A DNA stretch of 64,000 nucleotides from contig NZ_ARWB01000001.1 in assembly GCF_000384475.1 (NCBI RefSeq), positions 3,661,039 to 3,725,038 of the forward strand, given 5' to 3'. Shown piece after piece: positions 1 through 64,000 of the stretch. The notes beneath the pieces are model-generated. The model made no database searches and was not told the origin of the DNA. It was given only the letters and a program-made list of their open reading frames with translations. The position numbers were made by a program, and so were the translations under genes. Position 1 is the first letter of the stretch. The number at the start of each line of letters is the position of its first letter. The DNA comes from Methylopila sp. M107. GTDB lineage: Bacteria > Pseudomonadota > Alphaproteobacteria > Rhizobiales > Methylopilaceae.

Positions 1-1
1 G

Positions 2-802
2 ATCAACCTCAACTTCTACGCGACGCTCGACGCGATCCGCGCCTTCGCGTTCCTGAACCTGCTCGCGCCCGCCAAGCGCTTCGCGTTGGCGCTGCCATGG
101 GTCTGGGTCGTGGCGCTGGTGGCGGTCGCGGGCTTCCGGCTCGGCGGCTGGCGGCTCGGGACCGGCCTGGCGGCGCTCGCGCTCGCCATCGCCACGACCG
201 GCCTCTGGCAGGTCGCGATGCTGACCGTCTATCTGTGCGGCATCGCCGTGATCGTCGCGACCCTGATCGGCGTGCCGCTCGGCGTCGTCGCCGCCACGCG
301 GCCGAGACTGTGGCGCGCGGTCGAGACCGTCATCGACCTGCTCCAGACGCTGCCGTCCTTCGTCTATCTGATCCCGATCGTCATGCTGTTCCGGGTCGGC
401 GACTTCACGGCGCTGATCGCGATCGTGCTCTATTCGGTCGCGCCGGCGATCCGCTACGCGGCGCACGGCGTCTCGCAGGCGCCGCCGACGCTGATCGAGG
501 CCGCGACCATGCAGGGCTGCACCAGGCGCCAGATCCTGCTGCGGGTGCGCGCGCCCTTGGCGCTTCCCGAAATCCTGCTCGGGATCAACCAGACCATCAT
601 GCTGGCGCTGTCGATGCTGGTGATCACGGCGCTGGTCGGCACGCGCGACCTCGGCCAGGAGACCTATTCGGCGCTCGCCAAGGCTGACGTCGGCAAGGGA
701 CTGGTCGCGGGCCTCTGCGTCGCGTTCATCGCGATCATCGCGGACCGGCTGGTCTCCGCCGCGGCGGCGCGCACCAAGCGACGGCTGGGGCTCGCGGCAT
801 GA
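2..802 (+). CDS. Betaine/choline-type ABC transporter permease (5' end missing)
   Basis: Inner-membrane permease of an osmoprotectant importer (ProW/OpuAB/ChoW class). The reading frame is already open at base 2, so the start lies before the window; a TTG at 86 is only an internal codon. The 266 visible residues form several hydrophobic helices. A conserved cytoplasmic EAA-type loop follows, beginning with EAATMQGC about residue 166, which in this family docks on the ATPase. The strand and following genes (choline-kinase-like, dimethylglycine-dehydrogenase-like) suggest that the imported solute is a quaternary or methylated amine that is then metabolised. The binding protein and ATPase genes should lie just upstream. 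The exact substrate cannot be read from this fragment. Confidence 0.85.
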   Translation: MNLNFYATLDAIRAFAFLNLLAPAKRFALALPWVWVVALVAVAGFRLGGWRLGTGLAALALAIATTGLWQVAMLTVYLCGIAVIVATLIGVPLGVVAATRPRLWRAVETVIDLLQTLPSFVYLIPIVMLFRVGDFTALIAIVLYSVAPAIRYAAHGVSQAPPTLIEAATMQGCTRRQILLRVRAPLALPEILLGINQTIMLALSMLVITALVGTRDLGQETYSALAKADVGKGLVAGLCVAFIAIIADRLVSAAAARTKRRLGLAA

Positions 803-818
803 GCGCGTGGCGGCGTTC

Positions 819-963
819 TTCCCCCTCTCCCCTTGAGGGAGAGGGTCGGGGTGAGGGGTGGCGGCGGTGCGATCTCCGCTTTGAGTCTCGGCGCCGCGCC
901 AATCCTGGCAATGGCGCCGCCCGCACCCCCGCCCCTGACCCCTCCCCTCAAGGGGGAGGGGAA
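819..963. repeat. Family B palindromic repeat pair
   Basis: Two arms facing each other: CCCCTCTCCCCTTGAGGG...GTGAGGGG near 821-857 and CCCCTCCCCTCAAGGGGG near 938-962. Similar arms recur at about 10.2, 12.8, 17.5 and 24.1 kb. The element fills nearly all of the gap between the permease and the kinase-like gene. It looks like a REP/BIME-type intergenic element. Confidence 0.7.
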
Positions 964-995
964 CAACGCCTTCGCATCGCCATCTGGAGACCGTC

Positions 996-1877
996 ATGAG
1001 CGACGCGGGGGCCGAACGCGTCCGGTCGCTCGCCTTCTGGCGCGGCAAGGTCGACCCGCAGCCGCTGCATGGCGGCATCACGAACCGCAACTTCCTCGTC
1101 GAGGACACCGGCAAGAAGTTCGTCGTCCGGCTCGGTGACGACATCCCGCTGCACAACTGCCTGCGCTTCAACGAGCGCGCTGCGGCGCTCGCGGCGGAGG
1201 CCGCCGGCGTCTCGCCCGCGGTCCGGCATGTCGAGGACGGGCTGATGGTCATCGACCACATCGACGGCCGCACCTTCGCGGAAGCGGACGTGCGCGCCGA
1301 GCTGCCGCGCGTCGCCGAACTCGTCCGCACGGCGCATCGGGAGGTGACGCGGCGCCTGCGGGGGCCCGCGCTCGCCTTCTGGACGTTCCACATCCTGCGC
1401 GGCTACGTCGCGACGCTCGTCGACGGGAACCACCGGCTGACCGGCGAGCTGCCGAGGCTCGCCGGCGTCGCCGACAGGATCGAGGCGGCCGTCGGCCCGA
1501 CCGAGATCGTGTTCGGCCACAACGATCTTTTGCCGGGAAATTTCATCGATGACGGCGCAAAACTCTGGCTGATCGACTGGGACTATGGCGGCTTCAACAG
1601 CCCGCTGTTCGACCTCGGCAACCTCGCCTCCAACAACGGGTTCGACCAGAGCCAGCAGGACGAGCTGCTCGCGATCTACTACGGGCGCGCGCCCGACGAC
1701 GCGCTGCGCCTGAAGCTTTCCGCCATGCAGGTCGCTTCGCTCTTGCGCGAGAGCCTCTGGAGCATGGTCTCGGAACTCCATTCGACGCTCGACTTCGACT
1801 ATCCGGCCTATACGGCCGAAAACCTCGCGCGCTTCGAACGCGCGCTCGCCCGCTTCGACGAGATGGACCATACATGA
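996..1877 (+). CDS. Choline/ethanolamine kinase-like phosphotransferase
   Basis: 293 residues of the aminoglycoside phosphotransferase/choline kinase fold. The catalytic loop reads GHNDLLPGNF, with the Brenner motif H-N-D at residues 175-177. The metal-binding IDWDYGG follows, with its Asp at residue 194. An N-terminal stretch PLHGGITNRNF matches the nucleotide-binding glycine loop of the family. It probably phosphorylates choline or a related amino alcohol in the cytoplasm. The gene lies downstream of a betaine-type permease, and its stop overlaps the next ATG (ATGA), so it is translationally coupled to the demethylating dehydrogenase. Substrate choice is inferred from context. Confidence 0.85.
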   Translation: MSDAGAERVRSLAFWRGKVDPQPLHGGITNRNFLVEDTGKKFVVRLGDDIPLHNCLRFNERAAALAAEAAGVSPAVRHVEDGLMVIDHIDGRTFAEADVRAELPRVAELVRTAHREVTRRLRGPALAFWTFHILRGYVATLVDGNHRLTGELPRLAGVADRIEAAVGPTEIVFGHNDLLPGNFIDDGAKLWLIDWDYGGFNSPLFDLGNLASNNGFDQSQQDELLAIYYGRAPDDALRLKLSAMQVASLLRESLWSMVSELHSTLDFDYPAYTAENLARFERALARFDEMDHT

Positions 1878-4333
1878 CCGGCTTGCTTGCTTCAGACCTG
1901 CCGTCCTCGTCCAAGATCGTCGTCGTGGGCGGCGGCATCGTCGGCTGCTCGACCGCCTATCATCTCGGCAAGCTCGGCCTCGAGGTCCTGCTGATCGAGC
2001 GGGACCGGCTGACCTCGGGCTCGACATGGCACGCGGCCGGCCTCGTCGGGCAGCTCCGCACCAGCGCCAACATCACCCAGCTGCTCGGCGAATCCGTCCG
2101 GCTCTACGAGACGCTGGAGGCCGAGACCGGGCTCGCGACCGGCTGGAAGAAGAACGGGGGCCTCCGCCTCGCCTGCAACGCCGACCGCTGGACCGAGGTG
2201 AAGCGGCAGGCGACCACCGCGCGTTCTTTCGGGCTGGAGATGCAGCTGCTCACCCCGAAGGAGGCGCAGGAGCTCTGGCCGCTGATGAGCGTCGACGACG
2301 TCGTCGGCGCCGCCTTTCTGCCGACCGACGGACAGGCCAACCCCTCCGACATCACGCAGGCGCTCGCCAAGGGCGCCCGCATGGCGGGCGTCATGATCCG
2401 CGAGCAGGTCTCGGTCGAGGGGATCGAGGTCGAGCATGGCCGGGTAAGGGCGGTCGTCACGAACCATGGCCGCGTCGCCTGCGAGAAGCTCGTCATCTGC
2501 GCCGGGCTCTGGTCGCGCGAACTCGCGAGGCTCGCGGGCGTCAACGTCCCGCTTCAGGCGGTGAAGCACCAGTACATCGTTACGGAAGCGATCGCCGGCG
2601 TCACCCGCGGCCTGCCGACGCTGCGCGATCCCGATCGCCTGACCTACTACAAGGAGGAGGTCGGCGGCCTCGTCATGGGCGGCTACGAGCCGAACCCGAT
2701 CGCGTGGGACACGCCGGGCGGGCCGCCGAAGGATTTTTCATTCTCGCTGCTCGACGAGGACTGGGACCATTTTTCGCCCATCATGGAACTCGCGCTCGGC
2801 CGGGTGCCGGCGCTGGAGACGGCGGGCGTCAAGCAGCTCATCAACGGCCCCGAGAGCTTCACGCCGGACGGCAACTTCATCCTGGGCGAGGCGCCCGAGA
2901 CCCGTGGGATCTATCTCGGCTGCGGCTTCAACGCCTTCGGCATCGCCTCGGGCGGCGGGGCCGGCATGGCGCTCGCCGAATGGGTCGCGAAGGGCGAACC
3001 GCCTTACGATCTCTGGCCCGTCGACATCCGCCGCTTCGGCCAGAACCATCGCGACGGCCACTGGGTGCGCACCCGCACGCTCGAAGCCTATGGCAAGCAC
3101 TACACGATGGCCTGGCCCTCGGAGGAGCACGACAGCGGCCGCCCCTTGCGCCGGTCGCCGCTCTACGACCGGCTGAAGGGCGCAGGCGCCGTGTTCGGCG
3201 AAAAGCTCGGCTGGGAGCGGCCGAACTGGTTCGCGGGCAAGGGCGACGAGCGACGAGACGTCTACTCCTTCGGCCGCCCCAACTGGTGGAGCGCGGTCGC
3301 GCGCGAGCATCAGGCCTGCCGCGAGCGCGTCGCGCTGTTCGACCAGTCGTCCTTCGCCAAGTTCCTGATGGTCGGAAAGGACGCCGAGCGGGCGCTCGGC
3401 TGGATCGCGGCGGCGGATGTCTCGAAGCCTGTCGGGACGTTGACCTACACGCAGATGCTGAACGCCCGCGGCGGCATCGAGTGCGACCTCACCGTCGGCC
3501 GGCTCGCCGAAGACCGGTTCTACATCGTGACCGGCACGGGCTTCGCGACCCGCGACTTCGACTGGATCTCGCGGAACATCCCGGCCGACTGCGACGCCCA
3601 TCTGGTCGACGTCACGTCGGGCCGCGCCGTGCTCAGCCTGTTCGGCCCCCGCGCGCGCGACGTGCTGTCGGCGGTCTCGCCCGACGATGTGTCGAACGCG
3701 GCCTTCCCCTTCGGGACCTGCCGCGAGATCTCGGTCGCGGGCGCGCCGGTGCTCGCGCTTCGCGTCACTTACGTCGGCGAGCTCGGCTGGGAGCTTCATG
3801 TCCCGACCGAATTCGCCGCGACCGTCTACGACGCGCTGCTCGCCGCCGGCGCGCCGCATGGGCTCGCGCCCGCCGGCTACCGCGCGATCGAGACGCTACG
3901 CCTCGAAAAGGGCTACCGCGCCTGGGGCGCCGAGATCGGGCCCGACCATACGCCGCAGATGGCGGGGCTCGGCTGGGCCGTGAAGCTCAAGTCCAACGCG
4001 CCTTTCCTCGGCCGCGACGCGCTGGTCGAGAAGGCCGGCCGGCCGCTGCCGCGACTGCTCGCCGGCTTCACTGTCGACGACCCGGACGTCATCCTGCTCG
4101 GCCGCGAGACCATTTTGCGCGACGGCAAGCGCGTCGGCTGGCTCTCGAGCGGCGGCTTCGGCCACACCATCGGCAAGCCGGTCGGCTACGGCTATGTGCG
4201 CGAGGCGGCCGGCGTGAACGCCGAATTCGTGATGTCGGGCACATATCAACTCGACGTCGCTGGAGCCGTGGTCCCGGCGACCCCCTCTCTGAAGCCGTTC
4301 TACGACCCCGGCATGGCGCGGCCGAAGAGCTGA
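1874..4333 (+). CDS. Dimethylglycine dehydrogenase-like FAD enzyme with GcvT domain
   Basis: 819 residues, the length usual for dimethylglycine/sarcosine dehydrogenases. The N-terminal DAO-type FAD domain has GGGIVG at residues 19-24. A TWHAAG motif at residues 51-56 contains the His (53) that carries covalent FAD in mammalian dimethylglycine dehydrogenase. From about residue 430 the protein is an aminomethyltransferase (GcvT) domain, which passes the oxidised methyl group to a folate-type carrier. The role is therefore oxidative N-demethylation of dimethylglycine or a similar methylamine in the cytoplasm. The start overlaps the kinase-like gene by four bases. Substrate is inferred; sarcosine is the main alternative. 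Confidence 0.88.
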   Translation: MTGLLASDLPSSSKIVVVGGGIVGCSTAYHLGKLGLEVLLIERDRLTSGSTWHAAGLVGQLRTSANITQLLGESVRLYETLEAETGLATGWKKNGGLRLACNADRWTEVKRQATTARSFGLEMQLLTPKEAQELWPLMSVDDVVGAAFLPTDGQANPSDITQALAKGARMAGVMIREQVSVEGIEVEHGRVRAVVTNHGRVACEKLVICAGLWSRELARLAGVNVPLQAVKHQYIVTEAIAGVTRGLPTLRDPDRLTYYKEEVGGLVMGGYEPNPIAWDTPGGPPKDFSFSLLDEDWDHFSPIMELALGRVPALETAGVKQLINGPESFTPDGNFILGEAPETRGIYLGCGFNAFGIASGGGAGMALAEWVAKGEPPYDLWPVDIRRFGQNHRDGHWVRTRTLEAYGKHYTMAWPSEEHDSGRPLRRSPLYDRLKGAGAVFGEKLGWERPNWFAGKGDERRDVYSFGRPNWWSAVAREHQACRERVALFDQSSFAKFLMVGKDAERALGWIAAADVSKPVGTLTYTQMLNARGGIECDLTVGRLAEDRFYIVTGTGFATRDFDWISRNIPADCDAHLVDVTSGRAVLSLFGPRARDVLSAVSPDDVSNAAFPFGTCREISVAGAPVLALRVTYVGELGWELHVPTEFAATVYDALLAAGAPHGLAPAGYRAIETLRLEKGYRAWGAEIGPDHTPQMAGLGWAVKLKSNAPFLGRDALVEKAGRPLPRLLAGFTVDDPDVILLGRETILRDGKRVGWLSSGGFGHTIGKPVGYGYVREAAGVNAEFVMSGTYQLDVAGAVVPATPSLKPFYDPGMARPKS

Positions 4334-4438
4334 CGGACGGCGCCGCCGGCGCCCGCCCGGGCGAAGTCGGCCTCCCGCGTTGAGGCGGGGCGGTTCGCGG
4401 GTTAAGCAGGAAGCCGTCGTCGACGGAGACCCGCCGCC

Positions 4439-5851
4439 ATCGTCCCGGACCTGCTTGCGGCCGAGGGGCTGCTGTTCAGCCTCGCCCACATCGTCATCGC
4501 GTCCGCCACAACCGCGCACGCGTTGCTGAACAAACGCGACGTGCGCGCCGCGATCGGCTGGATCGGCGTCGCCTGGCTCTCGCCCTTCCTCGGCGCGGCG
4601 CTCTATCTCGGCTTCGGCGTCAACCGCGTGCACCGCAAGGCGCGGCGCCTGCGCGGTCTCAAGCAGACCTACGGCGGAGACGGCGAGCTGCGCGACCCCG
4701 CCGAAACCCCGCGCGAGCGTCTGCAGGTCGCGGTCGGCGCCATCACGGGCTTCGACCTCCAGCAGGCCGACGTCGACCAGATCCTGCATTCGGGCGACGA
4801 GGCCTATCCGCGGATGCTCGCCGCGATCGCGGGCGCGCAGGCGAGCGTGGCGCTCTCGACCTTCATCTTCCGGCTCGACGAACCCGGCCGCAAGTTCATC
4901 GACGCGCTGGTCGCCGCGCACAAGCGGGGCGTCGAGGTTCGGGTGCTGATCGACGGCATGGGCGGCGGCTTCTTCCGCTCCGCGGCCTACCGGGCGCTGC
5001 GCGCCGAAGGGGTGCCGGCCGCGCGCTTCCTGCATTCGGTCTGGCCATGGCGGATGCCGCTGCTGGACCTGCGGCTGCACAAGAAGGCGCTGATCGTGGA
5101 CGGCCGCGTCGCCTTCGTGGGCGGCCTCAACATCGCGGCCGAGAACCTCGTCTCCGCGCCCGCCGACGCCCGCGTGCGCGACGCGCATTTCCGCGTCGTC
5201 GGCGACGTCGTCCGGCAGATCGCGGACGGCTTCGACGACGACTGGGCGTTCGCGACCCGCGAGGACACCTCCGACATCAGCCGCCCGGCCTCCCGCGCGC
5301 AGGCCTCCGGCGAGGTGGCGCGCGCGATCGCCTCGGGGCCGGACCAGGCGGTCGGCCAGCTCACCATGGTGCTGCTGTCGGCGATCTCCTCGGCGCAGCG
5401 CTCGATCCGCATCGCGACGCCCTATTTCCTGCCCGACGAACAGCTGCTGACGGCGCTGTCTCTCGCTTCCTTCCGAGGCGTCGACGTCCGCCTGGTGACG
5501 CCGGCGAAGAACAACCATCCCTGGATCGCCTGGGCGACGCGCGCCCATATCCGCCCGCTGCTCGAATCCGGCTGCAGCCTCTACCATTCGCCGCCGCCAT
5601 TCGATCATTCCAAGCTCATGACGGTCGACGAGGAATGGAGCCTGATCGGCAGCGCCAACTGGGACGCCCGCAGTCTCCGCCTCAATTTCGAGCTTGCGAT
5701 CGAGGTCTATGACCGCGAGTTTTCCGGCCGCGTCTCGGCGCTGATCGACGAGAAATGCGCCGCGCCGGTCCGGCTCTCCGACATCGACGGGCGCCTGTTC
5801 GTCACAAAACTGCGGGACGCCACCATCAGGCTCGCTCTGCCCTATCTGTGA
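4439..5851 (+). CDS. Phospholipase D/cardiolipin synthase-like protein
   Basis: Membrane-attached PLD-superfamily enzyme. Two HKD motifs are present: HKKALIVD (His about residue 214) and HSKLMTVD (His about residue 390), each followed by a GG or GS and N. This two-motif architecture is that of bacterial cardiolipin synthases, which join two phosphatidylglycerols. The start is unusual. The first ordinary start is TTG at 4523, but the frame is open from 4406, and the stretch encoding LLFSLAHIVIASATTAHALL, a typical first membrane helix, lies before that TTG. An ATC at 4439 sits 10 bases after GGAG (4425-4428) and is chosen here. A second helix, about WIGVAWLSPFLGAALYLGFG, follows. The EEP-family gene follows after 16 bases, probably in one operon. 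Confidence 0.8.
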   Translation: MVPDLLAAEGLLFSLAHIVIASATTAHALLNKRDVRAAIGWIGVAWLSPFLGAALYLGFGVNRVHRKARRLRGLKQTYGGDGELRDPAETPRERLQVAVGAITGFDLQQADVDQILHSGDEAYPRMLAAIAGAQASVALSTFIFRLDEPGRKFIDALVAAHKRGVEVRVLIDGMGGGFFRSAAYRALRAEGVPAARFLHSVWPWRMPLLDLRLHKKALIVDGRVAFVGGLNIAAENLVSAPADARVRDAHFRVVGDVVRQIADGFDDDWAFATREDTSDISRPASRAQASGEVARAIASGPDQAVGQLTMVLLSAISSAQRSIRIATPYFLPDEQLLTALSLASFRGVDVRLVTPAKNNHPWIAWATRAHIRPLLESGCSLYHSPPPFDHSKLMTVDEEWSLIGSANWDARSLRLNFELAIEVYDREFSGRVSALIDEKCAAPVRLSDIDGRLFVTKLRDATIRLALPYL

Positions 5852-5867
5852 CGCCGAAGGAGTTTTG

Positions 5868-6590
5868 GTGAAGGTCGCATCCTACAACATCCACAAATGC
5901 CGCGGCACGGACGGACGCGTCCGGCCCGACAGGATCGTCGAGGTGCTGGCGGAAATCCGTCCCGAAATCGTCGCGCTGCAGGAGGTCGACCACCGTTTCG
6001 GCAAGCGCATGGGCCTGCTCGACGTCGAGGCGGTGAAGCGGGAGGCCGGGCTCATCATGCTCGCCCAGTCGGATGCGCCGGACGGCCATGGCTGGCACGG
6101 CAATGCGCTGCTGGTCGCGCGCGAGCCCAAGACCTACAGGCGGTTGCGCATCCAGCTGCCGGGCGTCGAGCCGCGCGGGGCGATCGTGGCGGAGGTCGAC
6201 TTCGGCGACGGCCCATTCCGCATCATCGCGGCGCATTTCGGCCTGCTGCGGCGCTCGCGGATCAGCCAGGCCAACGCGCTGCTCGCGACCTTCTCGCGGC
6301 TGCATCCCATGCCGACCATCCTGCTCGGCGACCTCAACGAATGGCGCCGGCGGCGCCGCTCCTCGCTCAGCGTGTTCGAGCCGATCTTCGGGGAGCACAA
6401 GCTCGTGGCGAGCTTTCCGTCGCGCCGCCCGATCTTCCCGCTCGACCGCATCCTAGGCTGGCCGCATGGCCTGATCACGGACCTCGCGGTCCACAACACG
6501 CCGCTCGCGAAAAAGGCGTCCGACCACCTGCCGCTGGTGGCGACGATCAACCTGACGCCCGCGAGCGTCGCGATCCGCCAGGTGGCGTGA
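5868..6590 (+). CDS. Endonuclease/exonuclease/phosphatase (EEP) family protein
   Basis: 240 residues with the EEP metal-dependent phosphoesterase signature: SYNIHKCRG near the N-terminus, LQEVD with the catalytic Glu, GDLNEW, and a C-terminal SDHLPL with the catalytic His. Relatives act on DNA or on phospholipids and phosphoinositides. Pairing with a phospholipase-D-like gene in many proteobacteria suggests a lipid or membrane role, but this is inference. The GTG at 5868 is preferred over the TTG three bases earlier because GAAGGAG at 5856-5862 then has a spacing of 5. No signal peptide is visible. Confidence 0.8.
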   Translation: MKVASYNIHKCRGTDGRVRPDRIVEVLAEIRPEIVALQEVDHRFGKRMGLLDVEAVKREAGLIMLAQSDAPDGHGWHGNALLVAREPKTYRRLRIQLPGVEPRGAIVAEVDFGDGPFRIIAAHFGLLRRSRISQANALLATFSRLHPMPTILLGDLNEWRRRRRSSLSVFEPIFGEHKLVASFPSRRPIFPLDRILGWPHGLITDLAVHNTPLAKKASDHLPLVATINLTPASVAIRQVA

Positions 6591-6638
6591 GGTTGCACGG
6601 CGGTCCAGGTTTCCGGCGCGACTTCGATCAATCCGCGC

Positions 6639-6734
6639 CGTCATGCCCGGCGGAGCCGGGCATCCACGACTTCATGAGAGCGTAGGGCGTTACGCCCAAG
6701 TCGTGCATGCCCGCGTGAAGACGCGGGCATGACG
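6639..6734. repeat. Family A palindromic repeat pair
   Basis: Left arm CGTCATGCCCGGCGGAGCC and right arm ending CGCGGGCATGACG, with nested hairpins and a TCGTGCATGCCC core. Nearly the same arrangement occurs at 38088-38181. It lies between the EEP gene and cynS. Confidence 0.75.
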
Positions 6735-6845
6735 GTCGAGGCGAACCTCTCCTATCCGACCTGGCCCCGATGGCACGCAATTCGCCTGCAGGTTTCGACC
6801 GGCGCGATCCGCCGGATTCGCATAGCCTTCAGGAGATCCCCGCCC

Positions 6846-7295
6846 ATGATCCGCGCCGAAGTCACCGAACTCGTGCTGTCGCAGAAGCGGCTCAAGGGCC
6901 TGACCTGGAAGGAGATCCACGAAAAGGTCTCGGTCTCGACCTCGCAGATCATCATCACGGCGGCGCTGCTCGGGCAGATGCGGCTCGAACCGAACGAGGC
7001 GAAGAAGGCCGCCGAGCTGCTCGACCTGCCCAAGGAGGCCGAGATCCTGCTGACCGAGATTCCCTATCGCGGCTCGCTGACCGAGATCCCGCCGACCGAC
7101 CCCGTGATCTACCGCTTCTACGAGCTCATCATGGTCTATGGCACGACCTGGAAGGAGCTGATCAACGAGGAGTTCGGCGACGGCATCATGTCGGCGATCG
7201 ACTTCGACATGACGATGGAGCGCCAGCCCGACCAGAAGGGCGACCGCGTGAAGCTGCAGATGTCGGGGAAATTCCTGAGCTACAAGCGGTATTGA
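6846..7295 (+). CDS. cynS: Cyanate hydratase (cyanase)
   Basis: 149 residues. Converts cyanate plus bicarbonate to ammonia and CO2 in the cytoplasm. The family's catalytic triad is present as Arg90, Glu93 and Ser116, inside YRFYELIMVYG and GDGIMSAIDF, with the same spacing as E. coli CynS. The ATG at 6846 is preceded by AGGAG with good spacing. An upstream TTG at 6729 would translate the flanking repeat and is rejected. No carbonic anhydrase (CynT), cyanate transporter or CynR regulator is adjacent, so the gene stands alone and probably serves detoxification or nitrogen scavenging. Confidence 0.95.
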   Translation: MIRAEVTELVLSQKRLKGLTWKEIHEKVSVSTSQIIITAALLGQMRLEPNEAKKAAELLDLPKEAEILLTEIPYRGSLTEIPPTDPVIYRFYELIMVYGTTWKELINEEFGDGIMSAIDFDMTMERQPDQKGDRVKLQMSGKFLSYKRY

Positions 7296-7446
7296 GCAAG
7301 GCGAGGGCCGCAAGGGCTGTGCAGGTCCTCGGCGTGCCGGGCGCGCCCGACGAAGGACGGGCGCCTTCAATTTAGGCGTGCCTATCGCTCGACGGGCGCC
7401 GACGACCCCATACCTCCCTGTCGACGGGAGATCATGGGAGGATCAC

Positions 7447-7617
7447 ATGTCCGAAGTCAGCGAAGACCGCGCCTGGACGCCCGAGAACGTGCAGCAGCTG
7501 CAGGAACTCGCGCGCGAGAAGGTGCCCGCGAGCCTGATCTCGCTGCGCCTGAGGCGCGATCAGGCCGACGTTCACGCCAAGGCGTCGCAGCTCGGACTGA
7601 CGCTCGCGGCGGAATAA
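7447..7617 (+). CDS. 56-residue GcrA-like mini protein
   Basis: A short gene with a strong Shine-Dalgarno (GGGAGG, 7436-7441) in front of ATG 7447. The sequence pattern is WTPENVQQLQELA...ASLISLRL.R..ADVHAKASQLGL. This follows the spacing of the N-terminal DNA-binding segment of the GcrA family (WT.E.V..L..L...S...IA..L...R.AV..K...LGL). The rest of GcrA, its sigma-70-contacting C-terminus, is absent. It may bind DNA as a small regulator, or modulate GcrA; function is unknown. A start further upstream at 7378 has no ribosome site. Confidence 0.65.
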   Translation: MSEVSEDRAWTPENVQQLQELAREKVPASLISLRLRRDQADVHAKASQLGLTLAAE

Positions 7618-7626
7618 GGCCGCAGC

Positions 7627-8007
7627 TCAGCCCCAGAGCGGCGCGGTAAAGATCGCGACCGCCACAAGGAGCGCCAGCGCGAAGATCGGCGACCGGAGCG
7701 AGGGCCTGTCGGCCACATAGGCCCAGACGTAAGCGAGCCTCAAGCCGACCCAGGCGAGCGCGAGCGCATTCACGGCCGCGCCGCCCGCCCCTTGCGTCGT
7801 CGCGACCAGAACCGCGACGGCGAACAGCGGAAAGGCCTCCCAGCCATTGCGCTGGGCGGCGTCGGCGCGCTTGCGCCACCCCTCCTGCTTCTCGAACCAC
7901 TCGCGCGGCGCGCCGTTGTCGAAATCCGTCGCGCCGTATTTGGCGAGGCCCGCGCAGGCGATCGGCAGCAGAGCGCCGACGAGAACGCACCAGAGCGCGA
8001 TGGTCAT
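7627..8007 (-). CDS. MAPEG family membrane protein
   Basis: 126 residues with four hydrophobic helices and the MAPEG pattern: an N-terminal helix, the loop WRKRADAAQRNGWEAFPLFA, then two or three further helices including LRLAYVWAYVADRP. The family includes glutathione-dependent membrane enzymes of eicosanoid and detoxification metabolism; most bacterial members are uncharacterised. The ATG (8007) overlaps the dapE stop by four bases (ATGA), so it is the last gene of the dapD-dapE transcript. No function in lysine synthesis is implied by that position. Confidence 0.85.
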   Translation of the reverse strand: MTIALWCVLVGALLPIACAGLAKYGATDFDNGAPREWFEKQEGWRKRADAAQRNGWEAFPLFAVAVLVATTQGAGGAAVNALALAWVGLRLAYVWAYVADRPSLRSPIFALALLVAVAIFTAPLWG

Positions 8008-9149
8008 CGGGCGGTCGCCTTCTCAAGCACGCGCTCGTAGATGCGCGTCAGCGTCTCGAGATCGGCGAGCGACACCCGCTCGTCGACCTGGTGCATCGTC
8101 TGGCCCACGAGGCCGAACTCGACCACCGGGCAGAAGGACTTGATGAACCGCGCGTCGGACGTGCCGCCCGTGGTGGTGAGCGCGGGGCGCCGGCCGGTTT
8201 CGGCCTCGACCGCGTCCGCGACCGTCGCGCTGAAGGCGCCGGGCGGGGTCAGGAAGGCGTCGCCCGTGTGGGGCTCCCAGTCGAGCCCATATCCGCCGGC
8301 GCCGAGCGCCCCGTCGAGCCGTCCGGCGATCAGGCGTCTCAGGCTGTTCGCGTCATGCCGGTCGTTGTAGCGGATGTTGAAGCGCAGCTTCGCCTCGCCC
8401 GGGATGACGTTGAACGCCCCGGCGCCGCTCTCGACCGAGACGACCTCGAGGTTCGAGGGCTGGAAATGGTTCGTGCCGTCGTCCAGCGCCTCGTCCATTA
8501 GCGCGGACAAAGCCTTTGGAAGTTTGCGCACCGGATTGTCGGCGCGGTGCGGATAGGCGACGTGGCCCTGCACGCCCGAAATCGTGACCGTTCCCGAGAG
8601 GCTGCCGCGGCGCCCGACCTTGATCTCGTCGCCGAGCGCGGTCGGGTTCGACGGCTCGCCCAGCAGACAGGCGGAGAAGCGCTCGCCGCCAGCCACCGCC
8701 CAGTCGATCAGTTTTGACGTTCCGTTGATCGCCGGGCCTTCCTCGTCGCCGGTGATGAGGAAGGCGACCGGCCCTGCGTCGGGACGGCGTGCGACCGCCG
8801 CCACCATGCAGGCGATCGCGCCCTTCATGTCGACCGCGCCGCGCCCGTAAAGCTCGCCCGCTTCCGCCGCGCCGACGAACGGATCGTGCCGCCACTTCGA
8901 GACGTCGCCGGGCGGCACGACGTCGGTGTGGCCGGCGAACAGGAAGACCTCTCCCTCGCCGCGGCGGGCGTAGAGGTTCTCGATGTCGGGCGTGTCCTCG
9001 GCCGTGAAGACCGGACGCTCGATTGCAAAACCCAGCGGCGTGAGCAGGCTTTCGAGCAGCGCCAGCGCCCCGCCATCGTCGGGCGTCACGCTCTCACAGG
9101 CGATCAGCGCGCGGGCGACGTCGGCGGGCTTCTTGGGGTCGATGGTCAT
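8004..9149 (-). CDS. dapE: Succinyl-diaminopimelate desuccinylase
   Basis: 381 residues. Hydrolyses N-succinyl-LL-diaminopimelate to LL-diaminopimelate and succinate in the lysine/peptidoglycan pathway. M20 metallopeptidase motifs: AGHTDVVPPGD (His74, Asp76), GRGAVDMKG (Asp107, bridging metal ligand) and TGDEEG (Glu136/137, catalytic base and ligand). The ATG at 9149 is chosen; an open extension to 9236 is translation of a family A repeat. It follows dapD on the same strand, with the repeat between them. Confidence 0.95.
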   Translation of the reverse strand: MTIDPKKPADVARALIACESVTPDDGGALALLESLLTPLGFAIERPVFTAEDTPDIENLYARRGEGEVFLFAGHTDVVPPGDVSKWRHDPFVGAAEAGELYGRGAVDMKGAIACMVAAVARRPDAGPVAFLITGDEEGPAINGTSKLIDWAVAGGERFSACLLGEPSNPTALGDEIKVGRRGSLSGTVTISGVQGHVAYPHRADNPVRKLPKALSALMDEALDDGTNHFQPSNLEVVSVESGAGAFNVIPGEAKLRFNIRYNDRHDANSLRRLIAGRLDGALGAGGYGLDWEPHTGDAFLTPPGAFSATVADAVEAETGRRPALTTTGGTSDARFIKSFCPVVEFGLVGQTMHQVDERVSLADLETLTRIYERVLEKATAR

Positions 9150-9157
9150 GGCAACCT

Positions 9158-9250
9158 CGTCATGCCCCGGCTTGTCCGGGGCATCCAGTCTTCCGCTGCG
9201 CCGCGCGATGTGATCCGGCCTGGATCCCCCGGACAAGCCGGGGGATGACG
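9158..9250. repeat. Family A palindromic repeat pair (CCCCGG variant)
   Basis: Left arm CGTCATGCCCCGGCTTGTCC and right arm GGACAAGCCGGGGGATGACG. It separates dapD from dapE and is open in the dapE frame, which gives a false N-terminal extension. Related to the copy at 22388-22480. Confidence 0.75.
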
Positions 9251-9269
9251 CTGCGGGCAGGCGCGCTCC

Positions 9270-10112
<843 letters not shown>

Positions 10113-10185
10113 GGGGAAAGGCTCCGGCGTGTTCAGAAAAATGCGCCGGAGGTTTGCGGCGGGGACGCGCGCGATGTCAATCTGT

Positions 10186-10366
10186 GATCCTCCTCCGTGC
10201 GGGACGCACGGGGGAGGGGGACCGCGAAGCGGTGGAGGGGGCAGGCCCGAAGCGCGGCGTCTCGAACTTCTTGCTCACCTCCGGGCGAAGACGCGCAAAC
10301 GTCGCGCTTGCCCCCTCCACCATGCTTCGCATGGTCCCCCTCCCCCGCTGGCGCGGAGGAGGATCA
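10186..10366. repeat. Family B large inverted repeat
   Basis: Two complex arms, each with inner hairpins: GATCCTCCTCCGTGCGGGAC...GGTGGAGGGGGCA (10186-10243) and TGCCCCCTCCACCATGC...GAGGAGGATC (10309-10366). The outer ends are reverse complements. It fills the gap between dapD and the upp stop, and could end transcription of upp. Confidence 0.7.
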
Positions 10367-10369
10367 AGC

Positions 10370-10999
10370 CTACTTCGTCCCGTAAAGCCGGTCCCCCGCA
10401 TCCCCCAAGCCCGGCACGATATACCCCTTCTCGTTCAGCTTCTCGTCGATCGAGGCGGTGAACACGGGCACGTCCGGATGGGCGTTCGCGAAACGCGCGA
10501 GGCCTTCGGGGGCCGCGAGCAGGCAGAGGAATCGCAGCTCCTTCGCGCCCGCGTCCTTCAGCTCCGTCACAGCGTCGATCGCGGAATTGCCGGTCGCGAG
10601 CATGGGATCGACGACAATCACGAGCCGATCGGCAAGCTCCGCCGGCGCCTTGAAGAAGTAGCGCACCGGCTGGAGCGTCTCGTGGTCGCGGTAGAGCCCG
10701 ACATGGGCGACGCGGGCCGACGGCACGAGGTCGAGCATGCCGTCGACGAGGCCGTTGCCGGCCCGCAGGATCGAGGCGAAGACCAGCTTCTTTCCCGCGA
10801 GCTTCGGGGCCTTCATGGTCTGGAGCGGGGTCTCGATCTCGACGAGCTCGACGGGCAGGTCGCGCGTCACCTCATAGGCCAGCAGCAGCGAGATCTCGCG
10901 CAGCAGCTGGCGGAAACTCGCGGTCGACGTGTCGGCCTCCCGCATCAGGGTCAGCTTGTGCCGGACCAGCGGGTGGTTGACGACGACGGTGTCGGCCAT
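10370..10999 (-). CDS. upp: Uracil phosphoribosyltransferase
   Basis: 209 residues. Converts uracil and PRPP to UMP (pyrimidine salvage). The PRPP-binding loop [10 protein letters not shown] is at residues 130-139; the C-terminal uracil-binding region [13 protein letters not shown] is intact. The ATG at 10999 matches the usual N-terminus (V.NHPLV.HKLT); a longer open frame to 11305 is not coding in homologues. Last of the cdd-deoA-deoB-(secreted protein)-upp series, where uracil released by pyrimidine nucleoside breakdown would be reused. Confidence 0.95.
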
Positions 11000-11013
11000 G
11001 CGGGTGTTTCGCC

Positions 11014-11388
11014 TCAGCGGATCGAGGTGATGAAGGCCGCTCCGTCGTCGGAGGCGGTCACGCAGACATAAGGCGTTCCGTCGACGATCTCGCGCCGCTC
11101 CGCCTGCGACAGGGCGTTGGCGTCGACCCGGCCGTTGAGCAGCTCGCGGTTCCGCTTGTTGGAGAAGATCGCGTCGGACTCGTCTTCCGGATCGGCGCGG
11201 CCGAAGCGATGAAAATTGGCGCGGTCCTGCTGGATCACGGCCCCGACCGTCGTCAGCCGCTGGCCGGAGGACGAGAAATGGTCCTGTTCGCTGAGCCGGG
11301 CGCAATAGCGCGATTCCGCGACGGCCGGCCCCGCGAGCGCGATCAGGGCGAAGGCTGCGCAGACGCTGGCAAGGTTCGCGCGCGTCAT
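11014..11388 (-). CDS. Small secreted protein of unknown function
   Basis: 124 residues. The first 24 form a clear signal peptide ([21 protein letters not shown], cleavage after AVA). The mature part has two Cys (in RYCARL and PYVCVT) that could pair, and is charged and hydrophilic. I do not recognise the family. ATG at 11388 lies behind AGGGAA; longer starts lack a ribosome site. It sits between deoB and upp on the same strand, 14 bases from upp. A periplasmic protein among cytosolic salvage enzymes is unexpected; co-transcription may be accidental. Confidence 0.75.
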
Positions 11389-11462
11389 CGTTTTTTCCCT
11401 ATCGACCACACAGGACGAGGAGTCGTAGCCGAGGCCGTTTCGGCCGACAAGCGCGCCGGCGC

Positions 11463-12683
11463 TCAGTTCCCCCACGGCTCGCCATGCGCGCCCGCGCCAA
11501 GCCGGAGATGAACCCCGAGCGTCGCGCCGATATCGGCAAAGCTTTCGCGCAATCCGATCGAACCTGCCGCGACGCCCGGTCCGAAGGCGAGAACCGGGAC
11601 CCGCTCGCGGGTGTGGTCGGCGCCCGGATAGGTCGGGTCGCAGCCGTGGTCCGCGGTGATCACGCAGAGGTCTCCGGCCCGCAGCGCCGCGCGGATGTCG
11701 GGGACGCGCGCGTCGAACGCCTCGAGCGCCGCCGCATAGCCCGCGACGTCGCGGCGGTGGCCGAACTCGGTGTCGAAGTCGATCAGGTTGACGAAGACCA
11801 GCCCGCCGTCGGCGAGGTTTCCGAAAGCGTCGAGCGCCGCGTCCAGCAGCGCGGCGTTGCCGTTCGCCTTGACGATCCGCCCCGTGCCGACATGGGCGAA
11901 GATGTCGCCGATCTTGCCGACCGAGACGACCTCGCGGCCGGCGTCGCTCGCGCGCGACAGGAGCGTCGGTTCGGGCGGCCGCACAGCGTAGTCGCGCCGG
12001 TTCGCCGTGCGCCGGAAGGAGCCTGCGTCATCGCCCACGAACGGCCGCGCGATCACCCGGCCGACGCCGAGCGGGTCGACCAGCTCGCGCGCGGTCTCGC
12101 AGACGGCATAGAGCCGGTCGAGCCCGAACGCCTCTTCGTGCGCCGCGATCTGGAAGACGCTGTCGGCCGAGGTGTAGCAGATCGGCTTGCCTGTCCGGAC
12201 GTGCTCCTCGCCGAGCCGCTCGATGATCTCCGTGCCGGAAGCGTGGCGGTCGCCCAGAATGCCGGGGAGTTTTGCGCGAGCGATGAGCGCCTCGGTCAGC
12301 GAGGCCGGGAAAGCGGGCTCGGTCTTCGGGAAGTATCCCCAGTCGAAGGTCACGGGACAGCCGGCGATCTCCCAGTGGCCGGAGGGCGTGTCCTTGCCGC
12401 GCGACACCTCCTGCGCGGCGCCGAACGCGCCGCCCGCGGCGTCGCCCTCGAGCCCCGGCGGAGTGCGCCCGGTCGCGATCCGCGCCGCCTGCCCGAGCCC
12501 GAGCGCGACGAGGTTCGGCAGACTGAGCGGGCCCGACCGGAGGCCTGTGCGGTCCGCCTTTCCGGAAGCTGCGGCTTGCGCGATGCGCCCGACGGTGTCG
12601 CCGCCCGCGTCGCCGAACTGGGCCGCGTCCGGCGCTCCGCCAATCCCGACCGAGTCGAGCACGATGAGCAGCGCGCGGGTCAT
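11463..12683 (-). CDS. deoB: Phosphopentomutase
   Basis: 406 residues, normal for the family. Interconverts (deoxy)ribose 1- and 5-phosphates made by nucleoside phosphorylases. Alkaline-phosphatase-superfamily metal motifs are present: [13 protein letters not shown] at the N-terminus and the C-terminal [12 protein letters not shown] and [10 protein letters not shown]. The cap region contains [10 protein letters not shown] with the phosphorylatable Thr. Follows deoA on the minus strand across a 307-base gap that is mostly repeat. Confidence 0.95.
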
Positions 12684-12773
12684 GGGCGGACCCGTGCAGG
12701 TCTGTTGCTAAGGGTCCGCTTGGTTTCCCTCGCCGAACATAGGATGCACACAGTTACTTTCAGGCTCTGGACT

Positions 12774-12903
12774 TCACCTCTCCCCTGCGGGGAGAGGTCG
12801 GCCCGCAGGGCCGGGTGGGGGGGCGCCGCCCTCTTAGGAAAACCCTGATCCCCTTCACCCGCTCGGCTTCGCCTCACGACCTCTCCCCACCGGGGAGAGG
12901 TGA
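12774..12903. repeat. Family B repeat pair filling the deoA-deoB gap
   Basis: Left arm CTTCACCTCTCCCCTGCGGGG with GAGAGGTCGG, right arm GACCTCTCCCCACCGGGGAGAG. The gap 12684-12990 holds this element and otherwise a less GC-rich stretch of about 90 bases (12684-12773) in which I see no gene. Confidence 0.7.
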
Positions 12904-12990
12904 AAAGCGGGACCGCGTGCTCCAGCTGCGACCAAATTGGCCGCATGGGGGAAGGGAGCAGCCGTCGACGCTTCGTCAACGCGCGCCCCC

Positions 12991-14325
12991 TCACGCCAGC
13001 CGCTCCAGCACCAATGGGCGGCGCTCGACCGTCTCGCCGGGCTCCGCCACATGATACGCCTTCCGCACCGCCTCGACGGCGCGCTCTCCGGCGGCGCGGT
13101 CGCGCGCGTGGACGACGGCGAGCGGCCGGTCAGGACCCACCTCCTCGCCGATCCCCGCAAGGCGGTCGAGGCCGACCGCGAAGTCGATCGCGTCCTCGGC
13201 GCGGGTGCGGCCGCCGCCGAGCGAGACCACGGCGAGCCCGAGCGCGCGCGTGTCGACGCCCGAGACGACGCCGCGTCCATCCGGCGCGACCGGCAGCGTG
13301 ATCGGGGCTTCTCCAAGGTGCGCGCGCGGGCGCTCGACGAGGTCGGCGGGACCTCCGAGCTCGACGACCATGCGCGCGAACCGCTCGGCCGCCGCGCCCG
13401 ATACGATCGCGGCGCGGATCCGCTCCGCGCCCTCCTCCGGCGTCGGCGACAGTCTTCCGAGCGCCAGCGCCTCGCCGCCGAGCGCGACCGTCAGCACGAC
13501 GAGCCGCGCGTCCTCGCGACGTCCCGCCAGAACCTCGATCGCGTGCAGCGTTTCGAGCGCGTTGCCCGCGACCGGCGCCAGCGGCTCGTCCATGTCGGTG
13601 ACGAGCGCGACGGTCGGCAGTCCCGCTCCGTTCGCGACCTCGATCAGCGAGCGCGCCAGCGCCCGGGCGTCGTCGCGCGCCGCCATGAAGGCGCCCGAAC
13701 CGGTCTTGACGTCCATGACGAGCCCGCCGAGCCCCGCCGCGAGCTTCTTCGACAGGATCGAGGCCGTAATCAGCGGCAGTGATTCGACCGTCGCGGTGAC
13801 GTCGCGCGCGGCGTAGAGACGGCGGTCGGCCGGCGCGATCTCCGTGCTCTGGCCGATGATCGCGCAGCCGGCCTCCCGCACCGCCCGGCGAAGAATCGCG
13901 GCGTCGGGCCGGGTCTGGTAGCCGGGAATGGCCTCGAGCTTGTCGACCGTGCCGCCGGTGTGGCCGAGGCCGCGTCCGGCGATCATCGGCGTGTACGCCC
14001 CGCAGGCCGCGAGCGCCGGCGCGATCAGCAGGCTCACCGTGTCGCCGATGCCGCCGGTCGAGTGCTTGTCCAGGATCGGGCCGGACAGGCCGGACCAGTC
14101 GAGCGTCGCGCCGGAATGGGTCATCGCGCGGGTGAGCTCGACGGTTTCGTCCCGGTCGAGCCCGTTGAGCCAGGCCGCCATCGCGAATGCGCCGAGCTGG
14201 GCGTCCGTGACCGCGCCCGAGACCACGCCCGCGATGAAGTCCGCGATCTCGGGCCCGGTCAAGGCGCCGCCGTCGCGCTTGCGGCGGATGATCTCCTGCG
14301 GAAGGAACACGGACTCAGACGCCAC
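12991..14325 (-). CDS. deoA: Thymidine phosphorylase
   Basis: 444 residues. Phosphorolysis of thymidine/deoxyuridine to the base and deoxyribose 1-phosphate, feeding DeoB. The signature AGRGLGHTGGTVDKLEAIPG is intact, with DKHSTGGIGDTVS (phosphate binding) before it. Starts at GTG 14325, overlapping cdd by 11 bases, so the two are coupled. Runs at the expected family length. Confidence 0.95.
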   Translation of the reverse strand: MASESVFLPQEIIRRKRDGGALTGPEIADFIAGVVSGAVTDAQLGAFAMAAWLNGLDRDETVELTRAMTHSGATLDWSGLSGPILDKHSTGGIGDTVSLLIAPALAACGAYTPMIAGRGLGHTGGTVDKLEAIPGYQTRPDAAILRRAVREAGCAIIGQSTEIAPADRRLYAARDVTATVESLPLITASILSKKLAAGLGGLVMDVKTGSGAFMAARDDARALARSLIEVANGAGLPTVALVTDMDEPLAPVAGNALETLHAIEVLAGRREDARLVVLTVALGGEALALGRLSPTPEEGAERIRAAIVSGAAAERFARMVVELGGPADLVERPRAHLGEAPITLPVAPDGRGVVSGVDTRALGLAVVSLGGGRTRAEDAIDFAVGLDRLAGIGEEVGPDRPLAVVHARDRAAGERAVEAVRKAYHVAEPGETVERRPLVLERLA

Positions 14326-14737
14326 GAGCGTCCGCCAGATTTTCGGGCCCGAAGCTTTCCGGCAGCAGGTCGCCGAGCGTGAATCTGCGCCGGACGCCTT
14401 CGGGACCCGCGATGATGACGGGCGTCTCGGCGTCGCCGAACTCGCGGATCCGCTGCCGGCAGGCGCCGCAAGGGGTGCAGAGCCCGTCGCCGCCGCCCGT
14501 CACGAGCACGGCCGAAAGCCGCCGCCCGCCGGCCGCGACCATCGCGGAGATGGCGCCGGCCTCCGCGCAGGTCCCGACCGGATAGGCGGCGTTCTCGACA
14601 TTGCAGCCGTGATGAACTGCGCCTGCATCATCGCGCACGGCCGCCCCGACGGAGAAACCCGAATAGGGCGCGTAAGCCTTGAGGCGGGAAGCGTTCGCCG
14701 CGGCGAAAAGGGCGGCGAGGTCGGGATCGTCGATCAT
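14315..14737 (-). CDS. cdd: Cytidine deaminase
   Basis: 140 residues, homotetrameric type. Deaminates cytidine/deoxycytidine to uridine/deoxyuridine. Zinc site TCAEAGA (Cys57, catalytic Glu59) and PCGACRQ (Cys90, Cys93); substrate loop CNVENAAY. First gene of the minus-strand salvage operon; its promoter must lie in the 154-base divergent gap shared with the DUF1194 gene. Confidence 0.95.
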   Translation of the reverse strand: MIDDPDLAALFAAANASRLKAYAPYSGFSVGAAVRDDAGAVHHGCNVENAAYPVGTCAEAGAISAMVAAGGRRLSAVLVTGGGDGLCTPCGACRQRIREFGDAETPVIIAGPEGVRRRFTLGDLLPESFGPENLADARGV

Positions 14738-14819
14738 GCGCGCGCCGAAACGCCTCCAGCGAACAGGATTTCACCCACAGGATAACGCGCCGCGCGTCGG
14801 GCGGTAGCGTCTTGGCGCG

Positions 14820-14848
14820 TTGACGTTTCGCGGATGTGCGTCATGATT
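14820..14848 (+). promoter_or_regulatory. Possible sigma-70-type promoter for the DUF1194 gene
   Basis: TTGACG (14820-14825), 17 bases, then ATGATT (14843-14848), about 44 bases before the ATG at 14892. The -35 is good and the -10 weak. Confidence 0.35.
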
Positions 14849-14891
14849 TCGTCACGGACTGAGAAAACCGAGATTGAATCGGGGGTTACGG

Positions 14892-15749
14892 ATGGTTTCG
14901 ACCGCCTGGCCTGTCGTGCGTCTGTGTCCGCGCCGGCTCTGCGCGGCGCTGGTTGTCCTGATCGGCGCGGCCTTCGGCGCAAGCGCCGCCGACCGCGCTT
15001 CCGAGGTCGATCTGGAGCTCGTGCTCGCGGTCGACATCTCCTATTCGATGGACGCGGAAGAACAGCAGATCCAGCGCGCCGGCTATGCGAGCGCGATCGT
15101 CTCGAAGCCGGTGCTGGACGCGATCGCGCAGGGGCTGATCGGCCGGATCGCCGTCACCTATGTCGAATGGGCCGGCGCCGACGAGCAGCGCACCGTCGTG
15201 CCGTGGATGCTGATCGACGGCGCGGCGTCGGCCGAGGCCTTCGCGGCCCGCCTCACGGCCTCGCCGCTCCGGCGCGCGTACAGGACCTCGATCTCGGGCG
15301 CGCTGCTCTACTCCGCCAAGCAGTTCGGTACGGCCGGGTTCTCGGGCGGACGCCAGGTGATCGACGTCTCGGGCGACGGTCCGAACAACCAGGGCGAGAC
15401 GGTCGCCAACGTCCGCGACGAGTTGATGGAACGCGGCGTCACGATCAACGGGCTGCCGTTGATGCTCAAGCGCCCGAGCTTCGCCATGATGGATGTCGGC
15501 GACCTCGACGCCTATTACCGCGACTGCGTGATCGGCGGACCCGGCGCCTTCATGGTGCCGGTGCGCGGCGTCGAGCAGTTTCCGGACGCCGTGCGCACCA
15601 AGCTCGTCATGGAGATCGCTGGGCCCGGCCCCGAAATGCCGGCCATCGCGCTCCCCGACCGGCCGACGCTCGCGGCATCCGAGCGCAAGGCGACGGCCGC
15701 CGACTGCACTTCCGGCGAACAGCTCTGGCGCGACCGGTTCGGCAACTGA
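14892..15749 (+). CDS. DUF1194 (VWA-like) secreted protein
   Basis: 285 residues from ATG 14892. The N-terminus is a signal peptide (LCAALVVLIGAAFGASAAD). The mature domain starts LELVLAVDISYSMDAEEQQIQR, with the DxSxS of a von Willebrand A metal site, and continues with SISGALLYSA and VIDVSGDGPNNQG. This is the DUF1194 pattern, frequent in Hyphomicrobiales; its role is unknown, with periplasmic protein binding likely. A TTG at 14874 would add six residues. Confidence 0.85.
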   Translation: MVSTAWPVVRLCPRRLCAALVVLIGAAFGASAADRASEVDLELVLAVDISYSMDAEEQQIQRAGYASAIVSKPVLDAIAQGLIGRIAVTYVEWAGADEQRTVVPWMLIDGAASAEAFAARLTASPLRRAYRTSISGALLYSAKQFGTAGFSGGRQVIDVSGDGPNNQGETVANVRDELMERGVTINGLPLMLKRPSFAMMDVGDLDAYYRDCVIGGPGAFMVPVRGVEQFPDAVRTKLVMEIAGPGPEMPAIALPDRPTLAASERKATAADCTSGEQLWRDRFGN

Positions 15750-15849
15750 CGTCGCGCCGCGGCTGAAGGAATTCGTGGATACGGCGCGCAAGGTCGGGCA
15801 TGACGTCGCGTGACTGCGACGCCGCCTCAGATCCGGGATCTTGCACGCA

Positions 15850-16767
15850 ATGCGCCTCGTCTTCATGGGCACGCCCGAATTTTCCGCGCCCGTGCTCTCG
15901 GAGCTGGTCGGGCAAGGCCATGAGATCCTCGGCGTCTACACGCGCGCGCCAAAACCCGCCGGCCGGCGCGGCATGGAGCTGACCAAGACCCCGGTCCACC
16001 AACTCGCCGAAGGCTTCAACTTGCCGGTCTTCACCCCGAAGACATTTCGCGACGAGGCGACGCTCGAGGCCTTCGCGGAGCTGGAACCCGACGCTGCGAT
16101 CGTCGTGGCCTACGGCCTGATCCTGCCGAAAGCCGCGCTCGACATCCCGGCGCAAGGCTGCCTGAACCTCCACGCCTCGCTGCTGCCGCGCTGGCGGGGC
16201 GCGGCTCCCATCCAGCGCGCGATCATGGCGGGCGACGCGGAGACCGGCGTCATGGTGATGCGCATGGAGGAAGGTCTCGACACCGGCCCCGTCGCCATGG
16301 CCGAGCGGGTCTTGATCGGCGCCGACGAGACCGCGGGCGAACTGCACGACCGGCTGAAGGCGATCGGCGCGGACCTGATGGGCCGCGCGGTCGCGGCGCT
16401 CTCGCGCGACGCGCTGACGTTCCGCCCGCAGGCGGAAGACGGCGCGATCTACGCGGAGAAGATCGAGAAGGCGGAGGCGCGGATCGACTGGTCGCGCCCC
16501 GCGCGCGAGGTCCATGACGCGATCCGCGGTCTGTCGCCGTTTCCGGGCGCCTGGTTCGATTTTTCCGGCGAGCGCGTCAAGGTTCTGCGTTCGACCATCG
16601 CCGAGGGCGCCGGCGCGCCCGGCGAACTGCTCGACGACCGCCTTACGGTCGCGTGCGGCGACGGGGCGGTTCGCCTTCTCCAGGTGCAGCGCGCCGGCAA
16701 GGGGCCGGTCGAGGCGGCCGCCTTCCTCAACGGCGCGCGGCTCAATCGCGGGATGAGGCTCGGCTGA
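15850..16767 (+). CDS. fmt: Methionyl-tRNA formyltransferase
   Basis: 305 residues. Formylates initiator Met-tRNA with 10-formyl-tetrahydrofolate. N-terminal [12 protein letters not shown]; catalytic-loop region [21 protein letters not shown] near residue 107 with the conserved Asn, His and (later) Asp of GLDTGPV; C-terminal tRNA-binding domain. The ATG at 15850 is used; a TTG nine bases earlier is in frame. Directly followed by truA. The def gene, often upstream, is absent here. Confidence 0.95.
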
Positions 16768-16768
16768 G

Positions 16769-17512
16769 ATGCCGCGCTATCGCCTGCTGATTGAATATGA
16801 CGGCACGCCCTTCGTCGGCTGGCAGCGGCAGGCGAACGGGGCGTCCGTGCAAGGCGCGCTCGAGGCCGCGATTTTCGCCTTCACGGGCGAGACGGTCGCG
16901 GTGAAGGGCGCGGGCCGCACCGACGCCGGCGTTCACGCGGCCGGGCAGGTCGCGCATGTCGATCTCTCGAAACCGCTCCGTCCCGACAAGCTGCGCGATG
17001 CGGCCAACGCGCATCTGAGGCCGAACCCTATCGCGGTGCTGGAGGCGGGCGAGGTTCCGCAGGACTTCGACGCGCGGTTCTCGGCGATCCGCCGGCACTA
17101 CCGCTACCGCATCGTCGACCGCCGTCCGCCGCTCGCTCTGCTCGCCGGCCGCGCCTGGCGGGTGCCGAAGCGTCTCGACGCCGGGGCGATGGATATCGCC
17201 GCCAAGCGGCTGCTTGGTCGCCACGACTTCACGACGTTCCGCTCCGCCGCCTGCCAGGCGCTGAGCCCGGTGAAGACGCTTGATCGCCTCGACGTCCGCC
17301 GCGAGGGGGAGGAGGTGCTGATCGAGACCGACGCCCGCTCGTTCCTGCACAACCAGGTGCGATCGCTCGCCGGTTCGCTGGTCGAGGTCGGCCTCGGCAA
17401 ATGGAACGCGGACGACCTTGAGGGGGCGCTGAACCGCGCCGATCGCTCGGCCTGCGGCCCCGTCGCCCCGCCCGAGGGGCTCACGCTGATGCGGGTGGAC
17501 TATCCGGAGTGA
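16769..17512 (+). CDS. truA: tRNA pseudouridine(38-40) synthase
   Basis: 247 residues. Isomerises uridines 38-40 of the anticodon arm. Catalytic Asp52 in [22 protein letters not shown] and the C-terminal [18 protein letters not shown] match the family. Starts one base after the fmt stop, so the two form an operon. Confidence 0.95.
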
Positions 17513-17520
17513 ACGCGACT

Positions 17521-17668
17521 TCCCCCTCTCCCCTCGCGGGAGAGGGTCGGGGTGAGGGGGCGCTTCAGGATGTGGCGCGCGCTCGGGCGTCGGGCCCGAT
17601 CCTGAGACTCCCCCTCATCCGCCCTCCGCTGATCGCTCCGGCCACCTTCTCCCGCGAGGGCAGAAGGA
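17521..17668. repeat. Family B repeat pair
   Basis: Left arm CCCCCTCTCCCCTCGCGGG with AGAGGGTCGGGGTGAGGGG, right arm CCTTCTCCCGCGAGGGCAGA. It lies between the convergent truA and IalB-like genes, where it could act as a bidirectional transcription end. Confidence 0.7.
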
Positions 17669-17685
17669 AAAGGCGCTGCGGCGGA

Positions 17686-18267
17686 TCAGCGCTTCGGCGC
17701 CGCTCCGCGGCATTCCTGGTTGATCTTGTTGAGCGCGTCGGAGATGCCGGAGAGCGAGTAGGTCTGCGTCGACTTGCGCCCGCGGGTCGAGGTCGCCTCG
17801 ATGCTGAGGTTGCGCCTTCCGCCGCGCATCGCCTCGACCAGCGCGGCCTGATCCTCGTTGTTGTTCATGAAGGCGCCGTCGCCGCGGGTGTAGAGCCGGA
17901 AGGTCGTGCCGTCGACGTTGAGCTCGACTTCGCTGTTCTGCTTCAGCGAGAAGCCCGGCATGACGCTGACTTCGTTCTGCACGCCGTCCTGCGGGCGATT
18001 CGAAATGAAGAAATAGGCGCCCTCGGGCGGCGGCGTCGGGGCGGCCGAGCGCCGACGGCGGCGCGACGGCTCCGGCTTCTGCGGGGTCGCGAGCGCGTAG
18101 CAGACCTTGCCGCCCTTCACCGGGGCCGAATAGGCCGTCCAGTCCTTGAAAGCGCCGATCGATGTCGGTTGCACGCCTGCGGGCGCCTGCGCGACAGCGT
18201 CGCCCGCCGGACCGAGCAGCAGCGCTGCGGCGGCAAGGACCAGAAGGGGCGAGGCGCGGTCGGTCAT
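17686..18267 (-). CDS. IalB-like (invasion-associated locus B) protein
   Basis: 193 residues. Signal peptide in the first 27 (LLVLAAAALLLGPAGDAVAQ). The mature domain has IGAFKDWTAYSA, VCYALATPQK and YFFISNRP, the typical W, C and beta-strand pattern of the IalB family, periplasmic proteins common in Hyphomicrobiales. An arginine-rich insertion PSRRRRRSAAPT breaks the domain after the first Cys. The ATG at 18267 is followed by the signal sequence; earlier starts are inferior. Function outside Bartonella is unknown. Divergent from the ECF sigma gene. Confidence 0.8.
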   Translation of the reverse strand: MTDRASPLLVLAAAALLLGPAGDAVAQAPAGVQPTSIGAFKDWTAYSAPVKGGKVCYALATPQKPEPSRRRRRSAAPTPPPEGAYFFISNRPQDGVQNEVSVMPGFSLKQNSEVELNVDGTTFRLYTRGDGAFMNNNEDQAALVEAMRGGRRNLSIEATSTRGRKSTQTYSLSGISDALNKINQECRGAAPKR

Positions 18268-18477
18268 CGGGTCGCTTTCGTCGGTTCGTTCGCGGTTGCG
18301 GCGCATTCAAACTCCGGCGTGCGCCGGAAGCCAAGCCTGACGGCGCCATTTCGCCGGATGAAAATGCGCCCCGGGCGCTGATCGATCGTCAACTTACGCC
18401 GAAAAGTTTAGAAAAATGCGAGCGTTTCGCCGCGCCGGCTTTGGACGAAACGGGGGTTGAGCCGGAATGGATGTCGT

Positions 18478-18502
18478 GGAACGATAGATTGTGCGCATTG
18501 TT
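18478..18502 (+). promoter_or_regulatory. EcfG-like (general stress) promoter
   Basis: GGAAC at 18478-18482, then 16-17 bases and TGTT (GTT at 18500-18502). The alphaproteobacterial EcfG consensus is GGAAC-N16/17-CGTT, so one base differs. Expected transcription start is near 18510, in front of the TTG start at 18531 of the sigma factor gene. Confidence 0.5.
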
Positions 18503-18530
18503 TCTCCTGCGCGACCCGGAGAGCGACGCT

Positions 18531-19109
18531 TTGAGTGGACAGTCCGATCGATCGTCCGAAATGGCGGGGCTCGTCGCGCGGGTCGCTGACTTTCGTGACC
18601 GCGACGCCTTCGCCATCCTGTTCGACCACTACGCGCCGCGCCTTGCGGCCTACTTGCAGCGGCTTGGCGCCGACGCCGCGCTCGCCGAAGAGGTGGCGCA
18701 GGACGCAATGGTGGCGCTCTGGCGCAAGGCCGAGCAGTTCGACCCGCAGAAATCCTCGGTCGCGACATGGCTCTACCGGATCGCCCGCAATCGGCGCATC
18801 GACCTGCTGCGCCGCGCCCATGGCGGCGCGATGCGGCTTCAGGACATCCCGGATCCGGTCGACGATCGGCCGCGCCCGGACGAGGCCGTCGCGGCGCGCC
18901 AGTCCGAGACGCTGGTCAGGCGCGCCATGCGCGGCCTTCCGGCCGAACAGCTGTCGCTCGTAAGGCTCGCTTTCTTCGAGGGCCGCTCCCACAGCGAGAT
19001 CGCGAGCGTGACGGGGCTTCCGCTCGGCACGGTGAAGTCCCGCATCCGCCTCGCCTTCGGCCGCCTGCGCCGGCGGCTGGAGGATGACGGCCTGCAGGAC
19101 GCGACCTGA
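18531..19109 (+). CDS. ECF-family RNA polymerase sigma factor
   Basis: 192 residues. Region 2 is RDRDAFAILFDHYAPRLAAYL...EVAQDAMVALWRKA (about 20-75) with YRIARNRRIDLLRR (DNA contact). Region 4 is LPAEQLSLVRLAFFEGRSHSEIASVTGLPLGTVKSRI, a helix-turn-helix. It resembles the RpoE/ECF11 type, but no ChrR-like or other anti-sigma gene is adjacent. The TTG at 18531 is chosen: GGAG (18518-18521) is 9 bases upstream, and it lies just after the EcfG-like promoter. An in-frame ATG at 18471 would lie before that promoter. Confidence 0.88.
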   Translation: MSGQSDRSSEMAGLVARVADFRDRDAFAILFDHYAPRLAAYLQRLGADAALAEEVAQDAMVALWRKAEQFDPQKSSVATWLYRIARNRRIDLLRRAHGGAMRLQDIPDPVDDRPRPDEAVAARQSETLVRRAMRGLPAEQLSLVRLAFFEGRSHSEIASVTGLPLGTVKSRIRLAFGRLRRRLEDDGLQDAT

Positions 19110-19191
19110 CGATCGACAGGGTTGACCGATCGGCCGCCCGCTTGCGAGGAGACCTGCGCAACTTCATGGGTCGATCGGGGCGCGGGCGCAG

Positions 19192-20166
19192 GTGAAAGCC
19201 GTTCTGTGTGAAGAGCTCGGACCGCCCGAGCGGTTGGTCGTCGCCGACCTGCCCGACCCCGAGCCCGGCCCGCACGAGGTCGTCGTCGACGTCGCCTTCG
19301 CGGCGCTCAATTTCTTCGATAGTCTGATCATCGAGGGCCGCTACCAGACCAAGCCCGCGTTGCCGTTCTCGCCCGGCGGCGAGATGGCGGGCGTCGTCTC
19401 GGCCGTCGGCGCGAAGGTCGAGGGTCTTGCGGTCGGCGACCGCGTCGCGGGCTATCTCGGCTATGGCGGCTGCCGCGAGAAGGTTCTGGCGCGGCCCGAC
19501 CAGCTGACGCTCGTGCCGGAAGAACTCAGGCTCGACCGCGCGGCGGGGCTCATTATCACCTACGGCACTACGCTGCACGCGCTCGCGGACCGCGGCGGTC
19601 TGAAGCGCGGCGAGACGCTCGCGGTTCTGGGCGCGAGCGGCGGCGTCGGGATCGCGGCGGTCGAGGTCGGAAAACGGCTCGGCGCGCGCGTGATCGCCTG
19701 CGCGTCCTCGCCGGAAAAGCTCGAATTCGCGAAACGGCACGGCGCCGACGCGTTCGTCGACTACAGCCACGAGGACCTGAAGCTCCGCCTGAAGGAGCTG
19801 ACGGACGGACGCGGCGTCGACGTGGTCTACGATCCGATCGGCGGGGATTACGCCGAAGCGTCGATCCGCGCGCTCGCATGGCGGGGGCGGCATCTGGTGA
19901 TCGGCTTCGCGGCCGGCGACATCCCGAAACTGCCGCTCAACATCCCCATGCTGAAGGGCGCGGACGTGCGCGGCGTGTTCTGGGGCGCCCATGTCGAGCG
20001 CGAACCTTCCGCCCACCGGGCCGAACTCGCCCGCCTGTTCGACTGGGCGGCCGCGGGTGAGATTTCCGCGCCGATCGACGCCGTGCTGCCGCTGAGCGGG
20101 ACCGCGGAGGCGATCGGCCGGATCAAGCGCCGCGAGGCGCGGGGAAAGATTTTGGTGAAGGCGTGA
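19192..20166 (+). CDS. NADPH:quinone oxidoreductase (MDR family)
   Basis: 324 residues of the medium-chain dehydrogenase/reductase superfamily without structural zinc ligands. N-terminal GroES-like domain (MKAVLCEELGPPERLVV...LNFFDSLIIEGRYQ), Rossmann domain with GASGGVGIAAVEVGKRLGA near residue 150. Reduces quinones or enoyl/carbonyl substrates with NADPH; the true substrate is unknown. GTG start at 19192. The 82-base gap after the sigma gene and same strand leave open whether they are co-transcribed. Confidence 0.85.
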   Translation: MKAVLCEELGPPERLVVADLPDPEPGPHEVVVDVAFAALNFFDSLIIEGRYQTKPALPFSPGGEMAGVVSAVGAKVEGLAVGDRVAGYLGYGGCREKVLARPDQLTLVPEELRLDRAAGLIITYGTTLHALADRGGLKRGETLAVLGASGGVGIAAVEVGKRLGARVIACASSPEKLEFAKRHGADAFVDYSHEDLKLRLKELTDGRGVDVVYDPIGGDYAEASIRALAWRGRHLVIGFAAGDIPKLPLNIPMLKGADVRGVFWGAHVEREPSAHRAELARLFDWAAAGEISAPIDAVLPLSGTAEAIGRIKRREARGKILVKA

Positions 20167-20272
20167 GCGTGGCCTAGGTCGTCTTAACCGGTCGCGATGC
20201 TGGACAAGCACTTTTATGCATTTTTTGCATATAAGTCGGCTATCCATACTCCTGACGACGCTTACCCGTGGC

Positions 20273-20917
20273 CTACTTCCCCAGCGCCGCCCTCACCAGA
20301 TCCTTCGCTTCCGGGCTCGCCCATTCGGCGGGGCCCGGCAGGTAGCCGATCTCGCAGCCGGCGCGGTCGAGGATGAGCGTGGTGGGAAGGCCGGTTCCGC
20401 GCCCGACGGCCTTCAGGGACGACAGCACCTTGCCGGACGGGTCGTGGAACAGCGGCAGCTTCTGCGTCCCGATGTCGGCCAAAAACTTCTTCGGCTTATC
20501 GGCCGTCCCGAAATCGAGCGAGACGGGCACGACCTCGAAACCGTCGCCGCCCATCTCGGCCTGCAGCTGGTCGAGCGCGGGCATTTCCTTGCGGCAGGGC
20601 GCGCACCAGGTGGCCCAGAGGTTCAGCAGCACGACCTTGCCCTTGAATTTTTCCAGCCCGACATCCGCGCCCGCCGCGTCTTTGAAGCTGAGCTGAGGGA
20701 TGGGCCTCGGCGACGAGGGCGTCGCGACCGCCGCGACCTCTCCTTTCGCCGCGGCCTTGATCGCGGCGAGCGTCTCCGGGCTCGCCGCGCAGGCGCGCGC
20801 CTTGTCGTCGCCGTCGATCCCGTATAGGGCGAGCCCGCCGATCCCGAGAGCCGCAAGGTAGACCAGCAAGATCGGCCGGCCGAAGGGGCGGCGCGGTCCC
20901 GACGCCTGTTCTGACAT
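20273..20917 (-). CDS. tlpA: TlpA-like membrane-anchored thiol-disulfide oxidoreductase
   Basis: 214 residues. One N-terminal helix ([20 protein letters not shown], residues 15-34) anchors a periplasmic thioredoxin fold with [11 protein letters not shown] (Cys105, Cys108). TlpA proteins keep cytochrome-oxidase or cytochrome c thiols reduced. Divergent from argH with a 50-base gap, an arrangement seen in other Hyphomicrobiales. Downstream at 20216-20234 is a short AT-rich inverted repeat (TATGC-ATTTTTT-GCATA), perhaps a transcription end. Confidence 0.88.
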
Positions 20918-20967
20918 CTCGAAAACCTCGAAGCGAGCGGCCCGATCGGGCCCCGAAGGACCGGACG

Positions 20968-22365
20968 ATGAGCAACGCGATGTGGGGCGGCCGGTTCGCG
21001 GAAGGACCGGACGCGGTGCTCGAGGCCATCAACGCCTCGATCGATTTCGACCGCCGCTTCTACGCCCAGGACATTCGCGGCTCCAAGGCCCATGTCGCGA
21101 TGCTCGCGGCCGCCGGCGTCGTCTCGAACGAAGACGCGAGCGCGATCTCCAACGGTCTGGACGAGGTGCTGGCCGAGATCGAGGCCGGCACCTTCAACTT
21201 CTCGCGCGCGCTCGAGGACATTCACATGAATGTCGAGAGCCGGCTGGCCGAGGTCGTCGGGCCGGCGGCGGGGCGTCTCCACACCGCGCGCTCGCGCAAC
21301 GACCAGGTCGCGACCGACTTCAAGCTGTTCGTGCGCGACGCCCTCGACGCGCTCGACGGCCAGCTGCGCGGCCTTCAGCTTGCGCTGGTCGAGAAGGCGT
21401 CAGCGCATGCCGGCTCGGTCATGCCGGGTTTCACGCATCTGCAGAGCGCGCAGCCGGTGACGTTCGGCCACCATCTGATGGCCTATGTCGAGATGATCGG
21501 ACGCGATCGCGGGCGGGTGACGGACGCGCGCAAGCGCCTCAACGAGTGCCCGCTCGGCTCCGCCGCTCTTGCCGGCACCTCATTTCCGATCGATCGCGAG
21601 ATGACGGCGCGCCTGCTTGGCTTCGACCGGCCGACCGCGAATTCGCTCGACGCGGTCTCGGACCGCGACTTCGTGCTGGAGACGCTGGCGCTCGCGGCGA
21701 TCTGCGCCGGGCACCTGTCGCGCTTCGCGGAAGAGCTGGTGCTGTGGTCGACGCCGCAGTTCGGCTTCGTGCGGCTGTCGGACCGGTTCTCGACCGGCTC
21801 CTCGATCATGCCGCAGAAGCGCAACCCTGACGCGGCCGAACTGGTGCGCGGCAAGACCGGCCGGGTCGTCGGCGCGCTGGTCGGCATGCTGACCGTGATG
21901 AAGGGTCTTCCGCTCGCCTATTCAAAAGACATGCAGGAGGACAAGGAGGGCCTGTTCGACGCGCTCGACACGCTCTCGCTTTCGATCGCCGCCACCGCCG
22001 GCATGGTCGAGGATCTGGAGCCGAACCTCGCCGCCATGAAGAAGGCGGCCGGCAGCGGCTACGCGACCGCGACGGATCTGGCTGACTGGCTCGTGCGGGT
22101 CGTCGGCATGCCGTTCCGCGAGGCGCATCACGTCGTGGGACGCATCGTCGGCAAGGCGTCGGCCGCGGGCGTCGCGCTCGAAAAGCTGCCGCTCTCCGAG
22201 ATGCAGGAGGTCGAGCCACGCATCACCAACGCCGTGTTCGAAGTGCTGGGCGTCGCGAATTCGGTGAAGAGCCGCACGAGCTATGGCGGCGCCGCCCCGA
22301 AGAACGTGAAGGCGCAGGCCGCGCGCTGGCGGAAGAAACTGGCGAAGGAAACGGCGCAAAGCTGA
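20968..22365 (+). CDS. argH: Argininosuccinate lyase
   Basis: 465 residues. Cleaves argininosuccinate to arginine and fumarate. The fumarase-superfamily signature [11 protein letters not shown] is at residues 277-287, with the catalytic Ser loop; [13 protein letters not shown] and [13 protein letters not shown] are present. ATG at 20968. Probably read with lptM and lysA, although a family A repeat lies after its stop. Confidence 0.96.
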
Positions 22366-22387
22366 AACGCTATTCGCCTTCGAAGGT

Positions 22388-22480
22388 CGTCATCCCCCGG
22401 TTTATCCGGAGGATCCAGGCCCGATCGTCGATCGCCGCGCATCCCAACCCTGGATGCCCCGGATAAACCGGGGCATGACG
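22388..22480. repeat. Family A palindromic repeat pair (CCCCGG variant)
   Basis: Left arm CGTCATCCCCCGGTTTATCC, right arm GGATAAACCGGGGCATGACG. Lies between argH and lptM. Confidence 0.75.
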
Positions 22481-22542
22481 GGCTAGGTTCTGACGCCAAA
22501 CTTGGTGTAATCGAACACGACCGAACCCAAGGACGTCCGCCC

Positions 22543-22737
22543 GTGCCGATCGCCCGCGTCACCGCCGTTGCACTCGCCCTGGCCGCAGCCGTCGCGCTGT
22601 CCGGCTGCGGGAAGAAGGGCAACCCCGAATATCCCACGGGCACGCCAATGGAGCAGCGGGCGAGCCCCGACGGATCGACCCACAAGGCGCCGAAGAAACC
22701 GACGCGCCCCTTCGTGCTCGACCCGCTCCTGAACTGA
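22543..22737 (+). CDS. lptM: LptM-like small lipoprotein
   Basis: 64 residues. Lipoprotein signal with lipobox LSGC (Cys22), then GKKGNPEYPTG and a proline/lysine tail. This is the LptM (YifL) pattern; in E. coli LptM assists oxidative maturation of the LPS translocon LptDE at the outer membrane. GTG start at 22543. Placed between argH and lysA as in many proteobacteria. Confidence 0.8.
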   Translation: MPIARVTAVALALAAAVALSGCGKKGNPEYPTGTPMEQRASPDGSTHKAPKKPTRPFVLDPLLN

Positions 22738-22780
22738 CGTTTTCGCGGCGAAGCCGCCGATCCATAAGCCGCAAAAGCCC

Positions 22781-24046
22781 ATGCACCATTTCGATTACGT
22801 CGACGGCGCCCTCCATGCCGAGGGCGTGCCGCTTTCGCGCATCGCCGAAGAGGTTGGGACGCCGACCTATGTCTATTCGCGCGCGACGCTGACCCGGCAC
22901 GTTCGCGTCTTCGACGAGGCTTTCGCGGGCGTCGACCACCTGATCTGCTACGCCGTCAAGGCGCTCTCCAATCAAGCGGTGCTGACGACGCTGGCGAAGC
23001 TCGGGACCGGCATGGACGTCGTCTCGGGCGGCGAGCTGATCCGCGCCCTGAAGGCCGGTTGCCCGGCCGACCGCATCACCTTTTCGGGCGTCGGCAAGAC
23101 GGCCGAAGAACTCGCGCTCGCGCTCGACGCCAAGATCCTGTGCTTCAACGTCGAGAGCGAGCCGGAACTGCGGCTGCTGTCCGAGATCGCGGCCGCCAAG
23201 GGCTCCACCGCGCACATTGCGCTCAGGGTCAACCCGGACGTCGACGCGAAGAGCCACGCCAAGATCTCGACCGGCTCCTCCGCCACGAAGTTCGGCGTGC
23301 CGATCGCCCGCGCGCGCGCAACTTACGCTGAAGCCGCGCGCCTGCCGGGCGTCCAGGTTGCCGGCGTCGACATGCATATCGGCAGCCAGATCACCGAGCT
23401 CGACCCGTTCGATCAGGCGATCGGGCGGCTCGTCGAGTTCGTCGGCGAGCTGCGGCAGGACGGCCACCGGATCGAGCATGTCGACCTCGGGGGCGGGCTC
23501 GGCATTCCCTATCGCGACTCGAACGCCGCGCCGCCGCTGCCCGTCGACTACGCAGAAATGGTCAGGCGCCGCACCAAGGGCATCGACGCCAAGCTGATCT
23601 TCGAGCCGGGCCGGCTGATCGTCGGCAACGCCGGCGTGCTGCTGACGCGCGTGATCTACGTGAAGGAGGTCGAGCAGAAGACCTTCGTGATCGTCGACGC
23701 CGGCATGAACGACCTGATCCGCCCGACGCTCTACGAGGCCTATCACGAGATCTGGCCGGTCGAGCGCTCAGACGACGCGGCCCGCATCCGGGCCGACGTG
23801 GTTGGCCCGGTCTGCGAGACCGGCGACTACCTCGCGCTCGACCGCGACATCCCGGCTCCGAAGGCCGGCGACCTGCTCGCTGTGATGTCGGCGGGCGCCT
23901 ATGGGGCGACGCAGTCGTCGACCTACAATTCGCGGCCGCTGGCGGCGGAAGTGCTGGTCGACGGCGACCGCATGGCGGTGGTGCGGCCGCGGCCGAGCGT
24001 CGAGGAGTTGATCGCGCAGGATCGCGTGCCGGAGTGGCTGGGGTAA
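22781..24046 (+). CDS. lysA: Diaminopimelate decarboxylase
   Basis: 421 residues. Last step of lysine synthesis: decarboxylates meso-diaminopimelate with PLP. PLP Lys60 in CYAVKALSN; VDLGGGLGIPY, EPGRLIVGNAG and CETGDYLA (active-site Cys from the partner subunit) are present. Follows lptM after 43 bases. Confidence 0.96.
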   Translation: MHHFDYVDGALHAEGVPLSRIAEEVGTPTYVYSRATLTRHVRVFDEAFAGVDHLICYAVKALSNQAVLTTLAKLGTGMDVVSGGELIRALKAGCPADRITFSGVGKTAEELALALDAKILCFNVESEPELRLLSEIAAAKGSTAHIALRVNPDVDAKSHAKISTGSSATKFGVPIARARATYAEAARLPGVQVAGVDMHIGSQITELDPFDQAIGRLVEFVGELRQDGHRIEHVDLGGGLGIPYRDSNAAPPLPVDYAEMVRRRTKGIDAKLIFEPGRLIVGNAGVLLTRVIYVKEVEQKTFVIVDAGMNDLIRPTLYEAYHEIWPVERSDDAARIRADVVGPVCETGDYLALDRDIPAPKAGDLLAVMSAGAYGATQSSTYNSRPLAAEVLVDGDRMAVVRPRPSVEELIAQDRVPEWLG

Positions 24047-24050
24047 TTTC

Positions 24051-24183
24051 CTTCTCCCCTCGCGGGAGAATGTGGCCGGAGCGAAGCGGAGGTCGGATGA
24101 GCGGGCCTTTCCGCCAGCGTGACGATTGATTCATCCTGAGGCGTCCCCTCACCCCGCCCCTCTCCCGCGAGGGGAGAGGGGGA
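24051..24183. repeat. Family B repeat pair
   Basis: Left arm CTTCTCCCCTCGCGGGAGAA, right arm CCTCTCCCGCGAGGGGAGAG. It starts within five bases of the lysA stop. The remaining 135 bases up to 24318 hold the leader of the next gene; I see no further gene there. Confidence 0.75.
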
Positions 24184-24318
24184 CGGAGACGTCACGCGCT
24201 ACGCTCACATCCGCTTGATTGCTCTCGCCCGCCCCATGCTGGCCATCCCGCCGGTCCATGCTAGCCTGTCGTCCGTAAGCGGGACGCGGGGGCCGGAGCG
24301 CGCAAGGAGAGCCGGCGT

Positions 24319-27021
24319 TTGAAGTCTGACGACAGCAACACGGGCGCCAAATCCCTGATCGACGGGGTGGCGACGCGCGCGCGTCTGGCGCTCGCCTGGG
24401 AAGGCGTGTGGCCCTGGATCGCGGCCGCGACCGCCGTCGTCGTGATGTTCCTCGCTGTCTCCTGGTTCGGCGTCTGGGACCTGCTGCCGCCCTACGCCCG
24501 CATGGCGGGCGTGTTGCTGTTCGCGGGCGCCCTCGTCGCGGCGCTCGCGCCGCTGATGCGGGCCGCATGGCCGGATCGGCGCGCGGCGCTCGCGCGCGTC
24601 GACCGCGAGAGCGGGCTCGCGCACCGCCCCGCCACCAGCCTCGACGACCGACTCGCTTCCGTTTCCGGCGAGGACCCGATGACGCGCGCGCTGTGGGCCG
24701 CGCATCGCGCGCGCGCGGAAGCCGCGGCCAAGGGGCTCAAGGCCGGCGCGCCGTCTCCAAAACTCGCCGCGCGCGATCCCTATGCGCTGCGCTTCCTGCT
24801 CGGCTTGATCGCGGTCGCGGCTTTCGCGGTCGCGGGCTCCGACCGGGGCGAGCGGGTGCTCGCGGCGTTCGACTGGACGAGCCCCGCGGCCGACACGGTC
24901 CCGGCGCGCGTCGACGCCTGGGTGGCGCCGCCCGGCTATACGGGACGCCCGCCGATCTTCCTGACAGCCCGCGCCGGCGGCGCGGCCGAGAGCCCGAAGC
25001 CGGATTCGGGCGCCGCGGCGATTCCGGACGGCGGCGGCGCCGAGCCGATCCGCGCGCCGCAGAACGCCACGCTCGTCGTGCGCGGCTCCGGCGGCCCGGT
25101 CGAGGTTTCGGTCTCGGGCGCGGCCGAAGAGCAGAAGTCCGAGGCGAAGCTTCCCGAGGGCGTGGTCGAGCGGAAGTTCAAGCTCGTCGGCGACGCCGAG
25201 GCGACGATCGTCTCGCCCGGCGCGCCGGACCGGCGCTGGGTGTTTTCCGTCATCCCCGACCAGCCGCCGTCGATCGAACTTGCGGGCCCTTTGAAGCTGA
25301 ACGCCCGCGGCACCGCGACGATCCCTTACGAGATCAAGGACGATTACGGCGTCGCGGCCGCCGAGGCGCGCTTCCGGCTGAAGCCGTCGGCGGCTGCGCT
25401 GCCGCCGGTCGCGCTGAAGAACCCCAAGCCTGCGCCCGCCGCCGCGCCGGCCCGCCCGCTCTACGAGGCCCCGAAGGTCGCGCTCGGCCTGCCGCGCGCC
25501 AAGGCGCGGGACGGCAAGGCCGAGGCTCCGCTCGACACGATGGAGCATCCCTTCGCGGGGGCGGAAGCCACCATGACTCTGGTCGCGCGCGACGACGCCG
25601 GCCAGGAAGGCGTGTCGAAGCCGCTGGAGATGCGGCTGCCGGCGCGGGAGTTCACGAAACCGCTCGCCCGCGCGCTGGTCGAGCAGCGCCGCACGCTGGC
25701 GCTCGACGCCGGCGCCAAGCAGAAGGTGCTGCAGGGCCTTCGGGCGCTTGCGATGTTCCCGGAACAGTTCACGCCGAAGGCCGGCCAGTATCTTGGGTTG
25801 ACCACCGCTTATCGCCGGCTTGAGATCGCCGGGACGGACGACGAACTGCGCGGCGCCGCCGACTACCTCTGGGAGATCGCGCTCCGCATCGAGGACGGCG
25901 ACCTGCCCGAAGCCGAGCGGGACTTGCGCGCCGCCGAGGAGGCGCTGCGCAAGGCACTGGAGAACGGCGCGTCCGAAGAGGAGATCAAGAAGCTCACGCA
26001 GGACCTGCGCGCGGCGCTCGAGAAATTCATGAAGGAGATGGCCGAGCAGCAGCGCCAGAACGGCAACCAGCAGCAGGCGCAGAAGGGCCAGAAAGGCGCG
26101 AAGGAGATCCGCCCGCAGGACCTTCGCAACATGATCGACAAGATGGAGAAGCTCGCCCAGTCCGGCGCCAAGGACGCCGCCAAGCAGGCGCTCGCGGATC
26201 TGAAGAACATGCTGGACAACCTGAAGAATGCGAAGCCGCAAGCGTCCGATCCGAACCAGCAGGCCCAGCAGCAGCAGATGGACAAGCTGCAGGAGATGAT
26301 CCGCGAGCAGAGCAAGCTGCGCGACCAGACCTTCCAGCAGTACCGCCAGAACGAGCGCCAGCAGCGCAACCAGCGCGGTAAGCCGCAACAGGGTCAGGAG
26401 GGCGAGCAGAAGCTCAAGGAACTCGCCGAGCGGCAGGAGCAGCTCCGCCAGCAGCTCGACCAGATGATGAAGCAGCAGGGCGAGAGGCAGGAGCAGGCGG
26501 AAGGCCAGCAGGGCCAGCAACAGGAACAGCAGGACGGCGAGAAGCAGGAGGGCCGGCAGCGCCGCCCCGGCGGCGATCGCGGTCAGGGCGAGAAGGAGAG
26601 CCAAGGCGAAGGCGACCAGCCCGGCCAGAACGCGCTCGGCGAGGCCGGCAAGAGCATGGGCCAGGCCAAGGGCGCGCTCGGCCAGGGCCAGACCGGCGAG
26701 GCGCTCGACCAGCAGCAGAAGGCGCTGGAGCAGCTCCGCAAGGGCGCGCAGGCGATGGCCGAGCAGCAGGGCCAGGGCCAGCCCGGCCAGCAAGGCCAGG
26801 ACGGCCAGCAGGGCGCCCGGAACGGCGAGGAGGGGCGCGACGACGACCCGCTTGGCCGCCCGGTCCGCCGCCGCGAGAGCGACGGCGACACCACCAAGGT
26901 GCCGGGCGAGATCGACGCCCAGCGCGCCCGCCGTGTGATCGAGGAACTGCGCAAGCGCCTCGGCGAGGCCGACCGTCCGCGCGACGAGTTGGATTATCTG
27001 GAGCGGCTGCTGACGCCGTGA
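24319..27021 (+). CDS. DUF4175 (TIGR02302-type) membrane protein with Gln-rich tail
   Basis: 900 residues. Two membrane helices lie near residues 33-75 and one at about 158-175; a large periplasmic, immunoglobulin-like region follows. From about residue 575 to 850 it is highly hydrophilic and rich in Gln, Glu and Gly (QQGQQQEQQ-type runs), likely coiled or disordered. The C-terminus ends with ELRKRLGEADRPRDELDYLERLL. TIGR02302 proteins are widespread in alphaproteobacteria but uncharacterised; an envelope role is inferred. TTG start at 24319 behind AAGGAGA. The low-complexity Gln tract also creates a long open antisense frame that is not a gene. Confidence 0.85.
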   Translation: MKSDDSNTGAKSLIDGVATRARLALAWEGVWPWIAAATAVVVMFLAVSWFGVWDLLPPYARMAGVLLFAGALVAALAPLMRAAWPDRRAALARVDRESGLAHRPATSLDDRLASVSGEDPMTRALWAAHRARAEAAAKGLKAGAPSPKLAARDPYALRFLLGLIAVAAFAVAGSDRGERVLAAFDWTSPAADTVPARVDAWVAPPGYTGRPPIFLTARAGGAAESPKPDSGAAAIPDGGGAEPIRAPQNATLVVRGSGGPVEVSVSGAAEEQKSEAKLPEGVVERKFKLVGDAEATIVSPGAPDRRWVFSVIPDQPPSIELAGPLKLNARGTATIPYEIKDDYGVAAAEARFRLKPSAAALPPVALKNPKPAPAAAPARPLYEAPKVALGLPRAKARDGKAEAPLDTMEHPFAGAEATMTLVARDDAGQEGVSKPLEMRLPAREFTKPLARALVEQRRTLALDAGAKQKVLQGLRALAMFPEQFTPKAGQYLGLTTAYRRLEIAGTDDELRGAADYLWEIALRIEDGDLPEAERDLRAAEEALRKALENGASEEEIKKLTQDLRAALEKFMKEMAEQQRQNGNQQQAQKGQKGAKEIRPQDLRNMIDKMEKLAQSGAKDAAKQALADLKNMLDNLKNAKPQASDPNQQAQQQQMDKLQEMIREQSKLRDQTFQQYRQNERQQRNQRGKPQQGQEGEQKLKELAERQEQLRQQLDQMMKQQGERQEQAEGQQGQQQEQQDGEKQEGRQRRPGGDRGQGEKESQGEGDQPGQNALGEAGKSMGQAKGALGQGQTGEALDQQQKALEQLRKGAQAMAEQQGQGQPGQQGQDGQQGARNGEEGRDDDPLGRPVRRRESDGDTTKVPGEIDAQRARRVIEELRKRLGEADRPRDELDYLERLLTP

Positions 27022-27034
27022 GGGGCGGGCCGGT

Positions 27035-27454
27035 TCAACCTGCCGAATAGGGGTCGAGGCACGGAACGCCCAGCGGCGCGAAATGGCGCATGTTGCGCGT
27101 GAGGACGGTGTAGCCGTGCGACGCCGCTATCGATGCGATCTGGATGTCCGCCCAACCCGGGTCGTGGCCCTTGGCCGCCGCCCGGTCGGCGATCTGCCCC
27201 GCGAGATGCGCCGCTCGGATGTCAAAGTCCAGAATCCGCTCGTCGTAGAGCCGTTCGACTCGTTCCCACCATAGAGCGAGGTCTGCCGCTTTGCGCGCGG
27301 CGCCGATACGGTTGAGCCGGGCGAGCCCCTCGTGAATCTCGGCGATCGTGATCGTCGTCAAAAAGATGAGGTCGAGATCGATCGCGACGGCGGGTTCGAT
27401 CGGCCGTTTTGCCGGATCGCTTATAGAGATGACGTTCGTATCCGCCACGAACAT
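27035..27454 (-). CDS. VapC-type PIN-domain toxin
   Basis: 139 residues. PIN-domain nuclease with acidic residues Asp5 (FVADTNVIS), Glu39 (IAEIHEG) and Asp103 (GWADIQIAS); the last in the usual context before IA..HG..vLTRN. VapC toxins cut tRNA or rRNA. The ATG (27452-27454) overlaps the antitoxin stop by one base (TGATG), so it is translationally coupled. A longer frame to 27565 is antitoxin shadow. Complete, probably active. Confidence 0.9.
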   Translation of the reverse strand: MFVADTNVISISDPAKRPIEPAVAIDLDLIFLTTITIAEIHEGLARLNRIGAARKAADLALWWERVERLYDERILDFDIRAAHLAGQIADRAAAKGHDPGWADIQIASIAASHGYTVLTRNMRHFAPLGVPCLDPYSAG

Positions 27455-27693
27455 CAGAAGTCGAGTTTCCTCATGGGACTCGGGTTGCGCCGAAGTTCCC
27501 GCCCGTCGATCGGAGCGCTCGTCAGCAACTCCCAAAGCGATGGTTTGTCGGTCGCCTTCTTCCACTCCTGATAGGAGGTCACGACGGCGATCTTCTTGCC
27601 GTGGCGGGTGATGATGGTCGGTTCGCCGTTGCGCGCGTCGGTCACGACTTCGCTCAACCGCGCCTTGGCCTCCGTGAAAGCGAGTTCCTTCAT
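27454..27693 (-). CDS. Phd/YefM-type antitoxin
   Basis: 79 residues. N-terminal DNA-binding half MKELAFTEAKARLSEVVTDARNG...TRHGKKIAVV is the Phd/YefM fold; the C-terminal half (WELLTSAPIDGRELRRN) should bind the toxin. Phd/YefM antitoxins paired with VapC toxins are known. Autorepression at the upstream ACCTATCTGGT/AGGTCA region (27724-27735) is possible but not shown. Confidence 0.88.
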   Translation of the reverse strand: MKELAFTEAKARLSEVVTDARNGEPTIITRHGKKIAVVTSYQEWKKATDKPSLWELLTSAPIDGRELRRNPSPMRKLDF

Positions 27694-27756
27694 GACCAGT
27701 CTGACCTATATCTCGCGTTTCTGACCAGATAGGTCATTTTTGGCGGCTTGTCGATC

Positions 27757-29508
27757 TCACTCCCCGATCGCCAGCCCCTCGCGGCGCGGGTCGACGCCGG
27801 CCGAGAGTCCGTCCGGCCCGATCTCTATCGCGTGGATCCCGGACGTCATGTCGGCGATGGCGATTCCGAAGCCGAGCGCTTTCAGGGGGCCGGCCAGCGC
27901 TTCCGCCTTTGTCCCCCGCTCCAGCTCGAACGCGCCGGTGCGGTTCAGCATGTTGGGGAGCGCCGCGGCCTTTTCGGGGTCGAGGCCCCAATCGAGATGG
28001 GCGATCAGGAACTTCGCCACATAGCCGATGATCTGCCCGCCGCCGGGCGAGCCGACTGCGAGCGTCGGCGTGCCGTCCTTCAGCACGATGGTCGGCGCCA
28101 TCGAGGAGCGCGGCCGCTTGCCGGGTTCGACGCGGTTCGCGACCGGGACGCCGTCCTTTTCGGCGCGAAACGAGAAATCGGTCAGCTCGTTGTTCAGCAG
28201 AAAGCCGCGGACCATGGTGCGCGAGCCGAAGCCGGCCTCGATCGTCGCCGTCAGCGAGACGACGTTTCCCTCGCCGTCGACGACCGACAGATGGCTCGTG
28301 CCCGCGAACTCGATCGCGGGATCCGGCGCGTAGCGGCCCGAGCGCGAGCGCTTCGGCGTTCCGGCGGGCGCGTCCCTCAAGGCCCTTTCGCCCTGCAGGA
28401 GCTTTGCGCGTTCGGACAGATAGTCCCGCGCGACGAGCCCGGACGTCGGCTGCGGGACGAAGGCGGGGTCGGCGACGTAGGCCTCGCGGTCCGCAAAGGC
28501 GAGACGTTCGGCGTCGCCGATCAGCCGCCACGCTTGCGGGCTGTCGGGCCCGAGCGCCTTCAGGTCCGTCGGCTCCAGCATGCCGAGGATCTGGGCGATC
28601 GCGATCCCGCCCGAGGAGGGCGGACCCATGCCGCACACCTCGTAGGCGCGGTAGGGCGCGCAGACCGCATCGCGCTCGATGACGGCGTAGCCCGCAAGGT
28701 CGCCGAGCGCGAGCAGGCCGGGATTCTTGGCGCTCCGGACCGCCGCGACGATGTCGGCTGCGATCTCGCCCTCGTAGAAGGCGCCCGCGCCCCGGTCGCG
28801 CAATGTTTTCAGCGTCTCGGCGTATTTCGGGTTCTTGAGCAGCGCGCCCCGCCTGAGCGGGTCTCCGCCGGGCAGGAAATAGGCCGCAGCTTGCGGGTCC
28901 CGCGCGAGGATCGGCGCGTCGCCCGCAATGAGCCCCGCGAGCCGCGGCGAAACCGCGAAGCCTTCTTCGGCGAGGCGGATCGCGGGGCCGAACAGTCTGG
29001 CCCAGTCGAGCTTCCCGAACCTGCGATGCGCCGCCTCCAAGAGGCGGGGCGCGCCCGGCGTTCCGACGGAGCGGCCGCCCACCACGGCGTCGCGCAACGA
29101 CATCGGCTCGCCGGCCGCGTTCTGGAACAGCTCCGGGGTCGCGGCCGCCGGCGCGGTCTCGCGCCCGTCGAGCGTCGAGAGCCGCCTGTCGGCCGCGCTC
29201 CAGTGAACGAGGAACCCGCCGCCGCCGAGCCCGGAGGATTGCGGCTCCACCAGCCCCAGCACGAGCTGCGCCGCGATCGCCGCGTCGACGGCGCTTCCGC
29301 CCTCGCGCAGCATTGCGGCGGCGGCCTCGCTCGCCAGCGGGTTGGCGGTCGCGACCATCCAACGTTTCGAGCGGACGAGCGGCTTCGGATCGAACCCGGT
29401 CGCGGCCTCGGGCGCGGGCGGCGGCTCGAGCGGCGCGAGCTGCGCCGTCGCGTCGGCCGACAGCGCGACCAGCGCCGCAAGCGCGGCGACGAGCGATATC
29501 GAACGGAT
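27757..29508 (-). CDS. ggt: Gamma-glutamyltransferase
   Basis: About 583 residues if read from ATC 29508. Ntn-hydrolase that cleaves glutathione and other gamma-glutamyl compounds in the periplasm after self-cleavage. The nucleophile Thr is at about residue 404 in AGTSHLSVVDGEGN; GSPGGGQIIGY and RPRSSMAPTIV bind substrate. The first ATG (29358) is too late: the same frame upstream encodes a signal peptide (SISLVAALAALVALSADATAQ) and FDPKPLVRSKRW. The frame is open to the stop at 29569-29571 but has no ATG, GTG or TTG in that stretch. ATC at 29508-29506 sits 8 bases behind GGGGAG and is taken as the likely start. Confidence 0.85.
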   Translation of the reverse strand: MRSISLVAALAALVALSADATAQLAPLEPPPAPEAATGFDPKPLVRSKRWMVATANPLASEAAAAMLREGGSAVDAAIAAQLVLGLVEPQSSGLGGGGFLVHWSAADRRLSTLDGRETAPAAATPELFQNAAGEPMSLRDAVVGGRSVGTPGAPRLLEAAHRRFGKLDWARLFGPAIRLAEEGFAVSPRLAGLIAGDAPILARDPQAAAYFLPGGDPLRRGALLKNPKYAETLKTLRDRGAGAFYEGEIAADIVAAVRSAKNPGLLALGDLAGYAVIERDAVCAPYRAYEVCGMGPPSSGGIAIAQILGMLEPTDLKALGPDSPQAWRLIGDAERLAFADREAYVADPAFVPQPTSGLVARDYLSERAKLLQGERALRDAPAGTPKRSRSGRYAPDPAIEFAGTSHLSVVDGEGNVVSLTATIEAGFGSRTMVRGFLLNNELTDFSFRAEKDGVPVANRVEPGKRPRSSMAPTIVLKDGTPTLAVGSPGGGQIIGYVAKFLIAHLDWGLDPEKAAALPNMLNRTGAFELERGTKAEALAGPLKALGFGIAIADMTSGIHAIEIGPDGLSAGVDPRREGLAIGE

Positions 29509-29576
29509 GGCAGGCGCTCCCCGATTGGTTTCGACGGCCGCGACGGTCGGCCGTAGCGGGCCCCCCGATCAAGCCG

Positions 29577-29592
29577 TTAACCGGCCATTAGG
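29577..29592 (+). promoter_or_regulatory. Possible CtrA-like site
   Basis: TTAA-N7-TTAGG, one mismatch to the CtrA box TTAA-N7-TTAAC, about 67 bases before the TadD-like gene, in an AT-rich patch that also has a GGTTAA. Confidence 0.25.
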
Positions 29593-29658
29593 GTTAATGA
29601 AATATCACCGAACGAAGGCGGACGAGCCATTGCGTCGCCCGAGGCGGGGTCCCTTTTC

Positions 29659-30369
29659 ATGGCTGTGACATCAGTGCTGAAGCCGGTCGCCGGCGTCCGG
29701 ATCGTCGCGCTTCTCGCGCTTGGCGGCCTGCTCTCCGGCTGCATGACCGACAAGACTGTCACCGGCTCCATCACGCCGGTCTCGGCGAGCCGCGAGGTCG
29801 TCTCGCCCGAACAGTCCCAGGCGCATTGGCGCGCACTGTCCGAGCGCTACGGGGAGGCCTACGCCAAGAACCCGTCGGACCCGGCCGCCGGTTACGCCTA
29901 CGGCGTCTCGCTGCGCGCGCTCGGCCAGCGCGCCCAGGCGCTCGCGGTGCTCGAACAGTCGAGCATGAAGAACCCGAGCCAGAAGCAGATTCTGGCGGCC
30001 TATGGGCGTTCGCTCGCCGATGTCGGCCGCTACGACGACGCGCTCGGGGTGCTCGCCCGCGCGCACACGCCCGACCGCCCCGACTGGAAGATCCTCAACG
30101 CGCAGGGCGCGATCCTCGATCAGCTCGGCCGCTCGGAAGAAGCCCGCGGCTACTATCTGGCGGCGATCAAGATCGCGCCGGCCGAGCCCTCGATCCTGTC
30201 AAATCTCGGCCTCAACTACGCGCTGTCCAACGACCTTGCGAGGGCCGAGCAGACCCTTTTGCAGGCCGCCTCCAGCCCCAAGGCCGACGACAAGGTGCGG
30301 GCCAACCTTGCAATGGTGCAGGGGCTCAAGAGTGGCAGGTCCGCTGCGCCGGCCAAAAAAGCGGGCTGA
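29659..30369 (+). CDS. TadD-like TPR lipoprotein
   Basis: 236 residues. Lipoprotein signal with lipobox LSGC (Cys28). Then at least three tetratricopeptide repeats (for example AAYGRSLADVGRYDDALGVL and NLGLNYALSNDLARAEQTL). This is the form of TadD, the pilotin-like lipoprotein of Flp/Tad pili. No other tad or cpa gene is in the window, so the pilus link rests on family similarity only. Converges with the efflux gene, 10 bases apart. Confidence 0.75.
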   Translation: MAVTSVLKPVAGVRIVALLALGGLLSGCMTDKTVTGSITPVSASREVVSPEQSQAHWRALSERYGEAYAKNPSDPAAGYAYGVSLRALGQRAQALAVLEQSSMKNPSQKQILAAYGRSLADVGRYDDALGVLARAHTPDRPDWKILNAQGAILDQLGRSEEARGYYLAAIKIAPAEPSILSNLGLNYALSNDLARAEQTLLQAASSPKADDKVRANLAMVQGLKSGRSAAPAKKAG

Positions 30370-30379
30370 GCCGCAGGCC

Positions 30380-32032
30380 TCAATGGGCGGGCGCGGCCGC
30401 GCCCTGATTGGGTCTTCGCACCAGCGGCACCAGCGCCACGATCGCGACGAACAGGATCGCGAGCGCGAAGAACAGGTCGCCGAACGACAGCACCAGCCCC
30501 TGCTGGCGCACGCTGTTCGCGAGCTGCTTGATCGCCGCGAGCTCGGCGTCGGAGCCGAGCCGGCCCTGAAGGCTCTGGGTCATCGCCGGCAGCTGCTCCT
30601 CCGCCACCTGCCGGCCCCAGATGACATGTTCGCGAAGGCGCAGCATGTGCAGGTCCTGCCGGTCGTTCAGGAAGGTGTTGATGAAGGCGAGCCCGAAGGC
30701 GCCGCCAAGGTTGCGCATCAGGTTGAACAGCCCGCTCGCCTGCTTCAGCTGTTGCGGCGGCAGCGTGCCGAGCGACACGACGTTGATCGGCACCATGCAC
30801 ATCATCAGCGCGACGCCTCGCAGCGCCTGCGGAATGAACAGCTCGCCGAAGGCCCAGTCCTTGGTGATGTAGGTCAGGTCGACGCAGGACAGCGCGAAGC
30901 CGAGGAAGCCGCCGGCGATCAGCCATCGCGGGTCCGACAGCTTGCGGCCGAGCACGCCGACGACCGGCGCAGTGAGAAACATGAAGAGCCCGGAGACGAA
31001 CACCGTCTCGCCGATCTGGAGGCTGTCATAGCCGCGCACCCGGCCGAGGAAGACCGGGTAGAGATAGGTCATGCCGTAGAGCCCGACGCCCATCACGAAG
31101 GTCAGCAGCGAGCCGACCGCGAAGTTGCGGTTGCGATAGACCGAGAGGTCGATCAGCGGCGTCTTCGCCGTGAACGAGCGCCAGAAGAACAGCAGGCCGC
31201 CGACGACCGCCGCGACGCTTAAGGTGCGGATGGTCGCGTCCTGGAACCAGTCGTCCTTCGCGCCCTCCTCGAGCACGTATTCGAGGCTGCCGAGCATGAC
31301 GCCCATGGCGGCGAGCGCCACGTAGTCGAGCTTTTTCAGCAGGCCCGTCTCGGGCTCGTCGAAGTCGACCAGCGTCCAGGCGAGCAGCGTCGCGATCGCG
31401 CCCGGCACGACGTTGATCAGGAACAGCCAGTGCCACGACAGAAGCTGCGTCAGGTAGCCGCCGACCGTCGGTCCGATGGTCGGCGCGAGCGTCACGGTGA
31501 GGCCGACCAGCGCCATGATGGCCGGCTGCTTCGAGCGGGGAAACACCGTGTAGGCGGCGGCGAAGGCGGTCGGGATCATGCCGCCGCCGATGAAGCCCTG
31601 CAGAGCGCGATAGGCGATCATCTCGGGCAGCGTCGTCGCGGTCGCGCAAAGCGCGCTCGCGAGCGTGAAGCCGGCGGCCGAGATCGAGAACAGCACGCGC
31701 GTCGAGAGCGCCCGGGCGAGAAAGCCCGAGAGCGGGATCATGATGACTTCGGCGATCAGGTAGCTGGTCTGGACCCAACTGATCTCGTCGGGGCTGGCGC
31801 TGAGCCCGGCCTGGATCTCGGACAGCGAGGACGAGACGATCTGGATGTCCAGGATCGCCATGAACATGCCGAAGACCAGCGCGAAGAACGCGATCAGCCG
31901 CCGCGCCGTGACCTTCGGTTCAGTGTGGGTCCCCGCGCCCGAACCTCCCGACGAGCCGGCCGCCGGCCCCGTGGGGACGCGGGTCAGGTCGGCGGCGGAA
32001 CGAGCGCCTGGGGGGCTGGCGTCGCTGCTCAT
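30380..32032 (-). CDS. emrB: DHA2-family multidrug efflux transporter (EmrB-like)
   Basis: 550 residues with about 14 hydrophobic helices, the DHA2 arrangement. Motif C-like and loop elements: WVQTSYLIAEVIMIPLSGFLARALSTR early, ALQGFIGGGMIPTAF, and LGPTIGPTVGGYLTQ-type turn (VTLAPTIGPTVGG). Exports drugs or toxic acids across the inner membrane, coupled to protons, with the EmrA-type adaptor encoded just upstream (27 bases). Substrate unknown. Confidence 0.92.
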   Translation of the reverse strand: MSSDASPPGARSAADLTRVPTGPAAGSSGGSGAGTHTEPKVTARRLIAFFALVFGMFMAILDIQIVSSSLSEIQAGLSASPDEISWVQTSYLIAEVIMIPLSGFLARALSTRVLFSISAAGFTLASALCATATTLPEMIAYRALQGFIGGGMIPTAFAAAYTVFPRSKQPAIMALVGLTVTLAPTIGPTVGGYLTQLLSWHWLFLINVVPGAIATLLAWTLVDFDEPETGLLKKLDYVALAAMGVMLGSLEYVLEEGAKDDWFQDATIRTLSVAAVVGGLLFFWRSFTAKTPLIDLSVYRNRNFAVGSLLTFVMGVGLYGMTYLYPVFLGRVRGYDSLQIGETVFVSGLFMFLTAPVVGVLGRKLSDPRWLIAGGFLGFALSCVDLTYITKDWAFGELFIPQALRGVALMMCMVPINVVSLGTLPPQQLKQASGLFNLMRNLGGAFGLAFINTFLNDRQDLHMLRLREHVIWGRQVAEEQLPAMTQSLQGRLGSDAELAAIKQLANSVRQQGLVLSFGDLFFALAILFVAIVALVPLVRRPNQGAAAPAH

Positions 32033-32059
32033 GGGGGGAGGTCCGGGCGCGGGTTCTCG

Positions 32060-33319
32060 TCACCGCGGCGCAAGCGCTGCGGACGTTGAGTTGTCCTTGG
32101 GCGCGAGCGCCGCGGACGATTGCGTGTCCTTCGGGGCCGTGCGGGTGTCGACCGAGGCGATCACAGAGAGGCCGGGCCGAAGCCTGCCCTTGGCGACGTC
32201 CTTCGGATCGACGTGGATGCGCACCGGCACCCGCTGGACGATCTTGGTGAAGTTGCCGGTCGCGTTTTCCGGCGGCAGCAGGCTGAACTGCGATCCGGAC
32301 GCCGGCGCGAGGCTGTCGACGACGCCGGTGACGTCGTGCTCGGGATAGGCGTCGACCGAGAGCCTGACCGTCTCGCCGGGCTGGATTTCGCCGAGCTGCG
32401 TCTCCTTGAAATTGGCGTCGACATAGACGCGGTCGAGCGGCACCACCGCCATCACGCGCTTGCCCGGCGTCACATAGTCGCCGGCCTGCGCGGCCTTGTT
32501 GCCGACGACGCCGTCGAATGGCGCGCGGATCACGGTGGCGTCGAGGTCGCGCTGGCGCTGGGCGCGCGCGGTCCGAAGCTCGGCCAGCGTCCGCGCCGCC
32601 TCTTCCTTCTGCGCTGTCAGCACGTCGCGATTCGCCTGCGCGGACGTCACGCCGGCCTTGGCGGCCTCGACGGAGGCCGCGGAGCGAAGCTTGTCGGCGG
32701 TCGCCTGGTCGAGCGACTGTCGGCTGCCATAGTTCGACTTGGCGAGCTGCTGGGCGCGGTCGAAATCGGCCGCCGCGCGGGCGCTGTCGGCGTTGGCGCT
32801 GTCGACCTGGGACTTCGCCTGAAGGATCTGCGCGTCCGCGGCCGCGATCTGGCGGTCGAACCGGGCGATAGAGGCTGACTGCGTGGCGATCTTGCCGTCC
32901 GCGGCCTCGAGGGCCAGCCGGTAGTCGCCGTCGTCGAGCACGACCAGCGGGTCGCCAGCCTTGACGCTGGCGTTCTGCTGGGCCGGAACCGCGGCGACGT
33001 AGCCCGAGACCTTGGGGGCCATCACGGCCATGTCGGCGCCCACATAGGCGTCGTCGGTCTCGACCATGAAGCGGCCGTCGACCCACCAGTCATAGCCGTA
33101 CCAGCCTGCGAGCCCGAGGGCCGCGACGGCGACGGCGCCGAGCAGCAGCCTACGCGCGCCGCCGCGCGCCTTGGGGGCTGCCGCCTCATCGGCCGCGCCC
33201 GGCGCCGCGTCGGGCTTTCCGACCGCAGGCTCGGCGCGCGCTTCCGACGTCGGTTCAGGCGCGACCAGCCTCGGCCGAGCCGAGACGTCGTCCTGATCCT
33301 TTCGCAGAGCCTTCGCCAT
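32060..33319 (-). CDS. emrA: EmrA/HlyD-type membrane fusion protein
   Basis: 419 residues. Cytoplasmic N-terminus rich in charged residues, a single helix near 57-75 (RRLLLGAVAVAALGLAGWYGYDWWV), biotinyl-lipoyl halves (VSGYVAAVPAQQNASVKAGDPLVVLDD and VIRAPFDGVVGNKAAQAGDYV) around a long coiled-coil hairpin of about 120 residues. Links the EmrB-like pump to an outer-membrane channel. The C-terminus has two imperfect copies of SSAALAPKDN-type sequence, perhaps a recent small duplication. First gene of the operon; two operators precede it. Confidence 0.9.
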   Translation of the reverse strand: MAKALRKDQDDVSARPRLVAPEPTSEARAEPAVGKPDAAPGAADEAAAPKARGGARRLLLGAVAVAALGLAGWYGYDWWVDGRFMVETDDAYVGADMAVMAPKVSGYVAAVPAQQNASVKAGDPLVVLDDGDYRLALEAADGKIATQSASIARFDRQIAAADAQILQAKSQVDSANADSARAAADFDRAQQLAKSNYGSRQSLDQATADKLRSAASVEAAKAGVTSAQANRDVLTAQKEEAARTLAELRTARAQRQRDLDATVIRAPFDGVVGNKAAQAGDYVTPGKRVMAVVPLDRVYVDANFKETQLGEIQPGETVRLSVDAYPEHDVTGVVDSLAPASGSQFSLLPPENATGNFTKIVQRVPVRIHVDPKDVAKGRLRPGLSVIASVDTRTAPKDTQSSAALAPKDNSTSAALAPR

Positions 33320-33411
33320 AGCGAACCTCGCTGGGTTTTCGCACGCCGTCGCCGATGCAGGGCGCCGCGGGAGCGTGGATTTCGAACCGCCGATCGCGTG
33401 CGATGGGCTTG

Positions 33412-33430
33412 TGACCGAACCGTTCGGTCA
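33412..33430. promoter_or_regulatory. TetR-type operator 1
   Basis: Perfect 19-base palindrome TGACCGAACCGTTCGGTCA (9+1+9). It covers the predicted transcription start of the emrA-emrB operon, a place where a bound repressor would block initiation. An almost identical site lies 57 bases away, centre to centre. Confidence 0.75.
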
Positions 33431-33435
33431 ACGCC

Positions 33436-33464
33436 AAAATAGCGGAGGGCGGATGACGGGGCAA
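33436..33464 (-). promoter_or_regulatory. Likely promoter of the emrA-emrB operon
   Basis: On the minus strand: TTGCCC (33464-33459), 17 bases, TATTTT (33441-33436). It lies exactly between the two palindromic operators, with the start expected near 33430. Confidence 0.5.
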
Positions 33465-33468
33465 GGGT

Positions 33469-33487
33469 TGACCGAACGGTTCGGTCA
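33469..33487. promoter_or_regulatory. TetR-type operator 2
   Basis: Perfect palindrome TGACCGAACGGTTCGGTCA, differing from operator 1 only at the central base. It lies just upstream of the -35. In the gap 33320-33726 there is no regulator gene; 33488-33680 shows nothing else I can name. Confidence 0.75.
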
Positions 33488-33684
33488 TTTTTTTCAGAAG
33501 CGCCATGACCGGCGCGAGCACGAGGGATCGCGCGTTCGAGATGGAGATCGTTCGTGCGGCTAGGCGTCTTACTTCGGCTCCGAGGGTCCGAAACGCCCGG
33601 CGACCTGCAGCTTCTGGTGGTAATCTTAACTTCAGACGGTTGCATGCCGACGATTGCGTTCGATCGACCACCTTGGCTAGCCTG

Positions 33685-33700
33685 TTTACGGTTTCTTAAC
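33685..33700 (+). promoter_or_regulatory. Possible CtrA-like site
   Basis: TTTA-N7-TTAAC, one mismatch to TTAA-N7-TTAAC, ending 26 bases before the next ATG. Confidence 0.25.
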
Positions 33701-33726
33701 GGCGTCGCGACGCACGGACCGAAAAC

Positions 33727-34290
33727 ATGCGCCAGCACAGCGATCGATTCATCGTTCCCCAGGGCGCGGCGTTGGGCCTGATCTGGCTTCTCGCCTGCCT
33801 GACGCTATGCCCGCCGGTCGGCGCGGCGATGGCGCTCGTGCTCGACGCGGCGTGGGCCGCCGTGGCGCCCGCCGCGCATCGCATCTCGGCCGTCTTGTTC
33901 GATGGCGTCCGGGGCGCGGGCGCGGCCCGGCGCCTGACCGCCGAGGCGCTATGCGCGCTCAACGTCGCCGCGATCGCGGCCGCGGGCGTCGCGATCCTGC
34001 TGGGGCTGGCGAAAGCGACATGGAGCGCGAGGGTCGAGGCGATCGTCGCGCTGTTTCCGGCGTGCCTCGTCGTGATGCTCGCGCCGGCCGGCGTGGTGTT
34101 CGTCTATGTCCTGACGCTCGACAACGGATGGTCGGGCGCGCGAAGCGCCGCGGAGTTCCTCGAGCTGTTCGCCGGCCTCGCGACGGCCGTCGCGCTCGCC
34201 TACGCCGTGTGGATCCATCTCTACCGTCGCTCGTTCGCTCCGCATGTGGGCGGCGAAGCGGCGGCGGCCGGAATGAAGATATGGGCGTGA
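33727..34290 (+). CDS. Hypothetical membrane protein, four helices
   Basis: 187 residues, not recognised. Hydrophobic segments lie near residues 14-38, 75-95, 105-130 and 145-165, with a short N-terminal and a C-terminal cytoplasmic tail. The base composition at third positions is as GC-rich as in its neighbours, which supports coding. It starts at ATG 33727 without a strong Shine-Dalgarno. It stands alone between the efflux operon and the TonB operon, separated from the latter by 242 bases. Confidence 0.6.
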   Translation: MRQHSDRFIVPQGAALGLIWLLACLTLCPPVGAAMALVLDAAWAAVAPAAHRISAVLFDGVRGAGAARRLTAEALCALNVAAIAAAGVAILLGLAKATWSARVEAIVALFPACLVVMLAPAGVVFVYVLTLDNGWSGARSAAEFLELFAGLATAVALAYAVWIHLYRRSFAPHVGGEAAAAGMKIWA

Positions 34291-34532
34291 AGTCTCCGCC
34301 GCCGCGATGTCGGCCGGCATGGCGAGGGCCGTCCGAAGTCCGGCGGGCGCGACACGGCCAGCGCAAGATGTCGAGCGCTGAATTGCCGCCCCAGAATTCT
34401 TATTGAATGCTTATTTTAGGGTCGGCGCTTAAATTGGAAGAATTATCATTTGCCGGTCTTGCCCTTGAAGTCCACGCGGGTTGATCCTATTCGCCTCCAG
34501 ACAATCCACTACCGTCACTGGAGGTCAGGTCG

Positions 34533-34958
34533 TTGTCGCCTTTCGCTGCCCCGCGCGCACGACGCTTTGTAGGCGTCGCCCTTCTGGCCGCTTCTGCGGC
34601 CGCGCCGGCCCATGCCGCCTCGGGCGTCTCGCTCGAACTCAACCGTTTCGAGCAGAAGGACGCCGCCTGCCGGATTTCGCTGCTGATCGGAAATCCCGGA
34701 GACAAGGCGCTCGACAGCCTGAAGCTCGACCTCGTGTTCTTCGACAAGGACGGCGTGATCTCCCGCCGCCTCGCGGTCGAGGCCGGTCCGGTCCGCGCCG
34801 CCAAGACCTCCGTCAAACTGTTCGACCTGCCCGAGACCCCTTGCGACAGCGTCAACAAGCTGCTGCTGAACGAGGTGACGGCCTGCGGCGGGGCCGAGGA
34901 CTGTCTCGCTCTGGTGACGACCTCGTCGCGCGTGAAGTCGGTGGAGTTCTCGAAATGA
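34533..34958 (+). CDS. Secreted protein leading the ExbB-ExbD-TonB operon
   Basis: 141 residues, not assigned to a named family. Signal peptide with AAPAHAAS cleavage region at about 29. The mature part has three or four Cys (DAACRIS, TPCDSVNK, TACGGAEDC) that could form disulfides, in a beta-rich sequence. TTG start at 34533 behind a perfect GGAGGT seven bases upstream. Its stop overlaps the exbB ATG (ATGA). Position suggests a periplasmic helper of the TonB system; this is inference. The leader 34291-34532 is AT-rich (34390-34460); no clear iron box was recognised. Confidence 0.8.
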   Translation: MSPFAAPRARRFVGVALLAASAAAPAHAASGVSLELNRFEQKDAACRISLLIGNPGDKALDSLKLDLVFFDKDGVISRRLAVEAGPVRAAKTSVKLFDLPETPCDSVNKLLLNEVTACGGAEDCLALVTTSSRVKSVEFSK

Positions 34959-35935
34959 CGACAATGCGCGCCCTCGGCGCGGCGTGGCTGGCGCTGTCGC
35001 TGATCGCCGCCGCGCCTGTGGCGCGCGCCCAGGACGGCGGCCAGCGGCCGGCCGCCGAAAGCCCCTCTCCGCAGCCCGCGCAGGCGCTGCCCCCGGCCCA
35101 GGAGGTTCAGGCGGTCGATCCCGGCCAGGAGCCGTCGCGGCCCGCCGGCGAGGCCCAGCCCTCGCCTGAGCCTGCGGCCCCCGCCGCGCCCGAGGGGGCC
35201 GGCCCGTCGATGCCGTCTGTCGAGCGCGCCAACCTTCCGCACGACCTGTCCCCCATCGGCATGTTCATGGGCGCCGACTGGGTCGTGAAAAGCGTGATGG
35301 TCGGGCTCGCTTTCGCGTCGTTCCTGACCTGGACGATCGCGCTCGCCAAATGGGTCGAGCTGCAGACCGCCCGCGCCAAAGCGCGCCGGAGCCTCAAGGC
35401 TCTCGCGACCGCGCGCACGCTGGAGGACGCCAGCCGCGCGCTCGGCTCCCGCAAGGGCTCCGGCCCGATCGCCGGTTTCGTGGCGGCGGCCGACGCCGAG
35501 ATCGTCTATTCGCAGGACGCCGCCTCGCCGGAAGGCGTCAAGGAGCGGGTCGCCTCGCATCTGTCGCGGCTCGAGGCGCAGGCCGGCCGCAAGCTCACCT
35601 TCGGCATGGGATTGGTCGCAACCATCGGCGCGACCGCGCCCTTCGTCGGCCTGTTCGGCACCGTCTGGGGCATCATGAACTCGTTCATCGGCATCTCGAA
35701 CGCCCAGACCACGAACCTCGCGGTCGTCGCCCCCGGCATCGCCGAGGCGCTGCTCGCCACCGCGATCGGCCTCGTGGCCGCCATTCCGGCCGTGGTGATC
35801 TACAATTTCTTCGCCCGCCAGATCACCGCGCATCGCGCGATGCTGGGCGACGCCGCCGCCGCCGTGCTGCGCATCGTCAGCCGCGATCTCGACCGGGACG
35901 CCGCGCCGCACTACGCGCGCCGCGCCGCGGAATAG
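34955..35935 (+). CDS. exbB: TonB-system energiser ExbB
   Basis: 326 residues. Signal-like N-terminus, then a Pro/Ala/Gln-rich periplasmic stretch (about 25-95), then the MotA/TolQ/ExbB channel core. Helices lie at about 110-135 and, after a cytoplasmic loop, at GMGLVATIGATAPFVGLFGTVWGIM and ATAIGLVAAIPAVVIYNFF. Forms the proton channel with ExbD that energises TonB. The extended N-terminus is typical of alphaproteobacterial ExbB. ATG overlaps the preceding gene's stop. Confidence 0.93.
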   Translation: MTTMRALGAAWLALSLIAAAPVARAQDGGQRPAAESPSPQPAQALPPAQEVQAVDPGQEPSRPAGEAQPSPEPAAPAAPEGAGPSMPSVERANLPHDLSPIGMFMGADWVVKSVMVGLAFASFLTWTIALAKWVELQTARAKARRSLKALATARTLEDASRALGSRKGSGPIAGFVAAADAEIVYSQDAASPEGVKERVASHLSRLEAQAGRKLTFGMGLVATIGATAPFVGLFGTVWGIMNSFIGISNAQTTNLAVVAPGIAEALLATAIGLVAAIPAVVIYNFFARQITAHRAMLGDAAAAVLRIVSRDLDRDAAPHYARRAAE

Positions 35936-35939
35936 ACCC

Positions 35940-36377
35940 ATGGCCGCGAAACTCGACCTTGGCGGCGGCGACGAACTCGTCGAGACGCACGAGATCAACG
36001 TCACGCCGTTCATCGACGTGATCCTCGTGCTGCTGATCATCTTCATGGTCGCGGCGCCGCTCGCGACGGTGGACGTCGGCGTCGACCTGCCGTCCTCGAA
36101 CGCCAAGCCCCAGCCGCGCCCCGACAAGCCGGTCTACCTCACCTTGCAGCAGGACCTGAAGCTGTCCCTTGGCTCGAAGACCGTCGACCGCGCGGCGCTG
36201 GGCCAGGCCCTGCAGGCGGCGACCGGCGGCGACCGCGAGCAGCGGGTGTTTCTGCGCGCCGACCGCAAGGTGCCGTATGGCGACGTGTTCGGCCTGATGA
36301 ACGAACTGCGCCGCGCCGGCTATCTGAAGGTCGCGCTGGTCGGCCTCGAATCCGTCGGCGGCGATGGCGGCCGCTGA
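35940..36377 (+). CDS. exbD: ExbD proton-channel partner
   Basis: 145 residues. N-terminal tail, one helix with the conserved Asp (NVTPFIDVILVLLIIFMVAAPL), periplasmic domain with FLRADRKVPYGDVFGLMNELRRAGY. The Asp carries the protons that drive TonB. Starts four bases after exbB and overlaps tonB by 14 bases. Confidence 0.94.
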   Translation: MAAKLDLGGGDELVETHEINVTPFIDVILVLLIIFMVAAPLATVDVGVDLPSSNAKPQPRPDKPVYLTLQQDLKLSLGSKTVDRAALGQALQAATGGDREQRVFLRADRKVPYGDVFGLMNELRRAGYLKVALVGLESVGGDGGR

Positions 36378-37335
36378 CGCGCTCAGTCTCGGAGGCCATG
36401 ACGGCGATCCCAAAGGCGTTCTGCGCTGGATCGTCGGCGGCTCGGTGGCCCTCGCGCTGCATGGCGGTCTGCTGCTCTATCTGAGGAGCGCGCCGGCCCC
36501 GCACGCCTTCGACAACCAGCAGGCGATCGAGATCGACATGGCGCCGCCGCCGACCCCGGCCGGCGCTGAGGCGCCCGCCGAGCAGGCCTCCGAGGCGCAG
36601 CCCGAAGAGCTCCCCGAGATCACGCCCGACGAGGTGACGCCGCCCGAGGAGGCGGTCGAAACCGTCGAGACCGAGACGCCGCTCGACGAGATTGTCGAGA
36701 CGCCGCCCGACACCGCCGTCGCGGTCGAGCAGGTCGAGACCATCGAGACGCCGCCGGACGTCCAGGCGGCGGTCGCGATCCCGCCCGAGGAGACTGTGAC
36801 GGCGCGCGAGGAGGAGGTGACGCCGCCCCCGACGCCGAAGCCGCCGACCCCGGTGGTGAAGCGCGAGGAGCCGAAGCCGAAGCCGAAACCGGTCGAACGT
36901 CGGGCGGAGCCCAAGCCGGATCCGAAGCCTGTGGTGCGGGAACGGCCGAAGCCCAGCCCCCAGGCGCAGCGTGGCGACGTCGCTCGGGAAGCCCAGCAGG
37001 GCTCCCGCACTCCGTCGGCGGCTTCCGCGGGCCGGCAGGGCGCCACAAGCGGCAATCCCAACGCGGCGCGCGCTGCGGCCGCGGCCTATGGCGGCCGCGT
37101 CCGTTCCGCCGTCAACGCCACGAAGAGCTGCGTGCAGGGCGTCAACGGCCGGGCGGTGGTCCGCTTCACGGTCAACCGCGCAGGTCGCGTGAGCGCGGCT
37201 TCGGCGTCCGGACCCGGCCCGATCGCGAGCGTCGCCGCCGCGATGGTCCGCCGCGCCGCCATCCCGCCGATGCCGTCGGAGATGACCACCCCCTCCGCGA
37301 CCTACACGTTGCCGATTTCGCTCAGCAAGTGCTGA
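36364..37335 (+). CDS. tonB: TonB energy transducer
   Basis: 323 residues. One N-terminal helix (about 20-40), a long Pro/Glu/Val/Lys-rich spacer that crosses the periplasm (about 55-200), and a C-terminal TonB domain (VVRFTVNRAGRVSAASASGPG...PPMPSEMTT). Transmits ExbBD energy to outer-membrane receptors for siderophores, vitamin B12 or lanthanophores; which receptor is unknown as none is encoded here. A perfect GCTCAGCA/TGCTGAGC inverted repeat overlaps the stop (37320-37337). Confidence 0.93.
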   Translation: MAAADALSLGGHDGDPKGVLRWIVGGSVALALHGGLLLYLRSAPAPHAFDNQQAIEIDMAPPPTPAGAEAPAEQASEAQPEELPEITPDEVTPPEEAVETVETETPLDEIVETPPDTAVAVEQVETIETPPDVQAAVAIPPEETVTAREEEVTPPPTPKPPTPVVKREEPKPKPKPVERRAEPKPDPKPVVRERPKPSPQAQRGDVAREAQQGSRTPSAASAGRQGATSGNPNAARAAAAAYGGRVRSAVNATKSCVQGVNGRAVVRFTVNRAGRVSAASASGPGPIASVAAAMVRRAAIPPMPSEMTTPSATYTLPISLSKC

Positions 37336-37350
37336 GCGGGTAGCTGAGCC

Positions 37351-38040
37351 TCATAGGCGCCTGAAGGCGAGGTAGGTTCCGCGCCGACCCTCGCGGATCG
37401 CCTTGGCCTCGTAGCGGGTGCCGGGCCATCCGGGGAACGGCGTCGTCCAGTCGCTCGCGCGCTCCGCGGTCCATTCGAACGCGTCCGAGCGCGCCACATG
37501 GGCGAGCGTCCAGGCGACGTAGCTGTCGATGTCGGAGGCGAAGCGGAACAGCGCGCCCGGCGCCATGACGCGCGCAAGTCTTGCAAGGTTACGGTCGCCG
37601 ACGAAGCGCCGCTTCCAGTGGCGGGTCTTCGGCCAGGGGTCGGGATACAGCAGGTCGACGCCGGCGATCGCGGAGTCGGGCAGCTTGTCCAGCAGCAGCG
37701 TGGCGTCGTCGCCGAACAGGCGGACGTTCTTCAGCGCCAGCCGCTCGATGCCCGAGACGCCTTTGGCGAGCCCGTCCACGAAGGGCTCCACGCCGATGAA
37801 GCCGACGTCAGGGCTCTCCTGCGCGCGGTGGAGCAGGTGCTCGGCCCCACCGAACCCGATCTCGAGGCGGACGGTGCGGACCGGGACCGGGAACAGCTCG
37901 CGCAGCTCGCCCGGCAACGCTTCTGGATCAACGGCGAGCCGCGGCAACGCGTCCTCCATCAGGGCTGCGCGGCCGGCCCTCAGCGCCTTGCCGTGGCGTC
38001 GGCCGAAGAACGAACCGTCATAGCGGGCGTCGTCTGGCAT
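37351..38040 (-). CDS. trmB: tRNA (guanine-N7)-methyltransferase
   Basis: 229 residues. Uses SAM to make m7G46 in t[20 protein letters not shown] is the SAM-binding loop; [18 protein letters not shown] is the family signature. Downstream of metK, its SAM supplier, on the same strand, but a strong hairpin and a family A repeat lie between. Confidence 0.94.
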
Positions 38041-38087
38041 CGAGCTTCCGATCGGGCTGTGTCAGAGAGAGATCGCATCGGACGGAT

Positions 38088-38181
38088 CGTCATGCCCGGC
38101 GGAGCCGGGCATCCACGCATTCCGGGGATCGCAAAGCTCTAGGATCAAGTCGTGGATGCCCGCGAAGACGCGGGCATGACG
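38088..38181. repeat. Family A palindromic repeat pair
   Basis: Left arm CGTCATGCCCGGCGGAGCC, right arm GCGAAGACGCGGGCATGACG with GTGGATGCCC. Almost the same as 6639-6734. Lies between trmB and metK. Confidence 0.75.
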
Positions 38182-38217
38182 GGTCGGTCAGCGCCGGCCA
38201 CAATGCCCAAAACGCAG

Positions 38218-38242
38218 AAACGCCGTCCAGAGGACGGCGTTT
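38218..38242 (-). terminator. Hairpin terminator after metK
   Basis: Perfect 11-base-pair stem AAACGCCGTCC with loop AGA and GGACGGCGTTT. It is 26 bases beyond the metK stop and, read on the minus strand, ends in TTT followed by CTGCGTTTT. It would end metK transcription. Confidence 0.7.
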
Positions 38243-38268
38243 CGAAGCTTGGCGACTGTGTCGGGCGA

Positions 38269-39441
38269 TCAGCCGAGCGCGGACCGCAGCGCGTCGACGA
38301 GGTCGACCTTCTCCCACGAGAAGCCGCCGTCGGCGTCGGGCTCGCGGCCGAAATGGCCGTAGGCCGCGGTGCGGGCGTAGATCGGCTTGTTGAGCGCGAG
38401 ATGCGTGCGGATGCCGCGCGGGCTGAGGCTGATGATCTCGCTCAGCACCTTCTCGAGCTTGGCCTCGTCCACCTGGCCCGTGCCGTGCAAATCGACATAG
38501 ATCGACAGCGGCTCGGAGACGCCGATGGCGTAGGAGAGCTGGATGGTGGCGCGATCGGCGAGGTCGGCCGCGATCACGTTCTTGGCGAGATAACGCGCGG
38601 CGTAGGCGGCAGAGCGGTCCACCTTGGTCGGGTCCTTGCCGGAGAACGCGCCGCCGCCATGCGGGGCCGCGCCGCCGTAGGTGTCGACGATGATCTTGCG
38701 GCCGGTGAGGCCGGCGTCGCCGTCCGGGCCGCCGATCACGAAGGCGCCGGTCGGGTTCACGTGCCAGGCGGTCTCGTCCGAGATCCAGCCCTCGGGCAGG
38801 GTCTCGCGGATGTAGGGCTCCACGATGTCGCGGATGTCCTTGGAGCTCTGGTTCTCGTCGGTGTGCTGGGTCGACAGCACGATCGACGTCACGCCGACCG
38901 GCACGCCGTTGGCGTAGCGCACGGTGACCTGGCTCTTGGCGTCCGGCCCGAGGGTCGGCTGCTCGCCGGAATGGCGGACTTCCGAGAGACGCTTCAGGAT
39001 GTTGTGGGAATAGAACAGCGGCGCCGGCATCAGGCTCGGCGTCTCCTTGCAGGCGTAGCCGAACATGATGCCCTGGTCGCCCGCGCCCTCGTCCTTGTTG
39101 CCGGACGAGTCGACGCCCTGCGCGATGTGGGCCGACTGGGCGTGCAGATGACAGGCGACGTCGGCGTTCTTCCAGTGGAAGCCGTCCTGCTCGTAGCCGA
39201 TATCCTTGATGGCGGCGCGGGCCGCCTCGATGATCTGCTCCTTCGTGACGCTGTCGGGGCCGCGAACCTCGCCCGCGATCACGACGCGGTTGGTCGTGAC
39301 CAGCGTCTCGCAGCCGACGCGCGACTCGGGGAACGCGCCGAGATAGATGTCGACCACCTCGTCGGAGATGCGGTCGCTGACCTTGTCCGGATGACCTTCG
39401 GATACGGATTCTGACGTGAACAGATAATCAGCGCGAGCCAC
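38269..39441 (-). CDS. metK: S-adenosylmethionine synthetase
   Basis: 390 residues. Makes SAM from methionine and ATP. Motifs: [14 protein letters not shown] at the N-terminus, [14 protein letters not shown] in the middle and [19 protein letters not shown] in the C-terminal half. GTG at 39441 is chosen because GGGGAG is then eight bases upstream; a TTG six bases earlier would overlap it. In the conserved order lnt-regulator-metK-trmB. Confidence 0.96.
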
Positions 39442-39475
39442 AGGCAAGTCTCCCCGATCGGAACAGCGACAATAT

Positions 39476-39514
39476 CGTTCGGTTTAGCGAACGAGTTTCC
39501 TTCGCATCTGCGAA
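39476..39514 (-). promoter_or_regulatory. Two hairpins in the metK leader
   Basis: CGTTCG-GTTTAG-CGAACG (39476-39493) and TTCGCA-TC-TGCGAA (39501-39514) lie one after the other, 35-73 bases before the metK start. They could be an RNA leader or DNA operator. I cannot match them to a named SAM riboswitch. Confidence 0.35.
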
Positions 39515-39546
39515 GTCGGGGGTCAAGGCGCGCGGCGCCGCAGGCC

Positions 39547-39960
39547 TCAGCCCGCCTTCACGTCGCGGTCGGCCAGCGAGCTGACCAGCTCCACAACCTT
39601 CCGGCGCACTTTCGGGTCGGAAATCTTCACGAAGGACTTGTTCAGCTGAAGACCCTCGGAGGTGGTGAGAAAATCCACCACGTAATCCGAGCCCTGACCT
39701 TCGCCGAAGCCTTTGCCCTTGCTGTCCGATCCGGGAGCGTCCTCGAAGAAGTAGGAGACCGGAACGCCCATGACGGTCGAAATCTGCTGCATGCGGCTGG
39801 CGCCGATGCGGTTGGTGCCCTTTTCGTACTTCTGAATCTGCTGAAACGTGATCCCGAGAGCTTCCCCGAGCTTCTCCTGGCTCATGCCGATCAGCACCCT
39901 ACGCATCCTGACCCGGCTGCCCACGTGAGCATCGACAGGATTGGGCGCTTTTTTGATCAT
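39547..39960 (-). CDS. praR: PraR-like helix-turn-helix regulator
   Basis: 137 residues. Cro/CI-type HTH: VGSRVRMRRVLIGMSQEKLGEALGITFQQIQKYEKGTNRI at about 13-52, then VPVSYFFEDAPG. This is the alphaproteobacterial family of PraR (Azorhizobium, Rhizobium), a repressor of quorum-sensing and adhesion genes, conserved next to metK. ATG at 39960 with GGAG six bases upstream; an ATG at 39972 is also in frame. Whether it controls metK is unknown. Confidence 0.85.
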   Translation of the reverse strand: MIKKAPNPVDAHVGSRVRMRRVLIGMSQEKLGEALGITFQQIQKYEKGTNRIGASRMQQISTVMGVPVSYFFEDAPGSDSKGKGFGEGQGSDYVVDFLTTSEGLQLNKSFVKISDPKVRRKVVELVSSLADRDVKAG

Positions 39961-40066
39961 TGAAATCTCCATGCGATTGACCTCAGCCGCCCCCCGGCGA
40001 ACCGTCGTCGCTTTCGTCTGTTCGGCCGGCAGAACCTGTTTCATCCAAACAGATGAAACCAACGGT

Positions 40067-41653
40067 TTATCGACGTCGCGGTCGAATGCATACCAGAAAT
40101 ACAAACAGGAACGGGAAAAATAGATGGAGCCGACCATTCGTCGCAGTGAAAATCGTTTCTTTCAAGGGTCGCGGTAACAGTCCGTCAACCACGCCGCGTT
40201 CCCCGAGACGGGCATGGTCGAGAATCCGTCCGTACGAATCGACGATGGAGGAGATTCCCCCATTCGCGGACCGCACCATGGGCAGCCCTTGCTCGATGGA
40301 CCTGACCCTCGCCTGCGCGGCATGCTGGTAAGGACCGGGCGTCCGTCCGAACCACGCGTCGTTGGTGACGTTGAGCAAAAAGTCGGGCCTTTCGTCGCCC
40401 GCGACCTCCTCGGGAAAAATCGCCTCGTAGCAGATCAGCGGCCGGAATCGCGGCCCCTGCGGCAGCGCGATGACGGCGCGGCGGTCGCCTGAGGCGAAGC
40501 CGCCGCGCTGTCGGGTGAGCTGCTCCAGCCCGAGCCATTCGAGAAAGGACTGGAACGGCAGATATTCGCCGAACGGCACCAGATGGATCTTGTCGTAGGT
40601 CGACAGAATCGCGCCGTCGTCGCCGACGAGATGCAACGCGTTCCAGTAGTCGGCGGCGCCTGAACCGTCGTTGCGCCGCTCGCCGCGGATAGAGCCCGTC
40701 ACCAGCGAGGTCCCCGGCGCAAGGCTTGCGCCGATGCGGGTCAGCGCTTCGGGCGTCCGCGACAGCAGGAACGGGAACGCCGATTCCGGCCAGACCACGA
40801 GATCGGCGTCCGCGAAGCCGCGGTTCTTCGGCCCCTTCGCCTCGTCGGTCAGCGAGATGTAGGTGTCCATGATGGTGTCGCGGGCGCTGTCCTGCGTCTT
40901 GACGTCCTGCGGGATGTCCGGCTGCAGCACGCGCACCCGCAGCCGCTCGTCGAACTCCGTCGGCGCGGCCCAGAGCCGGACGGCTCCGAAGGCGCCGAGG
41001 CCCGCGAGCGTCAGCGCGGCGAGAGCCAGCACTGGCCGCGCAGGCCGCGGATCGGCCAGCAGAGCGGGCGCGGCGAAGACTGCAAGGGCCACATAGGTCA
41101 GCCCCTCGACGCCGATCACGGAGGCGATCTGGCCGAGCCAGATCTGGTCCGCCAGCGCATAGCCGAAGGAGTTCCAGGGCAGGCCGGTGAACAGATGGCC
41201 GCGCGCGAGCTCCGACAGCCCGACCCCGAGCGCGAAGGCGAAGATCCGCCGCCAGCCGGGCGTCCACAGCAGGCGGGCGAGCGCGAAGCCGACTGCCGTG
41301 AACAGGCCGAGCAGCAGCGGAAGGCCGGCGACTGCGAAGGGCAGCAGCCAGCCGAAAACGTCGGCGTCGACCAGGAAGGCCGAGCCGATCCACCAGAGAC
41401 CCGCGAGGAAGTAGCCGAAGCCGAACAGGAAACCGATCGCGGCGGCGGACGAAGCGCTGCGGAGCCGCGTTGTCCCCGACGCCCCGTCGATCAGCCAGAC
41501 CGCGACCGGCACCGTGACAGCGAGGATCGGCCAGACCGAGAAGGGCGCCATGGCGAGCGCCGAGACCGCGCCGGCGCCGAGCGCGAGCCCTGAGCGGCGC
41601 CAGCCTTGCGCGAGCGTGACGCGGGCGGCGAGGGCCTCAAATCGACGGCTCAT
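40067..41653 (-). CDS. lnt: Apolipoprotein N-acyltransferase
   Basis: 528 residues. About seven or eight N-terminal membrane helices, then a nitrilase domain facing the periplasm that adds the third acyl chain to lipoproteins. Catalytic triad context: WPESAFPFL (Glu), KIHLVPFGEYLPF (Lys) and LICYEAIFP (Cys). The C-terminal tail has an extra hydrophobic segment (LHLFFPFLFVFLVCI), as in the family. Follows corC after 26 bases. Confidence 0.94.
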   Translation of the reverse strand: MSRRFEALAARVTLAQGWRRSGLALGAGAVSALAMAPFSVWPILAVTVPVAVWLIDGASGTTRLRSASSAAAIGFLFGFGYFLAGLWWIGSAFLVDADVFGWLLPFAVAGLPLLLGLFTAVGFALARLLWTPGWRRIFAFALGVGLSELARGHLFTGLPWNSFGYALADQIWLGQIASVIGVEGLTYVALAVFAAPALLADPRPARPVLALAALTLAGLGAFGAVRLWAAPTEFDERLRVRVLQPDIPQDVKTQDSARDTIMDTYISLTDEAKGPKNRGFADADLVVWPESAFPFLLSRTPEALTRIGASLAPGTSLVTGSIRGERRNDGSGAADYWNALHLVGDDGAILSTYDKIHLVPFGEYLPFQSFLEWLGLEQLTRQRGGFASGDRRAVIALPQGPRFRPLICYEAIFPEEVAGDERPDFLLNVTNDAWFGRTPGPYQHAAQARVRSIEQGLPMVRSANGGISSIVDSYGRILDHARLGERGVVDGLLPRPLKETIFTATNGRLHLFFPFLFVFLVCIRPRRR

Positions 41654-41679
41654 GCGAAAAGGCCTTGGGCGCGAGGAGT

Positions 41680-42660
41680 TCAGGCCGCGTCGGCGGCGTC
41701 TCCGGGCCTATCCGATTCGTCGCCGGTGCGCTCGGGCGCCGCCTTGATGCCCACCTCAATCACACGCCGCGGATCCGCGGCCCGAACGTGGATCAGGTGG
41801 CCGCCCGGGCCGTCGATCTCGTCGCCCTGCGCCGGGACGCGGCCGGCAAGCGTCACCACCAGCCCGCCGATCGTGTCGACCTCGTTCTCGAAATCCGCGA
41901 TCTCGAAGCTCGGCCCGATCGCCTCGGCGACCTCGTCGAGCGGCGCGCGGGCGTCGGCGATGAACCCGCCCTCGCCGTCGGGCCTGATGCTCGCGACCGC
42001 CTCGTCGTCGTGCTCGTCCTCGATGTCGCCGACGATCGTCTCGACAAGGTCCTCGATCGTGACGAGGCCGTCGACCCCGCCATATTCGTCGACCACCAGC
42101 GCGAGGTGCACATGCATCGACTGCATCCGGTTCAGCAGGTCGGTCGCGGCCATAGAGGGCGGCGCGAAGATCACCGGGCGGATCACGTCGCAATCGGCGA
42201 TGCGGGCGCCGAGATCGACCGCGTTCGCGTCGAAGGCGTGGCCTCCGCCCTGCGCGCCCCTGGCGAACAGAGCGAGCGCGTCCTTCACGTGGACCATGCC
42301 CTTAGGCTCGTCGAGCGAGCCCTGATGTACGGGAAGGCGCGAATGTCCGCCATCCGCGAAGGTCAGCAGCAATTGGCCGAGCGTGACGTCCTCGGAGATC
42401 GCCACGATGTCGGCGCGGTTGACCATCACGTCGTCGACGCGCTTGTCCTTCAGCGCCAGGACGTTGCGCAGCAGCACGCGCTCCTGCGGCGAAAGCGACA
42501 GATCGCCGTCTCCGTCGAGCGCTTCCGCGACGTCCTCGCGGGCGGTCGCATGGGGACCGAGCCCGACGAAGACGCGCAGCCGCTCGATCCAGTTGTCGCG
42601 CGGGTCCGTCTCCGCCGTCAAAGCGGGGCCGGGTTTGGAAGGGCGGTCGGTGTTGGCCAT
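41680..42660 (-). CDS. corC: CorC/HlyC-type CBS-domain protein
   Basis: 326 residues. Cytosolic form without the DUF21 membrane domain. A CBS pair (VNRADIVAISEDVTLGQLLLTFADGGHSRLPVH and LNRMQSMHVHLALVVDEYGG) is followed by a CorC/HlyC C-terminal domain. Linked in proteobacteria to magnesium/cobalt handling or to phospholipid transport. Part of the phoH-ybeY-corC-lnt cluster. Confidence 0.92.
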   Translation of the reverse strand: MANTDRPSKPGPALTAETDPRDNWIERLRVFVGLGPHATAREDVAEALDGDGDLSLSPQERVLLRNVLALKDKRVDDVMVNRADIVAISEDVTLGQLLLTFADGGHSRLPVHQGSLDEPKGMVHVKDALALFARGAQGGGHAFDANAVDLGARIADCDVIRPVIFAPPSMAATDLLNRMQSMHVHLALVVDEYGGVDGLVTIEDLVETIVGDIEDEHDDEAVASIRPDGEGGFIADARAPLDEVAEAIGPSFEIADFENEVDTIGGLVVTLAGRVPAQGDEIDGPGGHLIHVRAADPRRVIEVGIKAAPERTGDESDRPGDAADAA

Positions 42661-42680
42661 CGGCTTTCTGGGCGGGCTCG

Positions 42681-43190
42681 TCAGGCGGCGGGCGCGATGT
42701 CATTCGCATAAGGGTCGACGACGCCGATCCGGGCGAGCGCGCGCGTCTCGATCGCCTCCATCGCCTCGGCCTCGTCGTCGTCTTCGTGGTCGTAGCCGAA
42801 GATGTGCAGCACGCCATGGACCACGAGATGGGCGAGGTGGTCGGAGAGCGTCCTGCCCTCCTCGCGCGCTTCCCGCTCGACCGTCTCGAAGGCGAGGATC
42901 ACGTCGCCGAGCATCGGCGCGTCGGCGGTCTCGTCCGGATCGACGGACGGGAAGGTCAGCACGTTGGTCGGCTTGTCCTTCGCGCGCCACTCGCCGTTCA
43001 GCGCCTGCACGCGTGCGTCGTCGGCGAGCGTCACGGCGAGTTCGGCGTCGGCGCGCGCAACCAGCTCGGCTTCGGCGAACGCCGCCGCCACGGCGATCGC
43101 CACGATCGCCTCGGCGTCAGGGAGAACGTCCCAGAGATCGCTGTCGCGCACAGTTTCGAGCGCGACGGGGGTAGATCGGTCCGGGCTCAT
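42681..43190 (-). CDS. ybeY: Endoribonuclease YbeY (rRNA maturation)
   Basis: 169 residues. Zinc site HGVLHIFGYDH with His125, His129 and His135. The substrate-binding TNVLTFP is present. Acts in 16S rRNA 3'-end maturation and quality control with phoH-linked partners. Stop is 20 bases from corC. Confidence 0.95.
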   Translation of the reverse strand: MSPDRSTPVALETVRDSDLWDVLPDAEAIVAIAVAAAFAEAELVARADAELAVTLADDARVQALNGEWRAKDKPTNVLTFPSVDPDETADAPMLGDVILAFETVEREAREEGRTLSDHLAHLVVHGVLHIFGYDHEDDDEAEAMEAIETRALARIGVVDPYANDIAPAA

Positions 43191-43223
43191 GGCGCGAGGG
43201 TCATCGGAGGCGGATCGGCTTCT

Positions 43224-44294
43224 TCATACGCTGGGGCTCGGATGCGCGCCCTCATAGGCGCGCACGATACGCGCAACCAGCTCGTGACGCACCACGTCCT
43301 GCGCGGAAAAGCGCGAGACGCCGACGCCCTCGACGTTTTCGAGCAGCCCGATCGCCTCCGCGAGACCCGAGACCTGACCGGACGGCAGGTCGATCTGCGT
43401 CGGATCGCCCGTGATGATCATGCGGCTGTTCTCGCCGAGACGGGTCAAAAACATCTTCATCTGCATCGAAGACGTGTTCTGCGCCTCGTCGAGCAGCACA
43501 ATCGCGTTGCCGAGCGTCCGGCCGCGCATAAAGGCGAGCGGCGCGATCTCGATCATGCCGGAGGTCAGGCCGCGCTCGACTTTTTCGGGCGGCATCACGT
43601 CGTACAGCGCGTCGTAGAGCGGGCGCAGATACGGATCGACCTTCTCCTTCATGTCGCCGGGCAGGAAGCCGAGCCGCTCGCCGGCCTCGACCGCAGGGCG
43701 CGACAGGATGATCCGGTCGGCCTCGCCGCGCTCGATCAGGGCCGCGGCCCAGGCGACCGCGATATAGGTCTTGCCGGTGCCGGCCGGCCCCGTCGCGAAG
43801 ACGAGCTCATGGCTCGCCAGCGCCCGCATATAGGCGTCCTGCGCGGCGGTGCGCGCCACAACGGTCTTCTTACGGGTCGAGACCTGCGCGAAACCGGGAC
43901 GCGGCGCCTCGCCAGCGTCGCCCGGAAAAAGCGAGCCCTGGCTCACCGTCATCCGGATCGCGCCGTCGACGTCGCCGAGCGAGACCTGCTCGCCGCGCTT
44001 CACACGGTCGTAGAGCGTATCGAGCACCTTCTTGGCCTGCTGGCAGGCCTCCGCGGGCCCCCGGATCGCGACGACGTTGCCGCGAACCGACGCCTCGACG
44101 CCGAGACGGCGCTCGATGAACGCCAGGTTCTGGTCGTGCCCGCCGAACAGGCTCGACGCGTGGCGGTTGTCCTCGAACGCCATCGTCACTTCGGCGGGAG
44201 AGGCGTCAGGCGATCTCGCGAAGCCCGGCTTGCGCTGGGTGGTGGCCGAACTCCTCAGGGGATCGAACCCCCGAACATTGCTGTCCGCGCTCAA
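43224..44294 (-). CDS. phoH: PhoH-family ATPase
   Basis: 356 residues. KH-like N-terminal part, then Walker A GPAGTGKT (169-176), Walker [11 protein letters not shown] and [13 protein letters not shown]. PhoH-type ATPase, likely with RNA helicase function in ribosome or RNA metabolism, conserved beside ybeY. TTG start at 44294 overlaps the miaB stop; an ATG at 44183 would shorten it by 37 residues. Confidence 0.93.
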
Positions 44295-45673
44295 GCAGTC
44301 GCCTCCGCGAGCATTCGAATGTCCTCGCGCGCGCCGCCCGCGGGCGCGGCGAACAGGCTGTTCGGGCCGACGCCAACGACGTCGACCTCCACCACCTCGC
44401 CGATCGCGGCGGCCGAGCCGTCGATCTGGACAGGTGAGAGATAGGGGGAGCGTCCGGCCATCTGGCCGGAATGGCGGCCGACGCGCTCGACCAGAACCTC
44501 AATGCGCCGCCCGACGAGCGAACGCTGGAACGCGGCCTGCCGCTCCGTGATCCGCGCCTGCAGCCGCTGCAGCCGCTCGTTCTTGACGGCCTCGTCCACC
44601 TGGGTCTCGCGCTCCGCCGCGGGCGTGCCCGGCCGCGGGCTGTATTTGAACGTGTAGGCGCCAGCGTAACCCGCCGCGTCGACGATCTGCATCGTGGCGT
44701 CGAAATCCGCGTCAGTTTCGCCCGGAAACCCGACGATGAAATCGCCGGACAGCGCAAGATCGGGACGCGCGTCGCGGATGCGTTCGATCAGACGCAGATA
44801 GTCCGCCGCGGTGTGCCGCCGGTTCATCGCCTTCAGGATGCGGTCGGAGCCCGACTGCACCGGAAGGTGCAGGTAGGGCATCACCTTCTCGCAATCTCGA
44901 TGCGCCGCGATCAGGTCGTCGCCGAAGTCGCGCGGATGGCTCGTCGTGTACCGAAGCCGCGCAAGACCGTCGATTTCCGCGAGCCGATAGAGCAGCCGGG
45001 CGAGCGACCAGTCGCGGCCGTCCGGACCGGCCCCGTGATAGGCGTCGACGTTCTGGCCGAGCAGCGTGATCTCGCGCACCCCTTGCGCGACCAGGCGCTC
45101 GGTCTCGGCGACGATCTGCGCGACGGAGCGCGAGGCCTCGGCGCCGCGCGTATAGGGCACGACGCAGAACGAGCAGAACTTGTCGCAGCCTTCCTGCACC
45201 GTCACGAACGCCGTGACGCCGCGCGTCGCGAGCGGTCTTGCGGGCGTCGCAAGACTGGAAAACTTCTCCTCGACCGCGAATTCGGTGTCGACCGGGCGCT
45301 GGCCCGCTTTCGCGCGGGCGATGAGATCCGGCAATCGCTGATAGCTCTGCGGCCCGACCACGAGGTCGACGACGCCGGACCGCTTCAGGATTTCCGCGCC
45401 CTCGGCCTGCGCGACGCAGCCGGCGACCGCGACGAGCGGCTTGCGGCCGTTCTCCTCGCCCATCTTCCGGATGCGGCCGAGCTCGGAATAGACCTTTTCG
45501 GCCGCCTTCTCGCGGATGTGGCAGGTGTTCAGGACGATGAGATCGGCGTCTTCGGCGGACGTAGCGGCGACATAGCCTTCCGGCGCAAGCGCGTCGGCCA
45601 TGCGCTCGGCGTCGTAGACGTTCATCTGGCAGCCGTAGGACTTGACGAAAAGCTTGGGTGTACGGGCCGTCAT
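44291..45673 (-). CDS. miaB: tRNA-2-methylthio-N6-dimethylallyladenosine synthase
   Basis: 460 residues. Radical-SAM methylthiotransferase for A37 of tRNA. N-terminal cluster Cys15, Cys51, Cys86; radical-SAM CDKFCSFC (Cys163, 167, 170); C-terminal TRAM domain. ATG 45673 is chosen; an ATG at 45703 is in frame. First gene of the minus-strand miaB-phoH-ybeY-corC-lnt series, the usual order. Confidence 0.95.
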
Positions 45674-45851
45674 TCGCCGCCGTTCGAGTGAACCTTTGGG
45701 CATGGCGCGCCGCTGCGCCGATGCGGACCAAAGCCTTAACCCGAAACCGCGCCCGAGAGAATAGCGGGTCCCGACACGCGGCGGGACAGCTGGCAAAGGT
45801 GCGGCGTGCGGCGTCGCGCGCCCTATCTCCCACCTCGGTCCGTCGGGATTG

Positions 45852-46376
45852 ATGATGGAAACCGGGCGCAGCTTCACGGTCAGGTATGACGAGGCGATCG
45901 TCCGCGCGGCGGTGCGCGCCTATGTCTGGCGGCGCTTGGTCCGGGAAAACCGCGGGCTCTGGGTCGCCGGCGCCGCAATGGCCGTACTGACCGGTTATCT
46001 CGCTTTTACGGGCGACCGATCCTGGCTGCTTGGCCTGTTCGCAGTCGCCGCCGTGGCGCCGCTCGTTCTGCTCGGCGCCGGCTGGCGGGCGCATTTCGTC
46101 AATTCGGTCGGCAAGTTCCGCCGCATGAGGGCGCCCGAAGCCCGCTTCGACATCGACGCGGAGGCGATCAGGATCGCGGCCGAGGACGGCGACGCGACGA
46201 TCCGTTGGTCCGCCGTCACGGAGATTTGGGAGCGGCCCGGCGCCTGGATGGTCTTTCTGGCGCCAAACCAGTTCTTTCTCTTGCCGACAGAGGGGCTTTC
46301 GCCCGAAACGCTCGATGTCGTGCGCGCCCATGCCGGAACGATGCGCGTGACGCCTCGCCCGTCGGCCGACGCCTGA
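45852..46376 (+). CDS. YcxB-like membrane protein
   Basis: 174 residues. N-terminal [21 protein letters not shown], two membrane helices (about 39-80), then a cytoplasmic YcxB-like domain: [31 protein letters not shown]. Role unknown in all bacteria. The ATG at 45852 (or 45855) has only a weak ribosome site. Divergent from miaB, with DUF2259 following after 15 bases. Confidence 0.75.
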
Positions 46377-46391
46377 GAAGGATTTTCGCCC

Positions 46392-47144
46392 ATGCGGCTT
46401 CGCTGTTTCGTCGCAGCTCTGTCTATCGCAGCTCTTGGGACATCCGCGCGGGCCGGCGACGGGGCCGGCCTCGACGTGCTCGGCTACTCGGCCGACGGCG
46501 AGCGGTTCGCCTATGAGCAGTTCGGCTCGCAGGACGGCTCGTCGTTTCCCTACAGCGATCTCTTCGTGATCGACGCCGCGACCGGCGAGGACGTCGATGG
46601 CGGGCCATTCCGCACGGTGATCGAGAAGGAGCTCGCCGGCGTCGAGGCCGCACGGGACGAGACCGCGAGAAAGGCGAAACCGGTTCTCGAGCGGCTTGCG
46701 ATCGGGAGGGGCGGCATGGCCGTGGCCGTCAACGAGGCTGCCCGACCGTCCGAAGAGCTGCTCCCGATGGACGTCTATCCCGTGCAGGCGAAGGATGTCG
46801 CGGAACTGCCGCTGCCGGCCTCGGCGCTCGGTCCCGCGAAGGTGCGGATCGAAACGTCGCCCGCGCGGAGCCCCCATTGCGACACCGTCGCCGAGGGGCG
46901 GGCCAAGGCTCTGACCGTGACGTTGGCGCGCGGCGGCGCGCAGCCGACAACGCTGCATGCCGACAAGGAGCCGCCGGACGCGCGGGGCTGCGCCACGGCC
47001 TACGGGATCGCGGGCGTCTACCTCCGCCCCCGATCCGACGACGCGGTGGCGCTGGTCGTTATCGTCAGCGCCTATCCGGTCGGCTTCGAGGGCCCGGACC
47101 GGCGCTTCGTCGCGGTCGCGGCGCGCGTGCCGACAGGGGAGTGA
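46392..47144 (+). CDS. DUF2259 secreted protein
   Basis: 250 residues. Signal peptide (CFVAALSIAALGTSARAGD), then LDVLGYSADGERFAYEQFGSQDGSSFPYSDLFVID, typical of DUF2259, a periplasmic domain of unknown function. ATG 46392 lies behind AAGGA. Precedes the FUSC-family gene by 8 bases, so the two are probably co-transcribed. Confidence 0.85.
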   Translation: MRLRCFVAALSIAALGTSARAGDGAGLDVLGYSADGERFAYEQFGSQDGSSFPYSDLFVIDAATGEDVDGGPFRTVIEKELAGVEAARDETARKAKPVLERLAIGRGGMAVAVNEAARPSEELLPMDVYPVQAKDVAELPLPASALGPAKVRIETSPARSPHCDTVAEGRAKALTVTLARGGAQPTTLHADKEPPDARGCATAYGIAGVYLRPRSDDAVALVVIVSAYPVGFEGPDRRFVAVAARVPTGE

Positions 47145-47152
47145 CCGGCCCC

Positions 47153-48214
47153 ATGTCGCTCCAGATCGCCGACCGCTACGCCGCAGATCTCCGCCTCGCC
47201 GCCAAGGTGGCGACCGCCGCCGCGAGCGCATTCGTGTTCGCGACCCTGCTCGGCCTGCCGCAGGGCTACTGGAGCGTGATCTCGGCGCTCGTCGTGGTGC
47301 AGTCGAGCGTCGGCGGTACGCTTGCGGCCGCGCAGGAGCGCGCGATCGGCACGCTGGTCGGCGCGATCGTGGGCGGGATCGCGGCCTTCCTCCACCCGCA
47401 TTCGCTGCTCACCACCTCGATCACGCTCACCGTGGTGACGGCCGCGCTCGCCTTCGCGGCGGCCGGCCGGCCGAGCCTGAAGCTCGCCCCCGTCACGGCC
47501 GCGATCCTGCTCGTCGCGACCGCGAACCAGCCGAACCAGCTGCTGTTCGCAGCAGAGCGCGTGCTCGAGGTGATGCTGGGCTGCGCCATGGGCATCGCCG
47601 CGACCTTCCTTGTGTTTCCCAATAGGCTCGACCGCGAGATTTCGAGTGAAGCGCGCGCCATCGCGGGCGCGCTCGCGGCCATCCTGCGCGGCGCGCCGGA
47701 CCGTCGGCGCGACCCGGATTCCATGCACGCCTATCTCGGCGCGCAGGATGGCGTCCGCCGCAAGCTCGCGGCCTTCGAGAAATCCGTGGCCGACGCCCGC
47801 CGCGCGCCCGGCGGTCGCGCGAGCGCCGAGGCGCGCTCGTCGCTTCAGCGCACGCTCTGGCGGGTCCGCAACGACGTCGCAGCCGTCGACCGCGCGCTCG
47901 CCGCCGCGCCGGACGAGGCCCGCCAACTGGTCGGCCCGACGTCGGGCGCGCTGATGCTGGCGGCCGCCGACCTGCTCGACGCGCTCGCGACGGGCGGAGA
48001 CGCGACGCGCCTCCTGGCCGAGGTCGCCGACCGCCGCGCCGCGCTCGACGACGCGGTCGCGCATCTCGGAGACGGCGCCGAGGCGGAGCATCTGGAAGCC
48101 GCCGACGCGGTCACGACGCTCGGCCTTGTGTTTTCTCTAAGGAACCTTTCGGGCAACCTCAGCGACCTCGCGGATCGTCTGAACGAGGCCCGTTCGGGCG
48201 AAATTACAGAGTAA
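47153..48214 (+). CDS. FUSC-family (aromatic-acid-exporter-like) membrane protein
   Basis: 353 residues. Six hydrophobic helices in the first 165 residues (AFVFATLLGLPQGYWSVISALVV, LVGAIVGGIAAFL and others), then a mostly helical cytoplasmic domain. The W-x-x-x-S/T-x-x-x-V pattern after the first helix pair fits FUSC/YccS/AaeB proteins, which export aromatic acids or similar. Substrate unknown. Confidence 0.82.
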   Translation: MSLQIADRYAADLRLAAKVATAAASAFVFATLLGLPQGYWSVISALVVVQSSVGGTLAAAQERAIGTLVGAIVGGIAAFLHPHSLLTTSITLTVVTAALAFAAAGRPSLKLAPVTAAILLVATANQPNQLLFAAERVLEVMLGCAMGIAATFLVFPNRLDREISSEARAIAGALAAILRGAPDRRRDPDSMHAYLGAQDGVRRKLAAFEKSVADARRAPGGRASAEARSSLQRTLWRVRNDVAAVDRALAAAPDEARQLVGPTSGALMLAAADLLDALATGGDATRLLAEVADRRAALDDAVAHLGDGAEAEHLEAADAVTTLGLVFSLRNLSGNLSDLADRLNEARSGEITE

Positions 48215-48254
48215 ACAAGACGTTAACAAAAGAGCCAAAACGCCTGATAATCAG
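48212..48254 (+). promoter_or_regulatory. AT-rich leader with CtrA-like site and palindrome
   Basis: TAAA-N7-TTAAC (48212-48227), one mismatch to the CtrA box, and the palindrome CTGATAATCAG (48244-48254) lie in an AT-rich patch about 100-140 bases before the crescentin-like gene. Confidence 0.25.
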
Positions 48255-48350
48255 AGCCTCGACGCTTCCCCAAATTAGAAAAATGACTATGGTTGCTTGA
48301 CGTCAAAATGTCGCGCCCAGCGCGATTCGGGGTGGGGGATTTCGGGGCTC

Positions 48351-49832
48351 ATGTCTTGGTCGCGAACGCTTCGCAACGTCCTTTCGGGCCCACAATCGGG
48401 AGAAGGAGGTGAGGGCGGCGACGGGTCTTATGGCCACATGGTCGACCTGCCGGCCCTTGCGGTCGCGCTCGAGACGCCGCGTCCGTCTTTTGACGCCATC
48501 GGCCAGCGGGACGAGGCGCTGCGCCATCGGCTCGGCGTCATGCTGGATCGGCTCGACGACCTGAAGACGCTTCAGGAGGACTTCGCCGACATCATGTCGC
48601 CTCTGGTGCGGATCAGCGAGGATCTCTCGCGCGCGAGCGTGCGGGCAGCCGAGCTGGAAGCCCTGCTCGGCCAGGAGCGCCAGTCGAGCGGCGCTCTCCG
48701 GCAGGAGGCCGCCGATCTCAACGTGCGGCTTTCGTCCGTGGGCAACGAGCTCTCCGGCCTCGGCGCGCGCGCCAGCCAGGCCGAGGCGGCGGTCGGCGAA
48801 CGCGACCAGACGATCGAGGAACTGCGGGTCGTCCAGCGCGACGGCCTGCTCATGATCGAGAACCTCGAGCGGCAGCTGTTCGGGGAGACCGAGCAGAACA
48901 AGGCGCTGCTCGCCGAGAACAAGGCGCTTCGCGTCGAGGCCCAGACGGTCGACACCGCGCTCGCGCGCGCCGAGCACGATCTGCATGGCGTGCGGGAGCG
49001 CATCGCGGTGCTCGAGCAGGACAATCGCCGCCTGCAGGCGATCAGCGAGGAACAGGGCGGCCAGCTGGCCGAACTCGAGGGCCGGCGGGCCGAATACGAG
49101 GCGGCGGCGGAGTCCGACAGGCAGCGCGTCAGCCTGCTGGAATCGCAGCTCGCCGCCGAGACCTCCGCGCGCGAACGCAGCGAGGCGCAGGCGGAGGCCG
49201 AAGCGGCCGCCCATCGGACCGAACGGGCCGGCCTCGCGATGAAGCTGGAGTCGGCCGAGAACCGCGCCGCCTCGACCGCGCAGCTTCTCGGCCAGACGCG
49301 GAACCAGCTGCGTGAGAAGGACGAGGCCTATCGCGGCGCCGATCGCAGCCTCAAGGAGGCGATCATCGCGAAGGCGACCTCGGATCGCCGCCACGAGAGC
49401 GCGCAGGCCGATCTTGCGCGACAGACCGAGCGGTTCGTCGAGATGCAGCGCCTGAAAGGCGACCTCGATGCGCGCAGCGCCATGCTCACCAAGGCGCTCG
49501 CCGCCAAGGACGCGGCGCTCGACCAGACGGTGGCGCGCAACGCCGCGCTCAACGAGCGGATCGAGCAGCTCGCCAGCCGCCACGAGGCCGCCCGGGCCGA
49601 ACTCGACACGGCCAATCGCCGTCTGACCGAAGATCTGCAGAACGAGAAGGCGGAGCGCGCCTTGATGCAGGGCGCGCTCGAAATCGCGCGGGAGAGCCGC
49701 GGCGCGCTGCAGAAGCAGCACGAGGCGCTGAAGCGCTCGAGCCGCGGATGGCGCGAGGCGACGCGCGACGAGCCGGAAAACGACGAGCAGAGCAACGTTC
49801 ATCCAATCAATTCGGGCGCCAAGCCCGCCTGA
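48351..49832 (+). CDS. Long coiled-coil, crescentin-like protein
   Basis: 493 residues. After a basic N-terminus (MSWSRTLRNVLSGPQ) and a short linker, residues about 40-470 are almost continuous heptad coiled coil, rich in Ala, Glu, Arg and Gln and without Pro. The N-terminal block RHRLGVMLDRLDDLKTLQEDFADIMSPLVRISEDL resembles the start of crescentin-type rods. A short tail (EPENDEQSNVHPIN) follows. Probably an intermediate-filament-like cytoskeletal or scaffolding protein. ATG 48351 is used; a TTG at 48297 would add 18 residues of unlikely sequence. Followed by two smaller coiled-coil genes. Confidence 0.7.
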   Translation: MSWSRTLRNVLSGPQSGEGGEGGDGSYGHMVDLPALAVALETPRPSFDAIGQRDEALRHRLGVMLDRLDDLKTLQEDFADIMSPLVRISEDLSRASVRAAELEALLGQERQSSGALRQEAADLNVRLSSVGNELSGLGARASQAEAAVGERDQTIEELRVVQRDGLLMIENLERQLFGETEQNKALLAENKALRVEAQTVDTALARAEHDLHGVRERIAVLEQDNRRLQAISEEQGGQLAELEGRRAEYEAAAESDRQRVSLLESQLAAETSARERSEAQAEAEAAAHRTERAGLAMKLESAENRAASTAQLLGQTRNQLREKDEAYRGADRSLKEAIIAKATSDRRHESAQADLARQTERFVEMQRLKGDLDARSAMLTKALAAKDAALDQTVARNAALNERIEQLASRHEAARAELDTANRRLTEDLQNEKAERALMQGALEIARESRGALQKQHEALKRSSRGWREATRDEPENDEQSNVHPINSGAKPA

Positions 49833-49851
49833 ACGCTTCGTGGATCGGATC

Positions 49852-50328
49852 ATGACCGAGAAGGCCTATACGGACAGCGCAGCCCAGTTCAGCGCAGCCT
49901 TGCACGCGCGCTCGCGCCCGGTTCCGGGCCCGCGGACCGACATCGTCGTCAGCCTTCCGACGCGGCCGCCCGAGTCCTCCGACGACCGGCAGACGCTCGC
50001 GAAAGTGGGTGACTGGAGTTCGGCGCTGGAGCTCGTCGAAGAGGCGAGCGAGGCGATCCGCATCAGCGAGGAACGCGCCAACGAGCTGGAGGTCGAGCTC
50101 GACCACGTCATGAACCGGGCGGCGGAGGAGATGCGCCGACTGAACGCCGAGCTGACCGCCGCCGAGCAGAAGGCGGCGCGCAGCGAGGAGCGGCTCCGGG
50201 CCGCCGAGTCGCGCGCTTCGGAGGCCGAGGCCTGGCTGGTCCGCCTGCACCAGGCGGTCCACGACGCCTTCTCGCCGCTGCAGCGCAGATCGGCGACGCA
50301 GGCGCCCGCGGCGCGGGAGGGCGCATGA
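49852..50328 (+). CDS. Small coiled-coil protein
   Basis: 158 residues from ATG 49852 (a GTG at 49840 adds four). The first 60 residues are Pro/Ser-containing and flexible, then about 90 residues of coiled coil (LEVELDHVMNRAAEEMRRLNAEL...RLRAAESRASEAEAW). Not a named family. Lies 19 bases after the crescentin-like gene and overlaps the next by four bases (ATGA). Confidence 0.7.
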   Translation: MTEKAYTDSAAQFSAALHARSRPVPGPRTDIVVSLPTRPPESSDDRQTLAKVGDWSSALELVEEASEAIRISEERANELEVELDHVMNRAAEEMRRLNAELTAAEQKAARSEERLRAAESRASEAEAWLVRLHQAVHDAFSPLQRRSATQAPAAREGA

Positions 50329-50783
50329 TCGAACCGGGAAGCGCCTCCTGGAAGGACGCGGCCGCCGTCCCGACGGACGACGACTACGATCCTGACGCCA
50401 TTTTCGAGCTGATCGAGCGCACCGCCGAAACGATGCGCGCGCTGCAGGAGAACGAGCAGGCGATCGCGGCGCGCGAGCAGTCCTTCCAGGTCAAGTTCGA
50501 GCGCGAGCGGGCGAGCTGGCGCGGGGACCTCGAGGAGTTGAGGCGCACGGTCGAGGCCTGTCTCGAAAGGGCGACGACGGCCGAGCAGGAGACCGCCGAA
50601 GTCCGGTCGCAGGCGAAGCAGGCGCTCGCGCTTTGCGACGAGACGCGATCGCGGGAGGCTGCGGCCGTCAAGCGGCTGGAAGCCGCCGAGGCGCGGGCTC
50701 GCCTCGCCGAAGAACGCTTCGCGCAGCTCGAAGCCTTCCTGTCGAAGAACTTTTCTCAGTTCGCCATGCGCCGCACCGGGTAG
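50325..50783 (+). CDS. Small coiled-coil protein, paralogue-like tail
   Basis: 152 residues. A short acidic N-terminus (TDDDYDPDAIFELIERTAETMRAL), then coiled coil to the end. The C-terminal half (VKRLEAAEARARLAEERFAQLEAFL) resembles the tail of the preceding protein, suggesting duplication. Last of the three-gene unit; a family A repeat follows. Confidence 0.7.
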   Translation: MIEPGSASWKDAAAVPTDDDYDPDAIFELIERTAETMRALQENEQAIAAREQSFQVKFERERASWRGDLEELRRTVEACLERATTAEQETAEVRSQAKQALALCDETRSREAAAVKRLEAAEARARLAEERFAQLEAFLSKNFSQFAMRRTG

Positions 50784-50821
50784 CCGGAGCGCTTTCGCGC
50801 AACGTCGATCCGGTCAAAGCT

Positions 50822-50918
50822 GTCATGCCCGCGCGGCAGCGCCGGTATCCACGACTTGCCTCGGTTCGTAGAGCGCTGCGATGAAGTCGTCGCTACCCGA
50901 GCATGCTCGGGCATGACG
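50822..50918. repeat. Family A repeat pair
   Basis: Left arm TGTCATGCCCGCGCGGCAGC, right arm ending CTCGGGCATGACGG. With the next copy it fills most of the 307-base gap 50784-51090, in which I see no gene. Confidence 0.65.
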
Positions 50919-50976
50919 GTAGAGACGACCTCGCTTCAACTGAAATGCCGTCAAGCCCGCCCGCTTCATACGGAAC

Positions 50977-51044
50977 CGTCATTCCGGCCGATGGGTCGGT
51001 CTCCAGACCCGAAGCGAGACCCTGCGGCTGCGGCCAGAATGACG
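50977..51044. repeat. Family A repeat, short variant
   Basis: Left arm CGTCATTCCGGCCGATGG, right arm GCGGCCAGAATGACG. Related to 52867-52962. Confidence 0.6.
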
Positions 51045-51090
51045 TGGCGACTCCGTCGGGTCCGGCGTCATGCTCCAAAACCGCAATGCG

Positions 51091-51504
51091 TCAGCCGGCG
51101 ATCGCGGTTCCGCCCGCCACCAGCCATTGCGGGTCGAACCAGCGGTCGGCCTCGCCGTCATAGGGCAGGCGGTTGATGTCCCAGTGCCGGATGAACGGCG
51201 CGTAGACGCCCCAGGCGACCGGTCCGCCGCCGACATAGACGACGCGATCGGGAAACTGCGCCAGCACCTGCTCCGGCTGCATCGAGCGCCGGATGACGAA
51301 CAGCGTCCGGTCATGCCGGGCGAATTCGGGGATCGCGGAAATGGTCTTTTCGCCGGCGATCAGCACATGGCCGCGCGTGATGTCGAAGAACCGCGCGACG
51401 TCCGCCGTGAACTCCGGATGCGTGTTCCCCTCCCAGGGCAGCACGCCGTGCAGGCCCATCTGGCCGCGCAGGCCGATGGCGCAGATCGAGCGGACGTCGG
51501 GCAT
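51091..51504 (-). CDS. Short DHFR-like reductase (possible dihydromethanopterin reductase)
   Basis: 137 residues, against about 160 for ordinary DHFR. DHFR features: AIGLRGQMGLHGVLPWEG, the acidic residue in FTADVARFF at the position of the catalytic Asp, VLIAGEKTIS (NADPH loop) and VVYVGGGPVAW. The size fits DmrA of Methylobacterium, a DHFR homologue of about 15 kDa that reduces dihydromethanopterin for the C1 pathway. No thyA lies beside it. FolA-type activity is the alternative; sequence alone does not decide. ATG at 51504. Confidence 0.65.
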   Translation of the reverse strand: MPDVRSICAIGLRGQMGLHGVLPWEGNTHPEFTADVARFFDITRGHVLIAGEKTISAIPEFARHDRTLFVIRRSMQPEQVLAQFPDRVVYVGGGPVAWGVYAPFIRHWDINRLPYDGEADRWFDPQWLVAGGTAIAG

Positions 51505-51534
51505 CGGTTTCCTATCGCACTGTTCGCTGAGTGC

Positions 51535-52173
51535 TCACGCCTGGCCGGCGAGCGCCGTTGGGGTCTGGCGAAGCTCGGCGATCGACTGGCGGATTACCAC
51601 CACGGCGCCCTGCAGGGCGAGCGCCGCCATGATCGCGGCGACGACGACGTCCGGCCAGCCGGTTCCGGTGCCGAACACGCCCAGCGCCGCCATCAGCACC
51701 GCGAGGTTCCCGACGACGTCGTTGCGCGTGCAGATCCATGCGGACCGCATGTTGGCGTCGCCGTCACGATAGGCCCAGAGCAGCGCGAACGAGGCGGCGT
51801 TCGCGGCGAGCGCGAGGACACCGACAATCCCCATCGTGGTCGCGGCCGGAACCGTGCCGTGGACGATGTGCCAGACGGTGACGCCGATCACCCAGAAGCC
51901 GAACAGCGCCATCGTCGCGCCCTTCAGCAGCGCGGCCGAGGCGCGGTAGCGGATCGCCGCGCCGATGACCGCGAGGCTGACGCCGTAATTCGCGGCGTCG
52001 CCCAGGAAATCGAGCGCGTCGGCCTGCAGCGAGGCGGAGCCGGACGCCAATCCTGCTCCGACCTCGACGACGAACATCGCGGCGTTGATCGCGAGCGCCG
52101 CCCACAGCACGCGGCGTTGCGCCCGATCGTCGGGCTTCGGCTCGGGCGTGTGGCAGTGATTGCAGCAGCTCAT
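51535..52173 (-). CDS. CDF-type cation efflux protein without C-terminal domain
   Basis: 212 residues. N-terminal metal-binding-like MSCCNHCHTPEP, then six hydrophobic helices. The metal sites of the cation diffusion facilitator family are visible: ADALDFLGDAANY (second helix) and CTRNDVVGNLAV (fifth helix, His replaced by Asn in the first position). The usual cytoplasmic C-terminal domain is missing; the protein ends soon after the last helix. Probably exports Zn, Co or similar. 30 bases from the DHFR-like gene, same strand. Confidence 0.8.
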   Translation of the reverse strand: MSCCNHCHTPEPKPDDRAQRRVLWAALAINAAMFVVEVGAGLASGSASLQADALDFLGDAANYGVSLAVIGAAIRYRASAALLKGATMALFGFWVIGVTVWHIVHGTVPAATTMGIVGVLALAANAASFALLWAYRDGDANMRSAWICTRNDVVGNLAVLMAALGVFGTGTGWPDVVVAAIMAALALQGAVVVIRQSIAELRQTPTALAGQA

Positions 52174-52209
52174 CGGATGAGCTTAGTCGAGCCGGCCGCC
52201 GTTACGCTA

Positions 52210-52644
52210 TTACGTCCGCCACGGATGCGCCGGCAACTCGGTCGAGCCGAGCGCCTCGGCGCCGGCCGTCGCGACCGTGTGGTCGTTGTCCACGGACGAG
52301 CCGCTGACGCCGATCGCGCCGATCATCACGCCGTCCTTGTCGACGATCGGCAACCCGCCCGGAAAGGTGATCAGTCCGCCGTTCGAATGCTCGATGCCGT
52401 AGAGCGGGCCGCCCGGCTGCGACAGGCCGCCGATCGCGCCGGTCGGCATGCCGAAGAACACGGCGGTCTTGGCCTTCTTGATGGCGATGTCGATCGAGCC
52501 GACCCAGGCGTCGTCCATGCGGTAGAAGGCCTTGAGGTCGGCGCCGGAATCGACGATCGCGACGCACATATAGGTGTCGATGGCCTTGGCCTTCTCGATC
52601 GCCTTCTTGATGGCCGCCTCGGCGTCCTTGATGGTGACATGCAT
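52210..52644 (-). CDS. GlcG/HbpS family (DUF336) protein
   Basis: 144 residues. [22 protein letters not shown]...[51 protein letters not shown] and the C-terminal Asp/Ala-rich part match GlcG/HbpS. Members bind haem or small ligands; no enzymatic role is certain. ATG 52644 behind AAGGAG; a longer frame to 52749 lacks this. First of a possible minus-strand unit with the CDF and DHFR-like genes. Confidence 0.85.
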
Positions 52645-52866
52645 TGCGAGAACTCCTTCGCGAACGCCCGGTCTGGCGCCGGGTTCGGGCGGAGACATAG
52701 GGCGGCCGGCCCGCAAAGCGCGCGCGTGAAGGCGATCGGTCCGCGACATCGCGGCCGTCGCGCCTGCGTCATGGCGGGCGGATAGGCGTTCGGGTCGACC
52801 AGAGACCGCCGGACCCGCCGCGCAATGGCCGCCCTCACCATCGATCGCGATACGCCGCCATTGGAA

Positions 52867-52962
52867 GTCATTCCGGCCGAATTGTCGGAATCCATGCCCT
52901 CCACGGGAGCGAAAACATCGCGCCGCCGCGGAAATGGGTTCCGGGACAAGCCCGGAACGACA
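52867..52962. repeat. Family A repeat reading open into the ELM1 gene
   Basis: Left arm GTCATTCCGGCCGAATTGTC, right arm GTTCCGGGACAAGCCCGGAACGAC with a variant terminal AACGAC. It lies in the 360-base divergent gap 52645-53004 and is open in the frame of the following gene, which shows that the true start is later. Confidence 0.65.
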
Positions 52963-53004
52963 GGCTTTGATGCCTCCGAGACCGATAAGAACAGTTTAAG
53001 CGCA

Positions 53005-54048
53005 GTGGTCTGGGTGTTGCGCGGCAATCGCCAGGGCGACAATGCGATGATCGAGGCGGCCGCCGAAGCGAGCGGCCTCGCCCGCCGCTCCATCCAGCTG
53101 CGGTTCAATCCGCTCGGCGGTTTGCAGAACCTGTTTCCCGGCGGATCGCTGTTTAGCCTGACCGGCGCCTCCCGCGCGGCGCTGGCGCCGCCCTGGCCTT
53201 CGGTCGTGCTGACGTCCGGAAAGCGCGCCGTGCCGGCCGCGCTTTGGATCAAGCGCGCCTCCGGCGGACGGACGCGGCTCGTCCATGTCGGCCGTCCACA
53301 GGCGCCGCTGCGGTGGTTCGACCTCGTCGTCACCACGCCGCAATACCGGCTCCCGACGCGTTCGAATGTGATGATTTGCCGACTTCCAACTACCTCCGGA
53401 CGACACGCCTCGGCGGTCGCGTCGGATCTCGCGAGCATGCCGCGGCCGCGCCTGGTCGGGCTCGTCGGGGGCTCCGCCGCGCCGCAGACGCTCGACGCCG
53501 GCGCGGCGCGGGCCTTCGCGGCGGAAGCGCTGGCGCGGACCGCCGCGGCCGGCGGATCTCTGCTCGTCGCCACCTCGCCGCGAACCTCGCGCGCGGCGGG
53601 CGAGGCGCTGCGTCACGCGCTCACGAGCGCGGAAAGTGCGGTCAGCCTCTGCATCTACGGCGAGGGACCGAACAGGTATCGGGACTTCGCCGCAGCCGCT
53701 GACGGGTTCCTTGTCACCGACGACAGCGTTTCGATGGTCGTGGAAGCCGCCGCGACCGGTCGACCCGTCGCGCTCTTTCGATTGCCCGCGCGGCCCGGGC
53801 CTTTTCTGCGCGCGTTCGGCGCGCTGGACGCTGCGGCGTCCCGCAGCACGCTTGGAACGACGGCGCTCGAGGCTCTCACAGCATTGGGATTGATACGGTC
53901 GAACAGAGATATAGCCAGCTACATGCATGGCCTCGAATCTGACGGCCTGCTCGCCGGCGGCGACGCGCTCGCGACCCTCGCGGCGGACGAACTCACCGCG
54001 GTCGGACAGCGCGTGGCGTCGCTTGCGGCCGAGGTTCTCTGGGCATGA
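53005..54048 (+). CDS. ELM1-family (mitochondrial-fission ELM1-like) protein
   Basis: 347 residues. The homology begins with VVWVLRGNRQGDNAMIEAAAEASGL, so GTG 53005 is chosen; an ATG at 52825 would translate a repeat. The fold is glycosyltransferase-B-like. The second half contains RPRLVGLVGGSAAPQTL, LVATSPRTSRAAGEAL, ADGFLVTDDSVSMVVEAAATGRPVALF, the last like the donor-binding loop of GT-B enzymes. PF06258 proteins are mostly uncharacterised in bacteria; a sugar transferase role is inferred. First gene of a four-gene plus-strand unit. Confidence 0.82.
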   Translation: MVWVLRGNRQGDNAMIEAAAEASGLARRSIQLRFNPLGGLQNLFPGGSLFSLTGASRAALAPPWPSVVLTSGKRAVPAALWIKRASGGRTRLVHVGRPQAPLRWFDLVVTTPQYRLPTRSNVMICRLPTTSGRHASAVASDLASMPRPRLVGLVGGSAAPQTLDAGAARAFAAEALARTAAAGGSLLVATSPRTSRAAGEALRHALTSAESAVSLCIYGEGPNRYRDFAAAADGFLVTDDSVSMVVEAAATGRPVALFRLPARPGPFLRAFGALDAAASRSTLGTTALEALTALGLIRSNRDIASYMHGLESDGLLAGGDALATLAADELTAVGQRVASLAAEVLWA

Positions 54049-54113
54049 GCGCCTTCACGATTCCGTTGTCCGCCCGTTGCCGTCGAGTCACCGTGCGTCG
54101 CTAGTTTCGCGGC

Positions 54114-55157
54114 ATGCTTGACCGACCCGAATTCACTCCGGCGAAGATCCCCGAGGCTGACAAGGCCAGGCTCCGCATCATGCTGCTGGCGAAGCACGCC
54201 GACAGCGATGGAGCTCCCGATCCCGTGGACGGCAACCACGCGATCTATCATCACGAACTCCGTACGACGCTCGAATCGATCGGTCTCGACGTCGTCGCCG
54301 CGAACGACTTCTCGGCGATCGACAAGGCGTCGGGCGTCGACTTCGTGCTGACGCTTCTCAACCGCGCCGGCTTCCAGAACAGCGAGATGCTGGCCCCGCT
54401 GATGCTGACTCGCGGCGCCATCCCGTTCCTCGGCGCGAGCCCGATCCTGCGTGGCCTCGCCGACGACAAACACCTCGCCAAGGTCGTGGCCCGCGCGAGC
54501 GGCGTCCCGACGCCCGACTGGATGGTTTGCCGCATCGGACGGGCGATCGTCGACCCGACGTTCCGGGCCGAGCGGCTGGTCGTGAAACCCAACGCCTCTT
54601 CGGCGTCATGGGGCGTCAAGATTCTCGACAGCTGGGCGGAAGGCCGCCGCCACGCCGAGCACCTGCACATGCTTGGACATGACGTGCTGGTCGAGGCCTA
54701 CCATCCGCTGGTCGACGTCGCGGCCCCCGTCGTGGGCGGTGCAGGTCGCGAGCCCTGGTTCCTGCCGCCGATGTCCCACAAGCCCGAGATCGAGGGCGAG
54801 CTCAGGTCCTATGAGGAAAAGCGCGCGCTGACGCCGACGCTCGCCCGGGACGCCGACCCGCTGCATGTCGTCGACGATCCGATCCTGGTCGCGCGGCTGA
54901 AGACCCATTCGCGGGCGCTGTCGCGCGAACTCTGGCCGTTCGATTACGGCCGCTTCGAGTTCCGTTACGACGAGCGGAGCGGCGATCTCGCCTTCATGGA
55001 AGTGAACCTCTCCTGCAATCTCTGGTCCCGCAAGAGCGTGTCGCGTTCCGCCGCTTCGCTCGGCGTCGGCCATGCGGCGCTCGTCGAGTCGATCGTCGCC
55101 CACAGCCTGATGCGGCAGGGCGTCATCGCGCGCGACGCGGTCGAGATCGCCGCGTGA
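54114..55157 (+). CDS. ATP-grasp ligase, D-Ala-D-Ala-ligase-like
   Basis: 347 residues. ATP-grasp pattern: DDKHLAKVVARASGVPTPDW, RLVVKPNASSASWGVKILDSW (nucleotide Lys), ADPLHVVDDPILVARLKTHS and, near the end, FEFRYDERSGDLAFMEVNLSCNLWSRKS, with metal-binding Glu and Asn. It should join an amine to a carboxylate via acyl phosphate. Substrate unknown. ATG 54114, 65 bases after the ELM1 gene; its stop overlaps the next start (GTGA). Confidence 0.8.
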   Translation: MLDRPEFTPAKIPEADKARLRIMLLAKHADSDGAPDPVDGNHAIYHHELRTTLESIGLDVVAANDFSAIDKASGVDFVLTLLNRAGFQNSEMLAPLMLTRGAIPFLGASPILRGLADDKHLAKVVARASGVPTPDWMVCRIGRAIVDPTFRAERLVVKPNASSASWGVKILDSWAEGRRHAEHLHMLGHDVLVEAYHPLVDVAAPVVGGAGREPWFLPPMSHKPEIEGELRSYEEKRALTPTLARDADPLHVVDDPILVARLKTHSRALSRELWPFDYGRFEFRYDERSGDLAFMEVNLSCNLWSRKSVSRSAASLGVGHAALVESIVAHSLMRQGVIARDAVEIAA

Positions 55158-55972
55158 GCGCGATGGTCTCGGCGCTGGTTCTCGCCGGACAGCGGGAAGG
55201 CGCGATCGATCCGCTCGCGGAAGCCTCCGGCCTGAAGTTCAAGGCGCTGGCGCCGGTCGCCGGTCGGCCGATGGCGCTGCATGTGCTGGGAAACCTCGCT
55301 GCGAACGAGCGCGTCGGCGAGATCATCGTCTCGATCAACGAGGGCTCTGGGCTCGAAGCGCTTCCCGAAGTCGCGGCGCTGATCGCGGCAGGACGCCTGC
55401 GGGTCGTGGCGTCGCGGAAAAACCTTGTCGACAGCGTCCTGACCGCGCTCGACGGCGCGGCGTTCCCGGTTTTGATCACCACCGCCGACAACGTGCTGAT
55501 GTCGACCGGCACGATCGAGGAGATCGACCGGCGCGCGCGCGCGGAAAAAGCCGACGTCGCGGTCGCCATGGCGCGACGCGAGGACGTTCTATCCGTGCAT
55601 GCGCACGGTCAGCGCAAGTTCTACAAATGCGCCTGCGGCGAGTATTCGAACTGCAACGCCTACTGGATCGGGTCGCCGAAGGCTCTCGGCCCCGCGGAAC
55701 TGTTTCGCTCCGGCGGGCAGTTCGTCAAATATCCGATGCGGGTGGTGAACGCCTTCGGGCTCGCGGGCCTCGTCGAGATCGTCCGCTTCCGCTTCGGCCT
55801 CAGCCGGCTCGACGCCAGCTTCCGGCGGCTGTCGAAGCGTTTCGGGCTGACGATCCGGGCCGTCGTCGTGAGCGACGGCGCCGCCGCGATCGACGTGGAC
55901 CACGAGCGCAGCCGGCTGGTCGCGGAAGAGGTTCTGCTCGCGCGTCGCGCGCCTTCGGCCAAGGCCGCCTGA
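55154..55972 (+). CDS. MobA-like nucleotidyltransferase
   Basis: 272 residues. N-terminal ALVLAGQREGAIDPLAEASGLKFKALAPVAGRPM is a MobA/IspD-like nucleotide-binding loop with a degenerate GG..R motif and the conserved Lys. LITTADNVLMS carries the metal-binding Asp, as in NTP-transferases. KYPMRVVNAFGLAGLVEIVRFR follows. Likely activates a sugar, alcohol or acid as an NMP/CMP/GMP derivative. Start is GTG 55154, overlapping the ATP-grasp gene, so translation is coupled. Confidence 0.78.
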   Translation: MSAMVSALVLAGQREGAIDPLAEASGLKFKALAPVAGRPMALHVLGNLAANERVGEIIVSINEGSGLEALPEVAALIAAGRLRVVASRKNLVDSVLTALDGAAFPVLITTADNVLMSTGTIEEIDRRARAEKADVAVAMARREDVLSVHAHGQRKFYKCACGEYSNCNAYWIGSPKALGPAELFRSGGQFVKYPMRVVNAFGLAGLVEIVRFRFGLSRLDASFRRLSKRFGLTIRAVVVSDGAAAIDVDHERSRLVAEEVLLARRAPSAKAA

Positions 55973-55977
55973 ACCCG

Positions 55978-57147
55978 ATGCTGACGCTGCGCGTCATCCC
56001 GCCTCGGCTGCTTCGGCCATCGGCCGAGCCCGAGCCGCGAGACCTCACGGCGCAGTATTTCGACCTGCTCTGGCGCCACTGGTCGACCGCCGACCGGGCG
56101 ATGGCGATGGCGCTCGCCTGCGGCGAGGCCGCGCGCACCGCGTTCCGGCGTCGCGAGGCCTGGCGGCATGGGTGGAACGCGGGCGAAGAAAACCTGTTCG
56201 AGCGCGCCCCCGACCGCGCCGCCCATCTCGGCATGGCGGCCCGAAAGGGCATGCACCGGCTGATCAATCCCGGAGCCTATCCGCTTGAAGCGAATCCGCT
56301 GAAGAACAAGCGCCTGTTCGCCGAACGCTGCGCCGTTGCGGGACTGCGCGTCCCGGCGTGTTTTTCGGGCGCGGAGGAGCTTCAGGACTGGCTGGCGGGA
56401 GAGAACGCCGTAATCGCGAAGCCCAATTTCGCCTCCAAGGGAGCAGGGATCGCGGGTTATCGTCGCCAAGAAGACGGATGGGTCTCGGGCGAGCTTCGCC
56501 TCACGACGAATGAGACCGTCAAAAGGCTTCGCGCAGGCCTCGCCGCGGGCGGTTTGTTGCAGCGGATGTGCGACACGCATCCGGACCTCGCCGTCGTGTC
56601 GCCATGCGCGCTGCCGACGCTCAGGATCATGACGGCGGTGAACGAGGTCGGCGCGATCGAGGTTTGCGGGCTGGTCATCCGGCTGAACGGCGGAGGCTCG
56701 CGCGCGGTCGACAATTTCAACGCCGGCAACATCGCGGCCGGGGTCGACCGCGACGGGCGCATCCGTTTCGGACTTCGCCGGGTCGGGTCGCGGCTCGAAC
56801 GTTTCGACCGGCACCCCGCCACCGGCGCTCGGCTGCGCGGCGTTCGGGTTCCGGACCTTGCGGCCGCACAGGCGCTGGCGGTCGAGGCGCACGAGGCGTT
56901 TCGCGACGGTTTTGCGGTCGTCGGCTGGGACATCGGGCTGTCGAGCGATGGGCCCGTGCTCGTCGAGGGCAATTGGAACCCCGGGCCGGACATCCTTCAG
57001 CTCGTCCAGAACCACGGCGTCGGCGACGGCCGGCTCGGCGAGATCTATCGCTTCCATCTCGCGCAGTTGCCCGCCGAAACATGGCGCGCCGCGCGGCCGG
57101 TCGAGCGCGACATCCGGCGGGCCGAGGGCGCCGAGCTCGCGGCGTAG
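55978..57147 (+). CDS. Sugar-transfer-type ATP-grasp protein
   Basis: 389 residues. An N-terminal helical part, then ATP-grasp: NPLKNKRLFAERCAVAGLRVPACF, ENAVIAKPNFASKGAGIAGY (Lys and glycine loop), LQRMCDTHPDLAVVSPCALPTLRIMTAVN, NFNAGNIAAGVD, VVGWDIGLSSDGPVLVEGNWNPGPDILQ (metal ligands). This fits the sugar-transfer-associated ATP-grasp family (PF14397). ATG 55978, five bases after the nucleotidyltransferase stop. Its ligase substrate is unknown. Confidence 0.78.
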   Translation: MLTLRVIPPRLLRPSAEPEPRDLTAQYFDLLWRHWSTADRAMAMALACGEAARTAFRRREAWRHGWNAGEENLFERAPDRAAHLGMAARKGMHRLINPGAYPLEANPLKNKRLFAERCAVAGLRVPACFSGAEELQDWLAGENAVIAKPNFASKGAGIAGYRRQEDGWVSGELRLTTNETVKRLRAGLAAGGLLQRMCDTHPDLAVVSPCALPTLRIMTAVNEVGAIEVCGLVIRLNGGGSRAVDNFNAGNIAAGVDRDGRIRFGLRRVGSRLERFDRHPATGARLRGVRVPDLAAAQALAVEAHEAFRDGFAVVGWDIGLSSDGPVLVEGNWNPGPDILQLVQNHGVGDGRLGEIYRFHLAQLPAETWRAARPVERDIRRAEGAELAA

Positions 57148-57161
57148 CCGGGCGGGCGCTC

Positions 57162-58184
57162 CTACTGCAGCCCTACGGGATCGACCGTGCCCGACGAGCA
57201 CCCCCGATCGGTCGGCGAGGCGCCGGCGATCAGGGTCGAGAGCGACGCGTCGTCTCCGACATGGCCGCTGAGGCCGATCGTCAGCTCGACGATGATCCGG
57301 CGATCGCCGTCGCGCTTGCAGGCGACCCGCACCCGATCTCCGGCTCCGGCCCCAAAGCCCTGATCGAAGGCGGCCCGGATGGCGTCCGCGCCGATCTCGC
57401 GACCGATATTGTCGGCGAACAGCTTTTGCACCGGCGACGCGTTGAGCTGACCGATCAGCGCGACCTCGCGGCGGAAATAGGCGTCGGCGGAGTTTTCGAA
57501 GAAGCAGGTCCCGTGCACCGTCCATTCATGGCGCTGCAGGTGCGACGCGACGCCGGGCATCGCCTTGGCGAGCGCGGCGCGCGTTTCGGGCGTGACGTCG
57601 GGCTCAGGCAGGTCTTCCCAGCGATGGGCCTTGTCGGCGGCGATGTCCTGCTTCGGAACGCCGCAATAGGCGTTGCTGCGCGGCTGCGGCCAGAGGCCGT
57701 GCAGGGAGAAGTGGGTCGCGTCGTATCGATCCGCCGTCTGCGAGACGCATTCGGTCTTGTCCGGCAGTCCCTCGCAGAACGCCGACAGCCAGCTGACCGC
57801 GAACACATAGGAGGGGCCGCCATCCCGGCTTGCGCCCGGCGACGTTGGAGAATTCGGACGCACGGCCGGTCTCGCGCCGTCCGGCGCTCCCGCGCCGTCG
57901 GAACCTGCGACGTCGCCGCAGTCGACCGTCACCCAGCGCTCCTGGGGGGTCGCGCCGTCGACGCTCACCCGATAATGCGTGGCGTCCGGTCTGTTCTTGG
58001 CGAGCAGGCGGTAGCTTCGGCCGGGCCCGAGCCGGACGTCGCCCGGGTTCGTCGCCTTTCGGATCGACTGCAGCGCCGGGCAGTCCTGCCGGGCGAGCAA
58101 CTGGCCCTGAAGCGGAACCTCCGCCCGCGCCGCGGCCGCGCCGAGGACAAAGAGGCCTGCCGCCAACACTGACCAGAGACGCAT
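57162..58184 (-). CDS. Ribonuclease T2 family secreted nuclease
   Basis: 340 residues. Signal peptide (LWSVLAAGLFVLGAAAARAE), an N-terminal region of about 120 residues with RLGPGRSYRLLAKNRPDATHYRV, then RNase T2: CAS1 FSLHGLWPQ (His162) and CAS2 RHEWTVHGTC (His219, Glu220, His224). Many Cys fit disulfides. A periplasmic/secreted nuclease for RNA scavenging. The extra N-terminal domain is not in the E. coli enzyme. ATG 58184 behind GGGAGGT. Converges with the ATP-grasp operon. Confidence 0.9.
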   Translation of the reverse strand: MRLWSVLAAGLFVLGAAAARAEVPLQGQLLARQDCPALQSIRKATNPGDVRLGPGRSYRLLAKNRPDATHYRVSVDGATPQERWVTVDCGDVAGSDGAGAPDGARPAVRPNSPTSPGASRDGGPSYVFAVSWLSAFCEGLPDKTECVSQTADRYDATHFSLHGLWPQPRSNAYCGVPKQDIAADKAHRWEDLPEPDVTPETRAALAKAMPGVASHLQRHEWTVHGTCFFENSADAYFRREVALIGQLNASPVQKLFADNIGREIGADAIRAAFDQGFGAGAGDRVRVACKRDGDRRIIVELTIGLSGHVGDDASLSTLIAGASPTDRGCSSGTVDPVGLQ

Positions 58185-58346
58185 GATCGGACCTCCCGAG
58201 GCGACGCCGTTATGGCTCCCGAGGCGTGGCGGGACGAGCCATACTTCCGGCGCGCCGCGCTCGGCGCCCTTGCGGCGCGAGCCCAAGACGCGTATATCGC
58301 GGTCCATTCACTGACATCGTCGATTGGTTCAGATCGAACCTTTCGA

Positions 58347-58370
58347 GGGTGGGTCCGCAAGGGCCCGCCC
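58347..58370 (+). promoter_or_regulatory. GCAA-loop hairpin in the rimP-nusA leader
   Basis: Stem GGGTGGGTCC (58347-58356), loop GCAA, GGGCCCGCCC (58361-58370): ten pairs, two of them G-U, closed by a GNRA-type tetraloop. It lies 32 bases before the rimP ATG, with no T run, so it may be an RNA leader element or autoregulatory site. Confidence 0.4.
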
Positions 58371-58402
58371 CAAAATCGTTATAGCTACGCTTCAAGGACC
58401 GA

Positions 58403-59086
58403 ATGGCCGACGGCATCACGCTCGACATCGACAGCCAGCTCGACGAACCCCGTCTCGTGACCGAGGCCGGGGTCGACGCGCGCGTCGCCGCGATCGTCGC
58501 GCCGACGCTGCTCGATCTCGGCTTCCGGCTGGTGCGCGTGAAGAGTTCGGGCCGCGACGGCTATACGCTGCAGATCATGGTCGAGCGCGCCGACGGCACG
58601 TTCACGGTCGAGGATTGCGAGACCGCTTCCAAGGCGATCTCGCCGGTGCTCGACGTCGAGGATCCGATCTCGCGCGCCTACCATCTCGAACTGTCTTCGC
58701 CCGGCATCGACCGGCCTCTGGTCCGCGTCTCCGATTTCGCGCGCTGGGCCGGCCATCTCTGCAAGGTCGAGATGGAGGTTCCGGTCGACGGGCGGAAGCG
58801 GTTCAAGGGCACGCTCGAAGGCGTCGAGGGCGATCTCGCTCTGTTGCGGCTCGACGACGCCGCCAAGGGCGGCGAGCCGCGCGCGAAGCTGCCGATCGGC
58901 GACATCGGCGAGGCCCGGCTGATCCTGACGGACGAGCTGATCCGCGAAGCGCTTCGGCGCGCCAAGGCCGCCGGCCGCGCGCCGGACGATTCCGACGAAG
59001 GCCCTGCGAATGACGACGGCCCGGCCGTCGCGCAGGGAGAGACGACCAGTGCGACCGGCCCCAAGGCCGGCGCAAAACGGAGGTGA
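58403..59086 (+). CDS. rimP: Ribosome maturation factor RimP
   Basis: 227 residues. Needed for 30S subunit maturation. [42 protein letters not shown] and [16 protein letters not shown] are the family motifs; a C-terminal acidic tail of about 40 residues follows the SH3-like domain. First gene of rimP-nusA-ylxR-infB. ATG 58403. Confidence 0.95.
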
Positions 59087-59091
59087 CGCAG

Positions 59092-60708
59092 ATGGCGGTC
59101 AGCGCCAACCGGCTCGAGCTGTTGCAGATCGCGGAAGCGGTCGCCCGCGAGAAGGTGATCGACAAGTCGATCGTGCTCGAGGCGATGGAGGACGCGATCC
59201 AGAAGGCCGCGCGCTCGCGCTACGGCCTGGAGACGGAGATCCGCGCCGAGATCAACCCGAAGTCGGGCGAAATCCGGCTGTCGCGGCTGATGCTGGTCGT
59301 CGACCTGGTCGACAACGACAATATTGAGATCGCGGTCGAAGCCGCGCGCAAGAAGAACCCGGCCGCGCAGGCCGGCGACTTCATCGCCGAGACGCTTCCT
59401 CCCTTCGACTTCGGCCGCATCGCGGCGCAGTCGGCCAAGCAGGTGATCGTTCAGAAGGTGCGCGACGCCGAGCGCGACCGTCAGTACCAGGAATACAAGG
59501 ACCGCATCGGCGACATCGTGAACGGGCTCGTGAAGCGCGTCGAATACGGCAACGTGGTCGTGGACCTCGGTCGCGGCGAGGCGATCGTCCGTCGCGACGA
59601 GCTGCTGCCGCGCGAGCTGTTCCGCGTCGGCGACCGTGTCCGCGCCTTCGTCTACGACGTCCGCCGCGAGCCGCGCGGACCGCAGATCTTCCTGTCGCGC
59701 ACCCATCCGCAGTTCATGGCGAAGCTGTTCGCCCAGGAAGTGCCGGAGATCTATGACGGCGTGATCGAGATCAAGGCGGTCGCCCGCGACCCCGGCTCGC
59801 GCGCCAAGATCGCGGTGATCTCGCGGGATTCGTCGATCGATCCGGTCGGCGCCTGCGTCGGCATGCGCGGTTCGCGCGTGCAGGCCGTCGTGCAGGAGCT
59901 GCAGGGCGAGAAGATCGACATCATCCCGTGGAGCCAGGACGCCGCGACGTTCATCGTCAATGCGCTGCAGCCGGCCCAGGTGGTCAAGGTCGTGCTCGAC
60001 GAGGATTCGGCCAAGATCGAGGTCGTCGTGCCGGACGACCAGCTGTCGCTCGCCATCGGCCGTCGCGGCCAGAACGTGCGGCTCGCCTCCCAGCTCACCG
60101 GCTGGGACATCGACATCCTGACCGAAGCTGAGGAAAGCGAGCGCCGTCAGAAAGAGTTCGTCTCGCGTTCGAACCTCTTCATGGAGGCGCTCGACGTCGA
60201 CGAGACGCTCGGCCAGCTGCTCGCGGCGGAAGGCTTCACCTCGGTCGAGGAGCTCGCTTACGTCGAGATCGCCGAACTCGCCCAGATCGAAGGCTTCGAC
60301 GAGGACATGGCGGCCGAGATCCAGAACCGCGCCGTCGACCACATGGCCCGCATCGAGGCCGAGCACGACATGAAGCGCCGCGAGTTCGGCGTGCTGGACG
60401 AGCTCAAGGAAGTTCCTGGCGTCACCACGGCGATGCTGGTCGCGTTCGGCGAGAACGACATCAAGTCGGTCGAGGACCTCGCGGGCTGCGCCACCGACGA
60501 TCTCGTCGGTTGGATCGACCGCTCGGGTCCCGAGGCGCGCCGCGAGGCGGGCGCTCTCGACGGCTTCGAGATCAGCCGCGACGAGGCCGAAAGCCTCATC
60601 ATGCAGGCGCGCGTCAAGGCCGGCTGGATCACCGAGGCGGACCTCGTGAAGCCGGAGCCCGAACAGGAAGAAGGCGAGGCCGTCGAGGCCGAGCCGGCGC
60701 GCGCGTGA
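59092..60708 (+). CDS. nusA: Transcription termination/antitermination factor NusA
   Basis: 538 residues. N-terminal RNAP-binding domain ([38 protein letters not shown]), S1 domain, two KH domains ([15 protein letters not shown] and [16 protein letters not shown]), and two C-terminal helix-hairpin-helix repeats, typical of proteobacteria. ATG 59092 is 8 bases after GGAGG; a GTG at 59083 overlaps that site and is rejected. Ends in an acidic tail. Confidence 0.96.
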
Positions 60709-60783
60709 GCGCGCGGGATTACGCAATACGCTTAGGAAACGAGGACAGGACAACTGACCGCGGACGCGACGATCTCAGCCCTC

Positions 60784-61533
60784 ATGCCGTCGCCGGAGTT
60801 TTCCGGCGATGCGGGCTCGCGCGCGTCCGGCGTACAGGATGACCTGCGCGACGATCGCAAGGCGCCCGAGCGCACCTGCGTCGCGACCCGCGAGGTTCGC
60901 CCCGCCGACGAGCTGATCCGCTTCGTCCGCGCGCCGGACGGGACCGTTGTTCCGGACCTGAAGCGCGCGCTCCCGGGCCGCGGCGTCTGGGTGACCGCGA
61001 CCGCGGACTCGGTCCGGCTTGCGGTGAAGAGGAAAGCGTTCGCGCGCGGCTTCAAGGGCGCGGCGAACGCCGCTCCAGACCTCGACGCGCAGGTTGCGGA
61101 GCTTCTCCTTAAGCAGACGCTCGCGATGCTCGGCTTCGTCAACAAGGCGGGCCTTGCGGTCGCGGGCTTCTCCAAGGTCGAGTCCGCGCTCGCCGAGGGC
61201 CGGGTCGCGGGCCTCGTCCATGCGAGCGACGCGGCCGACGACGGAGTCCGCAAGGTTTCTCAAGCCGCGCGCCGGCACGGCCAGGATGGCGTCGCTTCGG
61301 TGCGCCTGTTTTCCGGCGAGCAATTGGACTTGGCGTTGGGGCGGTCGAATGTGGTACACGCTGCGGTGCTCGTAGGCCCCGTCAGCGCCGCCTTTCTCGC
61401 GCGATGCGACGCATATGCGCGCTACCTAGGCATGGACCGGACAGGTCCAGACGATGGGCCCGGTCAAGCGGATGACGCTCGACCGTCGAACGAAGGTTCG
61501 GGCGACAGGCCCGCAGAAACGGACAGGGCATGA
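60784..61533 (+). CDS. YlxR/DUF448 RNA-binding protein with L7Ae-like half
   Basis: 249 residues. The YlxR domain begins at [25 protein letters not shown] and includes GRGVWVTA. The second half is L7Ae-like ([30 protein letters not shown]...HASDAADD). Nucleoid- or RNA-binding regulator conserved between nusA and infB. The ATG at 60784 has no Shine-Dalgarno; an in-frame CTG at 60754 has GAGG nine bases upstream and could be the true start. A perfect hairpin follows the ATG (60790-60809). Its stop overlaps infB. Confidence 0.9.
60790..60809 (+). promoter_or_regulatory. Hairpin just after the ylxR ATG
   Basis: TCGCCGGA-GTTT-TCCGGCGA, a perfect eight-base-pair stem beginning four bases after the ATG. 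It might impede translation from the ATG, or be a chance palindrome in GC-rich coding DNA. Confidence 0.3.
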
Positions 61534-64000
61534 CGGACACGAAGAATCCCGGCGACAAGACGCTGACCGCGACCCCGAAGACGCTCACGCTGAAGCGATC
61601 CTCGGAGTCCGGGATGGTGCGCCAGAGCTTCAGCCACGGGCGCACCAACGCCGTGGTGGTGGAGAAGGTGAAGCGCCGCGTGCTCGGGCCCGGCGACAAG
61701 CCGGCGCCCGCGCCGACGATCGCGCCCGCGCCGCGGCCGGCCGCCCCTGCGGCTCCGGCGGCGCCCGCAGCTCCTGTCGCGACCGCGGCTCCGGCGGCTC
61801 GCCCGGCCGCGCCCGCGGCGCCCGCCCGGCCAACGCCGCCGGCGCGCCCCGCGAACAGCGGCATGGTGCTGCGCACGCTGACCAATGACGAGATGGGCGC
61901 CCGCGCTCAGGCGCTCGCCGGCGCCAAGGAGCGCGAGGCGCAGGATCGCCAGCGCTCCGAGCAGGAGGCCCGCGCCCGCATCATCCGCGAGGCGAACGAG
62001 GAGCGTGAGCGTCTCGCGGCGGAAGCCCGCAAGCGCGAGGAAGACGCGCGCCGCGCCCAGGAGGAAGAGGCCAAGCGCCGCGCCGCCGCTGAAGCTGCGA
62101 AGCGGTTCGGCGAGGAGGCGACCGCCGCCGGCCAGGCGCACGCCGCCGCCGCCGCCGAACGCGCCGCCGCAATCGCCGCAGCGACCCCCCGCGCGCCGGA
62201 GCGCGCGCCGTCCGAGCGCCCGAGTTCCCCGAGCTCGCCGAGCTCCGCGCCGCGTCGCCCCGCCGGCGCGCCGTCGCCGACCTTCCGCCGCCCGATGGCG
62301 GCGCCCGAATCCGAGGAGCCGACGCGTCCCGTCCGCCGTCCCGGCGGCGGAGCCCCGGTGCGTCCCACGACGCCGGCCAAGCCCGAGCGCACCGCGCGGG
62401 CCGCGGCCCCGAAGGACCGCACGCGCCTCACCATCACGACCGCGACCGGCGCGACCGGCGAGGATCGCACGCGCTCCGTCGCGTCCTACCGTCGCCGCGT
62501 CCAGCGCATGTCGGGCAAGGGCCATCAGGAGCCCAAAGAGAAGCTCGCCCGTGAGGTGGTCGTGCCTGAGACCATTACGGTCCAGGAGCTCGCCAACCGC
62601 ATGTCGGAGCGCGCCGTCGACGTCACCCGCCTGCTGATGAAGCAGGGCGTGATGAAGAAGATCACCGACCTGATCGACGCCGACACCGCCCAGCTGATCG
62701 CCGAGGAACTCGGCCACACGGTCCGCCGCGTGGCGGAGTCCGACGTCGAGGAAGGTCTGTTCAACGCTCCTGACGACGAGGGCGCGGCGCAGACGCGTCC
62801 GCCTGTCGTGACCATCATGGGCCATGTCGACCACGGCAAGACGTCGCTGCTCGACGCGATCCGGAACACCAAGGTCGTGAAGGGCGAGGCCGGCGGCATC
62901 ACCCAGCACATCGGCGCCTATCAGGTGGAGTCGCCGCTCGGCGGCCTGATCACCTTCATCGACACGCCGGGCCACGCTGCCTTCACGGCGATGCGTCAGC
63001 GCGGCGCGCAGTCGACCGACATCGTGGTTCTGGTCGTCGCGGCCGATGACGGCGTCATGCCGCAGACGGCTGAGGCGATCAATCACGCCCGCGCGGCCGG
63101 CGTGCCGATCATCGTGGCGATCAACAAGATCGACAAGCCGGAAGCCAAGCCCGACAAGGTGCGCAGCGAGCTGCTGCAGTACGAGATCCAGACCGAAAGC
63201 CTCGGCGGCGAAACCATCGAAGTCGAGGTCTCGGCCAAGACGGGCGAGAATCTGGACAAGCTGCTCGAGCTCATCCAGCTGCAGGCCGAAATCCTCGACC
63301 TCAAGGCGAACCCCGATCGCACCGCCGAGGGCATCGTGGTCGAAGCCAAGCTCGATCGCGGCCGCGGCCCGGTCGCGACTGTGCTGGTCCAGCGCGGCAC
63401 CCTGCGCCAGGGCGACATCGTCGTCGCCGGCTCCGAATGGGGCCGGGTGCGCATGCTCGTGAACGACAAGGGCGCTTCCGTCGCGGAAGCCGGTCCCTCG
63501 ACTCCGGTCGAGATCCTCGGTTTCAGCGGCGCGCCGGATGCCGGCGACCGCCTCGCGGTGGTCGATAGCGAAGCCCGCGCCCGGGAAATCGCCGAGTATC
63601 GCACGCGTCAGAGGCGCGAGCAGGCGGCCGCCCGCTCCACGGTCCGCGTCAGCGGGCTCGAGGAGATGATGTCGCAGATCAAGGTGGCCGGGAAAAAGGA
63701 ATTCCCGCTCGTCATCAAGGGCGACGTGCAGGGCTCGGTCGAGGCGATCGTCCAGGCTCTTGAGAAGGTCGGCAACGACGAGGTCGGCGTGCGCGTGCTG
63801 CTGTCGGGCGCCGGCGGCGTCACCGAGAGCGACGTGATCCTGGCTGCGGCCTCGAACGCCGTCGTGCTCGGCTTCAACGTCCGCGCGCTCAAGGACGCGA
63901 CCGCCGCTGCCGCGCGGTCGGGCACCGAGATCCGCTACTACAACATCATCTATGACCTCGTGGACGACATTAAGTCGGCGATGTCCGGGATGCTGTCGCC
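61530..64000 (+). CDS. infB: Translation initiation factor IF-2 (3' end missing)
   Basis: 823 visible residues, no stop before the window end. The N-terminal region has an Ala/Pro-rich stretch (about 60-115) and a long charged helix of Arg/Glu/Ala repeats (about 130-215), typical of alphaproteobacterial IF-2. The G domain has GHVDHGKT at 431-438, DTPGHAAF and NKID; domains II and III follow ([10 protein letters not shown] near the end). The GTPase places initiator tRNA on the ribosome. ATG at 61530 overlaps the ylxR stop. The open antisense frame is a shadow. Confidence 0.97.

Follow-up and report, generated by a model that had tools for sequence, protein, structure and literature searches.

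What does a bacterium build with two different ATP-grasp enzymes, a nucleotidyltransferase and an ELM1 protein encoded side by side? The question is raised by positions 53005..57147 of the window, by which we mean the whole 64,000-nucleotide stretch analysed from Methylopila sp. M107, whose genome is a single contig of 4.45 Mb. G431, to which locus L007 belongs judging by the coordinates of its serine palmitoyltransferase gene, is a member of that genus as well. The unit is real: the four genes, all on the forward strand, lie where the original prediction placed them, and the tight coupling described for the last three, a 4-base overlap followed by a 5-base gap, was confirmed. The first gene (53005..54048) encodes a GT-B-like member of the ELM1 family, with 153.7 bits to PF06258 against a gathering score of 27. 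It is followed by an ATP-grasp enzyme with a Ddl-type fold (54114..55157), a MobA/CofC-like nucleotidyltransferase (55154..55972, hereafter NTP) that matches PF12804 with 42.4 bits, and GSP (55978..57147), an ATP-grasp enzyme belonging to the ATPgrasp_ST family PF14397 (124.4 bits, gathering score 31.4). A match to a ribosomal peptide precursor (PF14407, E 0.074) was dismissed as chance.

The two ATP-grasp enzymes

The first ATP-grasp enzyme shares with D-alanine--D-alanine ligase (Ddl) the ATP-grasp fold, as seen in its predicted structure, and differs from it in score and motif. It scores 44.6 bits against TIGR01205, below the cut-off of 245.65, and the C-terminal motif EVNTxPG that defines the Ddl family, which reads EVNTxPGM in solved Ddls, is EVNLSCNLW in the window protein. 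In an alignment of 26 rows (the window protein and 25 of 85 ORF matches), E296 and N298 are kept throughout and the PG part is replaced. Score and motif rule out a D-Ala-D-Ala ligase, and a canonical Ddl is encoded elsewhere in the same genome. The Ddl-like family is broader than the present system, since distant relatives occur in nine genomes without a serine palmitoyltransferase (Spt) over the cut-off (G043, G288, G366, G379, G427, G468, G532, G583 and G602), the first four of which also have no NTP at E<=1e-25. GSP, aligned with 13 of 37 ORF matches, has a RimK-like predicted fold, and RimK and the amino-acid ligases LysX/ArgX are the known systems near it. Both ATP-grasp enzymes thus have amino-acid-ligase-like predicted folds, and their presence in one unit with a nucleotidyltransferase makes a nucleotide-activated, amide-bearing building block plausible, as originally proposed.

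A conserved three-gene core and its envelope-type neighbours

A scan with the Ddl-like protein found 125 relatives; the best 80 of these 125, on which the following locus counts are based, come from Methylopila-like Hyphomicrobiales, many Sphingomonadales and Eilatimonas. An NTP gene lies downstream of the Ddl-like gene on the same strand at 48 of the 80 loci, and the Ddl-like, NTP and GSP genes follow each other in this order at 30; L042 has all three in a different order. ELM1 adjoins the trio at only 7 of the 80, all of Hyphomicrobiales type. The joint occurrence in relatives by which the original prediction was to be judged therefore holds for the last three genes, with ELM1 joining them only at Hyphomicrobiales-type loci: the conserved core consists of the Ddl-fold ATP-grasp, the NTP and the PF14397 ATP-grasp. 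A protein of about 500 aa (cluster 25), PLP-like by eye and giving no credible Pfam match, is encoded divergently from the Ddl-like gene at nine loci.

Counting ELM1 as such, one envelope-type neighbour accompanies the trio at all 30 loci. This is ELM1 at 7, a downstream GT4 glycosyltransferase at 21 (20 by clustering and L036 by tblastn) and, in place of GT4, a Wzx-like Polysacc_synt flippase at 2 (L008 and L040); a PF01943 flippase also occurs at six further loci with the Ddl-like gene. The missing transporter had been taken to favour a small cofactor, a preference that does not survive: the GT4 or flippase genes beside the trio in relatives point to the envelope. GT4 enzymes and PF01943 flippases are common in glycan systems, and the latter are usually polysaccharide exporters. 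The flippases at L008 and L040 are homologous (40-46% identity) to the one beside the cluster NTP of G334 (L166), and that at L040 is also homologous to those beside NTPs in Sphingobium L140 and L143 (42-43%) and weakly to that at L161 (28%). The NTPs next to these four flippases fall outside the clade of NTPs linked to Ddl-like genes; L140 and L143 are of cluster type by tree, their stretches not being long enough for CerS or Spt to be seen. An L040-like flippase was found in none of the eight genomes of the Methylopila genus, indicating that the window system can do without it.

Paralogs in the genome's own sphingolipid cluster

A profile of the Ddl-linked NTPs, a set that includes several Ddl-like/NTP pairs besides full trios, retrieved one strong paralog from the Methylopila sp. 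M107 genome (E 1.7e-43, the next match at about 1e-4). Immediately ahead of this paralog are two LptF/LptG permease genes and a CerS-like gene, which encodes a GNAT protein; the region also encodes a lipid-kinase-like protein, an acyl carrier protein, an Spt (677.9 bits, cut-off 500) and a CDP-alcohol-transferase homolog. In the ceramide-phosphoglycerate cluster of Caulobacter, according to excerpts of PMC11324152, the CofC-like nucleotidyltransferase CC_1153 likewise follows cerS and is needed for CPG2. By profile search, the window NTP is thus a paralog of the NTP at the CC_1153 position of its own sphingolipid cluster, the likeness to CC_1153 being one of position. The window NTP differs from NTPs at that position in belonging to a separate clade and in lying outside the sphingolipid cluster, flanked by two ATP-grasp partners and ELM1 instead of cerS, lptF2 and lptG2. 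No sphingolipid cluster enclosing a trio was found in any locus read. The solved structure closest to the NTP is TTHA0179, for which we found no paper.

In a tree of 57 NTP rows, from which identical rows had been removed beforehand, the Ddl-linked NTPs form a separate clade (96/97) and the window NTP falls outside the cluster-NTP clade. Together with the f42-type relatives, which are found beside polysaccharide-type genes (by eye), the Ddl-linked NTPs make up a 33-row branch that separates from the remaining rows at 100/99. Rows from Hyphomicrobiales fall inside the sphingomonad ones, with L008 as their sister (96/87), a nesting suggestive of transfer. The NTP of G244 also falls inside the Ddl-linked clade, and no Ddl-like gene was found in that genome at E<=1e-20. 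Window-type and cluster NTPs have the nucleotide and metal motifs in common, and share K30, TTAD (109-112) and DVD (247-249). The Ddl-linked NTPs are fixed or nearly fixed differently in parts of 149-200, namely H149, Q153, NCN at 166-168 (GCN in the cluster NTPs at the CC_1153 position), F184 (W in the latter), GGQF at 187-190 and R196, in a group comparison that omitted L133 and L134 and whose f42 group includes one row from another genome (L139). Because the motifs are shared while parts of 149-200 differ, we read the Ddl-linked NTPs as probably performing the same activation chemistry on a different acceptor. A Zn-ribbon was rejected, as the CxC of the window NTP is not conserved and only C167 of NCN is invariant in the 23-row alignment (the window NTP and 22 of 54 ORF matches).

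ELM1 follows a similar pattern. It lies 4.4-7.9 kb from Spt in all nine Hyphomicrobiales-type genomes where both were found (G000, G431, G608, G471, G505, G535, G586, G387 and G391), and an extra ELM1 stands at the trio in all six trio genomes of that type surveyed for ELM1 (G000, G431, G563, G608, G387 and G391). In the ELM1 tree the trio proteins group (99/97) with one of the two types of ELM1 seen in sphingolipid clusters of related genomes, and with the ELM1 from such a cluster on a Pseudomonas plasmid. The window ELM1 is a paralog of the Spt-near ELM1 in its own genome's sphingolipid cluster. In Sphingobium G393 and G394, which have both Spt and the trio, no ELM1 was found at E<=1e-8, and the trio partner is GT4. 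The relationship of NTP and ELM1 to sphingolipid-cluster genes of their own genome had escaped the original prediction.

Among eight genomes of the genus, the four that contain the Ddl-like gene of the trio carry two NTPs and the other four carry one. Spt was found in seven of the eight, four of them without the trio. The exception is G563, in which the trio is present; its sphingolipid cluster (L150) reaches the contig start at the gene neighbouring Spt in relatives, so we read the absence of Spt as an assembly gap. Across 385 genomes of the class (NTP family E<=1e-25, Spt E<=1e-100), the NTP family occurs in 40 and Spt in 49. Spt is present in 39 of the 40 genomes with an NTP compared with 10 of the 345 without (Fisher p 7e-43, kinship ignored), the two occur together in 22 family codes, and 10 of the 49 Spt genomes have no NTP family member. 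Sphingomonads make sphingolipids as a group, a kinship which the p value does not take into account. The fortieth NTP genome, G334, surrounds its NTP with LptF/G, lipid-kinase-like and CerS-like genes and an Spt-like gene of divergent sequence (33% identity), in a cluster otherwise similar to sphingolipid clusters. NTP relatives also appear in 16 plasmid records; the five examined all carry LptF/LptG and CerS-like genes close to their NTP, and Spt is visible in the stretch in two. Among 13 genomes of sampled Ddl-like loci (11 with the complete core, L020 and L051 with the Ddl-like/NTP pair only), 12 have an Spt over the cut-off, the miss being L006/G389, in a sampling that depends on kinship. 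In G325, G397 and G612, which contain the Ddl-like gene, the sole NTP at E<=1e-12 is of the Ddl-linked type, and Spt is established for the first two; the Ddl-linked NTP might also serve as cluster NTP there.

Proposed role and alternative explanations

An NTP and an ELM1 related to genes of their own genome's sphingolipid cluster are here joined to two ATP-grasp enzymes of amino-acid-ligase-like predicted fold, and the simplest account is an accessory envelope-lipid head-group module. More specifically, we tentatively favour an accessory and probably horizontally moved module whose enzymes would make a second type of head group and attach it to an outer-membrane (glyco)lipid, most likely one based on ceramide. 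The joint distribution of the NTP family and Spt, the paired NTP counts in the genus, the place of ELM1 near Spt and the shared flippase speak for this reading. Against it stand the position of every trio outside a sphingolipid cluster in the loci read, the four congeners with Spt and no trio, the ten Spt genomes without the NTP family, the two Sphingobium genomes without ELM1, the Ddl-like relatives without Spt, the G244 NTP and the polysaccharide-type surroundings of the f42 relatives, along with the usual role of PF01943 flippases in polysaccharide export and the absence of an L040-like flippase from the genus.

The main rival, which we consider rather unlikely, is that the product of the trio is a unit activated by a nucleotide and bearing an amino acid, destined for a surface polysaccharide or an undecaprenyl-linked glycan, with GT4 or ELM1 attaching it and a Wzx-type flippase exporting it, so that the tie to sphingolipids would be one of NTP ancestry only. 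The GT4 gene directly downstream of most trios, the PF01943 flippases at trio and other Ddl-like loci, and the polysaccharide-type surroundings of the f42 NTP relatives (by eye) would all suit such a role. So would an ELM1-like protein of Acinetobacter baumannii, 2903, which according to excerpts of PMC10936431 is needed for the lipooligosaccharide core, the core being truncated in the mutant; that paper describes the protein as ELM1-like, and its locus is a different one. Against a glycan, the NTP family was not seen among the 385 class genomes apart from Spt or the Spt-like cluster of G334, relatives of ELM1 and of the flippase also turn up close to Spt or next to NTPs that do not belong to the Ddl-linked clade, and no gene for a polymerase or for sugar synthesis was recognised by eye adjacent to the window trio.

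In the F420 pathway CofC activates a phospho-hydroxyacid and an ATP-grasp enzyme performs glutamate capping, and by analogy the unit might make a soluble small molecule or a cofactor tail. The paralogous NTP of the sphingolipid cluster does match the CofC model TIGR03552, at 30.5 bits and far below the cut-off of 105, and GSP, besides its RimK-like predicted fold, reaches 30.9 bits with TIGR02291, a glutamate-ligase-like model whose cut-off is 314.2; the glycosyltransferase-like or flippase neighbours at all 30 trio loci speak against a soluble product, which we regard as improbable. That unrelated genes are adjacent by accident, as the absence of ELM1 from sphingomonad loci and its inversion at L004 and L019 could hint, is scarcely credible given a trio conserved in order at 30 of the best 80 of 125 loci, in Hyphomicrobiales-type genomes and Sphingomonadales alike, and an ELM1 that keeps its place by the trio at different chromosomal sites (rimP-nusA-like at L002 and L003, thrS-like at L005, names by eye).

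In the accessory head-group module, a small phosphorylated acid would receive a nucleotide from the NTP, much as phosphoglycerate does from CpgD and phospholactate from CofC. Amino-acid-like units would be ligated to a carboxylate of that group by the Ddl-like and RimK-like enzymes at the expense of ATP, the GT-B enzyme (ELM1 in the window, GT4 in Sphingobium) may transfer a sugar or the activated group onto the lipid, and the product would be exported. CpgD (CC_1152, CCNA_01210), described in excerpts of PMC12275187 and PMC13228409 as a CTP:phosphoglycerate cytidylyltransferase that makes CDP-glycerate, serves as a model for this proposed mechanism, since its substrate is a phospho-acid that becomes activated on the way to a sphingolipid head group. 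In sequence CpgD is probably not close to the NTP: a protein at the CpgD position of a Roseomonas plasmid, taken as its stand-in, has a branch length of 8.46 changes per column in that tree of NTPs. A bolder version of the proposal, which we hold to be doubtful, is a new class of bacterial sphingolipids, in which ceramide would bear a phospho-acid head group carrying an amino acid or peptide. Its synthesis would fall to a sphingolipid NTP relative that has taken on a new specialisation, working with two peptide-ligase-type ATP-grasp enzymes, and gene transfer between Sphingomonadales and Hyphomicrobiales of a Methylopila-like clade would have spread the genes. The available text of a paper on Novosphingobium glycosphingolipids (PMC13318209) contains no ATP-grasp, ligase or nucleotidyltransferase, and literature linking ATP-grasp enzymes with sphingolipids, judged by titles and abstract openings, included nothing that describes the present unit; no paper naming ATPgrasp_ST or PF14397 was found in the literature searched.

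What is new here is the paralogy of the window NTP and ELM1 with sphingolipid-cluster genes. Bacterial ELM1, whose function is called "ill-defined" in an excerpt of PMC10936431, thereby gains a recurrent place near Spt, though not in the two Sphingobium genomes. Ceramide diphosphoglycerate supports the viability of Caulobacter without LPS, as stated in the portions of PMC11324152 and PMC12275187 available, in which several steps toward this lipid, that of CC_1153 included, carry no assigned activity. A related NTP clade encoded in a tight operon with two soluble-looking ATP-grasp enzymes offers a small enzyme set with which the acceptor of the NTP family may be found.

The window's downstream flank and related trio loci

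Immediately downstream of the four-gene unit, a minus-strand gene judged by eye to be RNase T2-like (57162-58307 in the window) separates the unit from rimP/nusA-like genes. Unlike the window, the Hyphomicrobiales-type loci L002 and L003 have no RNase T2-like gene separating the unit from the rimP/nusA-like genes. In another locus of this type, on the Chenggangzhangella chromosome (L004:11035-13045), the genes encoding the MobA/CofC-like nucleotidyltransferase (NTP) and the PF14397 ATP-grasp protein are each broken across two frames, which may reflect either decay or sequencing error.

Neighbours of NTP and Ddl-like relatives

Relatives of the NTP in family f42 are adjoined at L162, L163, L167 and L168 by genes that by eye are nucleotide-sugar-dehydrogenase-like and glycosyltransferase-like, and genome G039 carries two NTPs about 1 kb apart. 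A gene oriented divergently from the Ddl-like gene is found at nine loci (L057:8391-9881 and eight others); its product of about 500 aa is PLP-enzyme-like by eye, and Pfam gave no credible match for it. Among the distant Ddl-like genes, two flank a single conserved gene, of ABC-substrate-binding appearance by eye, at both L096:10104-13245 and L097:3521-6664; sensor-like genes surround these pairs, and neither of the two genomes has a match to serine palmitoyltransferase. Rhizobial plasmids, including pNGR234a, encode further distant relatives of the Ddl-like protein (L121:7719-8729 and L122:7779-8786), which are neighboured by CapA or peptide-transport genes.

ELM1 in sphingolipid clusters

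The window's own genome carries a sphingolipid gene cluster at about 2930-2945 kb of contig C1 (loci L095 and L101), which contains genes for serine palmitoyltransferase, an acyl carrier protein, LptF/G-like permeases, CerS-like and lipid-kinase-like proteins, and an ELM1. A sphingolipid cluster on a Pseudomonas plasmid encodes an ELM1 protein of 709 aa (L120:14643-16771), the N-terminal half of which is similar to the product of a separate gene, assigned to no Pfam family, that precedes ELM1 in genome G431 (L152:1196-2497).
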